From Acholoe squamosa (Eukaryota > Annelida > Polychaeta > Phyllodocida > Polynoidae), in contig OX439036.1 of the NCBI GenBank assembly GCA_949317995.1, positions 6,056,356 to 6,120,355 of the forward strand: a stretch of 64,000 nucleotides of DNA, in the 5' to 3' direction. Every line of letters starts with the position of its first letter. Within the stretch, counting starts at the first letter, position 1. Positions 1 to 64,000 of this stretch are shown here, piece by piece. The translations under genes were made by a program, and so were the position numbers. The notes below the pieces were generated by a model. It was not told the DNA's origin. It saw only the letters and a program-made list of their open reading frames with translations, and ran no database searches.

Positions 1-673
1 TCACAAGTGAGGTACATTGAGAGCTATGGTATTGGCTGCAACATTCTAACTGGGTATTTCTTCCCCACATCAAAGCAAACTTGGCCAGAATAGCTGCCAG
101 GGGGATGGGGGTAGGTGAAGGAGGCGTCCTTGTCTAGACGGATTTACACCTGTCCAGTCAGCACCACAATGACTCACCTGTGATTTCTACATGTTATATA
201 CAGGTAGAAAGGGTATTCCGCGCAGGGCCCATGAGCTATCCCTTCTGTTTGTCTGTTCCTAATATGCGGAAACTAAAATTTAAACAACTAAATATCAAAG
301 TATGCAAGGGCATAGTACCAAACCTAGAGAAGTAACTACTCTTTAAGTTCAGTGTTGATCCTGATAAATAACATGTCTTTGAACTAAAAAGGAAAAGAAA
401 AGAGAAGAAAAAAAAGGGGGGGGGGAATCAGTCCCATGTAGGACACACATTAGATTTAGCAAGGATAGTATGGACATAGGAGGGGAGGGGAGCATGTCCA
501 TGATACAATAGCACATTTTAACACAGAAACTTTCTTAGTTAAAGGCTGCTATTTTTGTATAATAGCAGCCCATCGGTTATCATAATGCAGTATGCCTACC
601 CTATGGCGTTGGCACATTCCTGTGCCGCTATTTCAGCTTTCAAGCCAGGGCCCTGCATTCCCAAATTCATTAT
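1..673. other. No gene or clear repeat seen
   Basis: Mostly single-copy-looking A+T-rich sequence. The only structure is a purine run at about 389-427 (A/G mixture ending in a G run), which is low-complexity DNA. Confidence 0.6.
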
Positions 674-1087
674 GACACCATGTGCGTTCTGGGGTCCCAA
701 ATATACCCCCTTTCCACTAATTTGTGAGTGAAAAGGGACTTTTTATGGCAAAATCACGAATTTTTAAGGTCTAAAAGGTACCCCTTTTTTAATGAAATGT
801 GGACCTATTTACAGCCTACCCCTCTCTATAAAAAAACCAAAATAAACAACAAATCACAAATTTGGATGTCATGCACTCATTTGCAATGCAGAAATTCCAT
901 CTGTTAATGAGATACATGGACAGCTGGAACTATGGTGATTTGAAGACCCCCTTTCCATGAAGGCACATGAGAAAAACACCCCCTTTCCAAGGAGGCTCAT
1001 GTATAAAAGCACCCCTTTTTTTCACTGACTTACAAAGACTTGTAAAAGGGCCCCTTTTTCTGTGTTTTCCGTAACACACATGGTGTC
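674..1087. mobile_element. Family M short inverted-repeat element
   Basis: The block starts GACACCATGTG and ends with its exact reverse complement CACATGGTGTC. Between them are several copies of a CCCCTTTcc-type module (about 709, 778, 951, 978, 1011, 1050) in alternation with A+T-rich spacers. Length about 414 bp, no coding potential. This fits a non-autonomous DNA element; only one copy is seen here, so the family is inferred from structure alone. Confidence 0.5.
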
Positions 1088-1509
1088 AGTGGGCATCAGT
1101 GAGTGCGGGGGCCGGGTTCTCAAGTTATGGTGATTATTTAATCAGTTCACTCATTATATGGTGATCATCTAATTACGTCAGTACATGCAGGTACTTAGTG
1201 CTCTTTGTCTTGGCTCTAACTATGGTTGACAATTGGCCACGGAAACAGGACTCAGACTGCTATACAACCTGGCTTAATTAGGCGGATCCTTAAACCAATT
1301 AAACAGTCACAACCTGGTCTCTAATCAGCCAGGCTTTTGTTCAAGAATTAAGGATAAAATAAAGGGGGGGGGGGTCGGTGAAGAAGAAACAAATACGGCC
1401 CTTAGGTTTCTGAAAATGCAACCTGCCATCACTTTCTATTTCATGGCCTCAGTACATGTATTACAATGTCCACCGATATGTCCATATAAGTAAATACCGT
1501 TATTTTGCA
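1088..1509. other. No gene seen
   Basis: Unremarkable sequence apart from a G homopolymer near 1364-1375. Confidence 0.6.
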
Positions 1510-1832
1510 TAAGGGAGTGGATTTTCGCGTCCTCTCCTCAGTGGGGTCTAAATTTTTTTAAGCCCCCGTGGGGTCATCCTTATATGATGCCATGCCAAAT
1601 TTGACCATTATTGAGCCCCATCCTCCCTCGTCATGTTTTTTTTTTCTTTGTCATTGTGCAATGCTGATGATATTTGGAGAATTAATCCTATCATGCTGGG
1701 TCACCCCTCCCCCTCCCCACCCTCCCCCCTCCAGCATGACATCATTTGTGGATGGCCCCCTCTCACCTTTATTCTGTCGTAGTTCGCTGGCTTTTTCGCT
1801 AAAATGGGGTCTGAGTTTTATTTGCCCTTCCC
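1510..1832. mobile_element. Family C remnant (degenerate)
   Basis: It begins AAGGGAGTGGATTTTCGCG and carries the family C internal pattern of a pyrimidine-rich 'ggggtct-aaattttttt-agcccc' block and a 'gtagttcgctggctttttcgctaaaa' type centre (longer motif at 1778-1803). This is like the intact copy at 2867-3190, but the terminal inverted repeats are lost. Confidence 0.45.
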
Positions 1833-2866
1833 AACTAGGCCGAAATACCTGCCTGCTCACAGGCAGGATCCAAGATGTATACAAATCTATAGTGGCAAAA
1901 ACACATGGCTAGTCTGAACTAAGTACTCACTTTCAGTTCCTGGAAATTGTCCCTCCTATTCACAAACATGTAGTTTTCATGTACATCAGCTTATATTGAC
2001 TGAAACATGAGATATATCCAATAAATCTGACATGTTTATCTTGAGCTTAGATATCACTACCTCAATGACCTCCATTGTCAACATCTTGTGGTGCTACCTG
2101 GTGTTAGACTGTTCTTGAAACATAGGGCTAACCAACCAAGAATAGTGTAGTCTTTTTGGCACTAGGTGGCTACACCTGGCTTCAAGATGGCCGACAATGA
2201 TTTGGAGTTAGGGAGGGAGATTTGAAAATCACCTGGATTATTAATTATTACAAGTATTTCAAGTGCTTTGTGTATTGTGAATCTTTGGATATACATTGAG
2301 GGAAGTGTTGGTGGAAGCATTGGACCTGACATTAAGTACTTCTGTGAGAACTGGGCACTCAGCCAATCTGGCTGACCAAACAGACTACAACAGACACACT
2401 TGGTCTCTGAGGTTCCCTCAGAGCGTCTACGGAGTATTCCCAACCCGCCAAATATGATAACCTTCCCAACCACACTCAAATACCCATATGTAAACCAGCT
2501 TTAGTCATACGTGTGTTACATAAGCCACCATTAAGGAATAACAAATGTCAGTATGAATACTCAATCTACATGGAGAATAGTAACTGGGAACATCACAGAG
2601 TACCCTTATCGAAGCAGACGACAAAAGCGACCGTTAGTTCGTCTTTGTGACACCAGGTGGTACCACGGATGGACGCTGGCGTCCCATGACGTTTTGTGAG
2701 TTGTTGGAGTGTGACGTTATTCTCAGACACAGAACACTTTACTACCTTATTTGGCGAACACCATATGGCGACCAAGCCTTTACTGTACCTTTAAAAGGGT
2801 ACAAATCGTGGGAACCCAACAATATAGTGAATGACCCTCTATACAACCTGTAATAGGTCAACTCTA
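1833..2866. other. No gene seen
   Basis: Open frames of up to about 105 codons occur on the minus strand (2162-2479), but they have no recognisable protein pattern, no convincing splice context and low-complexity composition. No repeat family was recognised. Confidence 0.5.
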
Positions 2867-3190
2867 AGGGAGTGGTCATTATTTATCAACAGGGGGGTGG
2901 TGGTGGGTTTTCGCGCGGACGTGCGGAAATTTTTTACGCCCCCCCCCTTGACGGCAGTCAAAATTTTTTTGTCGCCCCCCCCCGCGCCGGAGGCGTGGAG
3001 AGTTTTCGCGCCCCTCTTTGATCTATAGTAGCGCGCGGGCTTTTTTGCTAAAAAGAGGGTGAATTTTTTTAGCCCCCCCTCAAGAGGGGTCAAATTTTTT
3101 TTAGCCCCCCCCTCGGGAGGGGTCTGAAAATTTTATGCCCCCCCTCAAACCCACCCTCCCCCCCCTGTTGATAAATAATGACCACTCCCT
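2867..3190. mobile_element. Family C element, full length
   Basis: About 324 bp. It opens with AGGGAGTGGTCATTATTT...CAACAGGGGG and closes with the reverse complement (CCCCCTGTTG...CCACTCCCT), a roughly 30-bp near-perfect terminal inverted repeat. The interior has alternating runs of C7-C9 and T/A8 and a central hairpin-like 'gcgcgcggg' segment. It has no coding capacity. The dinucleotide before it is TA. Related partial copies are at 1510, 15575, 19411, 22505 and 25868. The long homopolymers should be treated as possible sequencing-length errors. Confidence 0.8.
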
Positions 3191-3208
3191 AAGGTTAGAA
3201 TCAACGTC

Positions 3209-3258
3209 TTCATGACCAATGGACACGATACATTAATGCATCAGCAGCCCTTAGTTAA
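3209..3258 (+). mobile_element. Family A 3'-end fragment
   Basis: It has the A terminus: gaccaatggacacgat..., then GCATCAGCAGCCCTTAGTTAA. It lies directly before a complete copy, so it is the remnant of an older or tandem insertion. Confidence 0.7.
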
Positions 3259-3265
3259 CACCCAG

Positions 3266-3526
3266 TAAACTCTTAAAAGGCCGCTGATGCAGGAGTGCAT
3301 CATGCCCTGTGGTCAGCATGATGCACCAATAAAGTGCTGGCGAAACTGCTTGGCAGCACCTCATTGGTGCATCATGCCAACCCTACGGGTTGATACACAT
3401 ACTCTCGCAGGGTCGGCATGATGCTCCAATGAAGCGCTGGTGAGTAGTCTTGCCAGCACTTCATTGGTGCATCATGATGACCAATGGGCATGATGCATTA
3501 TTGCATCAGGGCCCTTAAAGGGTTAA
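3266..3526 (+). mobile_element. Family A element, full length (cloverleaf-type MITE)
   Basis: About 261 bp. The outer ends pair over about 50 nt (left TTAAAAGGCCGCTGATGC, right GCATCAGGGCCCTTAAAGG). Inside are two hairpin arms of about 25 bp each (GATGCACCAATAAAGTGCTGG... and GATGCTCCAATGAAGCGCTGG-type, each with its reverse complement) and a short central arm (CCAACCCTACGGG...AGGGTCGG). The right end is GGGTTAA. It has no open frame of interest and is one of several full copies (also 23423, 33479, 38813, 44319). Confidence 0.85.
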
Positions 3527-4092
3527 CACCCCGGATAAGTACACACGAAATGATATATCTGTAGGCATGGACTCCAATCCATATCTGTATTCCAGTCTTT
3601 ACTATGTGGTCATGGTCTGTTAGTTGAGGCATGTGAATCAATACACACGTCACCGTCTGCATATACTACGTCATGACATCAATAGGATGATAACACACAC
3701 TCAGCAAAGTCGTCAATCAGAAATACAGACCTCACTAATCTTGATGACAAATCTTAAAATTTTCATATGGAGGTCTTTAAATATATAGTTCCTTCACGTC
3801 ATTTTAATATATCATTCTTTCCAATATGAAAAGTAGAAAAGGAAAACTGAGGCAAAGGGGAAAAATTATTTTCCTCTCTGAGTAATGTTTTACACTCAAT
3901 TCTACACAATCTAAACAGGCCTAGGCGTAATAAGACATTGGACTATATTGAACAAGACAAACTGAAAATATAAACATAAGCATCATAGTGGTTGAAACTT
4001 GCCTGGGATAAAATTCGATGGCAACAGTGTCAGACAGATACAATCATTCAATGGGACAGGTACACCTGGTTTCCCCCCACCCCTCCTCATTT
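3527..4092. other. No gene or repeat recognised
   Basis: A+T-rich sequence with no long open frame and no match to the element families in this window. Confidence 0.6.
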
Positions 4093-4310
4093 TTAAAAAT
4101 AACTGTTGAAACTACCAGGGACCTTCGTAAAACTGAACAGTGAACCACCATTATTGCATTGCAGTGAACCAGTCTAGTTCATACAAGAAGTCCCAGGTGG
4201 CAGTACAGTGGTACATAATTGTACAAGGAATCTCTGTGAAAATAATGATGGATCACTTGCAACTTTGGGACGAGGATTCCGCTTTAATTTCTTAACATTG
4301 TTTAACAGTG
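4093..4310 (-). mobile_element. Family B element
   Basis: It carries the shared B body: AAAACTGAACAGTGAACCA, CCAGGTGGCAGTACAGTGG, AAGGAATCTCTGTGAAAATAA and an 'actttgggacgagga' block, ending TTTAACAGTG. Other copies are at 16054, 21621, 29130 (opposite orientation), 31700 and 34740 (opposite). No coding potential; it fits a MITE of about 200-220 bp. The strand label is arbitrary. Confidence 0.75.
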
Positions 4311-4331
4311 CTCCCCATGTATCGTCCCAGA

Positions 4332-4750
4332 CCCGGGGGGGGGCACTTCAATTTTTTTTATACGGGTGTGTGGCTGAACCCCCAACTAACCTTACCCTTG
4401 CTAGGGCCCTCAATCGCGTTTTTTTTCTTCAAAACCCTACCCTTGCTAGGGAACTTTTGACATAATAGTCTTAGATTTTGCTCAAAATATCTTAAATTGA
4501 CCTTGTTTGGGAGAAGATTTGTATTTTGTTCATGCTATTTGCATGAAACCTGGGAAAATTTTCCACTTGAATCAGGGTATTTTGCTGAAAGTTGACCCTT
4601 GCTAGGGACATTTTGCTCAAAAGTAGACCCTTGCTAGGGACATTTTGGTCTGAAACCAGAGGCTTGGTAGGGACATTTGCCTGAAAAAGTACCCTTGCCA
4701 GCCGCACATATGTGTATATCCAACATAGGGAGTGCCCCCCCCCCCGGGGT
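4332..4750. mobile_element. Family G element (CCCTTGCTAGGG repeats)
   Basis: The outer ends are inverted G/C runs (left ccggggggggg-cacttc, right gggagtgccccccccccgg). Inside are at least six copies of a short module (T)ACCCTTGCTAGGGACATTTTG, some with GGTCTGAAACCAG. The inverse copy of the same element lies at 41195-41575. No plausible protein; the open frames here read through the module only. Confidence 0.75.
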
Positions 4751-4863
4751 CCCAGACATCACCCACAGTCTGGTTCCTCCCATCTGGTTAACTCCTATCT
4801 CACCTGAACACACCCCATACCCCCTCCTGCCCCCCCCCCCACACACACACTTTACACACGTGG

Positions 4864-5031
4864 CTCTAGACCCCTAAAATCGACATGGCAACACGAGCCT
4901 TTTGAGCCATAGTGACAGGACATCTTCCTCAAAACCGACAGGAGGGGACATGGAGAAAAATTATTTGAAATTGACAAGAGTGTCTGGCCATTTATTAAAA
5001 TCGACAGGAGATAAGGGAACCCCCCCATCCA
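4864..5031 (-). mobile_element. Family D copy
   Basis: It begins TAGACCCCTAAAATCGACAT and ends in a CCCCCCCATCC run. It contains repeated 'aaatcgacatgg' / 'agtgacagg' modules shared with the copies at 5476, 5803, 16965 and 30113. Between 4751 and 4863 there is only C-rich and CA-rich low-complexity DNA. Confidence 0.7.
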
Positions 5032-5475
5032 GTGCCCCACGTATCTATACCCTCTCTTTCACCTTTACCTACCCACACCCTGTACCTACCTCTTCTAAGT
5101 GTGACGCGTGTTGTTCTGCTGCCCATGCCTTATATATCCCACACGTGTATGGCGCACCGTCCAGCTCACCGAGCAGCACACAGAGCAACTCGTACAGTTA
5201 CAAACTCCATAATAGATACCGATCTGACGCTCTCTTTTTGCAGCTCTATATAACCTGCTCCACCTCACACCCAGCGTCCGCCATCAGCGGCTGGAGCTCA
5301 GTGCGCCTGCGCAGGTACACAAATATTCTGTCACCATGGATACGGTGCAGCAGGCATGCATGACTAGGTGTGGGTGTGGTAGGAGAGGAGGAGAGTAAAC
5401 TGGCTCCTGTCCCTGATACATGGAATGAAGTTTGGTTCAATATTTTAACTCTTTATGTTCCACTGATGCTATAAT
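5032..5475. other. No gene seen
   Basis: It has overlapping open frames on both strands of up to about 150 codons (4902-5363), which start in the adjacent family D copy. Ser/Thr/Pro-rich composition without a domain and the read-through from a repeat argue against a gene. Confidence 0.5.
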
Positions 5476-5720
5476 GGGGGTCTAGATGGGGGGTCCCCAT
5501 GTCACATGTCGATTTTAAGAAATTGCCATGTCACTTGTCACTAAATTTCTATTTTCCCATGTCCTTGTCACTAGGCTTCATGTCAGATGTCAATTTTAAG
5601 GAAAGGCCTTGTCTCTTGTCACTAACTTTTTCCTTTCCATGTCCTTGTCACTAAGCTCCATGTCACATGTCGATTTTAAGAAATGGCCATGTCACCCTGT
5701 CGAATTTAGGGGTCTAAACC
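5476..5720 (+). mobile_element. Family D element
   Basis: Its left end GGGTCTAGATGGGGGGTCCCC-type and right end TTTAGGGGTCTAAACCC are partly inverted. In between, modules such as CATGTCGATTTTAAGAAA and CCATGTCCTTGTCACTA repeat about six times at 30-45 bp spacing. No coding potential. The role is unknown; the subterminal-repeat structure fits a non-autonomous DNA transposon. Confidence 0.75.
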
Positions 5721-5744
5721 CATTATAATACATGATATAACATC

Positions 5745-6118
5745 ATACCAATTGGTCGTCATGATGTCTCAATGTAGCCCTGGTGAGTTATACTACACTA
5801 TGGGTATGGATCACTAAAATCGACATGGCGACATGGGCTATTTTAGGCTTAGTGACATGGGACATGGACATTTTCTTTAAATTGACATGGTGACATGACC
5901 ATTTCTTAGAATTGACATGGGGACATGGCCATTTTTTTAAATCGACATGTGACATGGGGGACCCCCATCCACACCCCCTACACTCATGCATCATGATGAT
6001 CCTACAGGGTTGATACACTCCCGGAGTGTTGGCATGATACACGAATGAAGTGCTGGTGAGCAGACTCACGAGCACTTCATTGGTGCATCATGGCGACCAA
6101 TGGGCATGATACACCATG
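5745..6118 (+). mobile_element. Family A element interrupted by family D
   Basis: The left part (5745-5802) ends 'gccctggtgagttatactacac'-like sequence and the right part (5979-6118) resumes TCATGCATCATGATGATCC, continuing with the central arm (ACTCCCGGAGTGTTGG) and the third hairpin arm to CCAATGGGCATGATACACC. The break is filled by a D copy, so D inserted after A. Confidence 0.7.
5803..5978 (-). mobile_element. Family D copy nested in family A
   Basis: It has AAAATCGACATGGCGACATGG, three further 'attgacatggngacatg' modules and a terminal GTGACATGGGGGACCCCCAT. This is the reverse orientation of the copy at 5476. It splits a family A hairpin loop region. Confidence 0.75.
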
Positions 6119-6494
6119 ACAGGCTCTACTCATACATCACGTGACCCATACTAGGCCCACTGTACTATAGCTGTTTAAATGCTGCATGATGGGATAGGCT
6201 TAGGTAATGATTCTCATTATCTAACTCCTTTTTATTGGGAGGTGAATATCATACCCACAGAATTAATTTAACTTCTAGAGTAAATTAGCTCAAGAGCATC
6301 AATAGGGGAAAGGAGTATGCACGCACAGAATGACCCAGGATGTTCAAATGAGGCCCCCTTTCACAATTAAGCAATACATGGTTTTTGTTCGTTTTCTATT
6401 TGTTGGATACCATGAGTTTTCGTGAAAAAATAAAGACATCTTGTCTATCCTGAAAATATTCAATACATGTGTAGAGGTTGGCGGAAAACGTCCT
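6119..6494. other. No gene seen
   Basis: No open frame or repeat of note. A tRNA-like unit on the minus strand begins just beyond it. Confidence 0.55.
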
Positions 6495-6565
6495 GGAGAA
6501 AACGGGAGTCAAACCCGGGACCCTCCAACCTGCAGGCGGAAGCTCTACCGCTGAGCTACTTCCCC
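6495..6565 (-). tRNA. tRNA-Cys(GCA)-like sequence, probably pseudogene or SINE head
   Basis: Read on the minus strand, 71 nt fold as a tRNA. The acceptor GGGGAAG pairs with TTTCTCC (with G-U pairs), the D arm is GCTC/GAGC, and the anticodon loop CTGCAGG gives anticodon GCA. The T loop is TTTGACT. The A box TAGCTCAGCGG is intact and the B box GGTTTGACTCC has one change from GGTTCGANTCC. Defects: one mismatch in the anticodon stem, one in the T stem, and several G-U pairs in the acceptor. This points to a decayed tRNA-Cys or the head of a tRNA-derived SINE rather than a working gene. Confidence 0.55.
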
Positions 6566-6585
6566 GTTTGACATTCTCTACCTTC

Positions 6586-7012
6586 CACCTACATCTGGAT
6601 TGGTATAATACACAAGGGGGGGCAGCTTATACCGGCTGACCAGCCCCTGAGGGCTGGTGCAACCGGAACGGGGCAGATGGCCTACCGCCATGGACTTATA
6701 GCCAGAGCTGGCCCCTACACTCCTCCCAACCAGCTTCAACCATGGCCAACCAGCACCAAGCATTCCTCCCAACCAGATCGCTTGGGCTTTTTCAAGCAGT
6801 GTGAGGCACTCCTGACTTCCCAGTTGACCTACCAGTACATAGTACTGCCAGGGTCGAAGCGTATCTGTATTATACCGTTCCAGGCACCTACACCTGGATT
6901 GGTATGACACACATGTAGGGGGGAGCTACCACCGGATGCCAGCCCCTGGGGGCTGGGATCTCCAGAAACGGGGCTGCTGGCCTTACGGCAGAGCCGGCCC
7001 CTACCTGAGTAA
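6586..7012. repeat. Two direct copies of a ~130-bp segment
   Basis: 6586-6720 and 6884-7012 align along their length: both start near 'acatctggattggtat' / 'acacctggattggtat', run through a G run, a 'ccagcccctgagggctgg' / 'ccagcccctgggggctgg' hairpin, 'aacggggc' and end 'ggcccctac'. The spacer is about 160 bp. They adjoin the tRNA-like unit. Open frames of 60-110 codons across them are repeat artefacts. Confidence 0.7.
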
Positions 7013-7913
7013 ATCACCAGTCCTTGTCAAGTCTAGGACGGTGGGGATTGGGATGTATCAGGGATCGACCCTCCCTGGTATTGGTGCCTGGAGGAGGGGG
7101 TGGTGGGGGGGGGGTGGTGGTTAGTGTTTTATAGGTTATGTTAGATCTATACACACATAATGTGTGCACCTGTTGTTACTATGGAGATCAGAAACGCAAC
7201 TCTCTGACTGACAAAAGCCAGGAAAAATAGATGATTCTGGGGAGGCTATTTTTCCTAGGGTTTGATATATCTCAATAATTATAGACCTCTACCTAGAACC
7301 AGGAATTCCTGGTATAAATTGACATTTGGCTTGAATGTTTAAAAGGTAACTGTTCTATAATTATAGGTGTAGGTGTATAATGTGTACCCATCATCAGAAA
7401 CTGTCAATATCATGTAGAATGAATATTCCTGTAATAATATGTCGTTAGATACTAATATGATATATTTATAATGGTCTATTAAATTGAATGTTGAACATTA
7501 TGACAACTGGAGGACCCATCGTAACATTGCCTGGCCTGCAGCACCCCTGCCTCAGCTATTGGCTAATTCGTATAGAGTGCAAAGACTTGGGACACAACCA
7601 TAGTACCGTGCTGAACCTGCAGGTGGCACCACTGTGTTTATAGTCCGCTTGGATTTTGTGTTCAGTTAAACTCTAGTCAGCATGAACCTGTGTCCTGATT
7701 TACTCTGTCTCACACAGTGTAGATGGTACACAACTCTGTGTACAAACAATATCAATCAATAACCACAGGCTACATGTATGTAGTATACAGTGTCACCTTG
7801 ACACATTTATCTACTGGTGCAGAAATAAATAACCAGCACATTATTTTAAAACACTCTACAGTGGCCCTACAGCAGATATGTGTTTGTATGGATATACAGT
7901 GAAAATAGAATTT
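7013..7913. other. No gene seen
   Basis: G-rich low complexity at 7086-7122, then A+T-rich sequence without open frames, splice-flanked exons or recognised repeats. Confidence 0.6.
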
Positions 7914-8000
7914 TGAAAAAAAAAAAAGAAATGAAGAAAAGAAAGAAAGATATAACGAAGAAAGAAAGAAAGAATGAAAGAATGAAAGAAAGAAAGGAGT

Positions 8001-8060
<60 letters not shown>

Positions 8061-8078
8061 GGAAGAAAGAAATAGAAA
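7914..8078 (+). repeat. (AAAG)n microsatellite
   Basis: Imperfect GAAA/AAAG repeat; nearly pure from about 8001 to 8060. The Lys/Arg/Glu-rich and Phe/Leu/Ser-rich open frames on the two strands here are translation of the repeat. Confidence 0.95.
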
Positions 8079-8121
8079 TTCTCTGTGCCAAAAGAACTAT
8101 ATGTATTTTGGAAACACTAAT

Positions 8122-8994
8122 ACAACCCTAGCCTATAAATCCATCTCCCCAGGACTGCATTCATGCATCATGCCATCCTCCCAGTAACCCTAGCCTATAA
8201 ATCCACCTCCCCAGGACCGCATTCATGCATAATGCCATCCTCGCAGTAACCCTAGCTTATAAATCCACCTCCCCAGGACTGCATTCATGCATCATGCCAT
8301 CCTCCCAGTAACCCTAGCCTATAAATCCATCTCCCCAGGACTGCATTCATGCATCATGCCATCCTCCCAGTAACCCTAGCCTATAAATCCACCTCCCCAG
8401 GACCGCATTCATGCATCATGCCATCCTCCCAGTAACCCTAGCCTATAAATCCACCTCCCCAGGACCGCATTCATGCATAATGCCATCCTCGCAGTAACCC
8501 TAGCCTATAAATCCACCTCCCCAGGACCGCATTCATGCATAATGCCATCCTCGCAGTAACCTAGCCTATAAATCCATCTCCCCAGGACTGCATTCATGCA
8601 TCATGCCATCCTCCCAGTAACCCTAGCCTATAAATCCACCTCCCCAGGACCGCATTCATGCATAATGCCATCCTCGCAGTAACCCTAGCCTATAAATCCA
8701 CCTCCCCAGGACCGCATTCATGCATAATGCCATCCTCGCAGTAACCCTAGCCTATAAATCCACCTCCCCAGGACCGCATTCATGCATAATGCCATCCTCG
8801 CAGTAACCCTAGCCTATAAATCCATCTTCCCAGGACTGCATTCATGCATCATGCCATCCTCCCAGTAACCCTAGCCTATAAATCCATTTCCCCAGGACTG
8901 CATTCATGCATCATGCCATCCTGCCAGTAACCCTAGCCTATAAATCCATTTCCCCAGGACTGCATTCATGCATCATGCCATCCTCCCAGTAGGA
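8122..8994 (+). repeat. 62-bp minisatellite, ~14 units
   Basis: Successive CAGTAACCCTAG starts are 62 bp apart (8182, 8244, 8306 ...). Each unit carries CCTATAAATCCACCTCCCC and GCATTCATGCATCATGCC or its variant GCATTCATGCATAATGCC. The two variants (ACTGCATTC...ATCATGCC with CTCCC, and ACCGCATTC...ATAATGCC with CTCGC) are mixed in blocks. The GCATTCATGCATCATGCC half matches an arm of family A, so the array may have been seeded by that element. Confidence 0.95.
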
Positions 8995-9030
8995 GTAGAC
9001 TAGTAGGATGCAGTGCTGAATCCAACCCTT

Positions 9031-9289
9031 GCCAGGGCTGCACTGGTGCGTCATGCGGTGCCGGGGCTGCACTGGTGCGTCATGCGGTGCCGGGGCTGCA
9101 CTGGTGCGTCATGCGGTGCCGGGGCCGCACTGGTGCGTCATGCGGTGCCAGGGCCACACTGGTGCGTCATGCGGTGCCAGGGCCGCACTGATGCGTCATG
9201 CAGTGCCAGGGCTGCACTGATGCGTCATGCGGTGCCGGGGCTGCACTGATGCGTCATGCCATGCCAGCATTGCACTGATGCATCATGCC
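9031..9289 (+). repeat. 29-bp minisatellite, ~9 units
   Basis: GTGCGTCATGCGGTGCC repeats at 9046, 9075, 9104 and onwards with 29-bp spacing; the last units drift to GATGCATCATGCC and run into a family A fragment. Because 29 is not a multiple of 3, the frame cycles through all three phases, which explains the Cys/His-rich open frames of 63-78 codons. Confidence 0.92.
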
Positions 9290-9440
9290 GACCATATAGC
9301 AATTATGCACTCCCAGTAGGATCATCATGATGCACCCATGAAGTGCTGCAAGCAGTCTCACCATCACTACATTGGTGCATCATGCCGACCAAGATACATG
9401 AACCTGGAGGTATAAAATAGCTCTTAAAGGGGTTTCTTAC
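9290..9440 (+). mobile_element. Family A fragment
   Basis: It contains GATGCACCCATGAAGTGCTG, then a loop and ACATTGGTGCATCATGCCG, and ends near CTCTTAAAGGGG. It is degenerate and continuous with the 29-bp array on its left. Confidence 0.6.
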
Positions 9441-9453
9441 TGACTCTTTCCGT

Positions 9454-9701
9454 AAGCCTTCAAGGGCTGCTGATGCATTAAGGCTTCATGAAAATTGGAT
9501 GTTACGATGCATTCATGCAGTCCTGTAGATTAACTCAACAGGGCTGCATTCATGCATCATGCTGACCGTACAGACTTTATACATCCCGTCAGAATGCACA
9601 GATGAAGTGGTGGCAACAGCGTCGCAAGCGCTTCATTGGTATATATCGTGGCGACCAATGGGCATGATGAACTGATGCATCAGCGGCATTTAAAGGGTTA
9701 A
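9454..9701 (+). mobile_element. Family A element, diverged full-length copy
   Basis: Left end CCTTCAAGGGCTGCTGATGC, right end GATGCATCAGCGGCATTTAA, followed by AGGGTTAA. The internal arms are decayed (AGTCCTGTAGATTAACTCAACAGGGCTGCATTCATGCATC type, position 9518-9560; third arm at 9592-9645). Confidence 0.7.
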
Positions 9702-10227
9702 AGGCTGACTTATATACATCAGGCTTGCACCAGTGAGTAACGCACCACCACTGCATTTGAGCACAATGATGACCCATCAGATGCAGCACCGGGGTGATGT
9801 TTGATGCAGCCAAGCCACGTGTTGCATTAACGTATCATATACCTTTTTTGTTTTTGTTTTTGTTCCAGCTTTACCACATCATTTTCATGATTTTAAATGG
9901 CTGCCGAACCTTTATTTCCACAACTAACTCTTGGCATACAAAGCAATCCTGGAGCTTACATACAATATAAATTATCATGCGGATAGACTTGAAATAACAT
10001 AGAATAGTTGGAGTAAACACTGCTGATGCCAACCAGACAGTGAGATAGTAGATATTTTGGTGAGTGGAGGTGCAGTAGAAGTTGATGATAATGGTAGTTG
10101 TTTTCCCGGCAGTGTGGGCATTTTCAGTAATTTCAATGCAGTTTCTTATTACATGTGCCTAGCCGACAATTTAGGGATTATACCTTTCATGGGAGATTGA
10201 TTTTAAGGTGACGAGGCAACCATGGAA
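9702..10227. other. No gene; one decayed family A piece
   Basis: 9720-9830 has scattered family A words (CACCAGTGAGTAACGCACCA, GATGCAGC). The remainder is A+T-rich with a T/G run at 9843-9862 and no exon I can support. Confidence 0.5.
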
Positions 10228-10410
10228 GATTGACTCATAACTGCACTCATGCATCACGATGACCCATGGCTGCTTTCACGCATCATGCTGGCCCTGATGC
10301 ACTGTACATAGGTGTTTTGCTGATTGTAAGTTACTCACCACCACTGCATTGGTGCATCATGGCGAAAGAGGAACATGAACCTGGAGGCATCATGCGGCCT
10401 CTACATGGTT
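10228..10410 (+). mobile_element. Family A fragment, degenerate
   Basis: Recognisable words are CACTCATGCATCACGATGACC, CACGCATCATGCTGGCCCTG and GCATTGGTGCATCATGGCG (positions 10245-10365). No complete arms or ends remain. Confidence 0.5.
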
Positions 10411-10876
10411 ATAAGATACAACCTACTTTAACATGTACAGGTATTAAGGTTGGGTTTCCAATGTCAAGGTCGGACGTGGGATGTGTTTACTACTGGGGGA
10501 TTAATCACAGGTTTTGCATAAAAAGGTGTGATAGAAGAGAGAAGAAAAAAAGCTGATTATTCAACACTTGTTTAACTTCTACTCTTCCTCTCCCCCCCTT
10601 TTATTTTCCACAAAAAAAGAATAATTCTCTTTCCCACACTATTGTATGCCATGTATGAAGTTGCATGATAATGAAATATTTCCCCACATCTTAATTAAAT
10701 GAACTAGAGCGGCACATTTATGTTAGCAGATGGCCTACTCAGGGTTTAACGCTTTGATGCTTTTATAGATTGAATTGAATGGTATATGTTTGAAATTAGA
10801 CCAACAAGAAAAGGCTGTGTTTCCAGTAACATGGCGCAAAGAAATAAGGTCGTGAGTTCAAACTTATTCATTATTA

Positions 10877-10908
<32 letters not shown>

Positions 10909-11173
10909 AATTGTGTACAGAAATTTAGTCACAGATATGCCAGATTCTTTTATTGCACGGTAAGATATGAAAAACAAAAAGAAAATTAGAAATGTGAAAA
11001 AAATGTAACCTTGAGGATATGCTCAACTCTAAATCCATAGATCATCTTCAGTAAAATGGATGAACAATATGATAAAATAAATATTTAAAATTTTTCTAAA
11101 CATTCTCAAAAGGTAAAAAAAAGACAACATTTGGTAGGGTTTGCCGAGTGACTGGACACCTTTTTTGCCTTAC
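10411..11173. other. No gene seen; probable intron of the 11174-11780 exon
   Basis: A poly-T tract lies at 10881-10907. On the minus strand this interval follows the splice donor of the exon candidate and would be intron if that exon is real. Confidence 0.45.
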
Positions 11174-11780
11174 CTGTGGGTGTGTAGATGAGGGTGATGG
11201 GGACACTACCTCCTCCTCCAGGTGCATCAGACCTAGCCTCCTGTAGGTACAACTCCTCCAGGGTGTGGAGATCCACCTGTAGTTTATACTGCCCCAGTCT
11301 CACCGCCCCCCTCACCCACCCCGGACACACCTCTAGCCTCCCACCCCCAGGCCCCTGGAGGGCCGCAGGGGATCCTGGAGGGGGTGGGGCATGGTGGGGT
11401 GGGGTCCAGGTAGGGCTGGTATTAGGGCCTCTGGGTGAAGCCCTTGTAAGGGCATTGCTTGGGGCATGATGGGGCGGGGCCCTTGTAAGTCCAGTATTAG
11501 GGCCTTGGGATGGGGCCCTTGTAAGGGCATCACTGAGGGCATGGTGGGGTGTAGAGGCCCTTGTAGGGGCAGTGCCAGGGGTAGAGACAGGCATTTCGGC
11601 AGGATTTCTATCGATTGATTGGTTGATATAGATTGATGTGTGCAGTCCTAACATTCCTAATTCAAGTGTGTGTGTCTTCTTTTCTAGAGTGACAATGTCA
11701 GAATGTAGACCAGCAGTAGATGTCTCTGGTGTCTTGTTGAACCTCAAAAGTCTTGGTGTGAATCTGTTGCCTCTGTAAAA
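11174..11780 (-). CDS. Candidate internal exon, Pro-rich protein of unknown function
   Basis: The minus strand is open across 607 nt between a possible acceptor (CAACTGCAG, then TTTTACAGAGG) and a good donor (CCCACAG then GTAAGG). In frame it starts FYRGNRFTPRLLRFNK, passes through a Pro/His/Ala-rich tandem repeat (nt 11385-11580; units like ALTRAPPHHAP) and ends in an ordered-looking block with QYKLQVDLHTLEELYLQEA and SVPITLIYTPTG. It leaves one base of the next codon (phase 1). I do not recognise the family. The open frame, the donor and the non-repetitive hydrophobic pattern at the end support coding; the weak acceptor and repeat content argue for caution. If this acceptor is right, splicing directly after the 47555-51881 exon would hit a stop within about 30 codons. 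It therefore belongs to another gene or needs intervening exons. Confidence 0.45.
11385..11580 (-). repeat. In-frame ~75-bp tandem repeat inside the exon candidate
   Basis: About 2.5 copies of a 75-bp unit (GGGGCATGATGGGGCGGGGC / CCCTTGTAAGGGCATC words on the plus strand). It encodes about 25 residues per unit with GPNT and TPPHHAP or APPHHAP motifs. The unit is a multiple of three, so copy-number change would keep the frame. Confidence 0.7.
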
Positions 11781-12392
11781 CTGCAGTTGTGAAACACAGT
11801 AGCCTCACTAGAGTGGGCCTGAAAGGCTATGTTTACCACTTTAAAATGGCATCAAGAAGTCAACATAAGTATGTAGTTAATCTGTTTCACCACCTTGCAA
11901 AGTGCAAGTACGCTTCAGAGGTGTAGATCTATGAGTGATTACTGAACAGGTATTATAGATTCAGCTTTCACACCTACTAAACATGTAGACGACTTAACTT
12001 GCTGCTGACCTAATCACACTAAGGTATTACCTGATTAATAATACCAGGTAACCCCACAACCGTCACCCTGTACATAAGGATGGAGACCACTTCAGACCAA
12101 TTGAAGTCCAATGGCACTACTCTGGGTATCGTTTGAAGGCAGGCTTATTAGGGGATTAAGCCACAATCAAAGACAGAACTAGTTGATAGATAATCCGGGA
12201 TCAAAAAGATCTGCAAACAAACCATATCTCATCAGTCAATATTGTAACTATATCCGGTCAACTAGTTTTATCTGTGAGCAGGAAATACCTTGACAATCCA
12301 ACGACATTCTTGTATCTCTCCAGTCGTATCTGTTCTATCTCGAAGACATCAGAGTTCTATCTCTTGTCAAGGACATATTGCCTCACATCAGT
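11781..12392. other. No gene seen
   Basis: No open frame or repeat family recognised. Confidence 0.55.
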
Positions 12393-12739
12393 CTTATCCC
12401 TCTTGTGGAAGAGGTTTTCCTCCCCTGGTTAGATTCCTCAGTTTCCACAATTATAAGATCTACACCACTGCCTTCCCTCTTTTAATATACCGGTATTCTC
12501 TCCCTTTTTATCAAATATGAAATGATCCGAGTAGAGCACCATCTCCAGCGAAACAGTTTTTTTCTCTTTGGTCAGAGAGACAACCAGTGTTATCCTTCTT
12601 GTGGAATAGGCTTTCCTGCTATGGATAGATTCCTCAGTGTCCACACTTCTATCACCTACACCAATCCCTTCCTTATATACATGTACCAGTCTTCTCTCCC
12701 AGTTGGTCCAATATGAAATGATCCGAGTAGAGAACCATA
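12393..12739 (+). repeat. Tandem duplication, two ~150-bp copies 197 bp apart
   Basis: 12393-12541 and 12590-12739 both contain TTATCC-tTCTTGTGGAA, TAGATTCCTCAG-gTCCACA and AATATGAAATGATCCGAGTA. About 80% identical by eye. Short open frames on both strands follow the duplication and have no protein features. Confidence 0.75.
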
Positions 12740-13033
12740 TGAACCTCTTGGGTTCGGTTACAAAGGCTTTATGGCGGCGCTTTATAAGTGGTCTATGCCA
12801 TAGGCACCTGGTATATATGATGTATTTGAATGTGTGTGCTTTATCGTAGGTCGGACTTCGGCCTTTGTGTGACGGTTCGGGCCGTTATAAGGAGTTGTAG
12901 GAGAGTACATAGAGATCAACAAGGTAAAAGGGACCTCCGTGAGGGGTGTCAGGGAGGTACCTTTTAGCTTGGTGATCCATACCGGATGGTGTTTATTGGT
13001 AAGGATCAGATTAGACTGCCAGGTGGGAATGGT
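12740..13033. other. No gene seen
   Basis: Contains a small inverted pair, GGTCGGACTTCGGCC and a 'gacggttcgggccgt' hairpin at 12850-12884; otherwise nothing recognised. Confidence 0.45.
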
Positions 13034-13175
13034 TATAAACCTTTAAGGGCCGCTGATGCATTAATGCATCATGCCACTTGGTAGTCAAGATGCATTACTG
13101 CATCATGCCCATTGGTGGTCATGATGCACAGATGCAGCGCTGATGAAGAGGGTTGGAATGATACAGATGCAGCAA
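13034..13175 (+). mobile_element. Family A left-end fragment
   Basis: ATAAACCTTTAAGGGCCGC, then GATGCATTAATGCATCATGCC, a repeated 'gatgcattactgcatcatgccc' and ATTGGTGGTCATGATGCAC (within 13034-13125). The right half of the element is missing. Confidence 0.75.
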
Positions 13176-13505
13176 AGCAGTGCTGGTGAGTCAGTATCAA
13201 TACGAGAACTCGCAGGACCGAGGCCATTGCTGTCAAAATCGCTGCCGGGCCTGCAGAAATGACCAGACCATGGAGCCGAATGTCTGGATGTAATCTTGGG
13301 ACCTTGGGCTCTTGAGGAATCCGGTCCTGCCAAAATGGCCTGCAGAACAAGATCTGCAGGACCGGATGGCCTGTGGGGGGAAAACTTTGTATAGCCTCTC
13401 CACACAGCAGTGCATCATGACATGAGTTCGAGGATGTAGAGCAAGCTCTAGCCTTTGTCTTGCATCCAAATGTGTTTGGAGCATTTTCCATTGGTTGCCT
13501 GGAGC
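13176..13505. other. No gene; small inverted repeats
   Basis: Two copies of a TCTGCAGGACCGG / CCGGTCCTGCC type inverted word occur at 13314-13365, and CTGCAGAA words flank them. Open frames up to 154 codons on the minus strand run into the tRNA-like repeats to the right and are not credible genes. Confidence 0.45.
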
Positions 13506-13609
13506 AAAACGCGTCTGCTCACAACGTGATTCGAACCCACGCAGCTGAGCATGGCGCAAAATGCGTCCCCTGACGACGGGATTCGAACCCGCGTAGCTGA
13601 GCACAGCAC
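13506..13609 (-). repeat. Two 52-bp tandem units each holding a tRNA T-arm/B box
   Basis: On the minus strand both units read GCTCAGCTnCGnGGGTTCGAATCnCG (positions 13526-13550 and 13577-13602) and so contain GGTTCGAATC, a perfect Pol III B box and T loop. There is no acceptor/D/anticodon half in between. This is a duplicated tRNA 3'-part relic or part of a tRNA-derived SINE. Confidence 0.65.
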
Positions 13610-13784
13610 AAAATGCATCAGCTGGAGATGGGATATACCGCACAACTGGAACATTTTGCGGCCCAGGATAGAGCCGCAAAACCTCACTCTCTATCACTCA
13701 TTGAGATTCTACTTGTCTTTGACAAAGGAAATAAAAAGGTGCATCAGTTGTTACATGCTGCATCCCTCTAGTGCTTTAGAAGCT

Positions 13785-13966
13785 AATGCAGGAGCGCATC
13801 ATGTCCAGTGCTCGGCATGATGCACCAATGAAGTGCTGGTAAGACTTCATTGGTGCATCATGACGACCCTCTGTGTGTATCAACCCTGTGCGGTCGTCAT
13901 GGTGCTTGAATGTAGCCTGTATGATGCATGATGCATTAATGCATCAGCGGCCCTTTATGGGTTATT
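13785..13966 (+). mobile_element. Family A element, internally shortened
   Basis: GATGCACCAATGAAGTGCTGG then directly ACTTCATTGGTGCATCATG (positions 13820-13863), so the first arm has a shortened stem and loop. The central arm is CGACCCTC...GGTCGTC, and the right end is GCATTAATGCATCAGCGGCC with CTTTATGGGTTA. Confidence 0.75.
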
Positions 13967-14044
13967 AATGATCCATGTGTATGTGTAGGTGTGCCATAGT
14001 AAAGTGACCCCACCTCATACAGCACTATACCAGAATACACTCCC

Positions 14045-14400
14045 AGCGACATACACGCGAGGAAAAGGAGGTCACAGGACAACATAAAGTAGGGCGGTCA
14101 CAGGAAAAATAGGGGTGGGTTACAGGACATACACGGAGGGAAACAGGACACACAATGAGGGATGGTTACAAGACACAAAGGGAGGGATGGTTACAGGACA
14201 CAAGGAGGGGTTGGGGAGACGATAGATGTTACAGGACAAAAAAGGAGGGGTGGTTACAGGACACACAAGGAGAGGGGTGGTCACAGGACATAGACACCCT
14301 CAGGTTGTCCTGTGACCACCTTTTCCTCGTGCAGTCCTGTGGCCACCTTTTCCTCGTGCAGTCCTGTGACCACCTTTTCCTCGTGCTGTCCTGTGACCAT
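14045..14400. repeat. GGTTACAGGACAC degenerate repeat plus 27-bp tandem repeat, mutually inverted
   Basis: The left part (14045-14295) repeats 'gnggtnacaggacacacaaggag' irregularly. The right part (14307-14400) has four CAGTCCTGTGACCACC-type starts at 14307, 14334, 14361, 14388, i.e. a 27-bp unit with TTTTCCTCGTG. The words GGTCACAGGAC and GTCCTGTGACC are reverse complements, so the two halves could pair as one large hairpin. Confidence 0.75.
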
Positions 14401-15574
14401 CACACTCTGCTAATAAGGATCAACCTACCAACATGTACATCTACAGTACATATACTGATGGTGCCATTTCCTGGAAGCCCTAGGAAAAAACTGATCTGCA
14501 TATTTCTCTGGTTATAGCATAACAATACCTGCTGCTTATAGTATTTCAATATTCTTAACGACAACATAGACTTAACATTGCCAACAAAGCCACTTCGTGC
14601 AGATCACAGTGACCTACATTAGTCAGGACATTGGTGTCTGTAGAGCTACGACTACCAAATACTATATGATGATGACCAACCTTATAAGGATGAATCTGTG
14701 ACGACAGCATGTCTCTCAAGTAAGGTCACCAGTGAATATGCAGTCATTTACCTTGAAATATGCCATACACTTAATGCTACGACTGTGCCCTCTAAAATAA
14801 TTGTGGAAAGTCGCCGATGCCCGTATTGGGCTATTTATGATTAAATACATTGCTACGTATGCTCTACAAAACCCTATGCCATGAATGCATGATGGCACTT
14901 TATTCAAAGTAATGGTCCAAGATCTCTCCCGTCTGAAATCTATATTCTATCCTATGTGCGGGGCCCCACAGTGATTGGGTGAAATTCAGACTCCAGGTTT
15001 TAGATACGATCTGGAGAAACCGTTGGGCACTAGAATAAACGTGGGCAAGGGTACCTTCTCATATCTTACCTCCAAACCGTAGGTGGAGTGAGTGTGTGTG
15101 TGGGGGTGGGGTGGGCTATCAGTGAACTTCCCAAGTACATACCCTTTGATCGAAGATCAATATTGGCTAAATTCCAATAAAGAACTCTCAAGCAGCCTTA
15201 ACTCCTAAAACACGTTCCTAATGGATCTGGAAAAGGTCAAAACGGTCGATTTGTGCGCCTATAGATTAAAGGGAAAAATCACGGCCCTGCTGAAACATGA
15301 ACGGCACATGTCACTTGTGCTAACTGTATGGTTAAAGGCATGTTGAAAGAAAGATCAAGTGATGAATGAATAAAGGAAAATGCTGTGGGAGACGATAAAA
15401 TAAAATCAATTCAAAATTGTTGGCCTAAGGGAGTGATTACACAAATCTTTTAAAGTTATGCCCCGGCCTGTGACGTCAGACCAACAGAGTCGCACCTCAT
15501 AAGCAGAACCTGCTGCAAGCAGTGCGCCCTTTGGAGTACATAATGAACCTGCTGCTTTCCAGGCGTGCATCTAA
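14401..15574. other. No gene or repeat recognised
   Basis: Single-copy-looking sequence. There is a small GT-rich stretch near 15093-15110 and no exon I can support. Confidence 0.55.
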
Positions 15575-15860
15575 GTGGCCTACAGCACCCAGCGCCGAAG
15601 GCGCTGGTGATATCTAATAACGGTGTTGGGTTGGACTACCAAAAAGCTCCCCCTCCCTCCAGAGGAGTCTGAAATTTTCCACCCCCTCCTTTTATTCTGT
15701 ATTTGAAGGTGTAAGCTATTTTTCTTAAAATTCTTTTTTTTCTGTGCCAAAAATGATGGACTTCTTTTTCTGTCCCTACAAGAGGGTCTGAGATCTTTGC
15801 CAACAACCCCCCCCCCCAAAAAAAAAAAGACCCCCCCTTGTTAAAAAAAATGACCCCTCC
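15575..15860. mobile_element. Family C remnant
   Basis: It has the C-family pattern: CTCCCCCTCCCTCCAGAGG, TCTGAAATTTTCCACCCCC, then a 'tttattctgtatttgaagg' centre, 'agagggtctgagatctttgcc' and C/A homopolymers. The ends are degraded. Confidence 0.45.
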
Positions 15861-16053
15861 ATAATATCAGATAGACGAGGTAGGAATGTGACACTATAAT
15901 ATGTACGATCTACACACAATGGTGAATGTGTACAAGTGTATAATGAAGTACAGCTACCTTATGACAAGTACACACCATTGTATTATCAAACATGTCAGAC
16001 ATGTCAGTTATGTTACCTATATGTAGGCTACATGAAGGTGCCAATAGCCTATG

Positions 16054-16272
16054 CACTGTAAAATATGACTGTCAATCTACTATATAGGGGATCCTTGTGA
16101 ACAGTCGGCCACCGTAATTGAAAAGCACTAAATCAGTGTAGTTTTCACAAGAAACTCCAGGTGGCAGTACAGTTCTACACAAATGTAAGGAATCTCTGTG
16201 AAAATAACGATGGATCTCTGGTAACTTTGGGTTGAGGAATGTGCTGTTATTTCGATGACATTCTTTACAGTG
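16054..16272 (-). mobile_element. Family B element, full length
   Basis: 219 bp bounded by CACTGTAAAA on the left and TTCTTTACAGTG on the right, with the B body words CCAGGTGGCAGTACAGTTC and AAGGAATCTCTGTGAAAATAA. Small open frames on the minus strand inside it are not conserved between copies. Confidence 0.85.
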
Positions 16273-16964
16273 TATGTATGGCAGCCAGACCAACTAGTAT
16301 TATGGAGGTATGGTGGGGTCAGGAACACATAGCGAAAACGTGTACGGTTAGAATCTAGAAACCTTGTGGTTATCAGAAAATTGTATTGATTGACTGACTG
16401 ATTGATTGATTGTTTGAAATTTTATATCTATGCTTTTACACATTAAACACGTTATTGTTACGTCACATGTATCTGTTCATACAACGACCAAATCGTAGGC
16501 ACCAGATTCATTGGATCACATTAATAAATCCAGTGTTTGGATCATTACTTTCTGAGAGTTCATGTGTTTAATGGCACCATTGGTGCTATGGTGTAAGCTC
16601 CGTATCAGTATTGATAGGTATAAATACCACAGGGAGACCGGGATAATGGTTTCTGCCTCTGGGCACGTCCCACACGCCACCTAGTGAGTAGGATCAGAAC
16701 TATAAATCTCTACATGGCACTGACGTAGTTTATGATTGTATGCAATATCACTGTCAGGACACATGGAGTTATGCAGATCACTGCAAAGTTTGTAAACAAA
16801 ACAAGGGATGTGATATCTCTGTATTTAGTTGGGTTTGTGAGCTGAAAAGCGGTGTGATGGAAGGTATAGGCATACATGGAATTATGGGCACATTACCAGG
16901 GGCTGTAGTGGTCTAGAGAAGCAGTAATCAATGGATAAAATATCCAGATGACTACCCTAACTGT
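16273..16964. other. No gene seen
   Basis: A (TGAC/TGAT) short tandem tract at 16389-16412; otherwise nothing recognised. Confidence 0.55.
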
Positions 16965-17205
16965 GGCCCCCAAGGGGTAAAAAACGACATGTCGACATTT
17001 GGCCATTTTGAGGTGACATTTCGACATTGTACCCTTTTAAAAGTGACATGTGACATATCTAATCCCTAAAAAAGTGACATGTAATCTGAGGTCTTGAAAT
17101 TTTGAGATTTTAGACATGTTATTTTCCCTTAAAAAAGTGACATGTGACCTGAAGCCTTGCATTTTGGCGACATTGTGACATCAGGTGGGGTCCCCTTGGG
17201 GGCCC
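16965..17205. mobile_element. Family D-related element
   Basis: Ends TGGCCCCCAAGGGGT and TCCCCTTGGGGGCC are inverted. Inside are GTGACATGTGACATAT and AAAAAGTGACATGTnA modules, similar in style to family D but diverged in sequence. Confidence 0.6.
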
Positions 17206-18107
17206 CCTAACTCAGTGTGTACATGATGGTAAGTACTATACTAACTGCAAAGCTAGGACTATACTAACTCAAGATCAAGAACAGAATTTAGATGTTAGTT
17301 TATAAAAGAGGCATTTAGAGTGCTTTCCTGATGTGCATTTATGATGCTAATGTACCTTGTACAGGGTAGGGTCTATAATGTTTTATGGCAACACACCTTG
17401 AAGTACAATTGATAAAAAAGTATTCCGTAACAGAGGTCATGTGGAAATGTCTAGGAAATTGATCTTGTTCAGGAGGTCATTGTGCTGGTGGTAGAAAAAG
17501 AAATTGATAGTGGCTGACCACAGGACTAGCTTGCTATCTGTATTATTGCCACTCCTCTACTCAAAAGACACTCATTGTTACATCAAGTCATTCATCCTAC
17601 CTTCCTGAGGGGGAGCCAGTACACACTTTAAATAGCTCATAGAATAAAATGGAATGATTGTTTATGCCCTTAAAAAGGAGCGTTCTATGCAGGGCTCAGC
17701 CTACCAGCACCTAAATTAATAGCATTGTCTGTTTCAATGCCTGTGAGTCACACACTACCATCAGATAAAGCAACAGGGCTGGATTTTCCTACCATCACTG
17801 GTGGGCCTGATGGTAGGAAGTTTTGAATTAACCTTCAGCCTTCCTGTAGAAATTCTAATATTAACATTCTTATGGAGAAGCTTTATTGATATGGTGGCGG
17901 ATTGAATGTTGCACTTTTCTTTTGGAATGAATCATTAGTCTCTGCACAAAAAGTTGCAATGTAGAATTTTTATCATTGTAAATATGCAACCAGAAAGAAT
18001 ACAGAGTTAGCATAGTCACCATATTACTCTTCAGACTGACTTCTCTCTAATATCATTGATTTAGAAAGCCCCGTCACTTTGCACATAAGCACGCCCACCC
18101 TAACTCG
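17206..18107. other. No gene seen
   Basis: No open frame, recognised repeat or splice-flanked coding segment. A short inverted pair TTTTCCTACCATCA / TGATGGTAGGAAG lies at 17786-17820. Confidence 0.5.
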
Positions 18108-18288
18108 GGTCTCCCTAGCCCACTTAAAAGGGTCTATTTCTCCTCTTTCCTATCCCCTCAGGATGTGTGTGGTGCACATATGTGCGGGCACTGACACATT
18201 CCTCTGTAAAATTGTGTAATGTAGTTCTCGCCATGAATATGACCTCAGCTGTCGAAATGGCGTTAAACATCTATTACTCACTCACTCC
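18108..18288 (+). mobile_element. Family E SINE-like element
   Basis: It carries the shared body CCCACTTAAAAGGGTCTATT, TTTCCTATCCCCTCAGGAT, GGTGCACATATGTGCGGGCA and ends ATGGCGTTAAACATCTATT followed by ACTCACTCACTC. The same body is at 24733 (minus), 38368 (plus), 40461 (minus, partial), 33021 and 52783 (minus), and always has the short tandem at the same end. That is typical of a SINE 3' tail. No tRNA-like head is evident in these copies, so they are probably truncated at the left. Confidence 0.8.
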
Positions 18289-18469
18289 CACCCTAACTAT
18301 AATTGTGCCGTTTCTCATGTCTGCCCATCAAGTATTTAGATCACAAAATAGAAGAATACATTTAAACATGATATACCTGTCATCCGCCATCATTGATCGA
18401 CTAACTGCAGTTAACATAGTCGGTGTCCTAACAGTGAATATGCTGTCTAATTCTTTAACATTTAAGACC

Positions 18470-18655
18470 TGTTACTACATCAATGCATCACGCCCATTGG
18501 TCGGCATGGCGAGTAACTCACCTAGGCTGTATTCCTGCATCATGCTGACCCTTTGGGTTTGATCCTGTCACGGAGGGTCGTCATGATGCTCCAATGAAGT
18601 GCTGATGAGCAGACTCACCAGCACTTCATTGGTGGCTTTAAAGGGTTAGCTAAGT
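18470..18655 (+). mobile_element. Family A element, left-truncated
   Basis: Contains CATCACGCCCATTGGTCGG, a decayed first arm, CTGACCCTTTGGGTTTGATC...GGAGGGTCGTCATGATGC and the third arm CCAATGAAGTGCTGATGAG/CACCAGCACTTCATTGG, ending TTTAAAGGGTTAGC. Confidence 0.75.
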
Positions 18656-19190
18656 GTGTGCCTCGTACGACAGGTGCGCCTTTTACGCAGTGTTTTACGG
18701 TAGTGCAAAGAGAAGGTGGGCCTTTATCTATAACAACTGATTACGTTGTAAATTGTATCAGGGTAACCTCTTGACCTTGTGGTACGACATCAATATAAGT
18801 TATAGATTTAACTCAAGTGCCATTTCTTCGACATCTTTCCTTATCTCTCTGTCAGTGATATCATGATGATATCTATATATCATTGATATTGATACCATGC
18901 AGAGGAGAACAATTCACAAATCAATAATTGTTGAGTAACATGTACTACATACATGGTCAGATGGTAGCTTGCAGTCAAGTAGAAATATCGATAGCAAAAG
19001 TGATCCTGAATTCCTCGATTTGAAACATCTACCCATTTCCGAATATCTTATTGAATTTTCAAATTGCTAGCAATAGAGCGTGGACCAAAATATTTCAATC
19101 TAATCTCATATGTAAACCATGGCAAAGTTGGCTAGTTAATCAGGTCTTACTCAGACAGCCAAATTATAATAATACTTATGGCGTGCTGAT
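18656..19190. other. No gene seen
   Basis: A+T-rich with an ATATCAT-type dyad at 18857-18895; nothing else recognised. Flanking open frames (18167-18562, 19051-19317) overlap elements E and A. Confidence 0.5.
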
Positions 19191-19393
19191 CATGGCATCT
19201 GAGGAGGTTCCACAATCCATGATTGGTCCAAATCTCTGGTGTCGTGAAATATTTCCAAAGGGCCAGTATGATGCTGAAGGGGCCGTTATGATGGACCAAT
19301 GCAATGTTTGTGAGTAACTTGCCACAACTTCATTGGCGCACCATGCCATCAAAGACATGAGTCTGGAGGCATCATGCGGCCCTTAGCACGTTA
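19191..19393 (+). mobile_element. Family A fragment, strongly diverged
   Basis: Recognisable words are GGGCCAGTATGATGCTGAAG, TGATGGACCAATGCAATG, AACTTCATTGGCGCACCATG and ATCATGCGGCCCTTAGCACG (within 19258-19390). Confidence 0.45.
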
Positions 19394-19771
19394 AACCTTC
19401 AAGGGCCGCTAAGGGAGTGATCATTTTTTTAACAACAGGGGGGGGGGGGGCTGGTGGGTTTAAGGGGGGTCAGAATTTTGCCAACCCCTTGACTGGTTGG
19501 GGAGGGTTAGAACCTTTTCAACCCCTCTGATGGGGGGGGTCAAATAATTTCACCTGTTTTCAGTGGAAACCCCCATGCGATACTATAGGGTAAAAGGGCA
19601 TTGTTTATGCGCGATTTTTGGCCCTTATGGGGGGGGGGTCGGAATCAAGAGGGGGGTCGGAATTTTTTTCACGCGTCCGCACGCAAACCCTTGAATGTAG
19701 CCCTGGCAAGTTACTCGCCAGGGCTGCGTTCATGCATCATGACAATCAATCAGCGGCCCTAAAAGGGTTAA
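19391..19771 (+). mobile_element. Family A element interrupted by family C
   Basis: Left end TTAAACCTTCAAGGGCCGCT stops after 20 bp. The A sequence resumes near 19691 with TTGAATGTAGCCCTGGCAAG, its hairpin partner and the end CAGCGGCCCTAAAAGGGTTA. Family C occupies the gap. Confidence 0.8.
19411..19690 (+). mobile_element. Family C copy nested in family A
   Basis: Starts AAGGGAGTGATCATTTTTTT and AACAACAGGGGG, then G-run/T-run alternation and a 'gcgtccgcacgcaaaccc' end. The right inverted repeat is truncated. It sits inside the terminal stem of a family A copy. Confidence 0.8.
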
Positions 19772-19959
19772 TAATGGTTCCTATGCTGTAGGTTCCAGGA
19801 TCCACCATTGGCACCAGTCTCTGTCTAGTGCTGCATATAACACTGATACTGTTGCTATTTATTACATGGCGGTAACATCATAGACATGGCATTTATACAC
19901 AAACATGATTTAGAGACATCTGCTATTTATGGAGCCTATTATTGAGTTGTTGCTGATGT

Positions 19960-20012
19960 GTTGCTGTTGTTTTTGTTGTTGTTGTTGTTGTTATTGTTGT
20001 CTTGTATAAGAC
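19960..20012 (+). repeat. (GTT)n microsatellite
   Basis: GTTGCTGTTGTT followed by nine or so GTT units, one interrupted by ATT. Confidence 0.85.
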
Positions 20013-20702
20013 AATAGTATGTTTAAAATCGACGAAAAGCTATATGGTGATCAAATTCCTTACTAAAAACCCAAGAGATATGAGAGACGAGGGTAACACA
20101 GTTAACAAGTTTAAGATTGTGCACGTCGAGAAAGAGGGTCGAATATAGCAAACCTATCGGGATTAGATTGTATGAAAATATAGTTTGGAAATCATTTAAA
20201 TACTTTCCAAACTCCTTTTTATATAGAAATTGATGATTGATTTATCCTCCAAATCCAAGGTAAAATTGTCAAAAATTAAAGAAAATAAGAAAGAGAAAAA
20301 GACACAAACTAATTTTTCAGTTTTGTGTGTCCTTTCTGAATCCCATCCCAAAGTGAATAATCCCTCTGCATATGGTACACATGTACATACAAAAATACCT
20401 CCAATGTCTATGGATACAACTCCGGCATGGAGAGCCAAGTATGTTGACAATCTGGGAGGCACCATTCCACTTGTTGTCTGATAATAATGACCAGTATACA
20501 TATACACCACTCTGTGATCGTCAATTGACCTCATGGCAGTAGCCATTTATGTTATTAGTGTAGTGGTATATATAAATGGTGGTGGTGGGCTGTGATGTAG
20601 GACATGGATACCCACATAGTTATCAGATTATGGGCCCCACACTAGGTAATGAGGGAAATGGTATGGTGCCACCTTTAATGATAAAGCTCAGGACTACTGT
20701 AA
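20013..20702. other. No gene seen
   Basis: Overlapping open frames of 83 and 116 codons on opposite strands at 20196-20546 lack domains and splice context. No repeats recognised. Confidence 0.5.
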
Positions 20703-20773
20703 GCAGTGGTGAAACCAGGGGGTGACCTGAGGGGCACGCCCCCCCCCCCGCTTGACCCCCTGAAAATTTGGTT
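20703..20773. mobile_element. Family K-type end fragment
   Basis: GCAGTGGTGAAACCAGGGGG, GGGGCACGCCCCCC and CCCCTGAAAATTTGG resemble the GTGGCGGAT...GGGGCGCCCC layout of family K, but no opposite terminus is present. Confidence 0.4.
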
Positions 20774-20784
20774 AAACTCTTAAG

Positions 20785-21075
20785 TCCTGACTATAGGGAA
20801 GTACCGAACCCTGGTTGTACAGCCCCACCTTCTATGTCCACCCCTGTGTGAGCTTTTTAAATGCAGGTGGCCTATTCCGAGGTAGCAGGTTGTCCCATGG
20901 GCGCGGCCATTGCTGGAGCTTGTTACCAGCGACCTACTGATACGACCTATCAGATGGGTACCAGTTGGCCCCCAAAGGACCACAGTGGATAGATTGGAGT
21001 TCTCTCATTAGCCAATAATTAAACCTGCTAAGTCCATATAGTCTGTGGCTTATACGTGGGGTTTAAGGTAGTGTA
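20785..21075. mobile_element. Family F element, diverged
   Basis: It aligns in outline with 39235-39470: a left 'ccctggttgtacagccccacc' end, a middle 'gctggagcttgttaccagcgacc ... gatgggtaccag', 'cagtggatagattggag', 'ttagccaataatt', and a right end GTGGCTTATACGTGGGGTTT. No coding potential. Confidence 0.55.
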
Positions 21076-21620
21076 AGCAGGAAATCAGTGAGTGTGCAGT
21101 TATGGCGGTTTTTACCTATATCATAACTAGCTACTTAAAACTCCATAAACATCAGGGACTTAGCCAGAGGGACATACCCATAGTCAGTATATATCATAGA
21201 GGTTATGGGATTTTACCTTTAGGGTCATATATTGGAACGACCTTAAATCATGACTAAAATATCATCAAATAAGAACGATTAGGGGGTCATTACATTGTAC
21301 GTCGAAATCACAGAGTGCACCTCAGCTTTTTACTCTTAAGGTTAGCTTGGTCTATAGTTGTTGGAATACACAAGATGTGCCCGCGTAAGGTGTAGTGCTG
21401 ACACATATCATACACATCTGGGTGGGTTAAGCATTGAGGGTTGGGTAAATATAAGGTTCACGGACATCTCCATGTTGGTAAATACTGGGTCCATATGTAT
21501 GAAATGTAAATCTATCTATTTACATATACATACATTATTACATTATTACCGGGACTGTCCGCCCTTTCCTCTGGAGATTATAGACCCCCTCATCCGTTCT
21601 CACAGCAAATACTTTCCCCA
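21076..21620. other. No gene seen
   Basis: One 92-codon plus-strand frame at 21358-21636 has no domain and ends inside a family B element. Confidence 0.5.
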
Positions 21621-21812
21621 CACTGTAAAGGAATAACTGTTGTATTTACCAGGGGTCTTCATAAAACTGAACAGTGAACCACCTTAGTTGTATAACAGTG
21701 AACCAGTGTGGCAGTTCAGTTTTACAAGGAATAATCCCTGAAAAAAAAACACGAGGATCTGTAGCAACTTTTGGATGATCCGTCATTATTTCAACAACAT
21801 TTTCTTACAGTG
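21621..21812 (-). mobile_element. Family B element
   Basis: Bounded by CACTGTAAAGGAATAACTG and TTTTCTTACAGTG; contains AAAACTGAACAGTGAACCAC. The central part is shorter than in the copy at 16054. Confidence 0.82.
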
Positions 21813-22110
21813 CAGCCACCCTTAAAACAAAAGAGAGAAAAGGACATATAATCTAGTTTCCGCCATTGACAGTATCCAACTCACCTTTATAAAGTAATTG
21901 CGATTGATATGTATTAAGGTTGCATGAGTCTACTGGGCAGGTTCGTCTTTTAGCCAACCCTCGAAAATGAGCAAAGGGCTTTTATCAACAAGTTATCTAA
22001 AAGGCCGCTCTGTATTGCTCAATTGATCTATTAAATTGAGGCAACCATTTCATGCATCTGTGCATGTGTATGAATGGCTCCATAGATATCCGCTATGTGT
22101 ACTATCCTTA
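21813..22110. other. Nothing recognised
   Basis: Short spacer between a B and an A element; no open frame of interest. Confidence 0.5.
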
Positions 22111-22347
22111 TACCTTCAAGGGCCGCCGATGCATTATTGCATCATGCCCAATGGTTGTCATGATGCATGAATGCAGCTCTGGTGAGTCACTCACCCGGGC
22201 TTCATTGATGCATCATGCCAACCCTGTAGGCATGATGCGCTCCCAGAGGGTCGGCATGATGAACCAATGAAGTGCTGGCGAGCAGACTCGCCAGCACTTC
22301 ATTGGTGCATCATGATGACCAATGGGCACCGGTGGGGTTAAGGGTTA
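22111..22347 (+). mobile_element. Family A element, near full length
   Basis: Left end ACCTTCAAGGGCCGCCGATG and GCATTATTGCATCATGCCC; first arm of the 'gaatgcagctctggtgag' type; third arm CCAATGAAGTGCTGGCGAG / CTCGCCAGCACTTCATTGG perfect over 19 bp. The right end is shortened to ACCAATGGGCACCGG and GGGTTAAG. Confidence 0.82.
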
Positions 22348-22504
22348 AGATTGGATCTCTATGGTATGATAGAGACATGTCTTATTGTACAGAGAATCTC
22401 TGTGTGTATAGGTGTGGAGGAATGTGACCGTGGTATTAGACACAATCAGGGGTTTAACCTAGTATTACAAGTCTACACACCATTCACATTCCTAACACTA
22501 ACAC

Positions 22505-22640
22505 TTAGGGAGTAGTCATTTATAAGGGTAAAAAAGGCAGTGGGGTGATGGGGTTTGCACAGACAGGCGAAAAGTGTTGAGGCCTCCACCCTTTTTTAGC
22601 GCCTCCCACGCCGCGTAGCGGCGGTACCGCGAAGCAGTAT
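22505..22640. mobile_element. Family C remnant
   Basis: CTTAGGGAGTAGTCATTTAT, then a G-run segment and GGTTTGCACAGACAGGCG. A C-rich piece at 22910-22975 may be the other end of the same insertion, but I cannot join them confidently. A CGCCGCGTAGCGGCGG hairpin lies at 22611-22627. Confidence 0.45.
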
Positions 22641-23074
22641 GGGAGTGCGCTATGATGATTGCATTTGCCCCATGTGATGAGGTCTCACAATACAAAATTT
22701 CTGAATAGAGAAATTGATAATTGTGAAAATGTCTTTATGTCTGCTTTTATGATACATGTCATCAAACACTGGTATACGGCAGGAGGCGTTTTTTTACGCG
22801 GTCACAACCGCATTTTTTGTTGAGGAGCATCCCCCCAAGCGTCAACATGTGTATACAAATGCACGAATTTTAACTGAACATATGTAAAAATTAATGGTTC
22901 AAAAATATTTTGCCCCTCCCCCAGTGAAGGATCAATGGGGTTCTGTTCATCTCAACCCCCCCCCCTCCCTTCCATGTTAAAATTGGTGTCTCCATAAGAC
23001 TGGCCTGGAGGGATGCAGACAGGCGGTCATCACCTGTCACTACCTGTACACTAACAGGATTAGGGGCCAGGGTT
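22641..23074. other. No gene seen
   Basis: A+T-rich spacer with a C run at 22962-22970 and no exon. Confidence 0.5.
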
Positions 23075-23225
23075 GTTAACCCTCTAAAGGCTGCTAATGT
23101 ATCAATGCATCATGCCGACAGGTTGTCAAGATACGTTAATGCAGCCCTGGTGAGTAACTCACCAAGGCTATTCTACTGGAGGGTCCCATGATGCTCCAAT
23201 GAGGTGCTTGTGTGAATAATCACCA
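23075..23225 (+). mobile_element. Family A left half
   Basis: GTTAACCCTCTAAAGGCTGC and ATGTATCAATGCATCATGCC begin the copy; a hairpin arm 'gcagccctggtgagtaactcaccaaggc' follows and the rest decays after ATGATGCTCCAATGAGGTGC. Confidence 0.7.
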
Positions 23226-23422
23226 AGTTTATGTTAGTATTAGTATAGCTACCAGGCTAGGAAACATAGAACATACCAAGAGTGTTGAACTAAAGTCAAT
23301 GGATCTATTAATGGTCGAGGCATAATCAAATATAAACAGACTATAGGCTTACATGCATATGATATACTTGCTGCTAATATTAGTACACCCTCCATGCTCC
23401 TTTACCAATAGCAGTACACCCC
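23226..23422. other. Nothing recognised
   Basis: Short A+T-rich spacer between two family A copies. Confidence 0.5.
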
Positions 23423-23683
23423 TAACCCTTTAAAGGGACACTGATGTATTAATGCATCACGCCCATTGGTCGTCATGATGCACCAATGAAGTGCTGGGGA
23501 GACTGCTCGCCAGCACTTCATTGGAGCATCATGCCGACCCTCCGGGAGTTATGTATCAACTCTGTAGGGTCGTCGTGATGCACCAATGAAGTACTGCCGA
23601 GTAGACCTGCCAGCACTTCATTGGTGCATCATGCCGACCAATGGGCATGATGCACTTCAGCATCAGCGGCCCTTAAAGGGTTA
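23423..23683 (+). mobile_element. Family A element, reference-quality full copy
   Basis: 261 bp. Outer stem: TAACCCTTTAAAGGGACAC at the left pairs with the CAGCGGCCCTTAAAGGGTTA end, continuing through GCCCATTGGTCGTCATGATG / CGACCAATGGGCATGATGC. Arm 1 is 23477-23530 (25-bp stem, ACTG loop), arm 2 is 23535-23572 (CGACCCT / AGGGTCG closing pair) and arm 3 is 23577-23630 (about 25-bp stem with a few mismatches). The whole element can fold into a four-way cloverleaf. It has no coding capacity, so any movement would need an enzyme from elsewhere. Confidence 0.9.
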
Positions 23684-24394
23684 TTCTAGTGCACCATGAT
23701 GACAAATAAACGTGAAATTATTGAGGCATCATCCATACCTTCCTAAATAGGGCCAGTCACAACTATTCAAATTAGTTCTATTGTTAACTTTTCCCTATTC
23801 AATATATCACATTTGATAGGCCTACAAGTAAGTGTTGGTATTTTGATGAGAGGAAGGAATTCCATGAACCACACCGCAGTGGTAAAAAGTTATCATCAAC
23901 CTACTCAAACTAAGGTATGTGAAACTGGGGAAGGTTTGTGGTCGGATTCACAAATGAACATTATTTTCTAATTCAAAGAAAATATATAACTGATTTGACC
24001 CCAGTTGACAAAAGCTTGTTATTTCAGGAAAATCCTATAAACAGTCATAACAACTCAGGGTGCGGTTTATACAGGAAAATTAGTTTCAGTTCTGCTTAGA
24101 AACACATTATTGTTGGCTGTGTTTGTAAATTGAGGTGAAGCCTTGGGGCACCATTGCGCGGTGAGCTCTAGTTGCAGCTCCATGGTCCACTTAGTATTAT
24201 ATAGAGGTGGGGTATACATTACCTTGGGGGTATGTACTAATCAGCAACTTTCTCATTCTCTATTTTAACCCTTCAAAACCATTTTGACGATACAAGGTGC
24301 GGCCCAGAAGGAGGGGGCCCATCCCCATTTTTGGGTCAAAAATAACTAAATAAACTCTAATCTGAAGGGGGGGGGGGGAATCAACCACTTGTGA
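23684..24394. other. No gene seen
   Basis: No open frame or family match. A G run at 24366-24378 marks its right side. Confidence 0.5.
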
Positions 24395-24725
24395 ATGTAT
24401 CCCTGGTCGGTAACTTACAAAGGCTGCATTTAGAATATCTTGTCGATTGGATGGATTTGATTCAGTCCCGATTGGTCGATACATTTATGCAGCATGAGTG
24501 AGTTACTTAGCAGGGCTATAGGGTTTAGTATGGACGCTTACTGTGTCGTCCATTGCTTGATCTCGCACCTGCCGAGATAAGCACTGATAACAACCAGCAT
24601 GATGGGTACCAGGTGTTACATAATGTACCCAAAAAATTCTGCAGTGAATGGAGGGAGTCATCTCATTGGTTGAAAATGTATCCCGGGTCAGCCCTATACA
24701 TGCATCATGCAGACCAAAAGTCACG
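24395..24725 (+). mobile_element. Family A/F relics, degenerate
   Basis: Words such as GTATCCCTGGTCGGTAACTTAC and CATGCATCATGCAGACC (24400-24715) recall family A. 24596-24675 ('gatgggtaccaggtgtt ... ctgcagtgaatggaggga') recalls the middle of family F at 39320-39370. The structure cannot be resolved by eye. Confidence 0.35.
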
Positions 24726-24732
24726 GGGCATG

Positions 24733-24912
24733 AATTGATTGATTGATTTGTGTTTTACAGCACTTTAGCAGCACTAAGTGGCTATCCCGTGCTTCATAGG
24801 TTGATAATCTAACAGAGGAATCTGTCAGTGCCCGCGCATATGTGCACCACACACATCCTGAGGGGATAGGAAAGAGGAGATATAGACCCTTTTAAGTGGG
24901 CTAGGGAAGCCT
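24733..24912 (-). mobile_element. Family E SINE-like element
   Basis: The minus-strand body matches 18108-18288 from GGCTTCCCTAGCCCACTTAA to GGCACTGACAGATTCCTCTG, but its tail differs: GCTGCTAAAGTGCTGTAAAA then (ATCA)n. The different tail with the same body suggests a second SINE subfamily. Confidence 0.75.
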
Positions 24913-25235
24913 GCACGGGGGATGAAGGCGCTATGTAATATTCAAAGTGTATATTAGGGGTTAATGCAATATGTCCTTCTGTTAAAAAAGAATCCACAAG
25001 AAAACTAACAAAAGAACAAGAAAAAAGGCAGATGTTTGAGTTATGACCTTGTTTTGCCCATGTGCATCTTAATCATAACTAGTAGGACAGGAGGGTAGAG
25101 CTGCCAAATATAGATGAAAAAGTGATGGCCCTAGGATATGTCCATTATATTCAGAGGACAAACTACAGGGCAGTGCTCAAACAAACATTATAATATGATT
25201 GGGAGTCTGATGTTTATGTCTAGAGAAAGAAAACG
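24913..25235. other. Nothing recognised
   Basis: Spacer with an A-rich run at 24985-25026. Confidence 0.5.
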
Positions 25236-25380
25236 AGTGGCGGATTTAGAAGGGGCGGGGGCGCCCCTCCCCTTTTCCCCTGTACTTAAGAGTTCACCTA
25301 ACTTTTTTACCCTAGCATTTAGCCAAAATTAGGGGCTAAATGAGGGGCACCCCCTTTTCAAAATCCTGCATCCGACCCTG
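25236..25380 (+). mobile_element. Family K element
   Basis: 145 bp with imperfect inverted ends: left AGTGGCGGATTTAGAAGGGG and GGGGCGCCCCTCCCC, right GAGGGGCACCCCCTTTTC and AATCCTGCATCCGACCCTG. Similar elements are at 58042 and 63385. This end pattern is common to MITE-like elements in many animals. Confidence 0.75.
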
Positions 25381-25440
25381 CTCATTAACCGTTTTAGAAT
25401 GTTGCAGCAGGTTTTCAACTGCCATTGTCAGGTAAAATTT

Positions 25441-25629
25441 TCCCTAATCCGATCATTTTTAATATTGCAAAGGTATAGAAAAAAATCGATCAGATTTTCA
25501 AAAATTCGCCTGACCAACAGCAGTGGAATCCCCACTTTAAGCGCTGGTTCCATCAGTCGGGTGAATGTTCGCTATTTAATCTGACCATTTTTCCCCATAC
25601 TTTTGCAATATCATAAATTATTATATTAG
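25441..25629. repeat. Imperfect hairpin element
   Basis: AATATTGCAAAGGTATAGAA and CGATCAGATT (25461-25496) face AATCTGACCATTTTTCCCC and ATACTTTTGCAATATCA (25578-25613). This makes a long inverted repeat around a CGCCTGACC / GTCGGGTGAA inner pair. Single copy here, so a solitary MITE is inferred. Confidence 0.6.
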
Positions 25630-25710
25630 GGCTATTCCGACCAATCGTTTATAGGGTCTACAGAACCAGAGCTCAGCGTGCGGTATGTAACTTATATTTA
25701 GGGGGGGGGG

Positions 25711-25790
25711 GTTTCCATTTGGAACTGATCAGGATTAGAGACCATGAGCTCAGGCTAAGATTGGAATCTGAATTCCTGAGTACTTAGACC
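25711..25790 (+). repeat. Dispersed direct repeat, copy 1
   Basis: Begins GTTTCCATTTGGAACTGATC and AGGATTAGA, ends TCTGAATTCCTGAGTACTTA. It is matched at about 90% by 26566-26645. Its position next to a G run suggests an end of an unrecognised element. Confidence 0.75.
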
Positions 25791-25867
25791 AGTAGAATCT
25801 AACTCTATACACGCCGGTCTAAACCCTATCACTGTATACATAAATCTACTGATGCTATACAAGGGTT

Positions 25868-26060
25868 AGGGAGTGATCATTTTTTAACAACAGGGGGGGC
25901 TGGTGGGTTTGCGCGCGGACGCGCGAAAAAAATTTCGACCGCCCCCTCTCGAGGGGGTAAAATTTTTTCGACCCCCCCCCATAAGGGACAAAAATCGCGC
26001 GCGAACGTCCCCTTTTAGCCTATAGTAACGCGCGGGGTTTTCCACTGAAAACAGTGGGCA
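25868..26060 (+). mobile_element. Family C copy, right-truncated
   Basis: AGGGAGTGATCATTTTTTAA, CAACAGGGGGGGC and GTGGGTTTGCGCGCGGACGC, then alternating C and T/A runs and TAGTAACGCGCGGGGTTTTC. The terminal inverted repeat on the right is missing. Confidence 0.75.
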
Positions 26061-26565
26061 GACCCAGTCATAGCGATCCTGATTTATAACCATGTAAAGG
26101 TAAGAATTGTTTTCATACACTGTGCTTCATGTGAGTAAGAACCAAATGTAGACTTTTAAAGGCACGTGCCATGTATTTAATAACCAATTACTCGCTGGGG
26201 GAGATGTCAATGAAAATAAGTTATGCCCAGTTCATGAGGCATCAACGCACTTGTGATAGGCAACCCCCTATGCCTCCTCATGCTAACCCTGATATGGGGC
26301 TAATACCATTGAATGATGTCCAAGGTTGTCATGGAGTCCATTTAACAGCACTACTACATACATAGTGCTTTGGTGCATCCTGTTATCAATGAAAACAAAC
26401 CTGGAAGCATCATATATGCTCCTTAAAGGATTAACCAGGATTGCGGCCATTAAAGGGTTAATCTGGGCGGGTCTCTGTAGCTGCTATATTAGCTATATCC
26501 TTGTACGTAAAGATCAATGGCCAGTAGGCCACATGCATACAAATACAGACAGAGGATAACAAGTG
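26061..26565. other. Degenerate family A words; no gene
   Basis: GGCATCAACGCACTTGTG, GGAAGCATCATATATGCTCC and TTAAAGGATTAA (26238-26432) suggest an old family A copy. Open frames of 64 and 77 codons here are not supported. Confidence 0.4.
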
Positions 26566-26645
26566 TTTCCATTTGGAACTGATCAGGATTAGAAATGACA
26601 AGCTTAGCCTAGGATCGGAATCTGAATTCCTGTGTTCTTAGACCT
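26566..26645 (+). repeat. Dispersed direct repeat, copy 2
   Basis: Second copy of 25711-25790: same start GTTTCCATTTGGAACTGATC, with changes at GAAATGACAAGC and TGTGTTCTTAGACC. Confidence 0.75.
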
Positions 26646-26647
26646 AC

Positions 26648-26912
26648 ACTGTAAAGGTTCCCGTCAAAATGAAGACTGTTCCCCGGTACCTTTGGGGGAA
26701 CTTTTCACATGATGGTTCTGTGGAAACCTATGACAAAGCTTGTAATGTTATGTCATGTTGATGGAGATTTCCCCCAACATAAAGCTTTACTCCACTGTTT
26801 CTTGGAGGGGGGGGGTACATTGTAGGAATTGCACTGCTTCAAAAAAGGAGATGTGGTTGTTCACTCCAGAGGGATGCCTCGTAGGTTCAACAGTCATTTT
26901 TCTGGAGTTGCT
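26648..26912. mobile_element. Family B-like element, second subfamily
   Basis: Left CACTGTAAAGGTTCCCGTCA, right GTAGGTTCAACAGTCATTTTT. The copy at 37127-37370 shares both landmarks (CACTGTAAAAAAGC...CCGTCAAAAT and GTAGGTTCAACAATCATTTT). The body differs from family B proper. Confidence 0.55.
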
Positions 26913-26917
26913 TGCCG

Positions 26918-27045
26918 CATAGCGGCCGGGAGCGCAGCGACCGTAGCAACTTCATTATGTTTTTGGTTTGTCAGTGACGTCACGGTCACCTTGTGATGCA
27001 ATTTGTGACGTCATACGTCGACTGTGACATCACACGTCGGCCGCA
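26918..27045. promoter_or_regulatory. Hairpin and cluster of CRE-like TGACGTCA words
   Basis: GTTGCTTGCCGCATAGCGGC...GCAGCGACCGTAGCAAC (26922-26951) forms a hairpin. It is followed within 70 bp by GTGACGTCACGG, GTGACGTCATACG and GTGACATCACACG. TGACGTCA is the consensus palindrome for CREB/ATF-type factors. The repeated GTGACnTCA spacing of about 30 bp may instead be a small tandem repeat, and no nearby start of transcription is visible. Confidence 0.35.
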
Positions 27046-27989
27046 GAGTGGCAACTCCTATCCGTGGTCCTTGCCACATTTTTCTTGTTTAGAGTGTACC
27101 TGCTCCCAATGCCCCTGGGAGAATCAGGCAGAGACCCAATAGCCTCTGGTACATTACTGTAATATTGTAACATGCTAATGGGACTCTTGGTATCAATATC
27201 GGCATGGGGTCTAACTAGAACCAACAACAATAATGATAATTATAAAAGAAATCTAAGGGAATACTATCAAAGGTAATACAAAAACTAACAGAAGCGCATA
27301 AATAGGTAAACTTATGTAACACAAATAAAACACAAGCTGGGCCAACAGGACTGGGGGATTTAGGTTACATTGGCATCTAGGATATTAACCTGGGCAGAAA
27401 TTTCTATATAGACGAAAGTTGTCAGCATAGGCACGGGACTTGGGAGGTGAAGGGTCAGTTCCAGGACTGAGTTGAATCTGACAGGTTTTGTCTTGTTTAT
27501 CTTATGCTGCTTACTTTGAATACCCTATTTTCTTCGGTGCATATAGAAATTATGGATTGAACATATAGACTTGGCGATAAACAAAGATTTATCTGATATA
27601 TATTTCATTTCCAGAAAATTAGTGTTTTGTCCCCTTAATTATTCAGCATAGACATTTGAGATGAGATCAAAATATAAAAAAAATGGATGCCATATTTTCA
27701 CCCTGATTGCAGTCCTCCCCAAACCACAGACCTATATATGATAACACAGGGTGTGGAGATCCCCAGGTACAGGTAGAAGAGGAATGACTACAGCACACCT
27801 GTACAGGTCTAATGATTAAGATGACTTGGTGCACACATACATCAACCTAACACCTGACATATTGGATTGGTCCAATCTATCTACTCACCAGGGCGTGGGA
27901 GAAGGATCACAAAAACTACCCCACCCCCCACATACACACGCATAGACCCTTCAATGTTAAACCAGATGTTTCTCTGATAATGGTCCAGG
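27046..27989. other. No gene or repeat recognised
   Basis: A 66-codon frame at 27030-27230 (minus) is unsupported. The remainder is A+T-rich. Confidence 0.55.
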
Positions 27990-28513
27990 TGTTGTATTCA
28001 TGATGCCTGACTGCAGCACGGATGAGTAATTCACCAGCACTGAAAACATGGAAGATCCAAAACTAGTCAGCGGTGAACACTTTAGGTCCTCAAGTTGACG
28101 ATACCTAAAACTACAACTTAAAGTAGTCAAAATGACAACTTTAGGTCATCATCCTGACGACCTGAGTCTTCAATATGACAACTCTGAACTGTCTGTATTG
28201 TCATCCTGATAACTCAGGTCATCAGGTTGATGACCTAAAGTCGTCATTTTGACTACCTAAAGTTGTAGTTTTAGGTATTGTCAACTTAAGGACCTAAAGT
28301 GGTCACCGCTGACTAGTTTCAAATCTTCCATGTTTTTTTAGTGAGGGTTCCATTCATGCATCGTGCTGACCCTACAGGGTTGATACAGTCCCAGAGGGTC
28401 GGCATGATGCTCCAATGAAGTGATGGTGAACAGATTCGCCATCACTTCATTAGTGCATCATGACGATCAACAGGCATGATGCACTCCTGCATCAGCTGCC
28501 CTTAAGGGGTTAA
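27990..28513 (+). mobile_element. Family A element interrupted by palindrome P
   Basis: The left part ends ATGAGTAATTCACCAG. The right part resumes TTCATGCATCGTGCTGACC with the central arm (CTACAGGGTTGATACAGTCC, GAGGGTCGGCATGATGC), an arm CCAATGAAGTGATGGTGAA / TTCGCCATCACTTCATT, and the end GCATCAGCTGCCCTTAAGGG. The P element fills the gap in a hairpin loop. Confidence 0.8.
28038..28343. mobile_element. Family P palindromic element, nested in family A
   Basis: Ends CACTGAAAACATGG and CCATGTTTTTTTAGTG. It is inverted along almost its entire length (TAGGTCCTCAAGTTGACGAT / TTGTCAACTTAAGGACCTA, ACTAGTCAGCGGTGAAC / GTCACCGCTGACTAGT). The interior is a series of GTCGTCA/TGACGAC-like words. 306 bp, no coding. 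A second copy is at 35036-35339. Confidence 0.85.
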
Positions 28514-29129
28514 ACCAGATGTGTCTCTGATAATGGTCAAGATGCTGTCTATGATCAACCTCATCTTGCATATTGCTTCAACCATTTAAATAGGGCCACC
28601 CACTTTATGTTAAGGTGGCTGGTGGGGATAGACTAAAAGTAATTAGATTTTCACCATATTCTAATCTTAAAATGATATGTACTTTTCATATATGCAAAGA
28701 AAATACAGGGGCGTAGGAAAAGGGGGGGTCCAGGGGGGCCTGCCCCCCCCCAATCATGAAGGAGGTGGGGCCTGAATATGTCTGGGCCCCCCAAAGATTT
28801 GCCAAGAATTCATGATAAATTGTACAAGAAGCTAAAACTTTGCATCTCAAATTAAATTGATATAGCAATGGGATGAGGTAATGGGGGGCTGGGCCTCAAA
28901 ACAGATTTAAAATTTATTAAAAAATCACTTTTCTAGACAAATTTTATATGGGTATGTATAGGCGCTAAGGTGCTTGTGCCGACGATTCAAGGTGGTCAAG
29001 ATGGGCCCCCGCTGGGCCCCCCAATGAAGATTTGCTTCCCCAATAGAAGAAATACATCTATACCTGCGCAGAAATCTGTGCAACGAACACCTTTGTCATA
29101 CCAGCCAGCCACCTCAGGTGATCAGCTTG
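28514..29129. other. Spacer with a family K-type end
   Basis: 28706-28760 has CAGGGGCGTAGGAAAAGGGG and C/G runs typical of K-type termini; a second G/C-run piece at 29003-29030 may be its other side. No coding segment recognised. Confidence 0.4.
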
Positions 29130-29325
29130 ATGCAGTGCAGTTGTACGGTAAATTCTCTTCTTGTCGTTATTTTAACAGAGATTCCTCGTTGTACAGTGGT
29201 TAACTGTGCTGCCACCTGGGGCTTCATTGTTAAAAACTACACTGCTTCACTGCATTACAATTATGGTGTTTCACTGTTCCAGTTTTATGAGGATGCCTTG
29301 TAAATTCAGCAGTTATTTCTGAGAG
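29130..29325 (+). mobile_element. Family B element, opposite orientation
   Basis: Reverse complement of the B body: ACAGAGATTCCTCGTTGTACA, GCTGCCACCTGGGGCTTCAT, GTTTCACTGTTCCAGTTTTA and AATTCAGCAGTTATTTCTGA. Confidence 0.75.
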
Positions 29326-30112
29326 TGTATCTATGTGCAACATAAGAATGTAGCTGAGGTACTTGAGAATGATAGAACACTAGTCCTAAATAAATGAGAT
29401 ATGATCAACATCCTTGAGACACAATTGAGACAAATAAATTTCTATTGAATTGAAAAAAGAAAGCTGACAATATCCAGCTATTTCTTTTCCCTCTACCCCT
29501 CTCCAGGGCAGGAAACATCTATAACATACTGACAAGACAAATGATATAAAAAGTTACAAAAATAAAGGTAACGAAAAAACAATGTTGTATGTACATTCCC
29601 TGGGGTTATCACCTTGAAGTGGGGTTACAATTGAGTATCAACTTTCATGAGTATGGCCAAAGTTGCTAATTCATTCCTCTATGGCAACACTCTCATCCAT
29701 GGGCGTGTACTAGTTACCAAGTTGAGTCTGCATAGTTGTTATCTATATACTAAGGACAGGGTGTGACACTCTTCACAATGGTGAATTTCAGGGTGTGACA
29801 CTCTTCACAATGGTGAATTTCACTGGGTCTGCCATACATTGAAAAACATACTGAAAAGTTATCCACATACTTTGAGGCATCAATACCACAAAATAAGAAT
29901 AATAATGACTTTGCTACCTCAATCAGCATTGCTAAAGCATTGATGAACATTGAATCAACCAGTTGATAGTGTCGATCAAGTAGAAAATCACTCATTAATG
30001 GCAATTAGACTGGGTGGACTTCTCAAGGTTCGTGTGGATGTCCTTAGGTTAGCCTACCCTACAGCCTAACGCTTTGTGGCAGACCTACTTTCTGCCAAAC
30101 ATTGCCCAAAAC
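29326..30112. other. No gene; one 33-bp direct duplication
   Basis: AGGGTGTGACACTCTTCACA and the following ATGGTGAATTTCA occur twice in a row (29757-29823). Nothing else recognised. Confidence 0.6.
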
Positions 30113-30325
30113 TAGTGGGGCCCTTGATGGGGGTCCCCAATGTCCCATGTCGATTTTAAGAAATGATCAAGTCACTGTGTCGATTTTAAGAAATGTCCAT
30201 GTCACTGTGTCGATTTTAAGAAAAGCTCATGTCCCCATGTCGATTTTAAGAAAGTGCCAATGTCCCATGTCACTAAGCTCAAAAATGCCCATGTCGCCAT
30301 GTCAATTTAAGGGGTCCAGGGCCCT
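30113..30325 (+). mobile_element. Family D element
   Basis: GGGGCCCTTGATGGGGGTCC at the left, GGGGTCCAGGGCCC at the right, and four copies of TGTCGATTTTAAGAAA spaced 30 bp apart with 'catgtcactg' between. The open frame that crosses it is a read-through of the 30-bp spacing. Confidence 0.8.
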
Positions 30326-30699
30326 ACTAGTGAGAATGAACCCTCTAGTGGGTTAACCTACACATATATACACCCCCCCCCCCACCTTACTCCAGGCCCT
30401 ACCTGATAAAGCTACCCATCCTCCATGTGATGGTCTAATGGTCTGGGTGTAGTGACACAACGCCATATGCCACTCCTCCTCTCCCTTACACCTCCAGGGT
30501 TAGGGCTAAAAACGCTACTTAGTGACAGAAAAAATCCAGGGAACAGAAATAAGGGTTTTATGTGGTTAACTATAGATAAAATACAATATGTGTGAAAATA
30601 TGTGGAATATTGTGTGAACTTTCACAGCTGTATACATCAGTACATGCACTCAGTGGGGGTCTGGGTCCTTAGGCCGAACTGCCTCTAAAGGCTGGGGCA
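30326..30699. other. Nothing recognised
   Basis: C run at 30371-30384; otherwise single-copy-looking. Confidence 0.5.
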
Positions 30700-31030
30700 T
30701 CGATTAATCCTTTAAGGGAAGCTGATGTATTAATACAGCGTGCTCATTGGCCAGCACGATGCATCAACACGACCCTGGCTACATCCATACATCATGCTGA
30801 CCCTACCAGGATTGATACAGTCCCAAAGGCTCGACATGATGCACCAATGAAGTGCTTGTGAGAAAACTCGCCAGCACTTCATTGGTGCAGCGTGCTAAAA
30901 ATTTCAAGAACTAAATCAACCCCATAGGGTCGGCATGGCGCATCAATGTAGCGAGTTACTCGCCAGGGCTACATTCATGCATCATGTCAACCAATACTTG
31001 TGATGCACTTATGCACCAGCGGCCGTTAGA
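30700..31030 (+). mobile_element. Family A element, long variant
   Basis: Starts CCTTTAAGGGAAGCTGATGT, has arms of both kinds (CCAATGAAGTGCTTGTGAG / CGCCAGCACTTCATTGG and a 'gcgagttactcgccagggctacattcatgcatcatg' type at 30948-30986) and ends CACCAGCGGCCGTTAGAGGG. The 48-bp array follows without a gap. Confidence 0.75.
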
Positions 31031-31032
31031 GG

Positions 31033-31608
31033 GATCAATGGGCATGATGCACTCCTGCATCTTTAGCAGCCCTTAAAGGGGTCAATGGGCATGATGCACT
31101 CCTGCATCATCAGCGGCCCTTAAAGGTATCAATGGGCATGATGCACTCCTGCATCATCAGCGGCCCTTAAAGGGTGTCAATGGGCATGATGCACTCCTGC
31201 ATCATCAGCAGCCTTAAAGGGATCAATGGGCATGATGCACTCCTGCATCATCAGCGGCCCTTAGAGGGATCAATGGGCATGATGCACTCCTGCATCATCA
31301 GCGGCCCTTAAAGGGTGTCAATGGGCATGATGCATTCCTGCATCATCAGCAGCCTTAAAGGTGTCAATGGGCATGATGCACTCCTGCATCATCAGCGGCC
31401 CTTAGAGGGATCAATGGGCATGATGCACTCCTGCATCATCAGCGGCCCTTAGAGGGATCAATGGGCATGATGCACTCCTGCATCATCAGCGGCCCTTAGA
31501 GGGATCAATGGGCATGATGCACTCCTGCATCATCAGCGGCCCTTAGAGGGATCAATGGGCATGATGCACTCCTGCATCATCAGCAGCCCTTAAAGGGATC
31601 AATCCTTA
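31033..31608 (+). repeat. 48-bp minisatellite, ~12 units, made of the family A right end
   Basis: Unit: ATCAATGGGCATGATGCACT, CCTGCATCATCAGCGGCCC and TTAGAGGG. That is the last 48 bp of a family A element repeated head to tail. Unit length varies between 44 and 50 because of short indels (CATCTTTAGCAG, AGGTATC, AGGGTGTC variants). Confidence 0.95.
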
Positions 31609-31699
31609 GGTGTAAGAGGGATATCAGGTTACATTTACACATTCCTACTAAGCCTTGTGGGCCATTTATAATGTCACAGGTAATGGCTACAGTGTGTGA

Positions 31700-31935
31700 C
31701 TGAAAAGGTCCACACAGTAAAAAAAATAACTGTTTGAATCTACCAAGAACCCTTGTAAAACTGAACGCTGAACAATAGTAATTGTATTGCTGGGAACCAG
31801 TGAAGTTCTGACAAGATGCCCCAGGTGGCAGTACAGTGGTACACAAATGTACAAGGAATCTCTGTGAAAATAAAAATGAATCTCTGGCTACTTTTGGGCG
31901 AGGAATGCGCCATGTCTTAGAACGGTATCATATTT
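31700..31935 (-). mobile_element. Family B element
   Basis: CACACAGTAAAAAAAATAAC at the left; body CCAGGTGGCAGTACAGTGG and AAGGAATCTCTGTGAAAATA; the right end is lost after 'gaggaatgcgccatg'. Confidence 0.78.
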
Positions 31936-32305
31936 TCCAATGTTGGCGTGCAATTGAGGCCATGTTATTATGATAACTTGGATTATGGGACTTCCCAGCT
32001 GAGATTTTGGACGGCAAGGGGAATTAGAAAAAAGTCTGCCATAAAATCTCTCAAAAAGTATCCATAAAAACACACTTTTTGGGCATTCAAATCCCCGGAT
32101 TCAAGTACAACCTCTCGGGAATCAAATGTCAATATCAGGCAATAATATGGAAGTAACATTGAGTAATGTTAATTGGATGTAGGACTTTTTTTCATAATTT
32201 ATTTTACATTGTTTAAGCTTACATGTAGAATCTTCAACTTAAGCATGTACCAATTAAGAATTGGTGACTCTACGTCCCAGCACTGAATTGACGCAGCATG
32301 ATGCC
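31936..32305. other. No gene; short family A word
   Basis: Near 32280-32303 ACTGAATTGACGCAGCATGATGCC recalls family A and directly precedes the hairpin block to the right. Confidence 0.45.
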
Positions 32306-32665
32306 CTTGCTATATCCATTATTTAGGGAATAATGCATGGGCCATGGCTGTGGGAGTGCTCTAGACTGTATTGAGACATCGAGGGGCCTTATAGGCTCCG
32401 AGATGTCGCAATACAGTCTAGAGCAAGACCACTGTCATGACCAAGTGCATTATACCCGTTATAACACAGAAAAATCAGCCACCTGACAATACATGAATAT
32501 CAATTGTGAAGTCTAAAGGTGAGATGAAGTTAACCTCCTTTGCCAGGAGTGCATTATCCATCTAAATAATGCACGGTCAAACAGCCAATCAGAATGCAGT
32601 ATTCTGGATAATGCACTCTGACTTCGCCTAGCAGTGTTATAAGCATGGATATAGCAATGGCAAGT
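32306..32665. mobile_element. Hairpin element with GGCCTTATAGG core (family H-related)
   Basis: The outer ends CTTGCTATATCCATTATT and GGATATAGCAATGGCAAG are inverted. Within it, TGCTCTAGACTGTATTG (32357-32373) pairs with CAATACAGTCTAGAGCA (32409-32425) around GGGGCCTTATAGGCTCC. A second inner hairpin is GAGTGCATTATCCA (32538-32551) / TGGATAATGCACTC (32596-32609). Family A words lie on both sides, so it may have inserted into an A copy. Confidence 0.7.
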
Positions 32666-32772
32666 TACTCACCGGGGTAATGTAGCCATGCACTGTGGGG
32701 CCTTTACATGGTTAACCTGCTGCTGCACCTAGCCACTTGATAACATCGGTATTGTGATAAGATGATGATACG

Positions 32773-32773
<1 letters not shown>

Positions 32774-32853
<80 letters not shown>
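32774..32853 (+). repeat. (TA)n microsatellite
   Basis: About 80 bp of uninterrupted TA/AT. Confidence 0.97.
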
Positions 32854-32855
<2 letters not shown>

Positions 32856-33020
32856 CAAAAGGTGGTCACTACGAGGTCATGTACCAACACACTACGCACT
32901 CTGCAAAGTAATGTTTGGCAAAATTTGACAAGCTTTTGCTTTTCTTTCTTCCCTTCAATTTTGGAGCTTGATATCCAATTGTAAAAAATGAGAAATAGCT
33001 AGTTCTGTTCATGTGCTTCC

Positions 33021-33153
33021 TGAAAAGGGTCTAAATCTCATCCATTCTGGTCCCCTTTAAGTGTCCAGTGCACATAGGACAATCAATCAATGCCTAATAA
33101 TTGATATGGGTTTAGCTCTCCAAATGGCATTGGACGATCATTACTCACTGATC
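33021..33153 (+). mobile_element. Family E SINE-like element, diverged
   Basis: AAAAGGGTCTAAATCTCATC, CAGTGCACATAGGACAATC and CAAATGGCATTGGACGATC, then ATTACTCACTGATC. Order and spacing follow the copy at 18108 but identity is low. Confidence 0.55.
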
Positions 33154-33478
33154 ACCCATTTGTCTTTCTCCTTGAAAGTAATTTCCAAAAGGGTTCATGT
33201 ATACAGTGGTGGATACACTTTGGTGAATCTCATGATATTCAACCAAACAAATTCATTGTATTTCCATTTAAAACAAACTATAAGTGCAGTAAGGCGTTCC
33301 AAGGGTATCCATGGACACGCTTTACTGCCTGTCAGTGAGAAGTGAATGACTTGTGGGGTCAAATGTTGTACACATGCAGCCATTTTACGGCCATTTTCAC
33401 AGGAGGTATTGTAGTCAAGTGACAAGGGATAGGTCAGGGAGTGGCAAAGTGGCAAAACCCCGCATATAAGCCGCACCA
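33154..33478. other. No gene; family F end at the right
   Basis: CAAAACCCCGCATATAAGCC at 33454-33473 is a family F terminus lying directly against the next family A copy. The 94-codon and 109-codon frames here are unsupported. Confidence 0.5.
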
Positions 33479-33724
33479 TAACCCTATTAGGGTCACTGAT
33501 ACAGGAGTGTATCATGGTCGTCATGATGCACCAATGAAGTACTGGTGAGACTGCTCACCAGTACTTTATTGGAGCATCATAATGACCCTACTGGGTCGAT
33601 ACATAAACTCCCGGAGGGTCAGCAGGATGCTCCAATAAAGTGCCAGACTCGCCAGCACGTCATTGATGCATCATGACCACCAATGGGCATGATGCATTGA
33701 TGCATCAGCTGCCCTTAAAGGGTT
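33479..33724 (+). mobile_element. Family A element, near full length
   Basis: TAACCCTATTAGGGTCACTG at the left; first arm CCAATGAAGTACTGGTGAG / CTCACCAGTACTTTATTGG; third arm shortened (CCAATAAAGTGCCAGACTC); right end GATGCATCAGCTGCCCTTAA. Confidence 0.85.
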
Positions 33725-34062
33725 TTAAGGACTATTACCTTGTATTTCAGAGGCCTACTGCGGCATATAGAGTCTTCTTCAGAACTGTTCACATGCGAGG
33801 ATTTACAAGGGTATATATAAGTAAGGAAAGCTCAAAGTTTGTTTTCATGCCCCTAGTGCATCCTATAGCTTTCCCATAAATTCAGGGCACGATTTATACT
33901 CGGGTGCTTCTTATGTGCAGGGGTTTCTGGTAATAGTGGGACAATACAATGTGAGTTAAGGCTGGTGTTATGAGAAGTAGGGGAGGTGTATGAGCCAAGA
34001 GGTGTGCATTTGGTCCATAGTCATGAGTTTTGAGTTTTGCCAAAGTTTATCAATTTTATTCA
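33725..34062. other. No gene recognised
   Basis: No supported coding or repeat feature. Confidence 0.5.
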
Positions 34063-34225
34063 CCCTCTTTCTCAGTCCCTCCTTGCACTGTGTCTTTTCT
34101 CTCTTTCTGCTGTCTCTGTGTCTCTTTGCCTCTCTGTCTGTCTTTTTATATCTCTTCTTTCTTTTTTCTGTCTCTGCCTGTCTTTACCTCCCTCCGCCTC
34201 TCTCTCCTCTCAATATGTCTCTTTG

Positions 34226-34293
<68 letters not shown>

Positions 34294-34322
34294 CTCTCAC
34301 TCACTTTCTCCCCCCCTCTCTC
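34063..34322 (+). repeat. Pyrimidine tract with (CT)35 core
   Basis: Imperfect CT/CTT-rich DNA with an almost pure CT run at 34229-34298. Three overlapping Leu/Ser-rich frames on the plus strand and an Arg/Glu repeat on the minus strand come from this tract. Confidence 0.95.
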
Positions 34323-34739
34323 TATGTTTACTTTACATAACCCAATTGACAAACCACAGAGGCATACTGCACATCATTTTTGTCCAACTTTGGTCAGACT
34401 GGTGAGACCTAAACAGTTGTTTGGGGAGAGGAAGGAGAGAATGGGAAATGAGGCAGACATGGAGTGGGGGGGAGGGGTGTTACATAGTTTACAACTCACT
34501 GTTCTTCAACAAGTAGAGACCTACTTATTCTATACAGTAAATATACACTAAGTTTACCCCCCCCCCTTTCAACATCTCTGCCACTTCCCACACATATAAT
34601 ACTGTACCGTAAAACTCCTCATATTAGCCGCTGCTTATGGACAACTCCAGAGCCCTCATACAGATTCTACCTGAAATAACCACCTGAAATTAGGGTGTGG
34701 CTTTTATGTGGGATTTTGGTGCTATATAAAACTGTAACA
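34323..34739. other. No gene; family F-like words
   Basis: TACTGTACCGTAAAACTCCTC then ATATTAGCCGCTGCTTATGG at 34602-34640 looks like a family F terminus; the remainder is not recognised. Confidence 0.45.
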
Positions 34740-34945
34740 ATGTTTAAATAACGGTTAAAGTTCTTGTCCCAAAGCTGTTAGAGATCCATCATTAATTTCA
34801 GAGATTCCTCGCCCCACTTTTTGCCATCTGGGCTTCATCGTAGAAACCACACTGGTTCACTGCAATACAATACCGGTGGTTTACTGTTCCATTTCACTAG
34901 GATTCCTGGCAGATTCAACAGCTATAGTTTAGAGTGTAGCATTGG
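34740..34945 (+). mobile_element. Family B element, opposite orientation
   Basis: Contains TTCAGAGATTCCTCGCCCC, TGCCATCTGGGCTTCATCG, ACTGCAATACAATACCGG and GGCAGATTCAACAGCTATAG, in the reverse order of the B body. The left end is not clear. Confidence 0.7.
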
Positions 34946-35035
34946 ATCTGAAATTTTCAAGCACCTGGTAATTAAGGTATGGCTTGTATGTGGGAATTTG
35001 AGGCTATAGAATAGCACTAAGCTTGAAACTTTCTA

Positions 35036-35339
35036 CACTGAAAACATGGAAAATCTGAAACTAGTCAGCAGTGACTACTTCAGGTCCTCAAGTTGACGAT
35101 ACCTAAAACTACAGCTTTAGGTAGTCAAAATGACGACTTTATGTCGTCATCCTGACGACCTGAGTCGTCAGGATGACAATACTGACAGTACAGGGTCGTC
35201 ATATTGACGACTCAGGTAGTCAGAATGACGACTTTAAATCGTCATTTTGACAACCTAAAGTTGTAGTTTTAGGTATCGTCAACTTGAGGACCTAAAGTGG
35301 TCACTGCTGACTAGTTTCAGATCTTCCATGTTTTCAGTG
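35036..35339. mobile_element. Family P palindromic element, flanked by TA
   Basis: 304 bp from CACTGAAAACATGG to CCATGTTTTCAGTG, with TA immediately outside both ends. The two halves are inverted almost throughout (GTCCTCAAGTTGACGATACC / GGTATCGTCAACTTGAGGAC). The middle is packed with GTCGTCA / TGACGAC. A TA flank is what Tc1/mariner-type insertion leaves; the assignment is inference. Confidence 0.88.
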
Positions 35340-36263
35340 TAAGCTCTGTATGAAGCCAATAGCTTTGTTCAAAATTAAAGGGTGTGGTTTATGGGTGACA
35401 TATAGGCGAGGTTTTACTGTAGCTATGTGGGTATTACTGATAGTCCCAGGCTGGGAGATATAGGCCAGGTTTTACTGTAGCTATGTGGGTATTACTAATA
35501 GTCCCGGGCTGGGAGATATAGGTCAGGTTTTACTGTAGCTATGTGGGTATTCCTGATAGTCTCAGGCTGGGAGATATAGGCCAGGTTTTACTGTAGCTAT
35601 GTGGGTGTTCCTGATAGTCCTGGGCTGGGAGATATAGGCCAGGTTTTACTGTAGCTATGTGGGTATTCCTGATAGTCCCAGGCTGGGAGATATAGGCCAG
35701 GTTTTACTGTAGCTATGTGGGTATTACTAATAGTCCCGGGCTGGGAGATATAGGCCAGGTTTTACTGTAGCTATGTGGGTATTACTGATAGTCCCGGGCT
35801 GTGAGATATAGGCCAGGTTTTACTGTAGCTATGTGGGTATTACTGATAGTCCCGGGCTGGGAGATATAGGCCAGGTTTTACTGTAGCTATGTGGGTATTA
35901 CTGATAGTCCCGGGCTGGGAGATATAGGCCAGGTTTTACTGTAGCTATGTGGGTATTACTGATAGTCCCGGGCTGGGAGATATAGGCCAGGTTTTACTGT
36001 AGCTATGTGGGTATTACTGATAGTGCCAGGCTGGGAGATATAGGCCAGGTTTTACTGTAGCTATGTGGGTATTACTGATAGTCCCAGGCTGTGAGATATA
36101 GGCCAGGTTTTACTGTAGCTATGTGGGTATTACTGATAGTCCCGGGCTGGGAGATATAGGCCAGGTTTTACTGTAGCTATGTGGGTATTACTGATAGTCC
36201 CGGGCTGGGAGATATAGGCCAGGTTTTACTGTAGCTATGTGGGTATTACTGATAGTGCCAGGC
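35340..36263 (+). repeat. 58-bp minisatellite, ~15 units, seeded by a family F end
   Basis: GTTTTACTGTAGCTATGTGG starts at 35411, 35469, 35527 and so on, 58 bp apart. Unit words: GAGATATAGGCCAGGTTTTA, GGGTATTACTGATAGTCCC and GGGCTGG. The DNA just before the array (35380-35410, GGTGTGGTTTATGGGTGACA and TATAGGCGAGGTTTTACTG) is a family F right end, and the unit begins with it. Confidence 0.95.
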
Positions 36264-37126
36264 TGATATATGTACTACCTGTACTAGGTGTGGTAGTAGT
36301 TGCTATCAGAGATCCGATGATCTGGGGTCAAGCCTATACTTAATACAATGATAAACACAGGTGGGGCATTATCAATATAGATAATATATACTGACTTTAT
36401 AGGGAGTGTTAGGGATTAGTCCTTTAAAAGACAACACATACACTAGTCACAGTTTCAACTGACTTTTATCTTACTTTATTTATAAGATAATTGGAGAAAG
36501 GGAATAGATGGGAGAAAATAAGTCATTAACTCGTGAATGAAATAGTACTCCATGTATTTGCATGGAATTCCACCACTATCTGAATCATGTCAAACTTCTA
36601 TAATAGTTCAGATACGGTGCATTACTGGAAAGTTGGTTCTTAGATCTTTAAGTGCTAAACTCCCATCAATGCATCAATGTATATGTCACATCATGCCGAC
36701 CAGTTAAATGGTTAAAACAGTGTGTGATGATGCTTGTACCGTATGATAATCCTCTACTATATGACACAATAAGTAACCCAGACATGGGTTAAGAGGACAT
36801 AGATAATACAATATACACGGATCATGGGAGTGGTAAAAGTCATATAACACCTTTATATTGCACTCTCATGTTATCTGCCGATATCTTAGTGATGGTAGAA
36901 TGCAACTGTAATATCAAACACTGCAAATGTCATATCTATGATATACTCAGTGGTATAGCCATAACTGCATACAGTAAAACATTCACAGGGATAGTTCATT
37001 TAATATTCATGGACAGCCTTGAAGTAATGCAGTTATGACATATAAATGTTACATTGCAGACCTGCATTCAATGCATCAGGGAGATTAATGGGCTTGATAA
37101 GTATCATGTGGCCTTTAAAATCACAC
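36264..37126. other. No gene; isolated family A words
   Basis: GTCACATCATGCCGACC at 36686-36702 and ATTCAATGCATCAGGGAG at 37066-37083 are family A scraps. The rest is A+T-rich. Confidence 0.5.
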
Positions 37127-37370
37127 TGTAAAAAAGCAGAAGCCGTCAAAATAGTTATGTTTCTCTGACAGGTTTGGGACAAGGATTTCATCAAATCTAT
37201 TGTGAAGGGAGATTCTCATGGTGTGGCTAGTATATGGAGGAGACTCCTCGTAATCTTAACACAGGACTTGACTCTTGACTGTTCCAGTAGTGCACACGAC
37301 ATATATGGGCATGCCTGGTAGTAGGTTCAACAATCATTTTGTATTTCTAAGAGGGGTAGAATTTGCTGGG
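37127..37370. mobile_element. Family B-like element, second subfamily
   Basis: CACTGTAAAAAAGCAGAAGC and CCGTCAAAATAG at the left, GTAGGTTCAACAATCATTTT at the right. Pairs with 26648-26912. Confidence 0.5.
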
Positions 37371-37469
37371 AATGACTGTGGTTAGTCCAGGATATGAATG
37401 TATACACAGAGAGCCCTTAGTCTGAGGTTGGAGGAACACCTTAAGGCCACCTGCAAACCCCCCCCCCCC

Positions 37470-37620
37470 ACCCTGAACCCTTTAAGAGCCACTGATGCTT
37501 TAATGTATCATGAGTCCTATCCTGATGCATGAATGCAGCCCCAGTGAGTAACTCACCAGGGCTACATGCAAGTATCATGTCGACCCTTCGAGACTGGATT
37601 AACTTTGTATGATGTAAGGA
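37470..37620 (+). mobile_element. Family A left half
   Basis: AACCCTTTAAGAGCCACTGA and GATGCATGAATGCAGCCCC, then GTGAGTAACTCACCAGGGC (hairpin), ending near ATCATGTCGACCC. The right half is not attached. Confidence 0.65.
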
Positions 37621-37714
37621 AGTGCTCAGTGGATCTGCATCTAAATATCATAGAAACAAAGCACATTGCATATATTGCAGGCTGTCACTGCTATCAAGAC
37701 TTTGAGGAACACAA

Positions 37715-37946
37715 CTGCAGGAGTGCATCATGCCAATGGATCACTATGATGCACCAATGAAGTGCTGGCGAATCTGCTCTCCAGCACTTCATTGGTGCAC
37801 CATGACGACCCTTGGGAGGTATTTTCCCAGAACGGTCAGCGTGATGCATAAATGTGGCCATGGTCAGTTACTCGTCAGTGATGTATCCATGCATCATGTC
37901 GACCATATGGGTTTTGATGTATTAATACACTGTGTACCTTTTAAAA
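37715..37946 (+). mobile_element. Family A copy, probably split by family I
   Basis: GCAGGAGTGCATCATGCCAA, arm CCAATGAAGTGCTGGCGAA / CCAGCACTTCATTGGTGCA, central pair, and a 'gtcagttactcgtcagtgatgtatccatgcatcatg' arm. The end is cut after TTTTAAA; a fitting TTTAAGGGTTAA lies beyond family I at 38653. Confidence 0.65.
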
Positions 37947-38651
37947 GAAAAGACCACCCTTTTCCATGATTACCTCTTCTGCTAGACTTTGAACTGATTA
38001 AAAAGATTCTGTCTTGCATATTATCACAAATCCTATTATAATGGCAGACAACAGGGTTTTCTGCTGCATTGTGTGACGTCACAATTGGTCCAAATGCACC
38101 AAGTGATGCATTGTTTATGCTTGGGAGTTGTTGTAACCATGTCCTTAATTCTAATAGTAACATGTCCGTCATCATTATATCATATACTATAAATCACATG
38201 AGTCATAAAATGTTATTTGTCAAAGTGTACATGTAAGCAGTGTAAGTAGACCCCTGTGAGAAGCACTTATTCATAGATGAGCAGTGCTGTACAGTCAATA
38301 ATGTGATGCATTGGACCAATTGTGACGTCATACAATATATCAGAAAGGCCTGCTTCCTGCCCTTTACGGGCTTCCCTAGCCCACTTAAAAGGGTCTATTT
38401 CTCCTCTTTCCTATCCCCTCGGATGTGGATGGTGCACATATGCACGGGCACCGACATATTCCTCTGTGAAATTGTGTAATGTCGTTCTCGCCATGAATAT
38501 GACCTTAGCTGTCAAAATGGCGTTAAACATCTATTACTGACTCACTCACTTGCCCTTATAACAGCAGATATGACACTAAGTGTGCCATAGTAATTCTATT
38601 CAATACAAAACTTACTAAATGAAGTCGTCATGAAAAAAGGGTGGTCTTTTC
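37947..38651. mobile_element. Family I element carrying a nested SINE
   Basis: Ends AAAAGACCACCCTTTTCCAT and ATGAAAAAAGGGTGGTCTTTT (last word 38630-38650) are inverted. An inner pair GTGACGTCACAATTGGTCC / GGACCAATTGTGACGTCA (38073-38091, 38314-38331) is also inverted. The E element at 38368-38551 interrupts the right arm. A relative without its left end is at 58535-58685. Confidence 0.7.
38368..38551 (+). mobile_element. Family E SINE-like element nested in family I
   Basis: GGCTTCCCTAGCCCACTTAA to ATGGCGTTAAACATCTATT and ACTGACTCACTCACT; about 95% identical to 18108-18288 by eye, so a young insertion. Confidence 0.85.
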
Positions 38652-38812
38652 GTTTAAGGGTTAAAGGGCAAACCCCCACTCCTCCCACAATAAGTACATT
38701 CCCCACTGGGGTACCTTCTCATTCCTGACAGATTTGCAGAGGATAATCCCCAAAGTGGCGGGAAAATACCGATCTATTACAGGAGCCTCCAAGCATGGAA
38801 ATACTTAGACCT

Positions 38813-39076
38813 TTAAACCATTTAAAGGCTGCAGATACAGGAGTGCATCATGCCCATTGGTCTTCATGATGCACCAAGGAAGTGCTGGCGAGACTGCTCA
38901 CCAGCACTTCATTGGAGCATCATGCCGACCCTATGGGGTTGATACATATACTCCTGGAGGGTCGTCATAATGCACCAATGAAGTGCTGGCGAGACTGCTC
39001 GTCAGCACTTCATTGGAGCATCATGCCGACCAATGGACATGATGCACCAATGCATCAGCGGCCCTTAAAGGGTTAA
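38813..39076 (+). mobile_element. Family A element, full length, TTAA at both ends
   Basis: 264 bp from TTAAACCATTTAAAGGCTGC to GCGGCCCTTAAAGGGTTAA. Arms 1 and 3 each have the ACTG loop (AGTGCTGGCGAG ACTG CTCACCAGCACT and the CTCGTCAGCACT variant); arm 2 is CCGACCCTATGGGG...GGAGGGTCG. The best copy for testing whether TTAA is the target duplication. Confidence 0.9.
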
Positions 39077-39234
39077 GAGGCCAGGAGGCCCAGTGAAGCA
39101 CATACAAGTATAGTAACCGTAGGGTCATGGCTGCCTTTCTGCCCTCCATAAGTACTGTATACATACATATATACCCTCTCATCCCCTTCTTATACTCTAT
39201 AATTTGGACACATAGCATTGGGTGAATACCACAA

Positions 39235-39470
39235 AACTCCGCATATAAGCTGCAGGAACCCATTGCTGAAGCTGGTTACTGTAAGTTATCACTGATAACA
39301 GTTCTCAGGTGGGTACCACCTGCCCCTGAGAAGTCTGCAGTGAATAGTTGGGATTATTTCATTGGCCTATAATCAATCCCACTAGGTCGTTATAGATTGT
39401 GTCAGAGGCTCCATAAGATCAACCTAAACTTGGGATGTGGCTTATAGCTAGGTTGTGATACTATAGATAG
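39235..39470. mobile_element. Family F element
   Basis: AAAACTCCGCATATAAGCTG at the left; GATGTGGCTTATAGCTAGGT at the right; the middle includes CAGGTGGGTACCACCTG (17-bp palindrome) and ATTGGCCTATAATC. Resembles 20785-21075. Confidence 0.65.
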
Positions 39471-39539
39471 CACAGTATAGTACCGAATCAGCAAGTTTCA
39501 AGCCCCACATCCACCGTGATATAGCTTTTCTGGCCAAAG

Positions 39540-39850
39540 TTTGGGCTGGGACCTAAAAGAAAGGTTTGTTTCCTGTTACCCGACCGATCCTAGCAAAAGG
39601 GAATTCTGAGAATTGTTGTTAATTTTTCAATAATTATTTCATACCTTTCGTGATTTTTCGTCCATCTTTCATGAAGATCAACTCTCTCTGTATAGATAAG
39701 AGCTTACACATGTTTCGTAAATATTTTATATCATATTATAATTTTAAAGAATCTGACAAATCTGCCCATATATTTCTATACAGAATAATAATTTAAAAAA
39801 AAAATGAAAGAAATCCGACCTACCGACCCTAGGTCTTTCAGTCATGTAAC
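39540..39850. mobile_element. Family J element
   Basis: GTTTCCTGTTACCCGACCG and ATCCTAGCAAAAGGGA at the left, ATCCGACCTACCGACCCTAG and GTCTTTCAGTCATGTAAC at the right, with an A+T-rich centre. The ends are partially inverted around the CCGACC words. A second copy is at 44868-45200. Confidence 0.65.
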
Positions 39851-39869
39851 TGGGAACACACAATATTTT

Positions 39870-39930
39870 TCTTATGGCCTGGTGGCTTATATGTGGAAGC
39901 AGCTCATACAATAGGTTTTACGGTAGGGCT
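39870..39930. mobile_element. Family F terminal fragment
   Basis: GGTGGCTTATATGTGGAAGC then AATAGGTTTTACGGTAGGGC: the right end of F. The left end at 39235 may belong to the same insertion with J nested inside it. Confidence 0.5.
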
Positions 39931-40145
39931 AATACACACTGCACCTTGTGAGAAAATAAAGCTAAGAAGGAAAGGTACCCTGTGGCAGTGGGACTCCATT
40001 ATATGGGGTAGTGGGCCTGTACTCTGTGGTTCTCAAATATGCAGACAATCAGAATGGGGGAATCTTCATGGCTATTTGGCTAAGTCAGGATGGTGGGAAT
40101 CGTGACTCAGGTATACATTGGGCTGAGTATCGTCTCAATATTGGC

Positions 40146-40350
40146 AAACTGAGACTGTGATCACTCAGTGCAAACTGAGACTGTGATCACTCAGTGCAAA
40201 CTGAGACTGTGATCACTCAGTGCAAACTGAGACTGTGATCACTCAGTGCAAACTGAGACTGTGATCACTCAGTGCAAACTGAGACTGTGATCACTCAGTG
40301 CAAACTGAGACTGTGATCACTCAGTGCAAACTGAGACTGTGATCACTCAA
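40146..40350 (+). repeat. 26-bp minisatellite, 8 near-identical units
   Basis: AAACTGAGACTGTGATCACT starts every 26 bp from 40146 to 40328. Seven units are identical; the last has CTCAATGC. Each contains a CTGAG/CTCAG inverted pair around TGATCA. The uniformity suggests recent expansion. Confidence 0.97.
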
Positions 40351-41194
40351 TGCTAAAAGTTGGAGTTAGGCAGTAAAAGTGAATCATCTATGGATAGTTC
40401 AAGGATCAGTCAACAACACAGAAACCCTTAAACCATATAAACCCCTTTTTCAACAATACATGTATGTGCACCACACACATCCTGAGGGGATAGGAAAGAG
40501 GAGAAATATACCCTTTTAGGTGGGCTAGGGAAGCCCACACTCGAACTAAAATCTAGGTTAGAGAATGAGAGTTTACCAAAGTAGATATAGTGTTATGGTT
40601 CTGACAATATAGAAGTATACACACATCTTACATCGCCCATATCAAATCTATAAGAATGTGCTCACCTGTAATTTGGTGTGAGCATACTTAAAATATCCAC
40701 TCAACATATTTCTACTCAACTCTTTGGTGTTATGTGAGCCACGATGTCACTCCATGAATTCCTATAGATGATTGAATCTTGGCTGTCCCCAGACAGTCAC
40801 TTAAGGAGACCAAGGTACACCCCAGCCACAGGTAAAACTTACATAAGGGTTTTCAGATAAGTCCAAAATTGTACAAAGTATTCATTCACTGAATCATACT
40901 TGGATAATATGCTAAATCTGGATAGTAAACCGTGCACTCTGCTTGCCCTTGCTGTATCTAATGTAATATTTTCCCAATTTTCACACACTTAATCTGATCA
41001 AATCCAACCCTTTCTATTTTCCTGGTCGATTTCTCCCCTGGCCATTCCTACCCCGTGAGAACCCTGTGCTGCAGTACACCTACAGATCGTACATTGTTGT
41101 GAAAACAGTAGAGCATTGCTGTCCTATAGGCTACAAGCGGGGCAGGTGCTGGTGCTGGCGAGATGTTCGAATGGGAATGGGATTGGGACAGGCT
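40351..41194. other. Spacer with a truncated SINE
   Basis: 40461-40534 is a minus-strand family E fragment (GTGCACCACACACATCCTGA, AAGAGGAGAAATATACCC, GTGGGCTAGGGAAGCCC). The remainder (40535-41194) shows no gene or repeat. Confidence 0.65.
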
Positions 41195-41575
41195 TGTCCC
41201 CCCGGGGGGTGGGGGGACTTCATATATTGGACATACAAACATGTGCGGCTGGCAAGGGTACTTTTTCAGCAAAATGTCCCTATCAAGGGTCTGTTTTCAG
41301 ACCAATATGTCCCTAGCAAGGGTCTGGTTTCAGACCAAAATGTCCCTAGCAAGGATCAACTTTCAGCAAAACAAAATACCCAGATTCATGTGAAAATTCA
41401 GAAACTTTGAGGATAATCTAAGATTGTTATGGCAAAAGTTTCCTAGCAAGGGTAGGGTTTTGAAAAAATACAACCTGTGAACGAGTGCCCTAGAAAGGGT
41501 CAGGGTAGTCGCGGGTTCAGCCACACACCCGTATAAAATGAATGAAGTGCCCCCCACCCCTGTCTTGGGAGCTTG
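41195..41575. mobile_element. Family G element, inverse of 4332-4750
   Basis: CCCCGGGGGGTGGGGGGACT at the left; AACATGTGCGGCTGGCAAGG; modules AAAATGTCCCTAGCAAGG and CTGGTTTCAGACC repeated; ACACACCCGTATAAAATGA at the right. Open frames up to 114 codons reflect the modules. Confidence 0.8.
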
Positions 41576-41735
41576 TCCTCTGAAAGTGGTTGTTGGCTAA
41601 CCTAGGCCTACAGCATCCTGACCAACCTCCTGACCAAGCTTTAACAACGCAGAATGGTTAAAAATTGGGGTTGATATGACATTTTTCAACCATATTTTTC
41701 TATTGACTTTTAGCCAACCTCGTGAGAATGGTCTA

Positions 41736-43006
41736 CCCGGACCAGAAGGCAGTATCTACTTCTCCTATCAGTGGCTACTGAGAATATGCTGATCAACAAC
41801 TGCAATATGCAGTAGGTACTGCTGAAATACTTCCAAAACAGCTGACTCTACACTGCATTTTCAGTCTAGACTCAGTAGTGTACTGACTATCAACTGAATG
41901 TTAATAGATTCCAGAAATTATACACTCTGTGCAGCAGCATAGATGCAGTAGTCTACTGACCATCTACTGGTATGACTGTCCATTCATGGATTATTTACCT
42001 GATGCTTCTAAGACAGTCCATAGTGTGAATGTCAGTATGGTTGTGAACAGCAATCAAAAGATTCAGTAATGTAATAATGAAACTATCCAGTGTTTGTGGA
42101 GACAAGCATACTTCACCCCTTTGCATATGAATATCTTATTCAGTGCCAGTAATGGATACACATGGATGTTGGAGTGTATGGAAGTAAGGAATTACTCACT
42201 GACTTTATATAGGGTACAAATATACTGAATCATCAAGTATTCTTTTGGTCCCCATCATGACATATTTTTTTTACATAGTATCCATGTATCATTGATAATT
42301 ACAAAGTGCTTGTCTCATCACCTTAACATCAGTAAACCGAAAGGCATTATACTATAGCAGCACTCTATAGATATGTCTACTCTTACCCTTTTGCTATGGT
42401 AAGAGTTACCCAATACTACTGAATCAATACTGCCCTAGCCCCCTCCTACATGATTTGCATGCACTACTAGGAAGTAGTAACTGCTTCACATAGCTGATGG
42501 GGCGGTGGCTCAGGGGGCTAATGCGTTGGTAGAGTAATCAGAAAATCCCAAGTTCAAATCCAGCAAGGACCACCTAGAGAGGCATTGGTAGTGCCAGTAC
42601 TAGAACAGCGGCTGCTTCTTTTATGCTTCTACCTGCCCCCAGCAGTAGTTCTCAGTATGATCTACTGCTTAACTACTGCTATAGCAGCAGCCATGCAGTA
42701 GTGCTGATTGAACACTGCCCCAACCCCATATATGGTCATGCAGCATTAAATAAGTAGATACTGTTCAAATGCTGCCATCTAATTTACATAATTGGGACAA
42801 CTGATTCAATACTGCTTGCATGCTGCTAATACTACTATTCTACTACTGTATCACTGCTGCAAGTTTTGTGGTGCTGAGCAGTAGAATGACAGTAGATGCT
42901 GATACAATACTGTTTCTGATGCTGCTTTCACACTGAATCACTACTGTCACACCACACTGTTTCCCAGCTGCTTTAGTGCTGCATTTCTACTGCATTTTGG
43001 TCCGGG
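41736..43006. mobile_element. Family L element, 1.27 kb, TIR plus many CAGTAGT motifs
   Basis: Ends CCCGGACCAGAAGGCAGTA and TACTGCATTTTGGTCCGGG are inverted, and both are flanked outside by TA. Throughout the interior the words CAGTA, TACTG, ACTACTG and CTGCT recur in both directions (for example 41868-41960 and 42640-42960). No open frame. This fits a non-autonomous DNA element with dense subterminal repeats. Confidence 0.8.
42499..42570 (+). tRNA. tRNA-like unit inside family L (Pol III A and B boxes)
   Basis: GGGGCGGTGGCTCAGGGGGC contains the A-box form TGGCTCAGGGG. After about 35 bp AAGTTCAAATCC matches the B box GGTTCAAATCC with one change. The stems are weak (acceptor GGGGCGG faces GGACC only partly) and no reliable anticodon stem can be drawn. 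It is probably a SINE head or a decayed tRNA, not a working gene. Confidence 0.4.
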
Positions 43007-43309
43007 TATGTACTAGTATGGACCTCACTGAGACAATGATACATTCTCTATTGAGACTGTCAGTAGAATATATCATACCATGATATACTTACAACTATAT
43101 GCACATATAACAAGGGATGATGTACAGAATAGACCTGTGTAATGAATATTTAGGTCAGTGATGCCTGGTATTGGCCATTACAAGGTCCACAATGGTCTGG
43201 AGGACAGCTAGAGTTATAATGCTAAGCAGTATCTTTACTTGGATTCCTAATAAGTTCAGTCTGTACGAAAACTACCAAAAAAGCCAGTAATATTCTCTAA
43301 AAAATGGCA
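43007..43309. other. Nothing recognised
   Basis: Spacer between L and H elements without open frames. Confidence 0.5.
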
Positions 43310-43535
43310 TACTATATAAGTAAATGTCAATGACCATGGGATATTTTAGCATCGTATTCACTGAGGTGAGGCTGTTTGTATTCAATGATGCCTTATAGGC
43401 TGAGTTGAATGCGGACAGGCCTCACCAAGGTGAATGCGATGCTAAAATATCCCATTGGGAGTTGACATTTGTATTTATGTCATGGCTACACAGGTTTGAT
43501 AGCATTTAAATAAAGAAACTCAACAATATTAAGCT
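43310..43535. mobile_element. Family H hairpin element
   Basis: TGGGATATTTTAGCATCGTA and TTCAC pairs with GTGAATGCGATGCTAAAATA and TCCCA; the inner GAGGTGAGGCTGT...GGCCTCACC arm surrounds GCCTTATAGGC. The tail GCATTTAAATAAAGAAACTC and AACAATATT is shared with 61390-61440. Confidence 0.75.
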
Positions 43536-44318
43536 CTGTCTGCAGCAGCAGGTCAAACGATCATTAGCCATTGAATACGGGCCCACCGTATTCCATCCCC
43601 CCATCGAATACAGTGCTTCTAGTACTAATCTATAGTAACGGTCGTATCTGCCATGACATAAATAAATATATTAACCTTCAGTCTACGCATTCACCCCGTC
43701 TTACAATACAAATAATTACACCACACCAGCATGGCCAGATTTTCTTTTTGTATAGACATATATCCCTGACAGTTCAGTTGATAGATACTGTATGACTAAT
43801 CAGCCAATTCTAACCTCTTATACCGCGTGATATATGCCTGTACACATGACAGAACTGATTACATTCATCTCCCACTTTTATCTCTCACAACGTTTTAACC
43901 TTTGGCCCTGTCTGTTGTTAAACACAATCTAAATGTGGATCCTACTCCATATCTCTGTTGGGCAACAAGGGCTCCTGTACCGAGAGGTAAGGGGCATCCC
44001 TTTTTGTCTGCCTTATATGTAATATTACCTCAAGTACTACGGCTGTATTAGCTTTGGAAAGGAAAGAAAAGGAAAAATAGAGTTGACTGTCTACCATTGA
44101 TTGCTAAATAGATTATTTAAAGTGGTTTGCATGGTACATTTATTATTTCACCTTTTCCCAAAGTTACTGGCCCTATGTCATGCCCACGCAAATTTCAGAG
44201 ACAATGCCACTATGTAGCGTACAGCTCAAATTATACATTTAATTTCAACGGAAATAGAAAAGCACTTATTCTGCATTATCTATACTATTACTGAGAGAAG
44301 ACACGACATATTGAAAGT
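43536..44318. other. No gene seen
   Basis: A 74-codon frame at 43571-43795 has no supporting features. Confidence 0.5.
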
Positions 44319-44574
44319 TTTACACTTTAAGGGCCGCTGATGCATTAATGCATCATGCCCATTGGTCGTCATGATGCTCCAATGAAGTGATGGCGAGACT
44401 GCTCGCCAGCACTTCATTGGAGCATCATGCCGACCCTCCAGGAGTATGTATATACTCGGTATATGTATCAACCCCATAGGGTCGGCATGATGCTCATATG
44501 AAGTGCTGGCAAGCAGCATCATGAAGACCAATGGGCATGATGCATTAATGCATCAGCGGCCCTTAAAATGTTAA
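44319..44574 (+). mobile_element. Family A element, third arm truncated
   Basis: ACACTTTAAGGGCCGCTGAT to CAGCGGCCCTTAAAATGTTAA. Arm 1 is nearly perfect (AATGAAGTGATGGCGAG ACTG CTCGCCAGCACTTCATT). Arm 2 is enlarged by a TATATACTCGGTATATG insertion. The third arm keeps only its left half (GATGCTCATATGAAGTGCTG) before GCATCATGAAGACC. Confidence 0.88.
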
Positions 44575-44867
44575 ACGTTTGAACTAATGAATGAAGATAG
44601 ATAATGGCAGACGGTGGTTTTCAGGAGGTGTAAAGGATTTGGTGTCACGTGTACAATGGGGCTGTAGCCTACATGCTGGGTGCAGACCCATCCAGAATCG
44701 ATATAAAAATATAAAACATATAAAAATACCTTTATGAATGATCCCTTTGATTAATGATTCCATTGACCTCAATGTTGGAGTACCATAATGAACACCAACA
44801 CGAAATATACATATACAAACGTTAAAGCTCATAGATTATCCAGTAGTTTTTAGAAAATATATCTCAG
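44575..44867. other. Nothing recognised
   Basis: No coding or repeat feature supported. Confidence 0.5.
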
Positions 44868-45200
44868 GCCTGAAAAATTGGTTTGCTTCATCACCTGACC
44901 GACTCTAGCAGAGCAGGGTCGGTCCTACAGGGATTTTTTTTTTGTTTTTTTTTAATTTTGAGAATTTAAGGGAATCTTTAGGAGTTGTATGATTTTTGTC
45001 TTATTTGACATCCATTTTTCATGGACTTAATGTATGGGTCTAGAGTTAATAGATTAATCATGCATACCTTCTGTATGTTTTTCACATTATGGTTTTCATA
45101 CTCTTACCGTAAAATCAAAGAATCAGATGGATCTACCCATACACTTCTTTTCAAAATATAAAATCCGACCTACAACCCTTGGTGTTTGAGCCATGTTCCA
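44868..45200. mobile_element. Family J element
   Basis: GGTTTGCTTCATCACCTGACC and GACTCTAGCAGAGCAGGGTC at the left, AAAATCCGACCTACAACCC and TTGGTGTTTGAGCCATG at the right; same layout as 39540-39850 with a poly-T insertion at 44933-44953. Confidence 0.65.
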
Positions 45201-45800
45201 TGACATGACATTCTTCTGACCTTACACCCATGTGATTACACTTTCATGACATGACATTCTTGACATGACATTCATGACATGACATTCACGACATGACATT
45301 CTTTTGACCTTATAACCATGTGATTACACTTTCATGACATGACATCCATGACATGACATTCTTTTGACCTTATACCCATGTGATTACACTTTCATGACAT
45401 GATATTCATGACATAACATTCTTTTGACCTTATACCCATGTGATTACACTTTCATGACATGACGTTCTTGACAGGACATTAATGACATGACATTCTTTTG
45501 ACCTTATAACCATGTGATTACACTTTCATGACATGACATTCATGACATGACATTCATGACATGACATTCTTTTGACCATATACCCATGTGATACACTTTC
45601 ATGACATGACATTCCTGACATGGCATTCATGACATGACATTCTTTTGACCTTATACCCATGTGATTACACTTTCATGACATGACATGACATTCTTTTGAC
45701 CTTATACCCATGTGATTACACTTTCATGACATGACATTCATGACATGACATTCATGACATGACATTCTTCTGACCTTATACCCATGTGATACACTTTCAG
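45201..45800 (+). repeat. Composite minisatellite: ~46-bp block plus variable 14-bp ATGACATGACATTC units
   Basis: GTGATTACACTTTCATGACA recurs nine times. The gaps between copies (about 51, 60, 74, 88 bp) differ by multiples of about 14, set by how many 14-bp ATGACATGACATTC subunits lie between. This is a two-level tandem organisation. Confidence 0.92.
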
Positions 45801-46194
45801 GTCCATTAATACATTCATACATCAGACATAATGCATACTTGCTTCCCTGGCGAGTTACTCACATTGATTACACCAGTGCATCAGTGATTGGCATGATGCA
45901 CCAACCAATGCATTGTGACACACTTAAAGATCTATGGCCTTTTATAAAGACAAACCTCAAGTCTGTCCTTGAGAAAAAAAAAGTGAAAAGCAGAAAATCT
46001 TGTACAAATAGCAGGGGCATGCATACATATATTACATGCATACACACACGGGAGGATGACATAGATCTTTGTGAAAAAAAAAACCTTTTTTTCTTCATCA
46101 TTATTTGTCTAAATGTTTGACAACGTAGGAGAGCATCTAGGGTATGTATGCAAAAGGAATTGGGACAATCCTCACAGGTAGAGTAGAATTTTAT
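45801..46194. other. Family A scraps; no gene
   Basis: 45822-45925 has AATGCATACTTGCTTCCCTG, GGCGAGTTACTCAC and GCATGATGCACCAACC. The 93-codon frame 45839-46120 begins in this relic and is not supported. Confidence 0.45.
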
Positions 46195-46372
46195 GCATCA
46201 ATCTTACCCCTTTGAAAGCAGATGCTGCAGGAGTCATGACGCACCGATGAAGTGCTGGTCAGTCTGCTCACCAGCACTTCATTGGTGCATCATGCCGACC
46301 TTCTCTGGTTGTATCAATCAACCACATAGGGTCTCCATGATGCATGAATGCATGCATCAGTGGCCCTTAACC
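46195..46372 (+). mobile_element. Family A element, shortened
   Basis: GATGCTGCAGGAGTCATGACG, arm CGATGAAGTGCTGGTCAG / CTCACCAGCACTTCATTGG, ATGCATGCATCAGTGGCCC end. Confidence 0.72.
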
Positions 46373-46819
46373 TGACCATCCTCCGACTATGGTAGAAAGA
46401 GAATCAAGTATTCACAGCGTGCCATCACCACTTCATTGGGGCATCACACCCTCCCTTCGGCTATGTTTGAGCCATCAAATTGGCATGATCCATGATTGTA
46501 GCCAGGACTACATCCATCCATCATGACGATCAATTGACATGATCCACTGATGCAATAGTCTCCGCCCAAGGGCTTACAGGCCATAAGCTTTTGTCAACTC
46601 TTGGCCCAATTCGTGAATATCATCCCATATCATCACCCCATACATATACCCAGGTATACAGGATCCTGACCCTTTCACGTTAGTAGTATTTGTGGAACAA
46701 ATAACTGCCGCCAAAGGAGAACCCTGCAGGTATCCATTACCCACACTGACAACACAACCAATGTTACACAAACTACAAAAATGGACATTAGAAAATCACA
46801 TCAAAAGGTCCATGATCCT
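46373..46819. other. Degenerate family A copy and spacer
   Basis: 46425-46560 carries CACTTCATTGGGGCATCAC, GGCATGATCCATGATTGTAG and CATCCATCATGACGATCAA. 46566-46819 has nothing recognisable. Confidence 0.45.
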
Positions 46820-47000
46820 AAGCCTTTAAGGGCTGCTGATTGAGAAATGATGCACCAATGAAGTGTTGGCGAGACTGCTCGCCAGCACTTCATTTGAGCA
46901 TCATGCCGACCCTCCGGGGTGTATCAACCACTAGCACTTCATTGGTGTATCATGACGACAAGTGGGCATGATGCATTCCTGCATCAGCAGCCCTTAAAGG
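46820..47000 (+). mobile_element. Family A element, missing half of arm 3
   Basis: AGCCTTTAAGGGCTGCTGAT at the left; arm 1 CCAATGAAGTGTTGGCGAG ACTG CTCGCCAGCACTTCATT; right end CGACAAGTGGGCATGATGC and GCATCAGCAGCCCTTAAAGG. The left part of the closing stem is deleted. Confidence 0.78.
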
Positions 47001-47344
47001 CTTCACCTTGGAGCAGTAGAAGAAAGGGGTAACATCCTTGGGATCCTACTATATACTGCTATGGGGTCACGACTGTGGTTTACAAATATGGGTTAATGCT
47101 CTCTTCCGAACAGACTCATTATCATGTTATTTGTACAGGAAATGAAGATAATAAAAAGAAAAAAAGCTTCCTGAAGATCGTAACATAGGATTGGTGGAAA
47201 TTGGCAAGACAAACACTACGAAATGTACTGCTCTGAAACAACATGTACATCAAAACAATTTAAAGTGGCGTGCATATTACACACAATAACCTGTGAAATG
47301 ACATAAACATGGTACATTCAATGTGTCCAACTTTCAATATTTGT
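47001..47344. other. No gene; presumed intron downstream of the large exon
   Basis: No coding or repeat feature. On the minus strand it lies after the donor of the 47555-51881 exon. Confidence 0.5.
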
Positions 47345-47505
47345 GTTAACCCTTTATTGCCGCCATATGCTACAGCATAGGTACACCCCCATAGGTTCGT
47401 CCTGATGTTCCAGTGTAGTGCTGGTGAGCAGAGCCATTAGCACTTGTTTGCACATCATGGTGGCAATGCTGCACTCCTGAATCAGCGCTCCTTAAGGGGT
47501 CAAGA
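47345..47505 (+). mobile_element. Family A element, diverged, in intron
   Basis: TTAACCCTTTATTGCCGCC at the left, GTGTAGTGCTGGTGAGCAGA, CATTAGCACTTGTTTGCAC, and GAATCAGCGCTCCTTAAGGG at the right. It ends about 50 bp before the splice donor of the large exon. Confidence 0.7.
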
Positions 47506-47554
47506 TATTATGTTGAAAAGGACAAATCTTACAAAAATAATAGGAAGTACTCAC

Positions 47555-50500
47555 CAGGGTCCTTGGGTGACGTAGTGACGTAGGTCGGTATGACGTCAGG
47601 CGGCACCGGAAGCTGACCCTGCGTCTCCCCAGCGTCTCCTGAGCTGCTCGAGGCGTACTTCCTGTTCTGCTCGTTCTTCCGTTTCCGCTGTTCGTACATC
47701 TGCTCACTGGTCGTCTTAGAAGTCCCTGCTGCGTTATTATTCACATTGTCACCGACACCATCAAAGGCCCCAGGTATCCAATCAGCCTGCTTCCTCTTAA
47801 CCCTCATGGATTCAATCAATGTTGCCCTTTCTCCATGGACAATCTCAGGGGCGGCATCATCCAGCTTCCTCACTCTAAATGATGGCTCAGTGGTGGCTAC
47901 AAACTTTAATGCCTTATCCACGGCAGATACAGGCCCGGTCTTCCTGAGGCCGGTGATGGGATCCATATCTCCTGTGGTATCACCTGTGGTGGTAGTAGTG
48001 GTAGAGGATGGGCCCACCTGGAGGAGGTCTGGGGCCGTGTGTCCTGACGTCTGCTGCAGGTGTGCTGGTGGTTGTTGTACACCTGTGGGGTACTGGAGTG
48101 AGTGTGTACCAGTTGTAGTACTACTACTGCCCCATGGTTGTGCTCCAGTACTGGTACGCTGAGAGGAGGTGGGAGCAATGCTCTGTGTACCGTGAAGATC
48201 CCCTGTAGTAGTACTACTACCACCACCAGTAGTGAAGGTATTACTACTAGTGTCCTCACTGTCCCAGTACAACTGCCCTGTTGCCGCCACACGCCGCACG
48301 GGGGCGCTACCTGTACTGCTACCACTCCCTGCTGCAGCCTGCTGATGCCATGTGGCGCCCTCTGGTGTGGATTCATCAAACTGGTAGTCCTTACCTCCCT
48401 GACTGTGGAACACTGTGGTGCCTGTTCGAGCCACTGCAGATAGCTCTCCACTGCCCTGCCTGCTCGTCCTATGGGTATCAGTTTGTAGGGAGAAGCCCTG
48501 GGTACCTCCAGGGGTGGGGCTTATTATGGATGTGGGTGGAGTACCAGGCGAAGTGGGCGTGGCTGTGGGAGGAGGTGGGGCTTGGCGCTTGTGGCGAGGG
48601 GGTGAGAGTGCAGTGCGTGGCGGAGACGGGGCCATATGGGCAGGTCGTGTCACTCGTTTAGGGCTCGTGAGCTGCTCTGCTGGAGATTTTGTTATTGGTT
48701 CATCTGCCCTACTTTCCTCCCAGGCTGAAGTGACAGCCATAGACCTAGCCTCCATCTTTAAAACAGGTGACTCCTTTGGCGGGGATTCAACCTGATCGTT
48801 CCGTGTCATCTTAATGAGTTTTGGTGCTCCTGGGTTTGCATCTTGTACTGGAGGAGGTGGGGGAGGCGATGTGGGCCGCGTTGATACAGGAGTTAGATTT
48901 AGCACCACACCAGTCTTCTTGGGGCTCGGTGACTTATCCTTCTCCCTCTCCTTCTCTCTATCTTCATCAAGGGAGTCGGAGTGGGAGCGATTGTGATAGG
49001 ACACCAAGGTTATCCCCGAGTCACCATCATCGTCCAGTTTGATACAAGTGCGTGAAGTCCCCCGCATATGAGCTACCTCATCCCCTGACCCAATATGCTT
49101 ACCGGGCTCAAATGTTGCCCGGAATGGCACATCTGTGTCAGATAAGTCTGAGTCGTCAGAGAGTTCACCCGATTTGGCAAGACTAGATGCGTCAAGGTTG
49201 GTGCTACTCTCACTCTCACCATAATTAGAAGCACTTTCATAGGTTGAACTATCCTGGGGTGACACATAAATGTCTGTTTTGTACACCAGCCTGGAGTTCT
49301 CCAGGGGTGTGCCTCTACCCTGGAGCATATACTCCTCCTCAGCTGTCATACCAGATGGTACATTCTCATCACTAGTCTCCGGACGGTACTGATGAGAGTC
49401 AAGATCAAGTATAATGCGTGAGTTCCCACTTTGAGGTCTCTTTGGCGGACTGACCTCAGGACTCGAGAGGTCTACAATTGTCTTGTATGGCTTATCGTTG
49501 ATTAAAGAGTCAAGCCTTTCATTGGCATTGCGCACAGTTTCAGCTCTATTTCCCTTAGTAGCAGTAAATGAATTGTTCATGTTATTGTCATCATCAGCGA
49601 AATCAAGTCTTACGTTTGTCTTATGCCGAAGTTGAGTCTCCGGAGAAGACTTATCGGATAGAGTGATAGTTGTGGCCTTATTGTGTGATGACACATTTGG
49701 ACTTGTCATATTTACCATGACCTGATTCTGATGTTTTACTTGATGCTGAAACCCCACATCTCCATGGTCATCCTCATCCCGTAAACTCAAAATAACTGTG
49801 TTTCCTTTCTGAGGCGAATCCTCTGCATCAACACTAGACTCTAACAGGTCATCATGCTGATAGCCGAACAAAGTGGCTCGCATGCGATCCAACTCGAGCT
49901 TTCTTTGCTGAGCCTCCATGTCTTCTTCTTCTTCAGTTTCTGCGAGGTTTTCTGAATGCCCTGTATAATAACTACCTGAGTCTATCTCACCCTGATCATG
50001 CTTCTGTACTAAGTTTCTGCCTTCTGTCAATGAGCTGGTATCATGTGTTGAGCTAGGTCGTTGTTTCCATGAGGGTCGCTTCTTCCTAGGGGGTGCTATT
50101 GGAGAGCTGTGCTGCTGGGGCCCTAATTTGGGATGTTCTATGTAGGCTATAGAGTGGGGGCGGGAGCGACCAGGCGCCTGAGACTCCTGGTCTGGGGGAT
50201 GGACAGGTCTCCTTGGAGGTGCGGATGGAGGTGTCGGCGCTCGCCGCTTGGGTGAGGAACGCAGTGGACTCGGAGCAGACTCTTGAGCCTTCTCTCCCTG
50301 GGAATCAATCGACACAAATATTGGCTGAGTAGGATCTAAAGTCTGTTTTTCACTGCCAACAGTGACCTTTTTATTGTTTTCACTAGAGAGCTTTGTCACT
50401 TGAGACGTACCAGCACTAGTCCGCTCTCGCAGTTTCTCTAACTTCTTTCGTGGAGATTTCCTCCTCGGTGGAGGGATAGGTGAGGCATGTTCAGAGAAGA

Positions 50501-51881
50501 AGTTGGGTGGCAATGAGATGCGATACTGGGCTGCATTGGCACTTTGTGTCTGAGGTCTGGGTTTTACTACTACAGGCTCCTGGATCTCTATGGGTTTATC
50601 TAAGGTAGGAGGTGTGACAATATCTATAGGATTCTCTTTAATTTGAGCTTTAACGATCTCTGGAGGCTTCTCTACAACAGGAGGTATCACATTCTCTATA
50701 GGCTTGTCTGCAGTTGGAGGTATCACACTTTCCGGATTGAAAGACTCTGATGTTTGCTGAGCGTTCCAAGGAGAAGAGGTTCTAAAGTCATCATCACCAG
50801 CCTTGGACTTGGCAACTACTTCTACGCATGCCTCTTTGCGTTTCTGCTCCTGATTATTAACACTTACACTAATCTCATTATTAGAGTCAGGCAGAAGAGG
50901 ACTGAAATCTTCTGACTCCACAACTTTTTGAGATTCTACTTGAGTAACTATTATGTGCTCCTCATTTTCAATTTTGACATCTTTGAGAGAAGTGTCACTT
51001 TGTTCGGGCTCCTGAGATAATTCTATAATTTTGCTGTCCTGACTAAGATCCTCACATTTGGCACCATCAGTTTCAAACAATGCTGAATCAGGATCACCAC
51101 TAGGCGTATCTTGCACTAACTCCTCTTTCTGTTCTACTTGCAAACTGCCCTTATCCCTCAAATCATCAAGTTCTCTATCATTTTCATCATCACACACCTT
51201 TTTAATCACATTATTGTTACTTTCACCAGGTTTACTTATGGCAACATTACGCACCTTATTACTAGAATCTTTGACTTCCTTTTCAGTTTTCCCTGCAGCA
51301 GAGGCTTCTGAGTTTGCAGTCTCCCCACTCTCCAAGGCCTCACTTTTCTGACACTCTGCCCCAAGTTCTGGTGAAGAGGCTAGTGATGGTTCAGTTATGC
51401 CACTCTCTACCCTATCACTCTCCTCTCCACTCTCTGGGAGTACTGATCCACTGCTCTCTGACACAGTCTCTTTATGAGTCCCTCCCTCTGACACAGTCTC
51501 TTTAAGAGCCTCCCGCTCTGACGCGGCCTCTTTAAGGGCCTCACTATCTGGCGCGGCCTCTTTAAGGGCCTCCCTACCCTTTAATTTATCCTGAATGAAC
51601 CCCCTGGAGGCACTAGTAGGCTGGCTAGAGTCAGACAGACTCCTTCTGCTGCCAAAGTCATGCAGGAGACGCGCGCGGTTATAGGCGTCCCCGTAGTTCC
51701 GTCGTTGTGCGGTGGTGGCGCTGGTGGTTGGGAGGAGGAGGCGGGAACTGCCGGAGAGGAGTTCTAGCGTCCCGTCACTGCTAATACGGCGTCTGGATAA
51801 CGGGTTCTGCCAACCTCCTACACTAACAGGGGTGGGAGAGGACGCAGGGGGAGAGGACGCCTTCTCTGCTGATGGGGTCTC
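47555..51881 (-). CDS. Large internal exon of a disordered, Ser/Pro-rich protein, function unknown
   Basis: Minus-strand exon of 4,327 nt. Its acceptor is TTATTTTCAG then GAGACCCC, and its donor is GACCCTG then GTGAGT. It is open throughout in one frame, about 1,442 residues, ending in phase 1. The start and stop codons lie in other exons; the GTG at 51494 is an ordinary valine. Residues, counted from the exon start: 103-142, four 10-residue repeats like EALKEAASE; about 383-432, VIPP/KPIE-type repeats; 465-475 SPIPPPRRK, 553-562 APPRRPVHPP and 595-605 APPRKKRPSWK, basic Pro clusters resembling SH3 ligands; 645-672 an EEEE-rich segment into a short coiled coil (QQRKLELDRMRATLF); about 690-1000, seven hydrophobic/acidic motifs such as TIVDLSSPEVSP and RIILDLDSHQ; 1003-1010 PPPPPP; 1180-1305 Ser/Thr/Gly-rich; 1319-1376 a basic, more ordered block with KFVATTEPSFRVRKLDD and IESMRVKRKQADWIPG. 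It is probably a cytoplasmic or nuclear scaffold or cytoskeletal adaptor (inference). I do not recognise the family and give no symbol. Confidence 0.9.
51456..51575 (-). repeat. In-frame 30-bp coding minisatellite, 4 units
   Basis: On the plus strand the words CCTCTTTAAGGGCCTC / TCTCTTTAAGAGCCTC recur every 30 bp. Each unit encodes ten residues (EALKEAA-type, then EALKETV and THKETV). The outermost units differ most, so the array is older at one side. Confidence 0.88.
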
Positions 51882-52137
51882 CTGAAAATAAAAGAAAAAA
51901 AGTCCAAATAAATCAACTTATCTGAATAATTTTTGTAGCTCTGTCATTAGAGTTTAGACCCTATATAATGCGCATTCTTGGAAGAAAAGAGATGACATGT
52001 CTTAATAGTTGTTGCGTGCACATAGGTGTGGAAACAGAAAGTTAGAGGCCCCAATGAAACTCTGAATATAACTTTAAAATTACAACAAAAGAAACATGGA
52101 GTTGTTTTTTGGTGATAGGCAAATCCAAAGTACATAG
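51882..52137. other. Presumed intron upstream of the large exon
   Basis: The pyrimidine-rich tract of the acceptor lies at 51885-51900 (minus strand). No branch point or further exon can be named with confidence. Confidence 0.55.
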
Positions 52138-52278
52138 GCCACCTCAGCAATATACATATACCTGTCAGAGACACTATATAACTACGCTACATCTATGCCG
52201 TGTTGGTCTCACCTCAGCAGTATCCATATACCTGTCAGAGAAACTATATAACTCCAATACATCTACGCCGTTTTTGTC
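52138..52278 (+). repeat. Tandem duplication of a ~70-bp unit
   Basis: CACCTCAGCAATATACATAT, ACCTGTCAGAGACACTATA and ACATCTATGCCGTGTTGGTC are repeated as CACCTCAGCAGTATCCATAT, ACCTGTCAGAGAAACTATA and ACATCTACGCCGTTTTTGTC. Confidence 0.85.
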
Positions 52279-52452
52279 TGTTGTACAAATAATTAACTGA
52301 CCGCCAGGTACACGCCGTGACAGGGAGTCCCCACCCAAGGTAATGGCAAAGTTGAGTTAACCCCCTAAGGATCACTGCATGTCATGGTTCAGGATCATGG
52401 ACGCGGTCCTAGCGAGTAACTCAACAGTGGTACGTTCATATATCACCCAAAC
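52279..52452. other. Short family A relic
   Basis: GAGTTAACCCCCTAAGGATC at 52354 and GCGAGTAACTCAACAGTGG at 52412 are family A words; nothing else is recognised. Confidence 0.45.
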
Positions 52453-52620
52453 CACGGGGTTGTTGTATATACCCATCTCTCCATATACTACTCACACCAT
52501 GAGGCACCATGGGGTTGTTGTATATACCCATCTCTCCATATACTACTCACAGCATGAGGCACCATGGGGTTGTTGTATATACCCATCTCTCCATATACTA
52601 CTCACACCATGAGGCACCAT
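52453..52620 (+). repeat. 55-bp minisatellite, 3 units
   Basis: GGGGTTGTTGTATATACCCA recurs at 55-bp intervals followed by TCTCCATATACTACTCAC. The words CCATATACTACTCACACCAT and GAG also make up the 52-bp array at 53675, so the two are related. Confidence 0.93.
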
Positions 52621-52780
52621 GGGCGTGGAAAGCAGGGGGGACAGGGGGGGGGGACATGCCCCCCCCCCCACTATTGGCCAACTCCTCAAAAGGTCAAAAC
52701 TAAAAGTTCAAGCAAAGGGGGGTCAAAATTGCAGAAAAACCCCCTGGTCCCACCCACTCTGAAACTGCTTTCCACGCCCC
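52621..52780. mobile_element. Family K-type element (GGGCGTGGAAAGCAG ends)
   Basis: 160 bp, bounded by GGGCGTGGAAAGCAG and CTGCTTTCCACGCCC, a 15-bp perfect inverted repeat. Inside are opposed G and C runs around ACATG. It lies between the 55-bp array and a SINE, with no spacer on either side. Confidence 0.85.
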
Positions 52781-52782
52781 TG

Positions 52783-53052
52783 TGAGTGAGTGAGTAGTGG
52801 TTGTTTAACGCCAAGCCGACAGCTAAGGTCATATTCATGGCGGAAAAAGTACATTAGACATCACGTCACAAAAGAATACATGTGCCTGTGCATATGGACA
52901 CCAGACACATGTAAGAAAGAGGGGACAGGAAAGAGGAGATTCAAGGAACGAATATGTGCCAGTGCCCGCGCATATGGACACCACCCACACTCAGAGAGGA
53001 TAGAAAAGCAAGACATAGACCCCTTTTAAAGATGACCTGGGGCTGGGGAGTA
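52783..53052 (-). mobile_element. Family E SINE-like element, longer copy
   Basis: Read on the minus strand it ends AACGCC-type / CACTACTCACTCACTCAC. Its body has CCATGAATATGACCTTAGCT, GGGTGGTGTCCATATGCGCG and CTATCCTCTCTGAGTGTGG. An inner 'agacacatgtaagaaagagggg' segment duplicates the body in part (52905-52945 vs 52985-53020), so this may be a dimer. Confidence 0.7.
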
Positions 53053-53300
53053 CCCGTCACGCCCCTGTGAGCTGTATGATGCCCATGTGTAGTACTAGCG
53101 AGTTACTCACCAGGACGGCAGGTGAACCTGCAGGTGAGTCTGCTCAACACCACCTAATTGGAGCATCATGCCGAACCTCTAGGACTGAATCCAGCCCATA
53201 GGGTCGGCATGATGCTCCAATGCAGTGCTGGTGAGCCAGCACTTCGTCAATGCATTATGATGACCAATGGGTAAGACGCACGTCTGCAGGAGGGTGGAGA
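53053..53300 (+). mobile_element. Family A element, truncated left
   Basis: GATGCCCATGTGTAGTACTA, then a GCGAGTTACTCACCAGG arm, GAGCATCATGCCGAACCTC and GGGTCGGCATGATGCTCC, with CCAATGCAGTGCTGGTGAG / CCAGCACTTCGTCAATGCA. The right terminus is lost. Confidence 0.65.
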
Positions 53301-53674
53301 GCAACCCTTTACAATGGCTCATTTTAACAATACTAAATCCCCCTAGCTAACCAAACCAGATTATTGTGGGACATTTAGACACCTCACTATTACTGTCCAC
53401 TTTTACAGGCACTGCCCAGTTATCGCCTATGGACCATGGTACAGAAGCTTTTCTTATTTTTACATAGCATATTTTAACCGTTTGATTACAGGTAGTCTGT
53501 AGCAATAAATAGACGAAAATCAGTGGAAATGTGCGGCAATAAAAAAATCTGATATAAACTCGGTCTGAAATATCATACCTTTCTAGTCATAAATGGACAT
53601 GATATTTTGTAGAGTTTCAATAAACTAGACAGAGAAATCTAGGGAATACATGAAACTAATTACGGTGTATAGCC
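53301..53674. other. No gene or repeat recognised
   Basis: A+T-rich spacer before the large 52-bp array. Confidence 0.5.
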
Positions 53675-56655
53675 CCTCCATATACTTCTCACACTAAACC
53701 CTTCCTCTATATACTACTCACACCATGAGTTACTCTCCTCACCATACATTAACCCCCTCCATATACTACTCACACCATGAGCTGCTCCCCTCACCATACA
53801 CTAACCCCCTCCATACACTACTCACACCATGAGCTGTTCCCCTCATCATACACTAACCCCCTCCATATACTACTCACACCATGAGCTGCTCCCCTCACCA
53901 TACACTAACTCCCTCTATATACTACTCACACCATGAGCTGCTCTCCTCACCATACAGTAACCCCCTCCATATACTACTCACACCATGAGCTGCTCCCCTC
54001 ACCATACACTAACCCCCTCCATACACTACTCACACCATGATCTGCTCTCCTCACCATACACTAACCCCCTCCATATATTACTCACACCATGAGCTGCTCC
54101 CCTCACCATACACTAACTCCCTCTATATACTACTCACACCATGAGCTGCTCCCCTCACCATACACTAACTCCCTCTATATACTACTCACACCATGAGCTG
54201 CTCTCCTCACTTTACACTAAACCCTCCATATACTACTCACACCATGAGCTGCTCCCCTCACCATACACTAACCCCCTCCATATACTACTCACACCATGAG
54301 CTGCTCTCCTCACCATACACTAACTCCTCCATATACTACTCACACCATGAGCTGCTCCCCTCACCATACACTAACTCCCTCTATATACTACTCACACCAT
54401 GAGCTGCTCCCCTCACCATACACTAACTCCCTCTATATACTACTCACACCATGAGCTGCTCCCCTCACCATACACTAACCCCCTCCATATACTACTCACA
54501 CCATGAGCTGCTCCCCCCACCATACACTAACCCCCTCCATATACTACTTACACCATGAGCTGCTCTCCTCACCATACACTAACCCCCTCCATATACTACT
54601 CACACCATGAGTTACTCCCCTCACCATACACTAACCCCCTCCATATACTACTCACACCATGAGCTGCTTTCCTCACCATACACTAACCCCCTCCATATAC
54701 TACTTACACCATGAGCTGCTCTCCTCACCATACACTAACCCCCCTCAATATACTACTCACACCATGAGCTGCTCCCCTCACCATACACTAACTCCCTCTA
54801 TATACTACCAACACCATGAGCTGCTCCCCTCACCATACACTAACCCCCTCCATATACTACTCACACCATGAGCTGCCCCCCTCACCATACACTAACCCCC
54901 TCCATATACTACTCACACCATGAGTTACTCCCCTCACCATACACTAACCCCCTCCATATACTACTCACACCATGAGTTACTCCCCTCACCATACACTAAC
55001 CCCCTCTATATACTACCCACACCATGAGCTGCTCCCCTCACCATACACTAACCCCCTCCATATACTACTCACACCATGAGCTGCCCCCCTCACCATACAC
55101 TAACCCCCTCCATATACTACTCAGACCATGAGCTGCTCCCCTCACCATACACTAACCCCCTCCATATACTACTCACACCATGAGCTGCTCTCCTCACCAT
55201 ACACTAACCCCCTCCATATACTACTTACACCATGAGCTGCTCTCCTCACCATACACTAACCCCCCTCCATATACTACTCACACCATGAGCTGCTCCCCTC
55301 ACCATACACTAACTCCCTCTATATACTACCAACACCATGAGCTGCTCCCCTCACCATACACTAACCCCCTCCATATACTACTCACACCATGAGCTGCCCC
55401 CCTCACCATACACTAACCCCCTCCATATACTACTCACACCATGAGCTGCCCCCTCACCATACACTAACCCCCTCCATATACTACTCACACCATGAGCTAC
55501 TCCCCTCACCATACACTAACCCCCTCCATATACTACTCACACCATGAGCTGCTCCGCTCACCATACACTAACCCCCTCCATATACTACTCACACCATGAG
55601 TTACTCCCCTCACCATACACTAACCCCCTCCATATACTACTCACACCATGAGTTACTCCCCTCACCATACACTAACCCCCTCTATATACTACCCACACCA
55701 TGAGCTGCTCCCCTCACCATACACTAACCCCCTCCATATACTACTCACACCATGAGCTGCCCCCCTCACCATACACTAACCCCCTCCATATACTACTCAC
55801 ACCATAAGCTGCTCCCCTCGCCATACACTAACCCCCTCCATATACTACTCACACCATGAGCTGCTCCCCTCACCATACACTAACCCCCTCCATATACTAC
55901 TCACACCATGAGCTGCTCTCCTCACCATACACTAACCCCCTCCATATACTACTCACACCATGAGCTGCTCCCCTCGCCATACACTAACCCCCTCCATATA
56001 CTACTCACACCATGAGCTGCTCCCCTCACCATACACTAACCCCCTCCATATACTACTCACACCATGAGCTGCTCCCCTCACCATGCACCAAGCCCTCCCT
56101 CCATATACTACTCACACCATGAGCTGCTCCCCTCACCATACACTGACCCCCTCCATATACTTCTCACACCATGAGCTGCTCCCCTCACCATACACTAACT
56201 CACTCTATATACTACTCACACCATGAGCTGTTCCCCTCTCCATACACTAACCCCCTCCATATACTACTCACACAATGAGCTGCTCTCCTCACCATACACT
56301 AACCCCCTCCATATACTACTCACACCATGAGCTGCTCCCCTCACCATGCACTAACTCCCTCTATATACTACTCACACCATGAGCTGCTCCCCTCACCATA
56401 CACTAACCCCCTCCATATACTACTCACACCATGATCTGCTCCCCTCACCATACACTAACCCCCTCCATATACTACTTACACCATGAGCTGCTCTCCTCAC
56501 CATACACTAACCCCCTCCATATACTACTCACACCATGAGCTACTCCCCTCACCATACACTAATCCCCTCCATATACTACTCACACCATGAGCTGCTCTCC
56601 TAACCATTGACTGACCCCCTCCATATACTACTCACACCATGAGCTGCTCCTCTCA
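53675..56655 (+). repeat. 52-bp minisatellite, ~57 units (3 kb) with higher-order structure
   Basis: Unit words: CACCATGAGCTGCTCCCCTC, ACCATACACTAACCCCCTCC and ATATACTACT, 52 bp in total. Variant units (GAGTTACTCC, GAGCTGCCCCC, CTCTATATACTACCCACACC, ACTTACACC, TACCAACACC) recur in the same order at fixed distances. 54660-54880 matches 55181-55401 at +521 bp (10 units) and 54922-55080 matches 55598-55755 at +676 bp (13 units). The short His/Ser/Tyr-rich frames inside are artefacts. Confidence 0.97.
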
Positions 56656-57209
56656 CACCAGGTCGTGACCTACTTGGAGCTGGTCCCAGTATGAGTTGCT
56701 CACTCATATAGGTGTTACTACACAGTGAGTAGTTCACCTCACACTTGGCGATACACAGGGCGGGTCAGTGAAGCGGAACGGGCCACTAATCGATATTTAG
56801 CCCTGGCGCAGTATGTTGGACCGCGGAGAAACAATCTGACACAATCCTGCCTTAGGTATATTCAGCATTGCATGATTTGATTGTCAAACGGTTATATTAA
56901 TGGTGTGCGTGTGCAACTACGAGAAGCAGTTATAATCTAGCATATCTATCAGTAGATAATACTAATGATTACCAGGTATGTGACAGCTTGTACACTAGAT
57001 ATCAAGAGGATATTTATTACACTTGTCATTTTTATTCCCCTGGTTGAGTTTAATACAATGTTCTAAACTAGGCTTCCAGGTTTTCCAAAAAGTTAGGAAA
57101 TGTTGTACAGCCTGGCGATATGAGCCACTCAATATGACAGATGTGTCAGCTGTTGGAGAGGTGCTGTGTGTACATATGGGTGTATGGATGGGTGGAGGCT
57201 GAATATATT
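56656..57209. other. No gene seen
   Basis: The first 90 bp still echo the array (GAGTTGCTCACTC, GTTCACCTCACAC). The rest is single-copy-looking. Confidence 0.5.
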
Positions 57210-57730
57210 ATATTTACCGTAAACTCTCGCATATAATTAGACTGAGTTCCATATAATAATATCTACGGGGTGGGCATTCCGAGACTGACGTGAACCCATC
57301 GACATTTTTTAAAGCAGAGGGTACCTTTGCCATAGCAACATTATACGTCATAAAGACGTCAAAATGGTCGCCACTGTCCTTTTCCTCACGTTTGAGCAAG
57401 GAAAATGGTCAAATACACCGTCAATACATCTTAACTGATGTGATCGCCCTTGCTAATGCCCTTTTCTATTTGATTAGCCAAAATGTCAACAACAAGAGAG
57501 ATATTTCAATGTGATCAGCCCCTTTAAAAATTCTACTCCAAATATGAAAGGACAGGGCTGCTCATAGTGGTTAGATTATAAGGTGCCCCGTGTACAAGCC
57601 ATACCCCAAACTTTGGGAAAATGTATAAGCCAAACTCGGGGTTTGAAAAGCTTGCCTTCCCCTACTGTAGTCTATATACCGTATGTAAAATCCCGCGTAT
57701 ATATGCTGCATTCCTAGAGACCATGTAAAC
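57210..57730. mobile_element. Family F fragments
   Basis: ACCGTAAACTCTCGCATATAA at 57217-57237 and CCGTATGTAAAATCCCGCGTA at 57679-57699 are left-type F ends; CCCGTGTACAAGCCATACCCC (57587-57607) and GTATAAGCCAAACTCGGGG (57624-57642) are inner words. A 61-codon minus frame and a 74-codon plus frame overlap here and are not supported. Confidence 0.5.
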
Positions 57731-57787
57731 CCATAGCACATCTGAAATGGTGTAAGGCTTGCTGTGGTTTTACGGTATATTTATGTA

Positions 57788-57790
<3 letters not shown>

Positions 57791-57849
<59 letters not shown>
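57791..57849 (+). repeat. (TA)n microsatellite
   Basis: About 59 bp of pure TA/AT. It directly follows TTTTACGGTATATTTATGT, a family F-like end. Confidence 0.97.
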
Positions 57850-57852
<3 letters not shown>

Positions 57853-58041
57853 GAGACCACAGTGCATACCTCTAGATCAATATATACGGCATTCAGTGCA
57901 GTATTCATATGTTTCACAGAGTGTATGTATACGGAATATATATCGTATATCATAATCGGTCGACTCATCCCATTAAGATTATATCTGCATAGATCCGTCT
58001 CCATGACAATAGATATTCCCATGATAGAGGCAGGGGATCTG
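57850..58041. other. Nothing recognised
   Basis: Short spacer; ATATATCGTATATCATAAT is A+T-rich, with no coding signal. Confidence 0.5.
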
Positions 58042-58170
58042 ACAGGGGTGGATTTAAACAGTACTTAACATTTGCATAATTTAAACCCCAAAATTTTCTC
58101 ATAGATAGGGATTATGCCCCCTCCCTTTGGGGCGCGCCCACTCTTTTTCCGAATCCTGGATCCGCCACTG
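58042..58170. mobile_element. Family K element
   Basis: CAGGGGTGGATTTAAACAGT at the left, GGGGCGCGCCCACTC and CCGAATCCTGGATCCGCCAC at the right; inverted terminal words with substitutions. Closest relative 63385-63565 (shares ACCCCAAAATTT, CGCCC and TTTTTCCGAATCCTG). Confidence 0.75.
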
Positions 58171-58534
58171 CTGGGATAACCCATACTACTTTGTATGCTA
58201 ATCGTCCATGGAACTTCGGCCCAAATTCTGTGGAGAATGGCTCTCCCTATACACTTTAATGTGGGACTATCATTTTCAACATGAAATCAATGAACGTTGC
58301 ATGTGACAACTCCTTCAAACAGCCACTCATGTAAACTAGATAAAATACAAACTACACCTCTCATAAAACTAATTCCCTCCCTGCACACTCACTGCCTGCA
58401 CACATGTAATGAATATCGATTGTTCAACCATTGTTACCGATCAGCTCAACTCCAGAAGTGCACTTTGCCTGCCTGGGGCTTAATTTAGTCGCAATTAGTC
58501 CGCAAATCGGCTTTAATCCTTAAAGAAAAACCCT
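58171..58534. other. No gene seen
   Basis: No supported open frame or repeat. Confidence 0.5.
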
Positions 58535-58860
58535 ACCCTATTTTCATGATAGTTTATTTTGATAACCTTTCCATCAAATAAAAAGATTCTGGCATGGCTT
58601 TTAAAATATGTGTCACTATAGAGCAGAGTAGCAGGTTTATCTGATGCATCTGATGACGTCACCATTGACATCATGTTTTTTTTTTCTTTAAAGGGCAGCT
58701 GACGTCGGAGTGCATCATGCAAATTAGATGCAGAAATGAAGGGCGGAGGACAATAGAACATCAATAGGACATCAAGGCAGTCCTCTGGTAGTGTTTCTGC
58801 CCAGTAGGGTCGTCATGATGTATGAGTGTAGCCCTGGTGAGCTCCTTGCCACGGTTGTAT
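58535..58860. mobile_element. Family I relative followed by family A relic
   Basis: 58535-58685: CTACCCTATTTTCATGATAG, AAAAAGATTCTGGCATGGC and TGATGACGTCACCATTGACA follow the family I order. 58690-58860: AAAGGGCAGCTGACGTCGGA, GTGCATCATGC and GGGTCGTCATGATGTATGAG are family A words. Confidence 0.55.
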
Positions 58861-59093
58861 TCTTATTTTATGTGAATAACTTCTTCCCGTAGAGATAGCA
58901 TTGTGGAGCCGATCGCCACACCCCCAGTGGCGTAACGTGTCTCGATCCACCACAGTGGCTGATCCACTACTGCAGCCTCGTTCTGGGTGCATGTAAACAT
59001 TCAAAATGGCGGACCGGCACTCGTATGGGGAACTACGGTAACGGATTTTGCTAATTTTCAGTTAATTAGACACTCTAAAAACATAAAATAAAT
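58861..59093. other. Nothing recognised
   Basis: A 63-codon minus frame here (58813-59004) has no domain. CGATCCACCACAGTGGCTGATCC near 58943 contains a small dyad. Confidence 0.45.
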
Positions 59094-59202
59094 ATAGAAC
59101 TAAACTCCCCTGGTATCCTCGGTGGCCTATCCACCCCTCGGGAGTTGTCTCCCCCTCGTGGTGGATCGACCACCTCGTACACCACGGTCGTTTAGTTCTA
59201 TC
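59094..59202. repeat. Short inverted-repeat element
   Basis: TAGAACTAAAC (59095-59105) and GTTTAGTTCTA (59190-59200) are perfect inverted ends; the inside has CCTCGGGAGTTGTCTCCCCC and GTGGATCGACCACC dyads. About 109 bp. Confidence 0.65.
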
Positions 59203-59413
59203 TATATACATCATTCTGACCTAAGCATCAGCGGTTATTAAAGGGTTAATAGTGAGCCAGTGTAGACGGGGTTCTACGTCATACACAGGAGCTATGGCAA
59301 TCATTACCATGGGGATGTACAATCAGCTGAGCCGCCTAATAAGGGGATAACTACACACCTATTATAAACACATAACCCACTCATCATCAAACAACTACTG
59401 CCCCCCCCTCCCA
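59203..59413. other. Family A right-end scrap and spacer
   Basis: CATTCTGACCTAAGCATCAG then CGGTTATTAAAGGGTTAA at 59209-59246 is a family A right terminus. Confidence 0.5.
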
Positions 59414-59670
59414 CATTCCTACTGGGATCTATGGGGGTGGGGGTGCAGGGCCATATACTGATGCTGTAGGAGGCCCAGTGGGGACAGCCATTATACTAAA
59501 TGGCACATTCCTACTGGGATCTATGGGGGACAAACCATATAATGATAATGTGGGTGGCGGCCCAGTGGGGGCACCCATTATTGTATATATGGCTTTTTCT
59601 ACTGGGATCTATATGGGGACAGGCCATATAATGATGTTGTGGAAGCCCCAGTGGTAGCAGCCATTATCAG
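59414..59670 (+). repeat. ~90-bp tandem repeat, 3 diverged units
   Basis: CTACTGGGATCTATGGGG (third copy ATATGGGG) starts at 59419, 59508 and 59600; each is followed by GGCCATATA or ACCATATAATGATG, then GCCCAGTGGGG and a CAGCCATTAT end. Confidence 0.85.
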
Positions 59671-59867
59671 TGTGTCATCTCTAATACCTTCCTTCTCCTC
59701 TATTGTAGGACAGTAGCCTCCACATTTAAGGAACATTTATAAACCAATAGAGGCATGATTGCAGCTTAAAAGGTGCACAACCATTAACCCTATAAGACCA
59801 AATGTGTATTTATGCATCTTGAAATGACAACCATGCACGAGAGATACTCTCCATGAATGTCAGCATG
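59671..59867. other. Nothing recognised
   Basis: Spacer before the 45-bp array. Confidence 0.5.
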
Positions 59868-60430
59868 CACATCATTGGTGCATCATGCCGACCAATGGGC
59901 ATGGTGCACTCCTGCATCATTGGTGCATCATGCCGACCAATGGGCATGATGCACTCCTGCATCATTGGTGCATCATGCCGACCAATGGGCATGATGCACT
60001 CCTCCATCATTGGTGCATCATGCCGACCAATGGGCATGATGCACTCCTCCATCATTGGTGCATCATGCCGACCAATGGGCATGATGCACTCCTGCATCAT
60101 TGGTGCATCATGACGACCAATGGGCATGATGCACTCCTGCATCATTGGTGCATCATGCCGACCAATGGGCATGATGCACTCCTGCATCATCGGTGCATCA
60201 TGCCGACCAATGGGCATGATGCACTCCTGCACCATTGGTGCATCATGCCGACCAATGGGCATGATGCACTCCTGCATCATTGGTGCATCATGCCGACCAA
60301 TGGGCATGATGCACTCCTGCATCATTGGTGCATCATGCCGACCAATGGGCATGATGCACTCCTGCATCATCGGTGCATCATGCCGACCAATGGGCATGAT
60401 GCACTCCTCCATGAGCAGCCCTTAAAGGGA
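59868..60430 (+). repeat. 45-bp hairpin minisatellite, 12 units, made of family A sequence
   Basis: Unit words: TTGGTGCATCATGCCGACCA, ATGGGCATGATGCACTCC and TGCATCA, 45 bp. GCATCATGCC and GGCATGATGC in every unit are reverse complements with an 8-nt loop. The last unit runs into GAGCAGCCCTTAAAGGG, the family A right end. As 45 is a multiple of three and the unit lacks stops in several frames, long repetitive open frames arise on both strands (182 and 200 codons); they are not genes. Confidence 0.97.
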
Positions 60431-61149
60431 TAGACGGTTTTCAAACAGTGACATGGTAGAGTATACTCAGCTGCCACAGCTAAAGCCTTTTTGTCAATAT
60501 TCACCGTCAGGAACACCTTTATTGTGACCTTTTCTGGATGTATGCACTCACAGGGTCATATATACATGTGTAGCATGTACTGGCTTTTGTACTCATAACA
60601 TGATATTAAGTCGTTTCCCTCTAGGCACGTGAAATAGTTTGTTTTGATATATGACATAAACAGGATATCAAAAAGTGGATGAGAGCGTTAAATAATGGCA
60701 TATTACAAATAGTTTCTCTACTGCAGGCTCGCTTTGCAATGGCTAGAATTTACATTGAGAAACATTTATAAGCTGTCTCCGCATCTGTGCACGATTTTCT
60801 CATATCTAGGTTGGTCCATGTAATAAAAGTGTCTTAATACTTTTCATTCTTCATCCTCGTGGGTCTCATAACGTTTATGCTCGTTTATTTTATGTATAAT
60901 GATGAGGTTTCATATCAAATAGCCAGGCTTTAATTAAAGTATATCTATTTGATAAGTTATCTATATTATATATGCTTATGCCTCTCTGTAGCTCAGACCT
61001 CAGGGATGCTTAAACTAATCAATGGTAGAAATTTATCATCATATAAAAATAGTTAGTACTATTCTGTTGATGTCACTTCAAACAGATAACACCTAAGGAT
61101 ATAATCAATGTCTAAGTTTATGATAACCCAGTGACCCTTTCAAGATATG
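60431..61149. other. No gene seen
   Basis: A+T-rich; no open frame or repeat. Confidence 0.55.
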
Positions 61150-61217
61150 CATCCTTTAATACACTATATTGTCATAATGCATGAATACAGCCCTGGTGAG
61201 TAACTCGCCAATAACTG
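61150..61217 (+). mobile_element. Family A scrap
   Basis: GTCATAATGCATGAATACAG, then CCCTGGTGAGTAACTCGCC; the left half of a hairpin arm, cut where family H begins. Confidence 0.55.
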
Positions 61218-61440
61218 TGAATAAATAAGCAAATGTCAATGATCAGTGAATAATTCAGGATCGTATTCCCAGAGGTGCTTCTGCCCATATTCAACGAGGC
61301 CTTATAGGTCGAGTTGAATACGGGCAGAAGCACCGAAGGGAATACGATCCTAAATTATTCACTGTGATTTGACATTTGCATTTATTATATGGCCCATGGG
61401 TTTAAATTGCTTTTAAATAAAGGATTTCAACAATATTTAC
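61218..61440. mobile_element. Family H hairpin element
   Basis: AAATGTCAATGATCAGTGAA and TAATTCAGGATCGTATTCCC pair with GGGAATACGATCCTAAATTA and TTCACTGTGATTTGACATTT; the inner GGTGCTTCTGCCCATATTCA / TTGAATACGGGCAGAAGCACC pair surrounds AGGCCTTATAGGTC. The tail TTTAAATAAAGGATTTCAAC matches the copy at 43310. Confidence 0.82.
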
Positions 61441-62187
61441 TGGTTTTGAAGGCATAGACTCGTCCCGGTTTGTTTTGATCCACCATGACACCTTGCTCGA
61501 CAAAATTGGTCACATGATACGGAGCTAGCCGCTACTTTTAGTTTTGATATAAATGTTCCTTGCGCAGGGCAATATCTTCTTTTTTAACATGGCGCTAACA
61601 CTTAGATATACCTTAAACCATTCATAACATACTATTTAACTAGTTCAATCATTCTTTTTTGGCGTAAAACTTCTAATAACCATACCTAAATACGAAACTA
61701 GTTAGCTCTGTATAAATTTCAAAATGGCACTGCCGAATTTATCTAAAAGCAAATTAACCCCATAGGCCATGACATAAATGCAAATGTCCACTCCCATGTG
61801 ATGTCAGCTGTGGTCTTACTCACAGGCTGATAACGATCATAACCTATTTACTACAGCTTCTGTTAAACCCCGCCTGTAAGACGTACCCTGAGTTCCTGGA
61901 CTTGCTATACGCCCCGGTCTAGGTTAGTAAACCCTGTAACTTCTTAATTTTATAAAACCGTACCGTGTAAGTTCCATCTGAGCTGTTGGCTTTGTGATAA
62001 GCCACATATTGGGCCTGAAAAGCATGACATTCCCTATCAAAGTCTAGGCGTAAACCCCTGTGTATAACTTGTAAGCATACTTATAAGTCACTTATGTGGG
62101 GTTATACGGTATCTGCTTGTCTTACCTATAGTACTCCTGCTACCTTATGGTTGTACTACAGCAGGTGAACAGGGAAGGTGTGGAGCC
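61441..62187. other. No gene; family H and F words
   Basis: GCCATGACATAAATGCAAAT and GTCCACTCCCAT (61768-61799) is a reversed family H end. 61860-62110 has F-like words (AACCCCGCCTGTAAGACG, AAAACCGTACCGTGTAAG, GGGGTTATACGGTATCTG). Confidence 0.5.
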
Positions 62188-62258
62188 TCACTCCTCCAGG
62201 GTGTCAATCAGAATTAACTCGTCCAGGGCAGGGCCGCTTGTGATGTCAGGCAGATGGA
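62188..62258 (-). CDS. Low-confidence candidate: terminal coding exon
   Basis: On the minus strand an acceptor-like GCCTGTCTATCCAG is followed by 71 nt that read, after two bases of a split codon, HLPDITSGPALDELILIDTL, then EE and a TGA stop. The acidic, amphipathic composition looks protein-like, and the polypyrimidine tract is reasonable. However, the frame is only 22 codons, so chance is a real alternative. If true, this is the C-terminus of a gene whose other exons lie to the right of the window, or an alternative last exon. No partner exon was found between 62259 and 64000. Confidence 0.25.
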
Positions 62259-63284
62259 CTGGATAGACAGGCTACTGGCCTCGGCCAGCGGCTATCAATT
62301 GGACATTTATTAATAGCCTTGGCGCTTATATGGGAAATATCACTCTCAGCATGAAATATACATTGCATATAGCAGTCCGTTAAGACAGCAGGACATTCAC
62401 GTGAAATAATTACGTCTGTTTTATGGAATAGCATGGAGCCGTGGAGAATGAAATCCAGTTTCTCCACGCCGCTGTGGAGAAGGGCTGTATGCATAGATTC
62501 CAGTAATTGTGTATTCCAGGAAGGCAGACTGCAGGATCCAATCTGCCCCAGTCCATGTGGTAGCTGCACACAATGCACACAGTAGACTATTAGTTTTAAC
62601 TCCAGGTGCAGGATTCAAATATCAGCAGCATCACAGACAACAGCTCCCCTGATGAAGCCTGACTCAATACTGACTGACTGAGTGATGACGGACCAGCTGT
62701 GGTATCCCTCAATGTATACACACTGATAGATGCAGGGGTGGGTGGGTGAGTGGGAGGAGTCAGCATTCAGCATAGAACTAGTTGGAGAGCCAACTAGCCA
62801 CCCCAAAAAAAGTCAATACTTTACTTTAACGGGTGTGCTATGCTATAGTTAGTATGGTGTATCTGTACCTAAGTTTGTATTTGAATTTGAATCTGCATGT
62901 GAAAAATTCTCTTGGAACAAGGTAAAAAGAGATTAGCCCAAAGACCAAAGTCACTAAAGAAATCTAGGAAACATAGGAGGAGGTGGGAGGAGTCATTATT
63001 CAGCCTAGATCTATTTGGGGAGCAAAATGTCAATACTTGGATTTAGGTGGGTATGGGATGGTACAATTACCGGAAGTCTCATTCATAACAGTTCTTTACA
63101 ACTTTAATTAAGTGACTGGGATGAACAAATGGATACACCTGAGTGATTCAATACACCGACCTATAGTTCTTTGAAATTCTAAAAAGGAAAATGTCAGGGA
63201 AAAAGCAGAAAGCACTGTTTTCCTATCCTTTTACCTGAAGGTATAGGGCCCCTGTGATGTTGATAGATTCACCTGATCAGGTGC
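62259..63284. other. No gene seen
   Basis: Several open frames of 60-110 codons on the minus strand (62246-62806) overlap each other in different frames and have no supporting features. Two short duplicated words, GGGAGGAGTCA near 62752 and GGGAGGAGTCATTATTCAGC near 62985, share the flank 'atttggggagc / agttggagagcc' and may mark a dispersed repeat. Confidence 0.5.
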
Positions 63285-63720
63285 ATCATAAATCCCCGCA
63301 TATATAAGCTGCTCCGACCTATAAGCCACATCCAGACTTTGGTAGAATGTGCAAAGCCGCACCTGAGGTGTGGAATAGTCAGAAATCGATTTTAACGAGG
63401 GGCACGTGAGCATTTGCCCCCTGATTTTTGTCAGTATTTCTTTAAATGTTTATTTGTATATTTTAGACCCCAAAATTTGCTTAAAAGTAGGGAGTGCGGC
63501 AGCTCCCACCACCACCACGTTTTGGGCCACGCCCCCTCCTTTTCCGAATCCTGTATCCATCACTGAATAGTAAATAAAATCCTTTTACTCACTAAAGTCT
63601 ACATAAGGAAGACCTTTGTGTATAAACCACACCTAGACTTGAGAAAGAGTATATAGACCGTATCTAGGACATGAAACAGTCTATAAGTCGCGGCTTATAC
63701 GCAAGGTGTTACGGTAAACC
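63285..63720. mobile_element. Family F element with family K nested inside
   Basis: F left end TAAATCCCCGCATATATAAG and ACCTATAAGCCACATCC at 63289-63332; right end AAGTCGCGGCTTATACGCAA and GGTGTTACGGTAAACCG at 63686-63720. Between them 63385-63565 is a family K element. The F halves match each other as inverted ends. Confidence 0.65.
63385..63565. mobile_element. Family K element nested in family F
   Basis: AATCGATTTTAACGAGGGGC at the left; GGCCACGCCCCCTCCTTTTC and CGAATCCTGTATCCATCACT at the right. Similar to 58042-58170. Confidence 0.65.
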
Positions 63721-64000
63721 GTACCAGGTGGCAGGGTAGAGATAACACTCTAGATATCAGACAGGTGTGTGTCAGAGAGGTCCACATGTCCTGATACCAT
63801 TAATCATTGCACCAGACAACAACAGGATCCAATAATACAGCCACTAAAAACTGGGTCATCATGAGCACTACCTGAGCAATTAGTTAAGTAGTATAGTACA
63901 TGTATTCAGGCGATCAATGTGGTGTTGTACCGTTAAATGGGATCCTCCCACACTGCCTGAGTGACAGAAGCCGGGGGATATATGCCATTGACATAGACTT
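63721..64000. other. Nothing recognised
   Basis: Window end; no coding or repeat feature supported. Confidence 0.5.

What the first reader, a model, noticed from the sequence alone, without database searches (positions are those of the whole stretch)
23423..23683. Abundant element family (A) predicted to fold as a four-way cloverleaf
Seen: full copies of about 260 bp at 3266, 23423, 33479, 38813 and 44319 share one layout. An outer stem of about 50 bp carries three internal arms: two 25-bp hairpins with an ACTG loop and a shorter central arm closed by CGACCCT/AGGGTCG. More than 20 partial copies are scattered through the window. Ordinary MITEs form one hairpin; a conserved multi-arm fold with paired substitutions would be unusual. 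No protein is encoded.
Basis: partly seen in the sequence, partly recalled or inferred. Interest (0 to 1): 0.72.

Follow-up and report, generated by a model that had tools for sequence, protein, structure and literature searches.

The report
Cloverleaf-shaped palindromic jumping-DNA fragment
The repeat is a short non-coding piece of jumping DNA of the piggyBac type whose sister family is built as a nearly perfect four-way cloverleaf, and the copies in this window look like a version in which one half was copied backwards over the other, which explains most of their paired changes without a need for selection.

Summary
Five full copies (about 250-263 bp) lie where stated, with the described arms; 33 related stretches cover 10.6% of the window. 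The element is a non-autonomous DNA transposon (MITE) of piggyBac type: TTAA-CCCTTT...GGG-TTAA ends, and one nested insertion into a TTAA. The genome holds piggyBac transposases; the parent element was not found. There are two architectures. The window's five copies are 'X-X': both side arms are the same hairpin, so the consensus folds best as one long hairpin (-158 against -137 kcal/mol for the cloverleaf). A sister family, 'Y-X', has two different side arms and folds as a four-way cloverleaf (-145.7). X-X equals Y-X with arm 1 and centre replaced by an inverted copy of centre and arm 2; 42 of 43 X-X copies fit that best. This template-switch signature explains the paired differences between the families. 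Among copies, compensation is clear only in the Y arm; the outer stem has none in Y-X and a modest excess at the tips in X-X. Selection on the fold is not shown. Well-preserved copies cluster near chromosome ends.

The parts
23422..23684 (+). X-X element, the copy of the finding (263 bp); its TTAA ends have decayed to CTAA and TTAT
   Evidence: class X-X, margin 10.7 bits
23422..23482 (+). outer stem, left side: decayed TTAA, CCCTTT tip and palindrome TGATGTATTAATGCATCA
23483..23524 (+). side arm 1, type X (19-bp stem in the consensus)
23525..23582 (+). centre arm, closed by CGACCCT/AGGGTCG; inverted relative to the Y-X family
23583..23624 (+). side arm 2, type X
23625..23684 (+). outer stem, right side
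3266..3526 (-). X-X element
   Evidence: margin 7.1 bits
33478..33726 (-). X-X element
   Evidence: margin 10.4 bits
38814..39076 (-). X-X element (near-palindromic; one search scores it best on the + strand, on the - strand)
   Evidence: margin 8.2 bits
44319..44574 (-). X-X element with a deletion in one side arm; orientation of its centre uncertain (margin 0.8 bits)
9453..9700 (+). degraded Y-X (cloverleaf-type) element
   Evidence: margin 3.5 bits
13779..13964 (-). shortened, degraded Y-X element
   Evidence: margin 6.2 bits
37699..37932 (-). degraded Y-X element
   Evidence: margin 2.3 bits
30810..31034 (-). degraded Y-X element that runs into a tandem array
   Evidence: margin 3.3 bits
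46818..47005 (+). copy with recognisable ends and part of the arms lost (188 bp)
31017..31603 (+). tandem array, 47 bp x 12.5, made of the right end of the element
59870..60412 (+). tandem array, 45 bp x 12.1, made of the right part of the element

Best explanation
It is a piggyBac-type MITE: a non-coding element cut and pasted into TTAA sites by a transposase supplied in trans (ends and one nested insertion shown; the transposase that moves it is inferred). Its body is a palindrome of palindromes. The Y-X architecture is a four-way cloverleaf (outer stem, arm Y, centre arm, arm X). The abundant X-X architecture, to which the finding's copies belong, arose from Y-X when an inverted copy of centre plus arm X replaced arm Y and the centre. 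The likely mechanism is DNA-polymerase template switching, or an equivalent inverted gene conversion, between the inverted repeats; the product then spread. The same copying inside tight hairpins would keep short arms self-complementary. The fold is therefore maintained mainly by how palindromes are copied, not by selection on an RNA or on inserted copies (inferred).
For: Ends TTAACCCTTTAAGGG.../...AAAGGGTTAA in the consensus. 19 of 46 TIR-bounded elements of 180-290 bp keep TTAA at both ends, the commonest pair (the elements were sought with TTAA in the pattern, up to 3 mismatches). L024:4946-5205 sits in the internal TTAA of another copy, and the joined flanks align across the site with relatives. 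piggyBac transposase PF13843 has 90 exon-wise matches in the genome, the best in open frames of 486 and 443 aa without a stop; three of ten fetched piggyBac loci show TTAACCC[AT] end pairs. Termini CCC..GGG fit piggyBac and not Kolobok (5'-RR..YY-3') (passages of PMC10813416 and PMC9587614). Folds. Inverted copy: the product predicted from the Y-X consensus matches the X-X consensus at 255 of 263 columns, against 239 of 265 for Y-X itself and 252 of 264 for an arm swap without inversion. X-X arm 1 plus centre: 94 of 101 columns inverted against 78 of 103 direct, and 42 of 43 copies agree. Template switching is known to homogenise inverted-repeat arms and to invert the spacer (PMC8604942, abstract). 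The best X-X hits are closer to their consensus (median 7.6%, 41 rows of which one is a stray at 36%) than the best Y-X hits (10.9%, 39 copies), which fits Y-X first. In Y-X, compensation is absent in the far-apart outer stem and present in a tight arm.
Against: No autonomous element with the same ends was found: none within about 1.5-kb flanks of ten piggyBac loci, and none in two 1.1-kb flanks of an eleventh; most loci were not looked at. The direction Y-X to X-X rests on divergence of samples chosen as best hits to one query each, and on parsimony; no tree was built. Seven of 111 classified copies score best as X-X with the centre not inverted, two of them by 8 bits or more, so more than one event, or flips, may have occurred. 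The tight X arm shows no excess compensation in these sets (8 against 6.6; 12 against 10.2 over both side arms in X-X), which template copying alone would predict for both arms. The X-X outer stem does show a modest excess, in its first 17 pairs. Some Y-arm changes (pair 67/95 in L076, L089, L094, L097) may be one inherited change.
Confidence: 0.73

Rival explanations
1. The four-way fold itself is selected: source elements need the cruciform or hairpins to be mobilised or amplified, for example through a folded single-stranded or extruded intermediate.
For: The Y-X consensus is a nearly fully paired cloverleaf. Arm types differ by compensated pairs: X against Y at five positions, further mirrored types at L010:7542, L016:3294 and L024:4544. 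The Y arm has an excess of compensated changes, and so, modestly, do the first 17 pairs of the X-X outer stem (9 against 4.3, 12 of 400). Whole-structure cells with changes on both sides are 57 against 39.1 in shuffles, 0 of 500.
Against: The Y-X outer stem and centre show no excess. The slid controls reach 46 such cells at +1 and -3. The X-X family prefers a different fold. One inverted copy explains the X/Y set. The side arms of 43 close X-X copies decay independently (12 against 10.2).
Confidence: 0.15
2. The arms are clusters of transposase-binding half-sites (TGATGCA/TGCATCA at the base of every arm), kept for protein binding; the palindromic fold is a by-product.
For: Both consensuses carry eight TGATGC[AT] or [AT]GCATCA half-sites. 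The palindrome TGATGCATTAATGCATCA starts at the 16th base inside the TTAA, much as T. [quoted passage not shown] exact piggyBac spacing recalled).
Against: No binding data. The 19-bp arm stems beyond the half-sites are not explained. No autonomous relative with such sites was found in the loci seen.
Confidence: 0.25
3. The conserved fold is that of an RNA (small-RNA or structured non-coding RNA gene).
For: RNA folding energies are also very low.
Against: No Rfam match to the copies at gathering scores, no consistent covariation over the helices, dispersed TTAA-bounded copies on many contigs. No expression data could be seen.
Confidence: 0.03
4. The X-X copies arose by recombination between two different Y-X elements in inverted orientation, not by intramolecular template switching.
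For: It would give the same product. Copies sit close to or inside each other.
Against: It needs a second element and two exchanges. The present data do not exclude it.
Confidence: 0.25

Closest known systems
piggyBac-superfamily MITEs (for example mPok1/mPok2 of Daphnia Pokey, named in the abstract start listed)
   Same: non-autonomous relatives of a piggyBac-type element; TTAA target and CCC..GGG ends (for Pokey recalled, not read)
   Different: body made of nested palindromes that form a four-way junction; two sister architectures related by an inverted copy; autonomous partner not found here
Foldback-like elements such as Galileo (P superfamily; PMC4168063, passages)
   Same: long inverted repeats; sequence recruited from the interior or from one TIR into both; tandem repeats inside the TIRs
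   Different: other superfamily and target (7- or 8-bp duplication); no internal hairpin arms described in the passages seen
Quasipalindrome template-switch mutations (PMC8604942 abstract; PMC3820800 abstract start)
   Same: arm homogenisation plus spacer inversion in one event
   Different: here the changed element then amplified as a family in its own right
Angel and similar palindromic MITEs of fish (recalled; the search found no paper)
   Same: whole element is nearly one hairpin
   Different: recalled as single hairpins, no internal arms

Membership tests
piggyBac-type MITE | TTAA target-site duplication | tested here: met
   19 of 46 elements have TTAA at both ends; nested insertion L024:4946-5205 in GCA|TTAA|TGC of another copy, joined flanks align with relatives
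piggyBac-type MITE | terminal inverted repeats that begin with CCC (CCCTT the commonest) | tested here: met
   consensus; motif from PMC10813416 passages
piggyBac-type MITE | no transposase coding capacity | tested here: met
   about 250-263 bp; no ORF of 150 aa or more overlaps the five copies
piggyBac-type MITE | autonomous relative with the same ends in the genome | tested here: inconclusive
   transposases present; none of ten loci with about 1.5-kb flanks, nor two flanks of one more, carries these ends; L050/L051 have arrays that resemble the end
Kolobok-type MITE (also TTAA) | termini 5'-RR and YY-3' | tested here: not met
   termini are CCC..GGG; rule from PMC9587614 passages
structured non-coding RNA | covariation over the helices | tested here: inconclusive
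   clear excess in one of four Y-X helices; modest at the tips of the X-X outer stem; whole structure above shuffles but slid controls come close on cells with both sides changed
structured non-coding RNA or miRNA | transcript or small-RNA products | not testable with these tools
   no expression data
template-switch product | arm homogenised and spacer inverted relative to a sister | tested here: met

The most novel reading that the evidence does not exclude
The extruded four-way junction is the substrate: a piggyBac-like transposase, or a host junction enzyme, recognises eight TGATGCA half-sites displayed on a cruciform, so that the fold itself drives excision or replicative amplification. 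Template switching then keeps producing new arm layouts on which this selection acts (X-X, Y-X, and copies with an apparent further X arm).
Probability: 0.08. Interest if true: 0.85.

Novelty: new variant of a known kind. Interest (0 to 1): 0.47.

Why it matters
MITEs are usually described as single hairpins. Here one family has a four-way-junction plan, its sister is a near-perfect palindrome, and the step between them can be read letter by letter as an inverted copy. That makes a concrete case for how palindromic mobile DNA renews its symmetry, and it warns that paired substitutions in such repeats need not mean selection on a structure. The concentration of well-preserved copies near chromosome ends asks for an explanation.

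Tried and rejected
A wrong first model. In some searches I placed the cloverleaf junction at position 46 and took two 'diagnostic' sites per arm as evidence against the cloverleaf. The Y-X family showed that the junction lies at about position 60, where those sites pair correctly. One search repeats the energies and counts with the right junction; the earlier arm numbers should not be used.

A first Y-X set from the loci at hand (40 copies) was old and partly misaligned. Its counts gave an excess in the X arm (27 against 15.7) and Y arm (17 against 10.6), but a slide of +1 also exceeded its own shuffles (87 against 68.6). It is superseded by 39 copies (38 newly fetched plus L026) chosen by a genome search. 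The X-X and Y-X sets are mainly best hits to one query each and are biased towards well-preserved copies.

piggyBac loci L050/L051 have 38-bp arrays that resemble the element's end. I took them as a possible parent. In the extended flanks of L050 the array is followed by a stretch that I read by eye as a transposase exon; Pfam found nothing in that 49-aa piece. So whether the arrays lie inside or beside the gene is not settled, and parentage is not shown. An eleventh piggyBac locus gave no matching ends in the two flanks seen.

A miscount of my own. One search counted 4 of 22 piggyBac loci near contig ends from an incomplete list; the full list of distinct loci (one on C3 left out) gives 9 of 36, expected 13.3. 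One search gave the X-X median for the 43 least diverged of 66 copies; one search repeats it for the best hits, with the same value.

Organism: large contigs C1-C18 and 1.48 Gb first suggested a top shell. Gibbula magus has 1,470 Mb, 18 pseudomolecules and a longest scaffold of 117.5 Mb (PMC10394393, passages), which does not match C1 of 127.1 Mb. Pfam haemocyanin and egg-lysin families found nothing (the control genomes were empty too, so this shows little). The species stays unknown.

Literature: searches for the element's sequence (no paper) and for MITE with cloverleaf, cruciform, palindrome, piggyBac or foldback words (listed 15 of 15, 10 of 10, 20 of 43, 15 of 24, 20 of 42 and 0) showed no paper that by title or abstract start describes such an element. 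I read passages or an abstract of six papers only.

Not done: a tree of the copies, the distribution of degraded copies, a control repeat for the chromosome-end bias (not completed), a search for arm-less families.

Full report
What was checked. The window is C2:6056356-6120355 of a 1.48-Gb genome in 63 contigs. It is taken to be a eukaryote from size and gene structure; the species was not identified. The five full copies lie at the stated places and the described arms are there. Related stretches cover 6,754 bp (10.6%) of the window in 33 pieces. The DNA search with the copy of the finding listed 4,275 first-look candidates, of which 40 were scored, all with matches.

What it is. I collected 66 near-full copies from the window, twenty 10-kb loci and nineteen short loci around the best genome hits. 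The consensus of the 45 best is 263 bp, TTAACCCTTTAAGGGCC...GGGTTAA. Of 46 TIR-bounded elements of 180-290 bp, 19 have TTAA at both ends; of 16 others printed, 12 have it at one end; 11 were not printed. The pattern that found them contained TTAA with up to 3 mismatches. One X-X copy, L024:4946-5205, sits inside the internal TTAA (GCA|TTAA|TGC) of another copy (both flanks read), and its joined flanks align across the site with uninterrupted relatives, the best 84% over 109 columns. TTAA duplication with CCC..GGG ends is the piggyBac signature. Kolobok, the other TTAA superfamily in the paper seen, has 5'-RR..YY-3' ends (PMC9587614 passages; PMC10813416 passages). The genome has 90 exon-wise matches to the piggyBac transposase family. 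I did not find the autonomous element with these ends in the eleven loci looked at.

Two architectures. Some copies carry a different first arm. A genome search with the best of these (L026:4496-4738) scored 40 of 3,403 first-look candidates, all matching. 38 were fetched and, with L026, give a 258-bp consensus. It folds as DNA at -145.7 kcal/mol into a four-way cloverleaf: outer stem of 56 pairs with a 4-nt bubble, arm Y of 19 pairs, centre arm of 22 pairs, arm X of 19 pairs. The X-X consensus instead folds best as one long hairpin (-158.4); the cloverleaf with the junction at position 60 has -137.4. Among 111 near-full copies classified against eight composite layouts, 60 are Y-X in either orientation, 49 X-X and 2 uncertain Y-Y. 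Many margins are small: 45 of 111 reach 8 bits. The proportions are not genome frequencies, since most copies were fetched as hits to one or the other query. Of those long enough to fold, 34 of 55 Y-X copies have three arms of 10 bp or more, and 45 of 48 X-X copies have one.

How X-X arose. The X-X centre is the reverse complement of the Y-X centre (alignment score 27.5 inverted, 17.0 direct). Replacing arm Y and the centre of Y-X by an inverted copy of centre plus arm X predicts the X-X consensus at 255 of 263 columns; one of the eight misses is a base lost in my own join. Y-X itself gives 239 of 265, and an arm swap without inversion 252 of 264. Per copy, 42 of 43 close X-X copies fit the inverted copy best. 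The arm-1 loop ACTG is the inverse of the arm-2 loop CAGT, and the base of arm 1 carries the inverse of the arm-2 base. Template switching between inverted repeats is reported to homogenise arms and invert spacers (PMC8604942, abstract). One event thus can explain the five compensated differences between arms X and Y at this position. The best X-X hits are closer to their consensus (median 7.6%) than the best Y-X hits (10.9%, 39 copies), which suggests Y-X came first; both samples are best hits to a query. Seven copies score as X-X without inversion.

Covariation. In 43 close X-X copies the side arms show 12 doubly changed, still-paired cells against 10.2 by chance for the cloverleaf pairing, and 11 against 10.8 for the hairpin pairing. 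Their outer stem shows 16 against 9.3 (4 of 400 shuffles; 9.5 and 8 of 400 on repetition). That excess sits in the first 17 pairs (9 against 4.3, 12 of 400) and not in pairs 18-60 (7 against 5.0). In the 23 more diverged copies of that set, the cloverleaf arms show 50 against 29.9 and the hairpin pairing 24 against 44.8; several of them are Y-X copies. In the 39 Y-X copies: outer stem 20 against 20.2, centre 7 against 6.8, X arm 8 against 6.6, Y arm 18 against 10.0 (outside CpG 10 against 2.9, 0 of 400), all helices 53 against 43.6 (25 of 400). The independent count gives 57 doubly changed cells against 39.1 (0 of 500), while slid controls reach 46. Copy L064 alone carries two compensated pairs in arm Y. 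Of 176 arms found by their halves, further mirrored types exist (L010:7542, L016:3294, L024:4544); the search required both halves with at most two mismatches at fixed positions, which favours paired arms but leaves the five variable positions free. So paired change is real between arm types and in the tight Y arm, and weak or absent over most of the outer stem. That pattern fits copying inside hairpins better than selection for the whole cloverleaf, but the quiet X arm is not explained.

How it most likely works. Shown: TTAA ends, nested insertion, two folds, inverted-copy relation. Inferred: mobilisation in trans by a piggyBac transposase; binding of that transposase to the palindrome TGATGCATTAATGCATCA, by analogy with the palindrome bound by two cysteine-rich domains in piggyBac and piggyBat ends (PMC11707139 passages); template switching as the actual copying route.

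Other features. Well-preserved copies lie near chromosome ends: 85 of 97 exact matches to a 47-base end pattern are within 15 Mb of a contig end, expected fraction 0.368 (3 further matches on C3 left out because its length is not known exactly). So do 38 of 40 best X-X and 40 of 40 best Y-X hits. Distinct piggyBac transposase loci do not: 9 of 36, expected 13.3. Whether degraded copies share the bias was not tested. Pieces of the element also make up tandem arrays.

Verdict. A real, well-described repeat; a new variant of a known kind.

Noticed in passing
C1-C18 of the genome; window itself at C2:6.06-6.12 Mb: Well-preserved copies are strongly concentrated within 15 Mb of contig ends (85 of 97 exact matches; 38 of 40 best X-X; 40 of 40 best Y-X), while distinct piggyBac transposase loci are not (9 of 36, expected 13.3).
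   Followed up: partly
window 31017-31603 and 59870-60412; L010:8251-8723; L016:6079-7048: Tandem arrays with units of 47, 45 and 73 bp (and a mixed array in L016) made of pieces of the element: its arms or ends seem to seed satellites.
   Followed up: no
L070, L073, L092: After arm X the outer stem is followed by what looks like a further X arm, so arms may be gained as modules (3 of 39 Y-X copies; seen, for L070 and L073 also; stretch cut at 296 bp).
   Followed up: no
L050, L051, L059: Two piggyBac gene loci share 38-bp arrays (TTAACCCTTTATGGATGGCATGATGCATTGATGCACA) that resemble the end of the element; inside or beside the gene is not settled.
   Followed up: partly
window 47529-51494 (-): An open frame of 1,321 codons without a Pfam match.
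   Followed up: partly
window 53704-56656: A 52-bp tandem array of about 57 copies, 93% alike; its relation to the element was not tested.
   Followed up: no
window 8124-8991 and 9030-9288: Arrays with 62- and 29-bp units that contain GCATCATGC- or CGTCATGC-like motifs of the element's arms.
   Followed up: no
window 6494-6565 (-): A tRNA match to RF00005, 42.1 bits.
   Followed up: no
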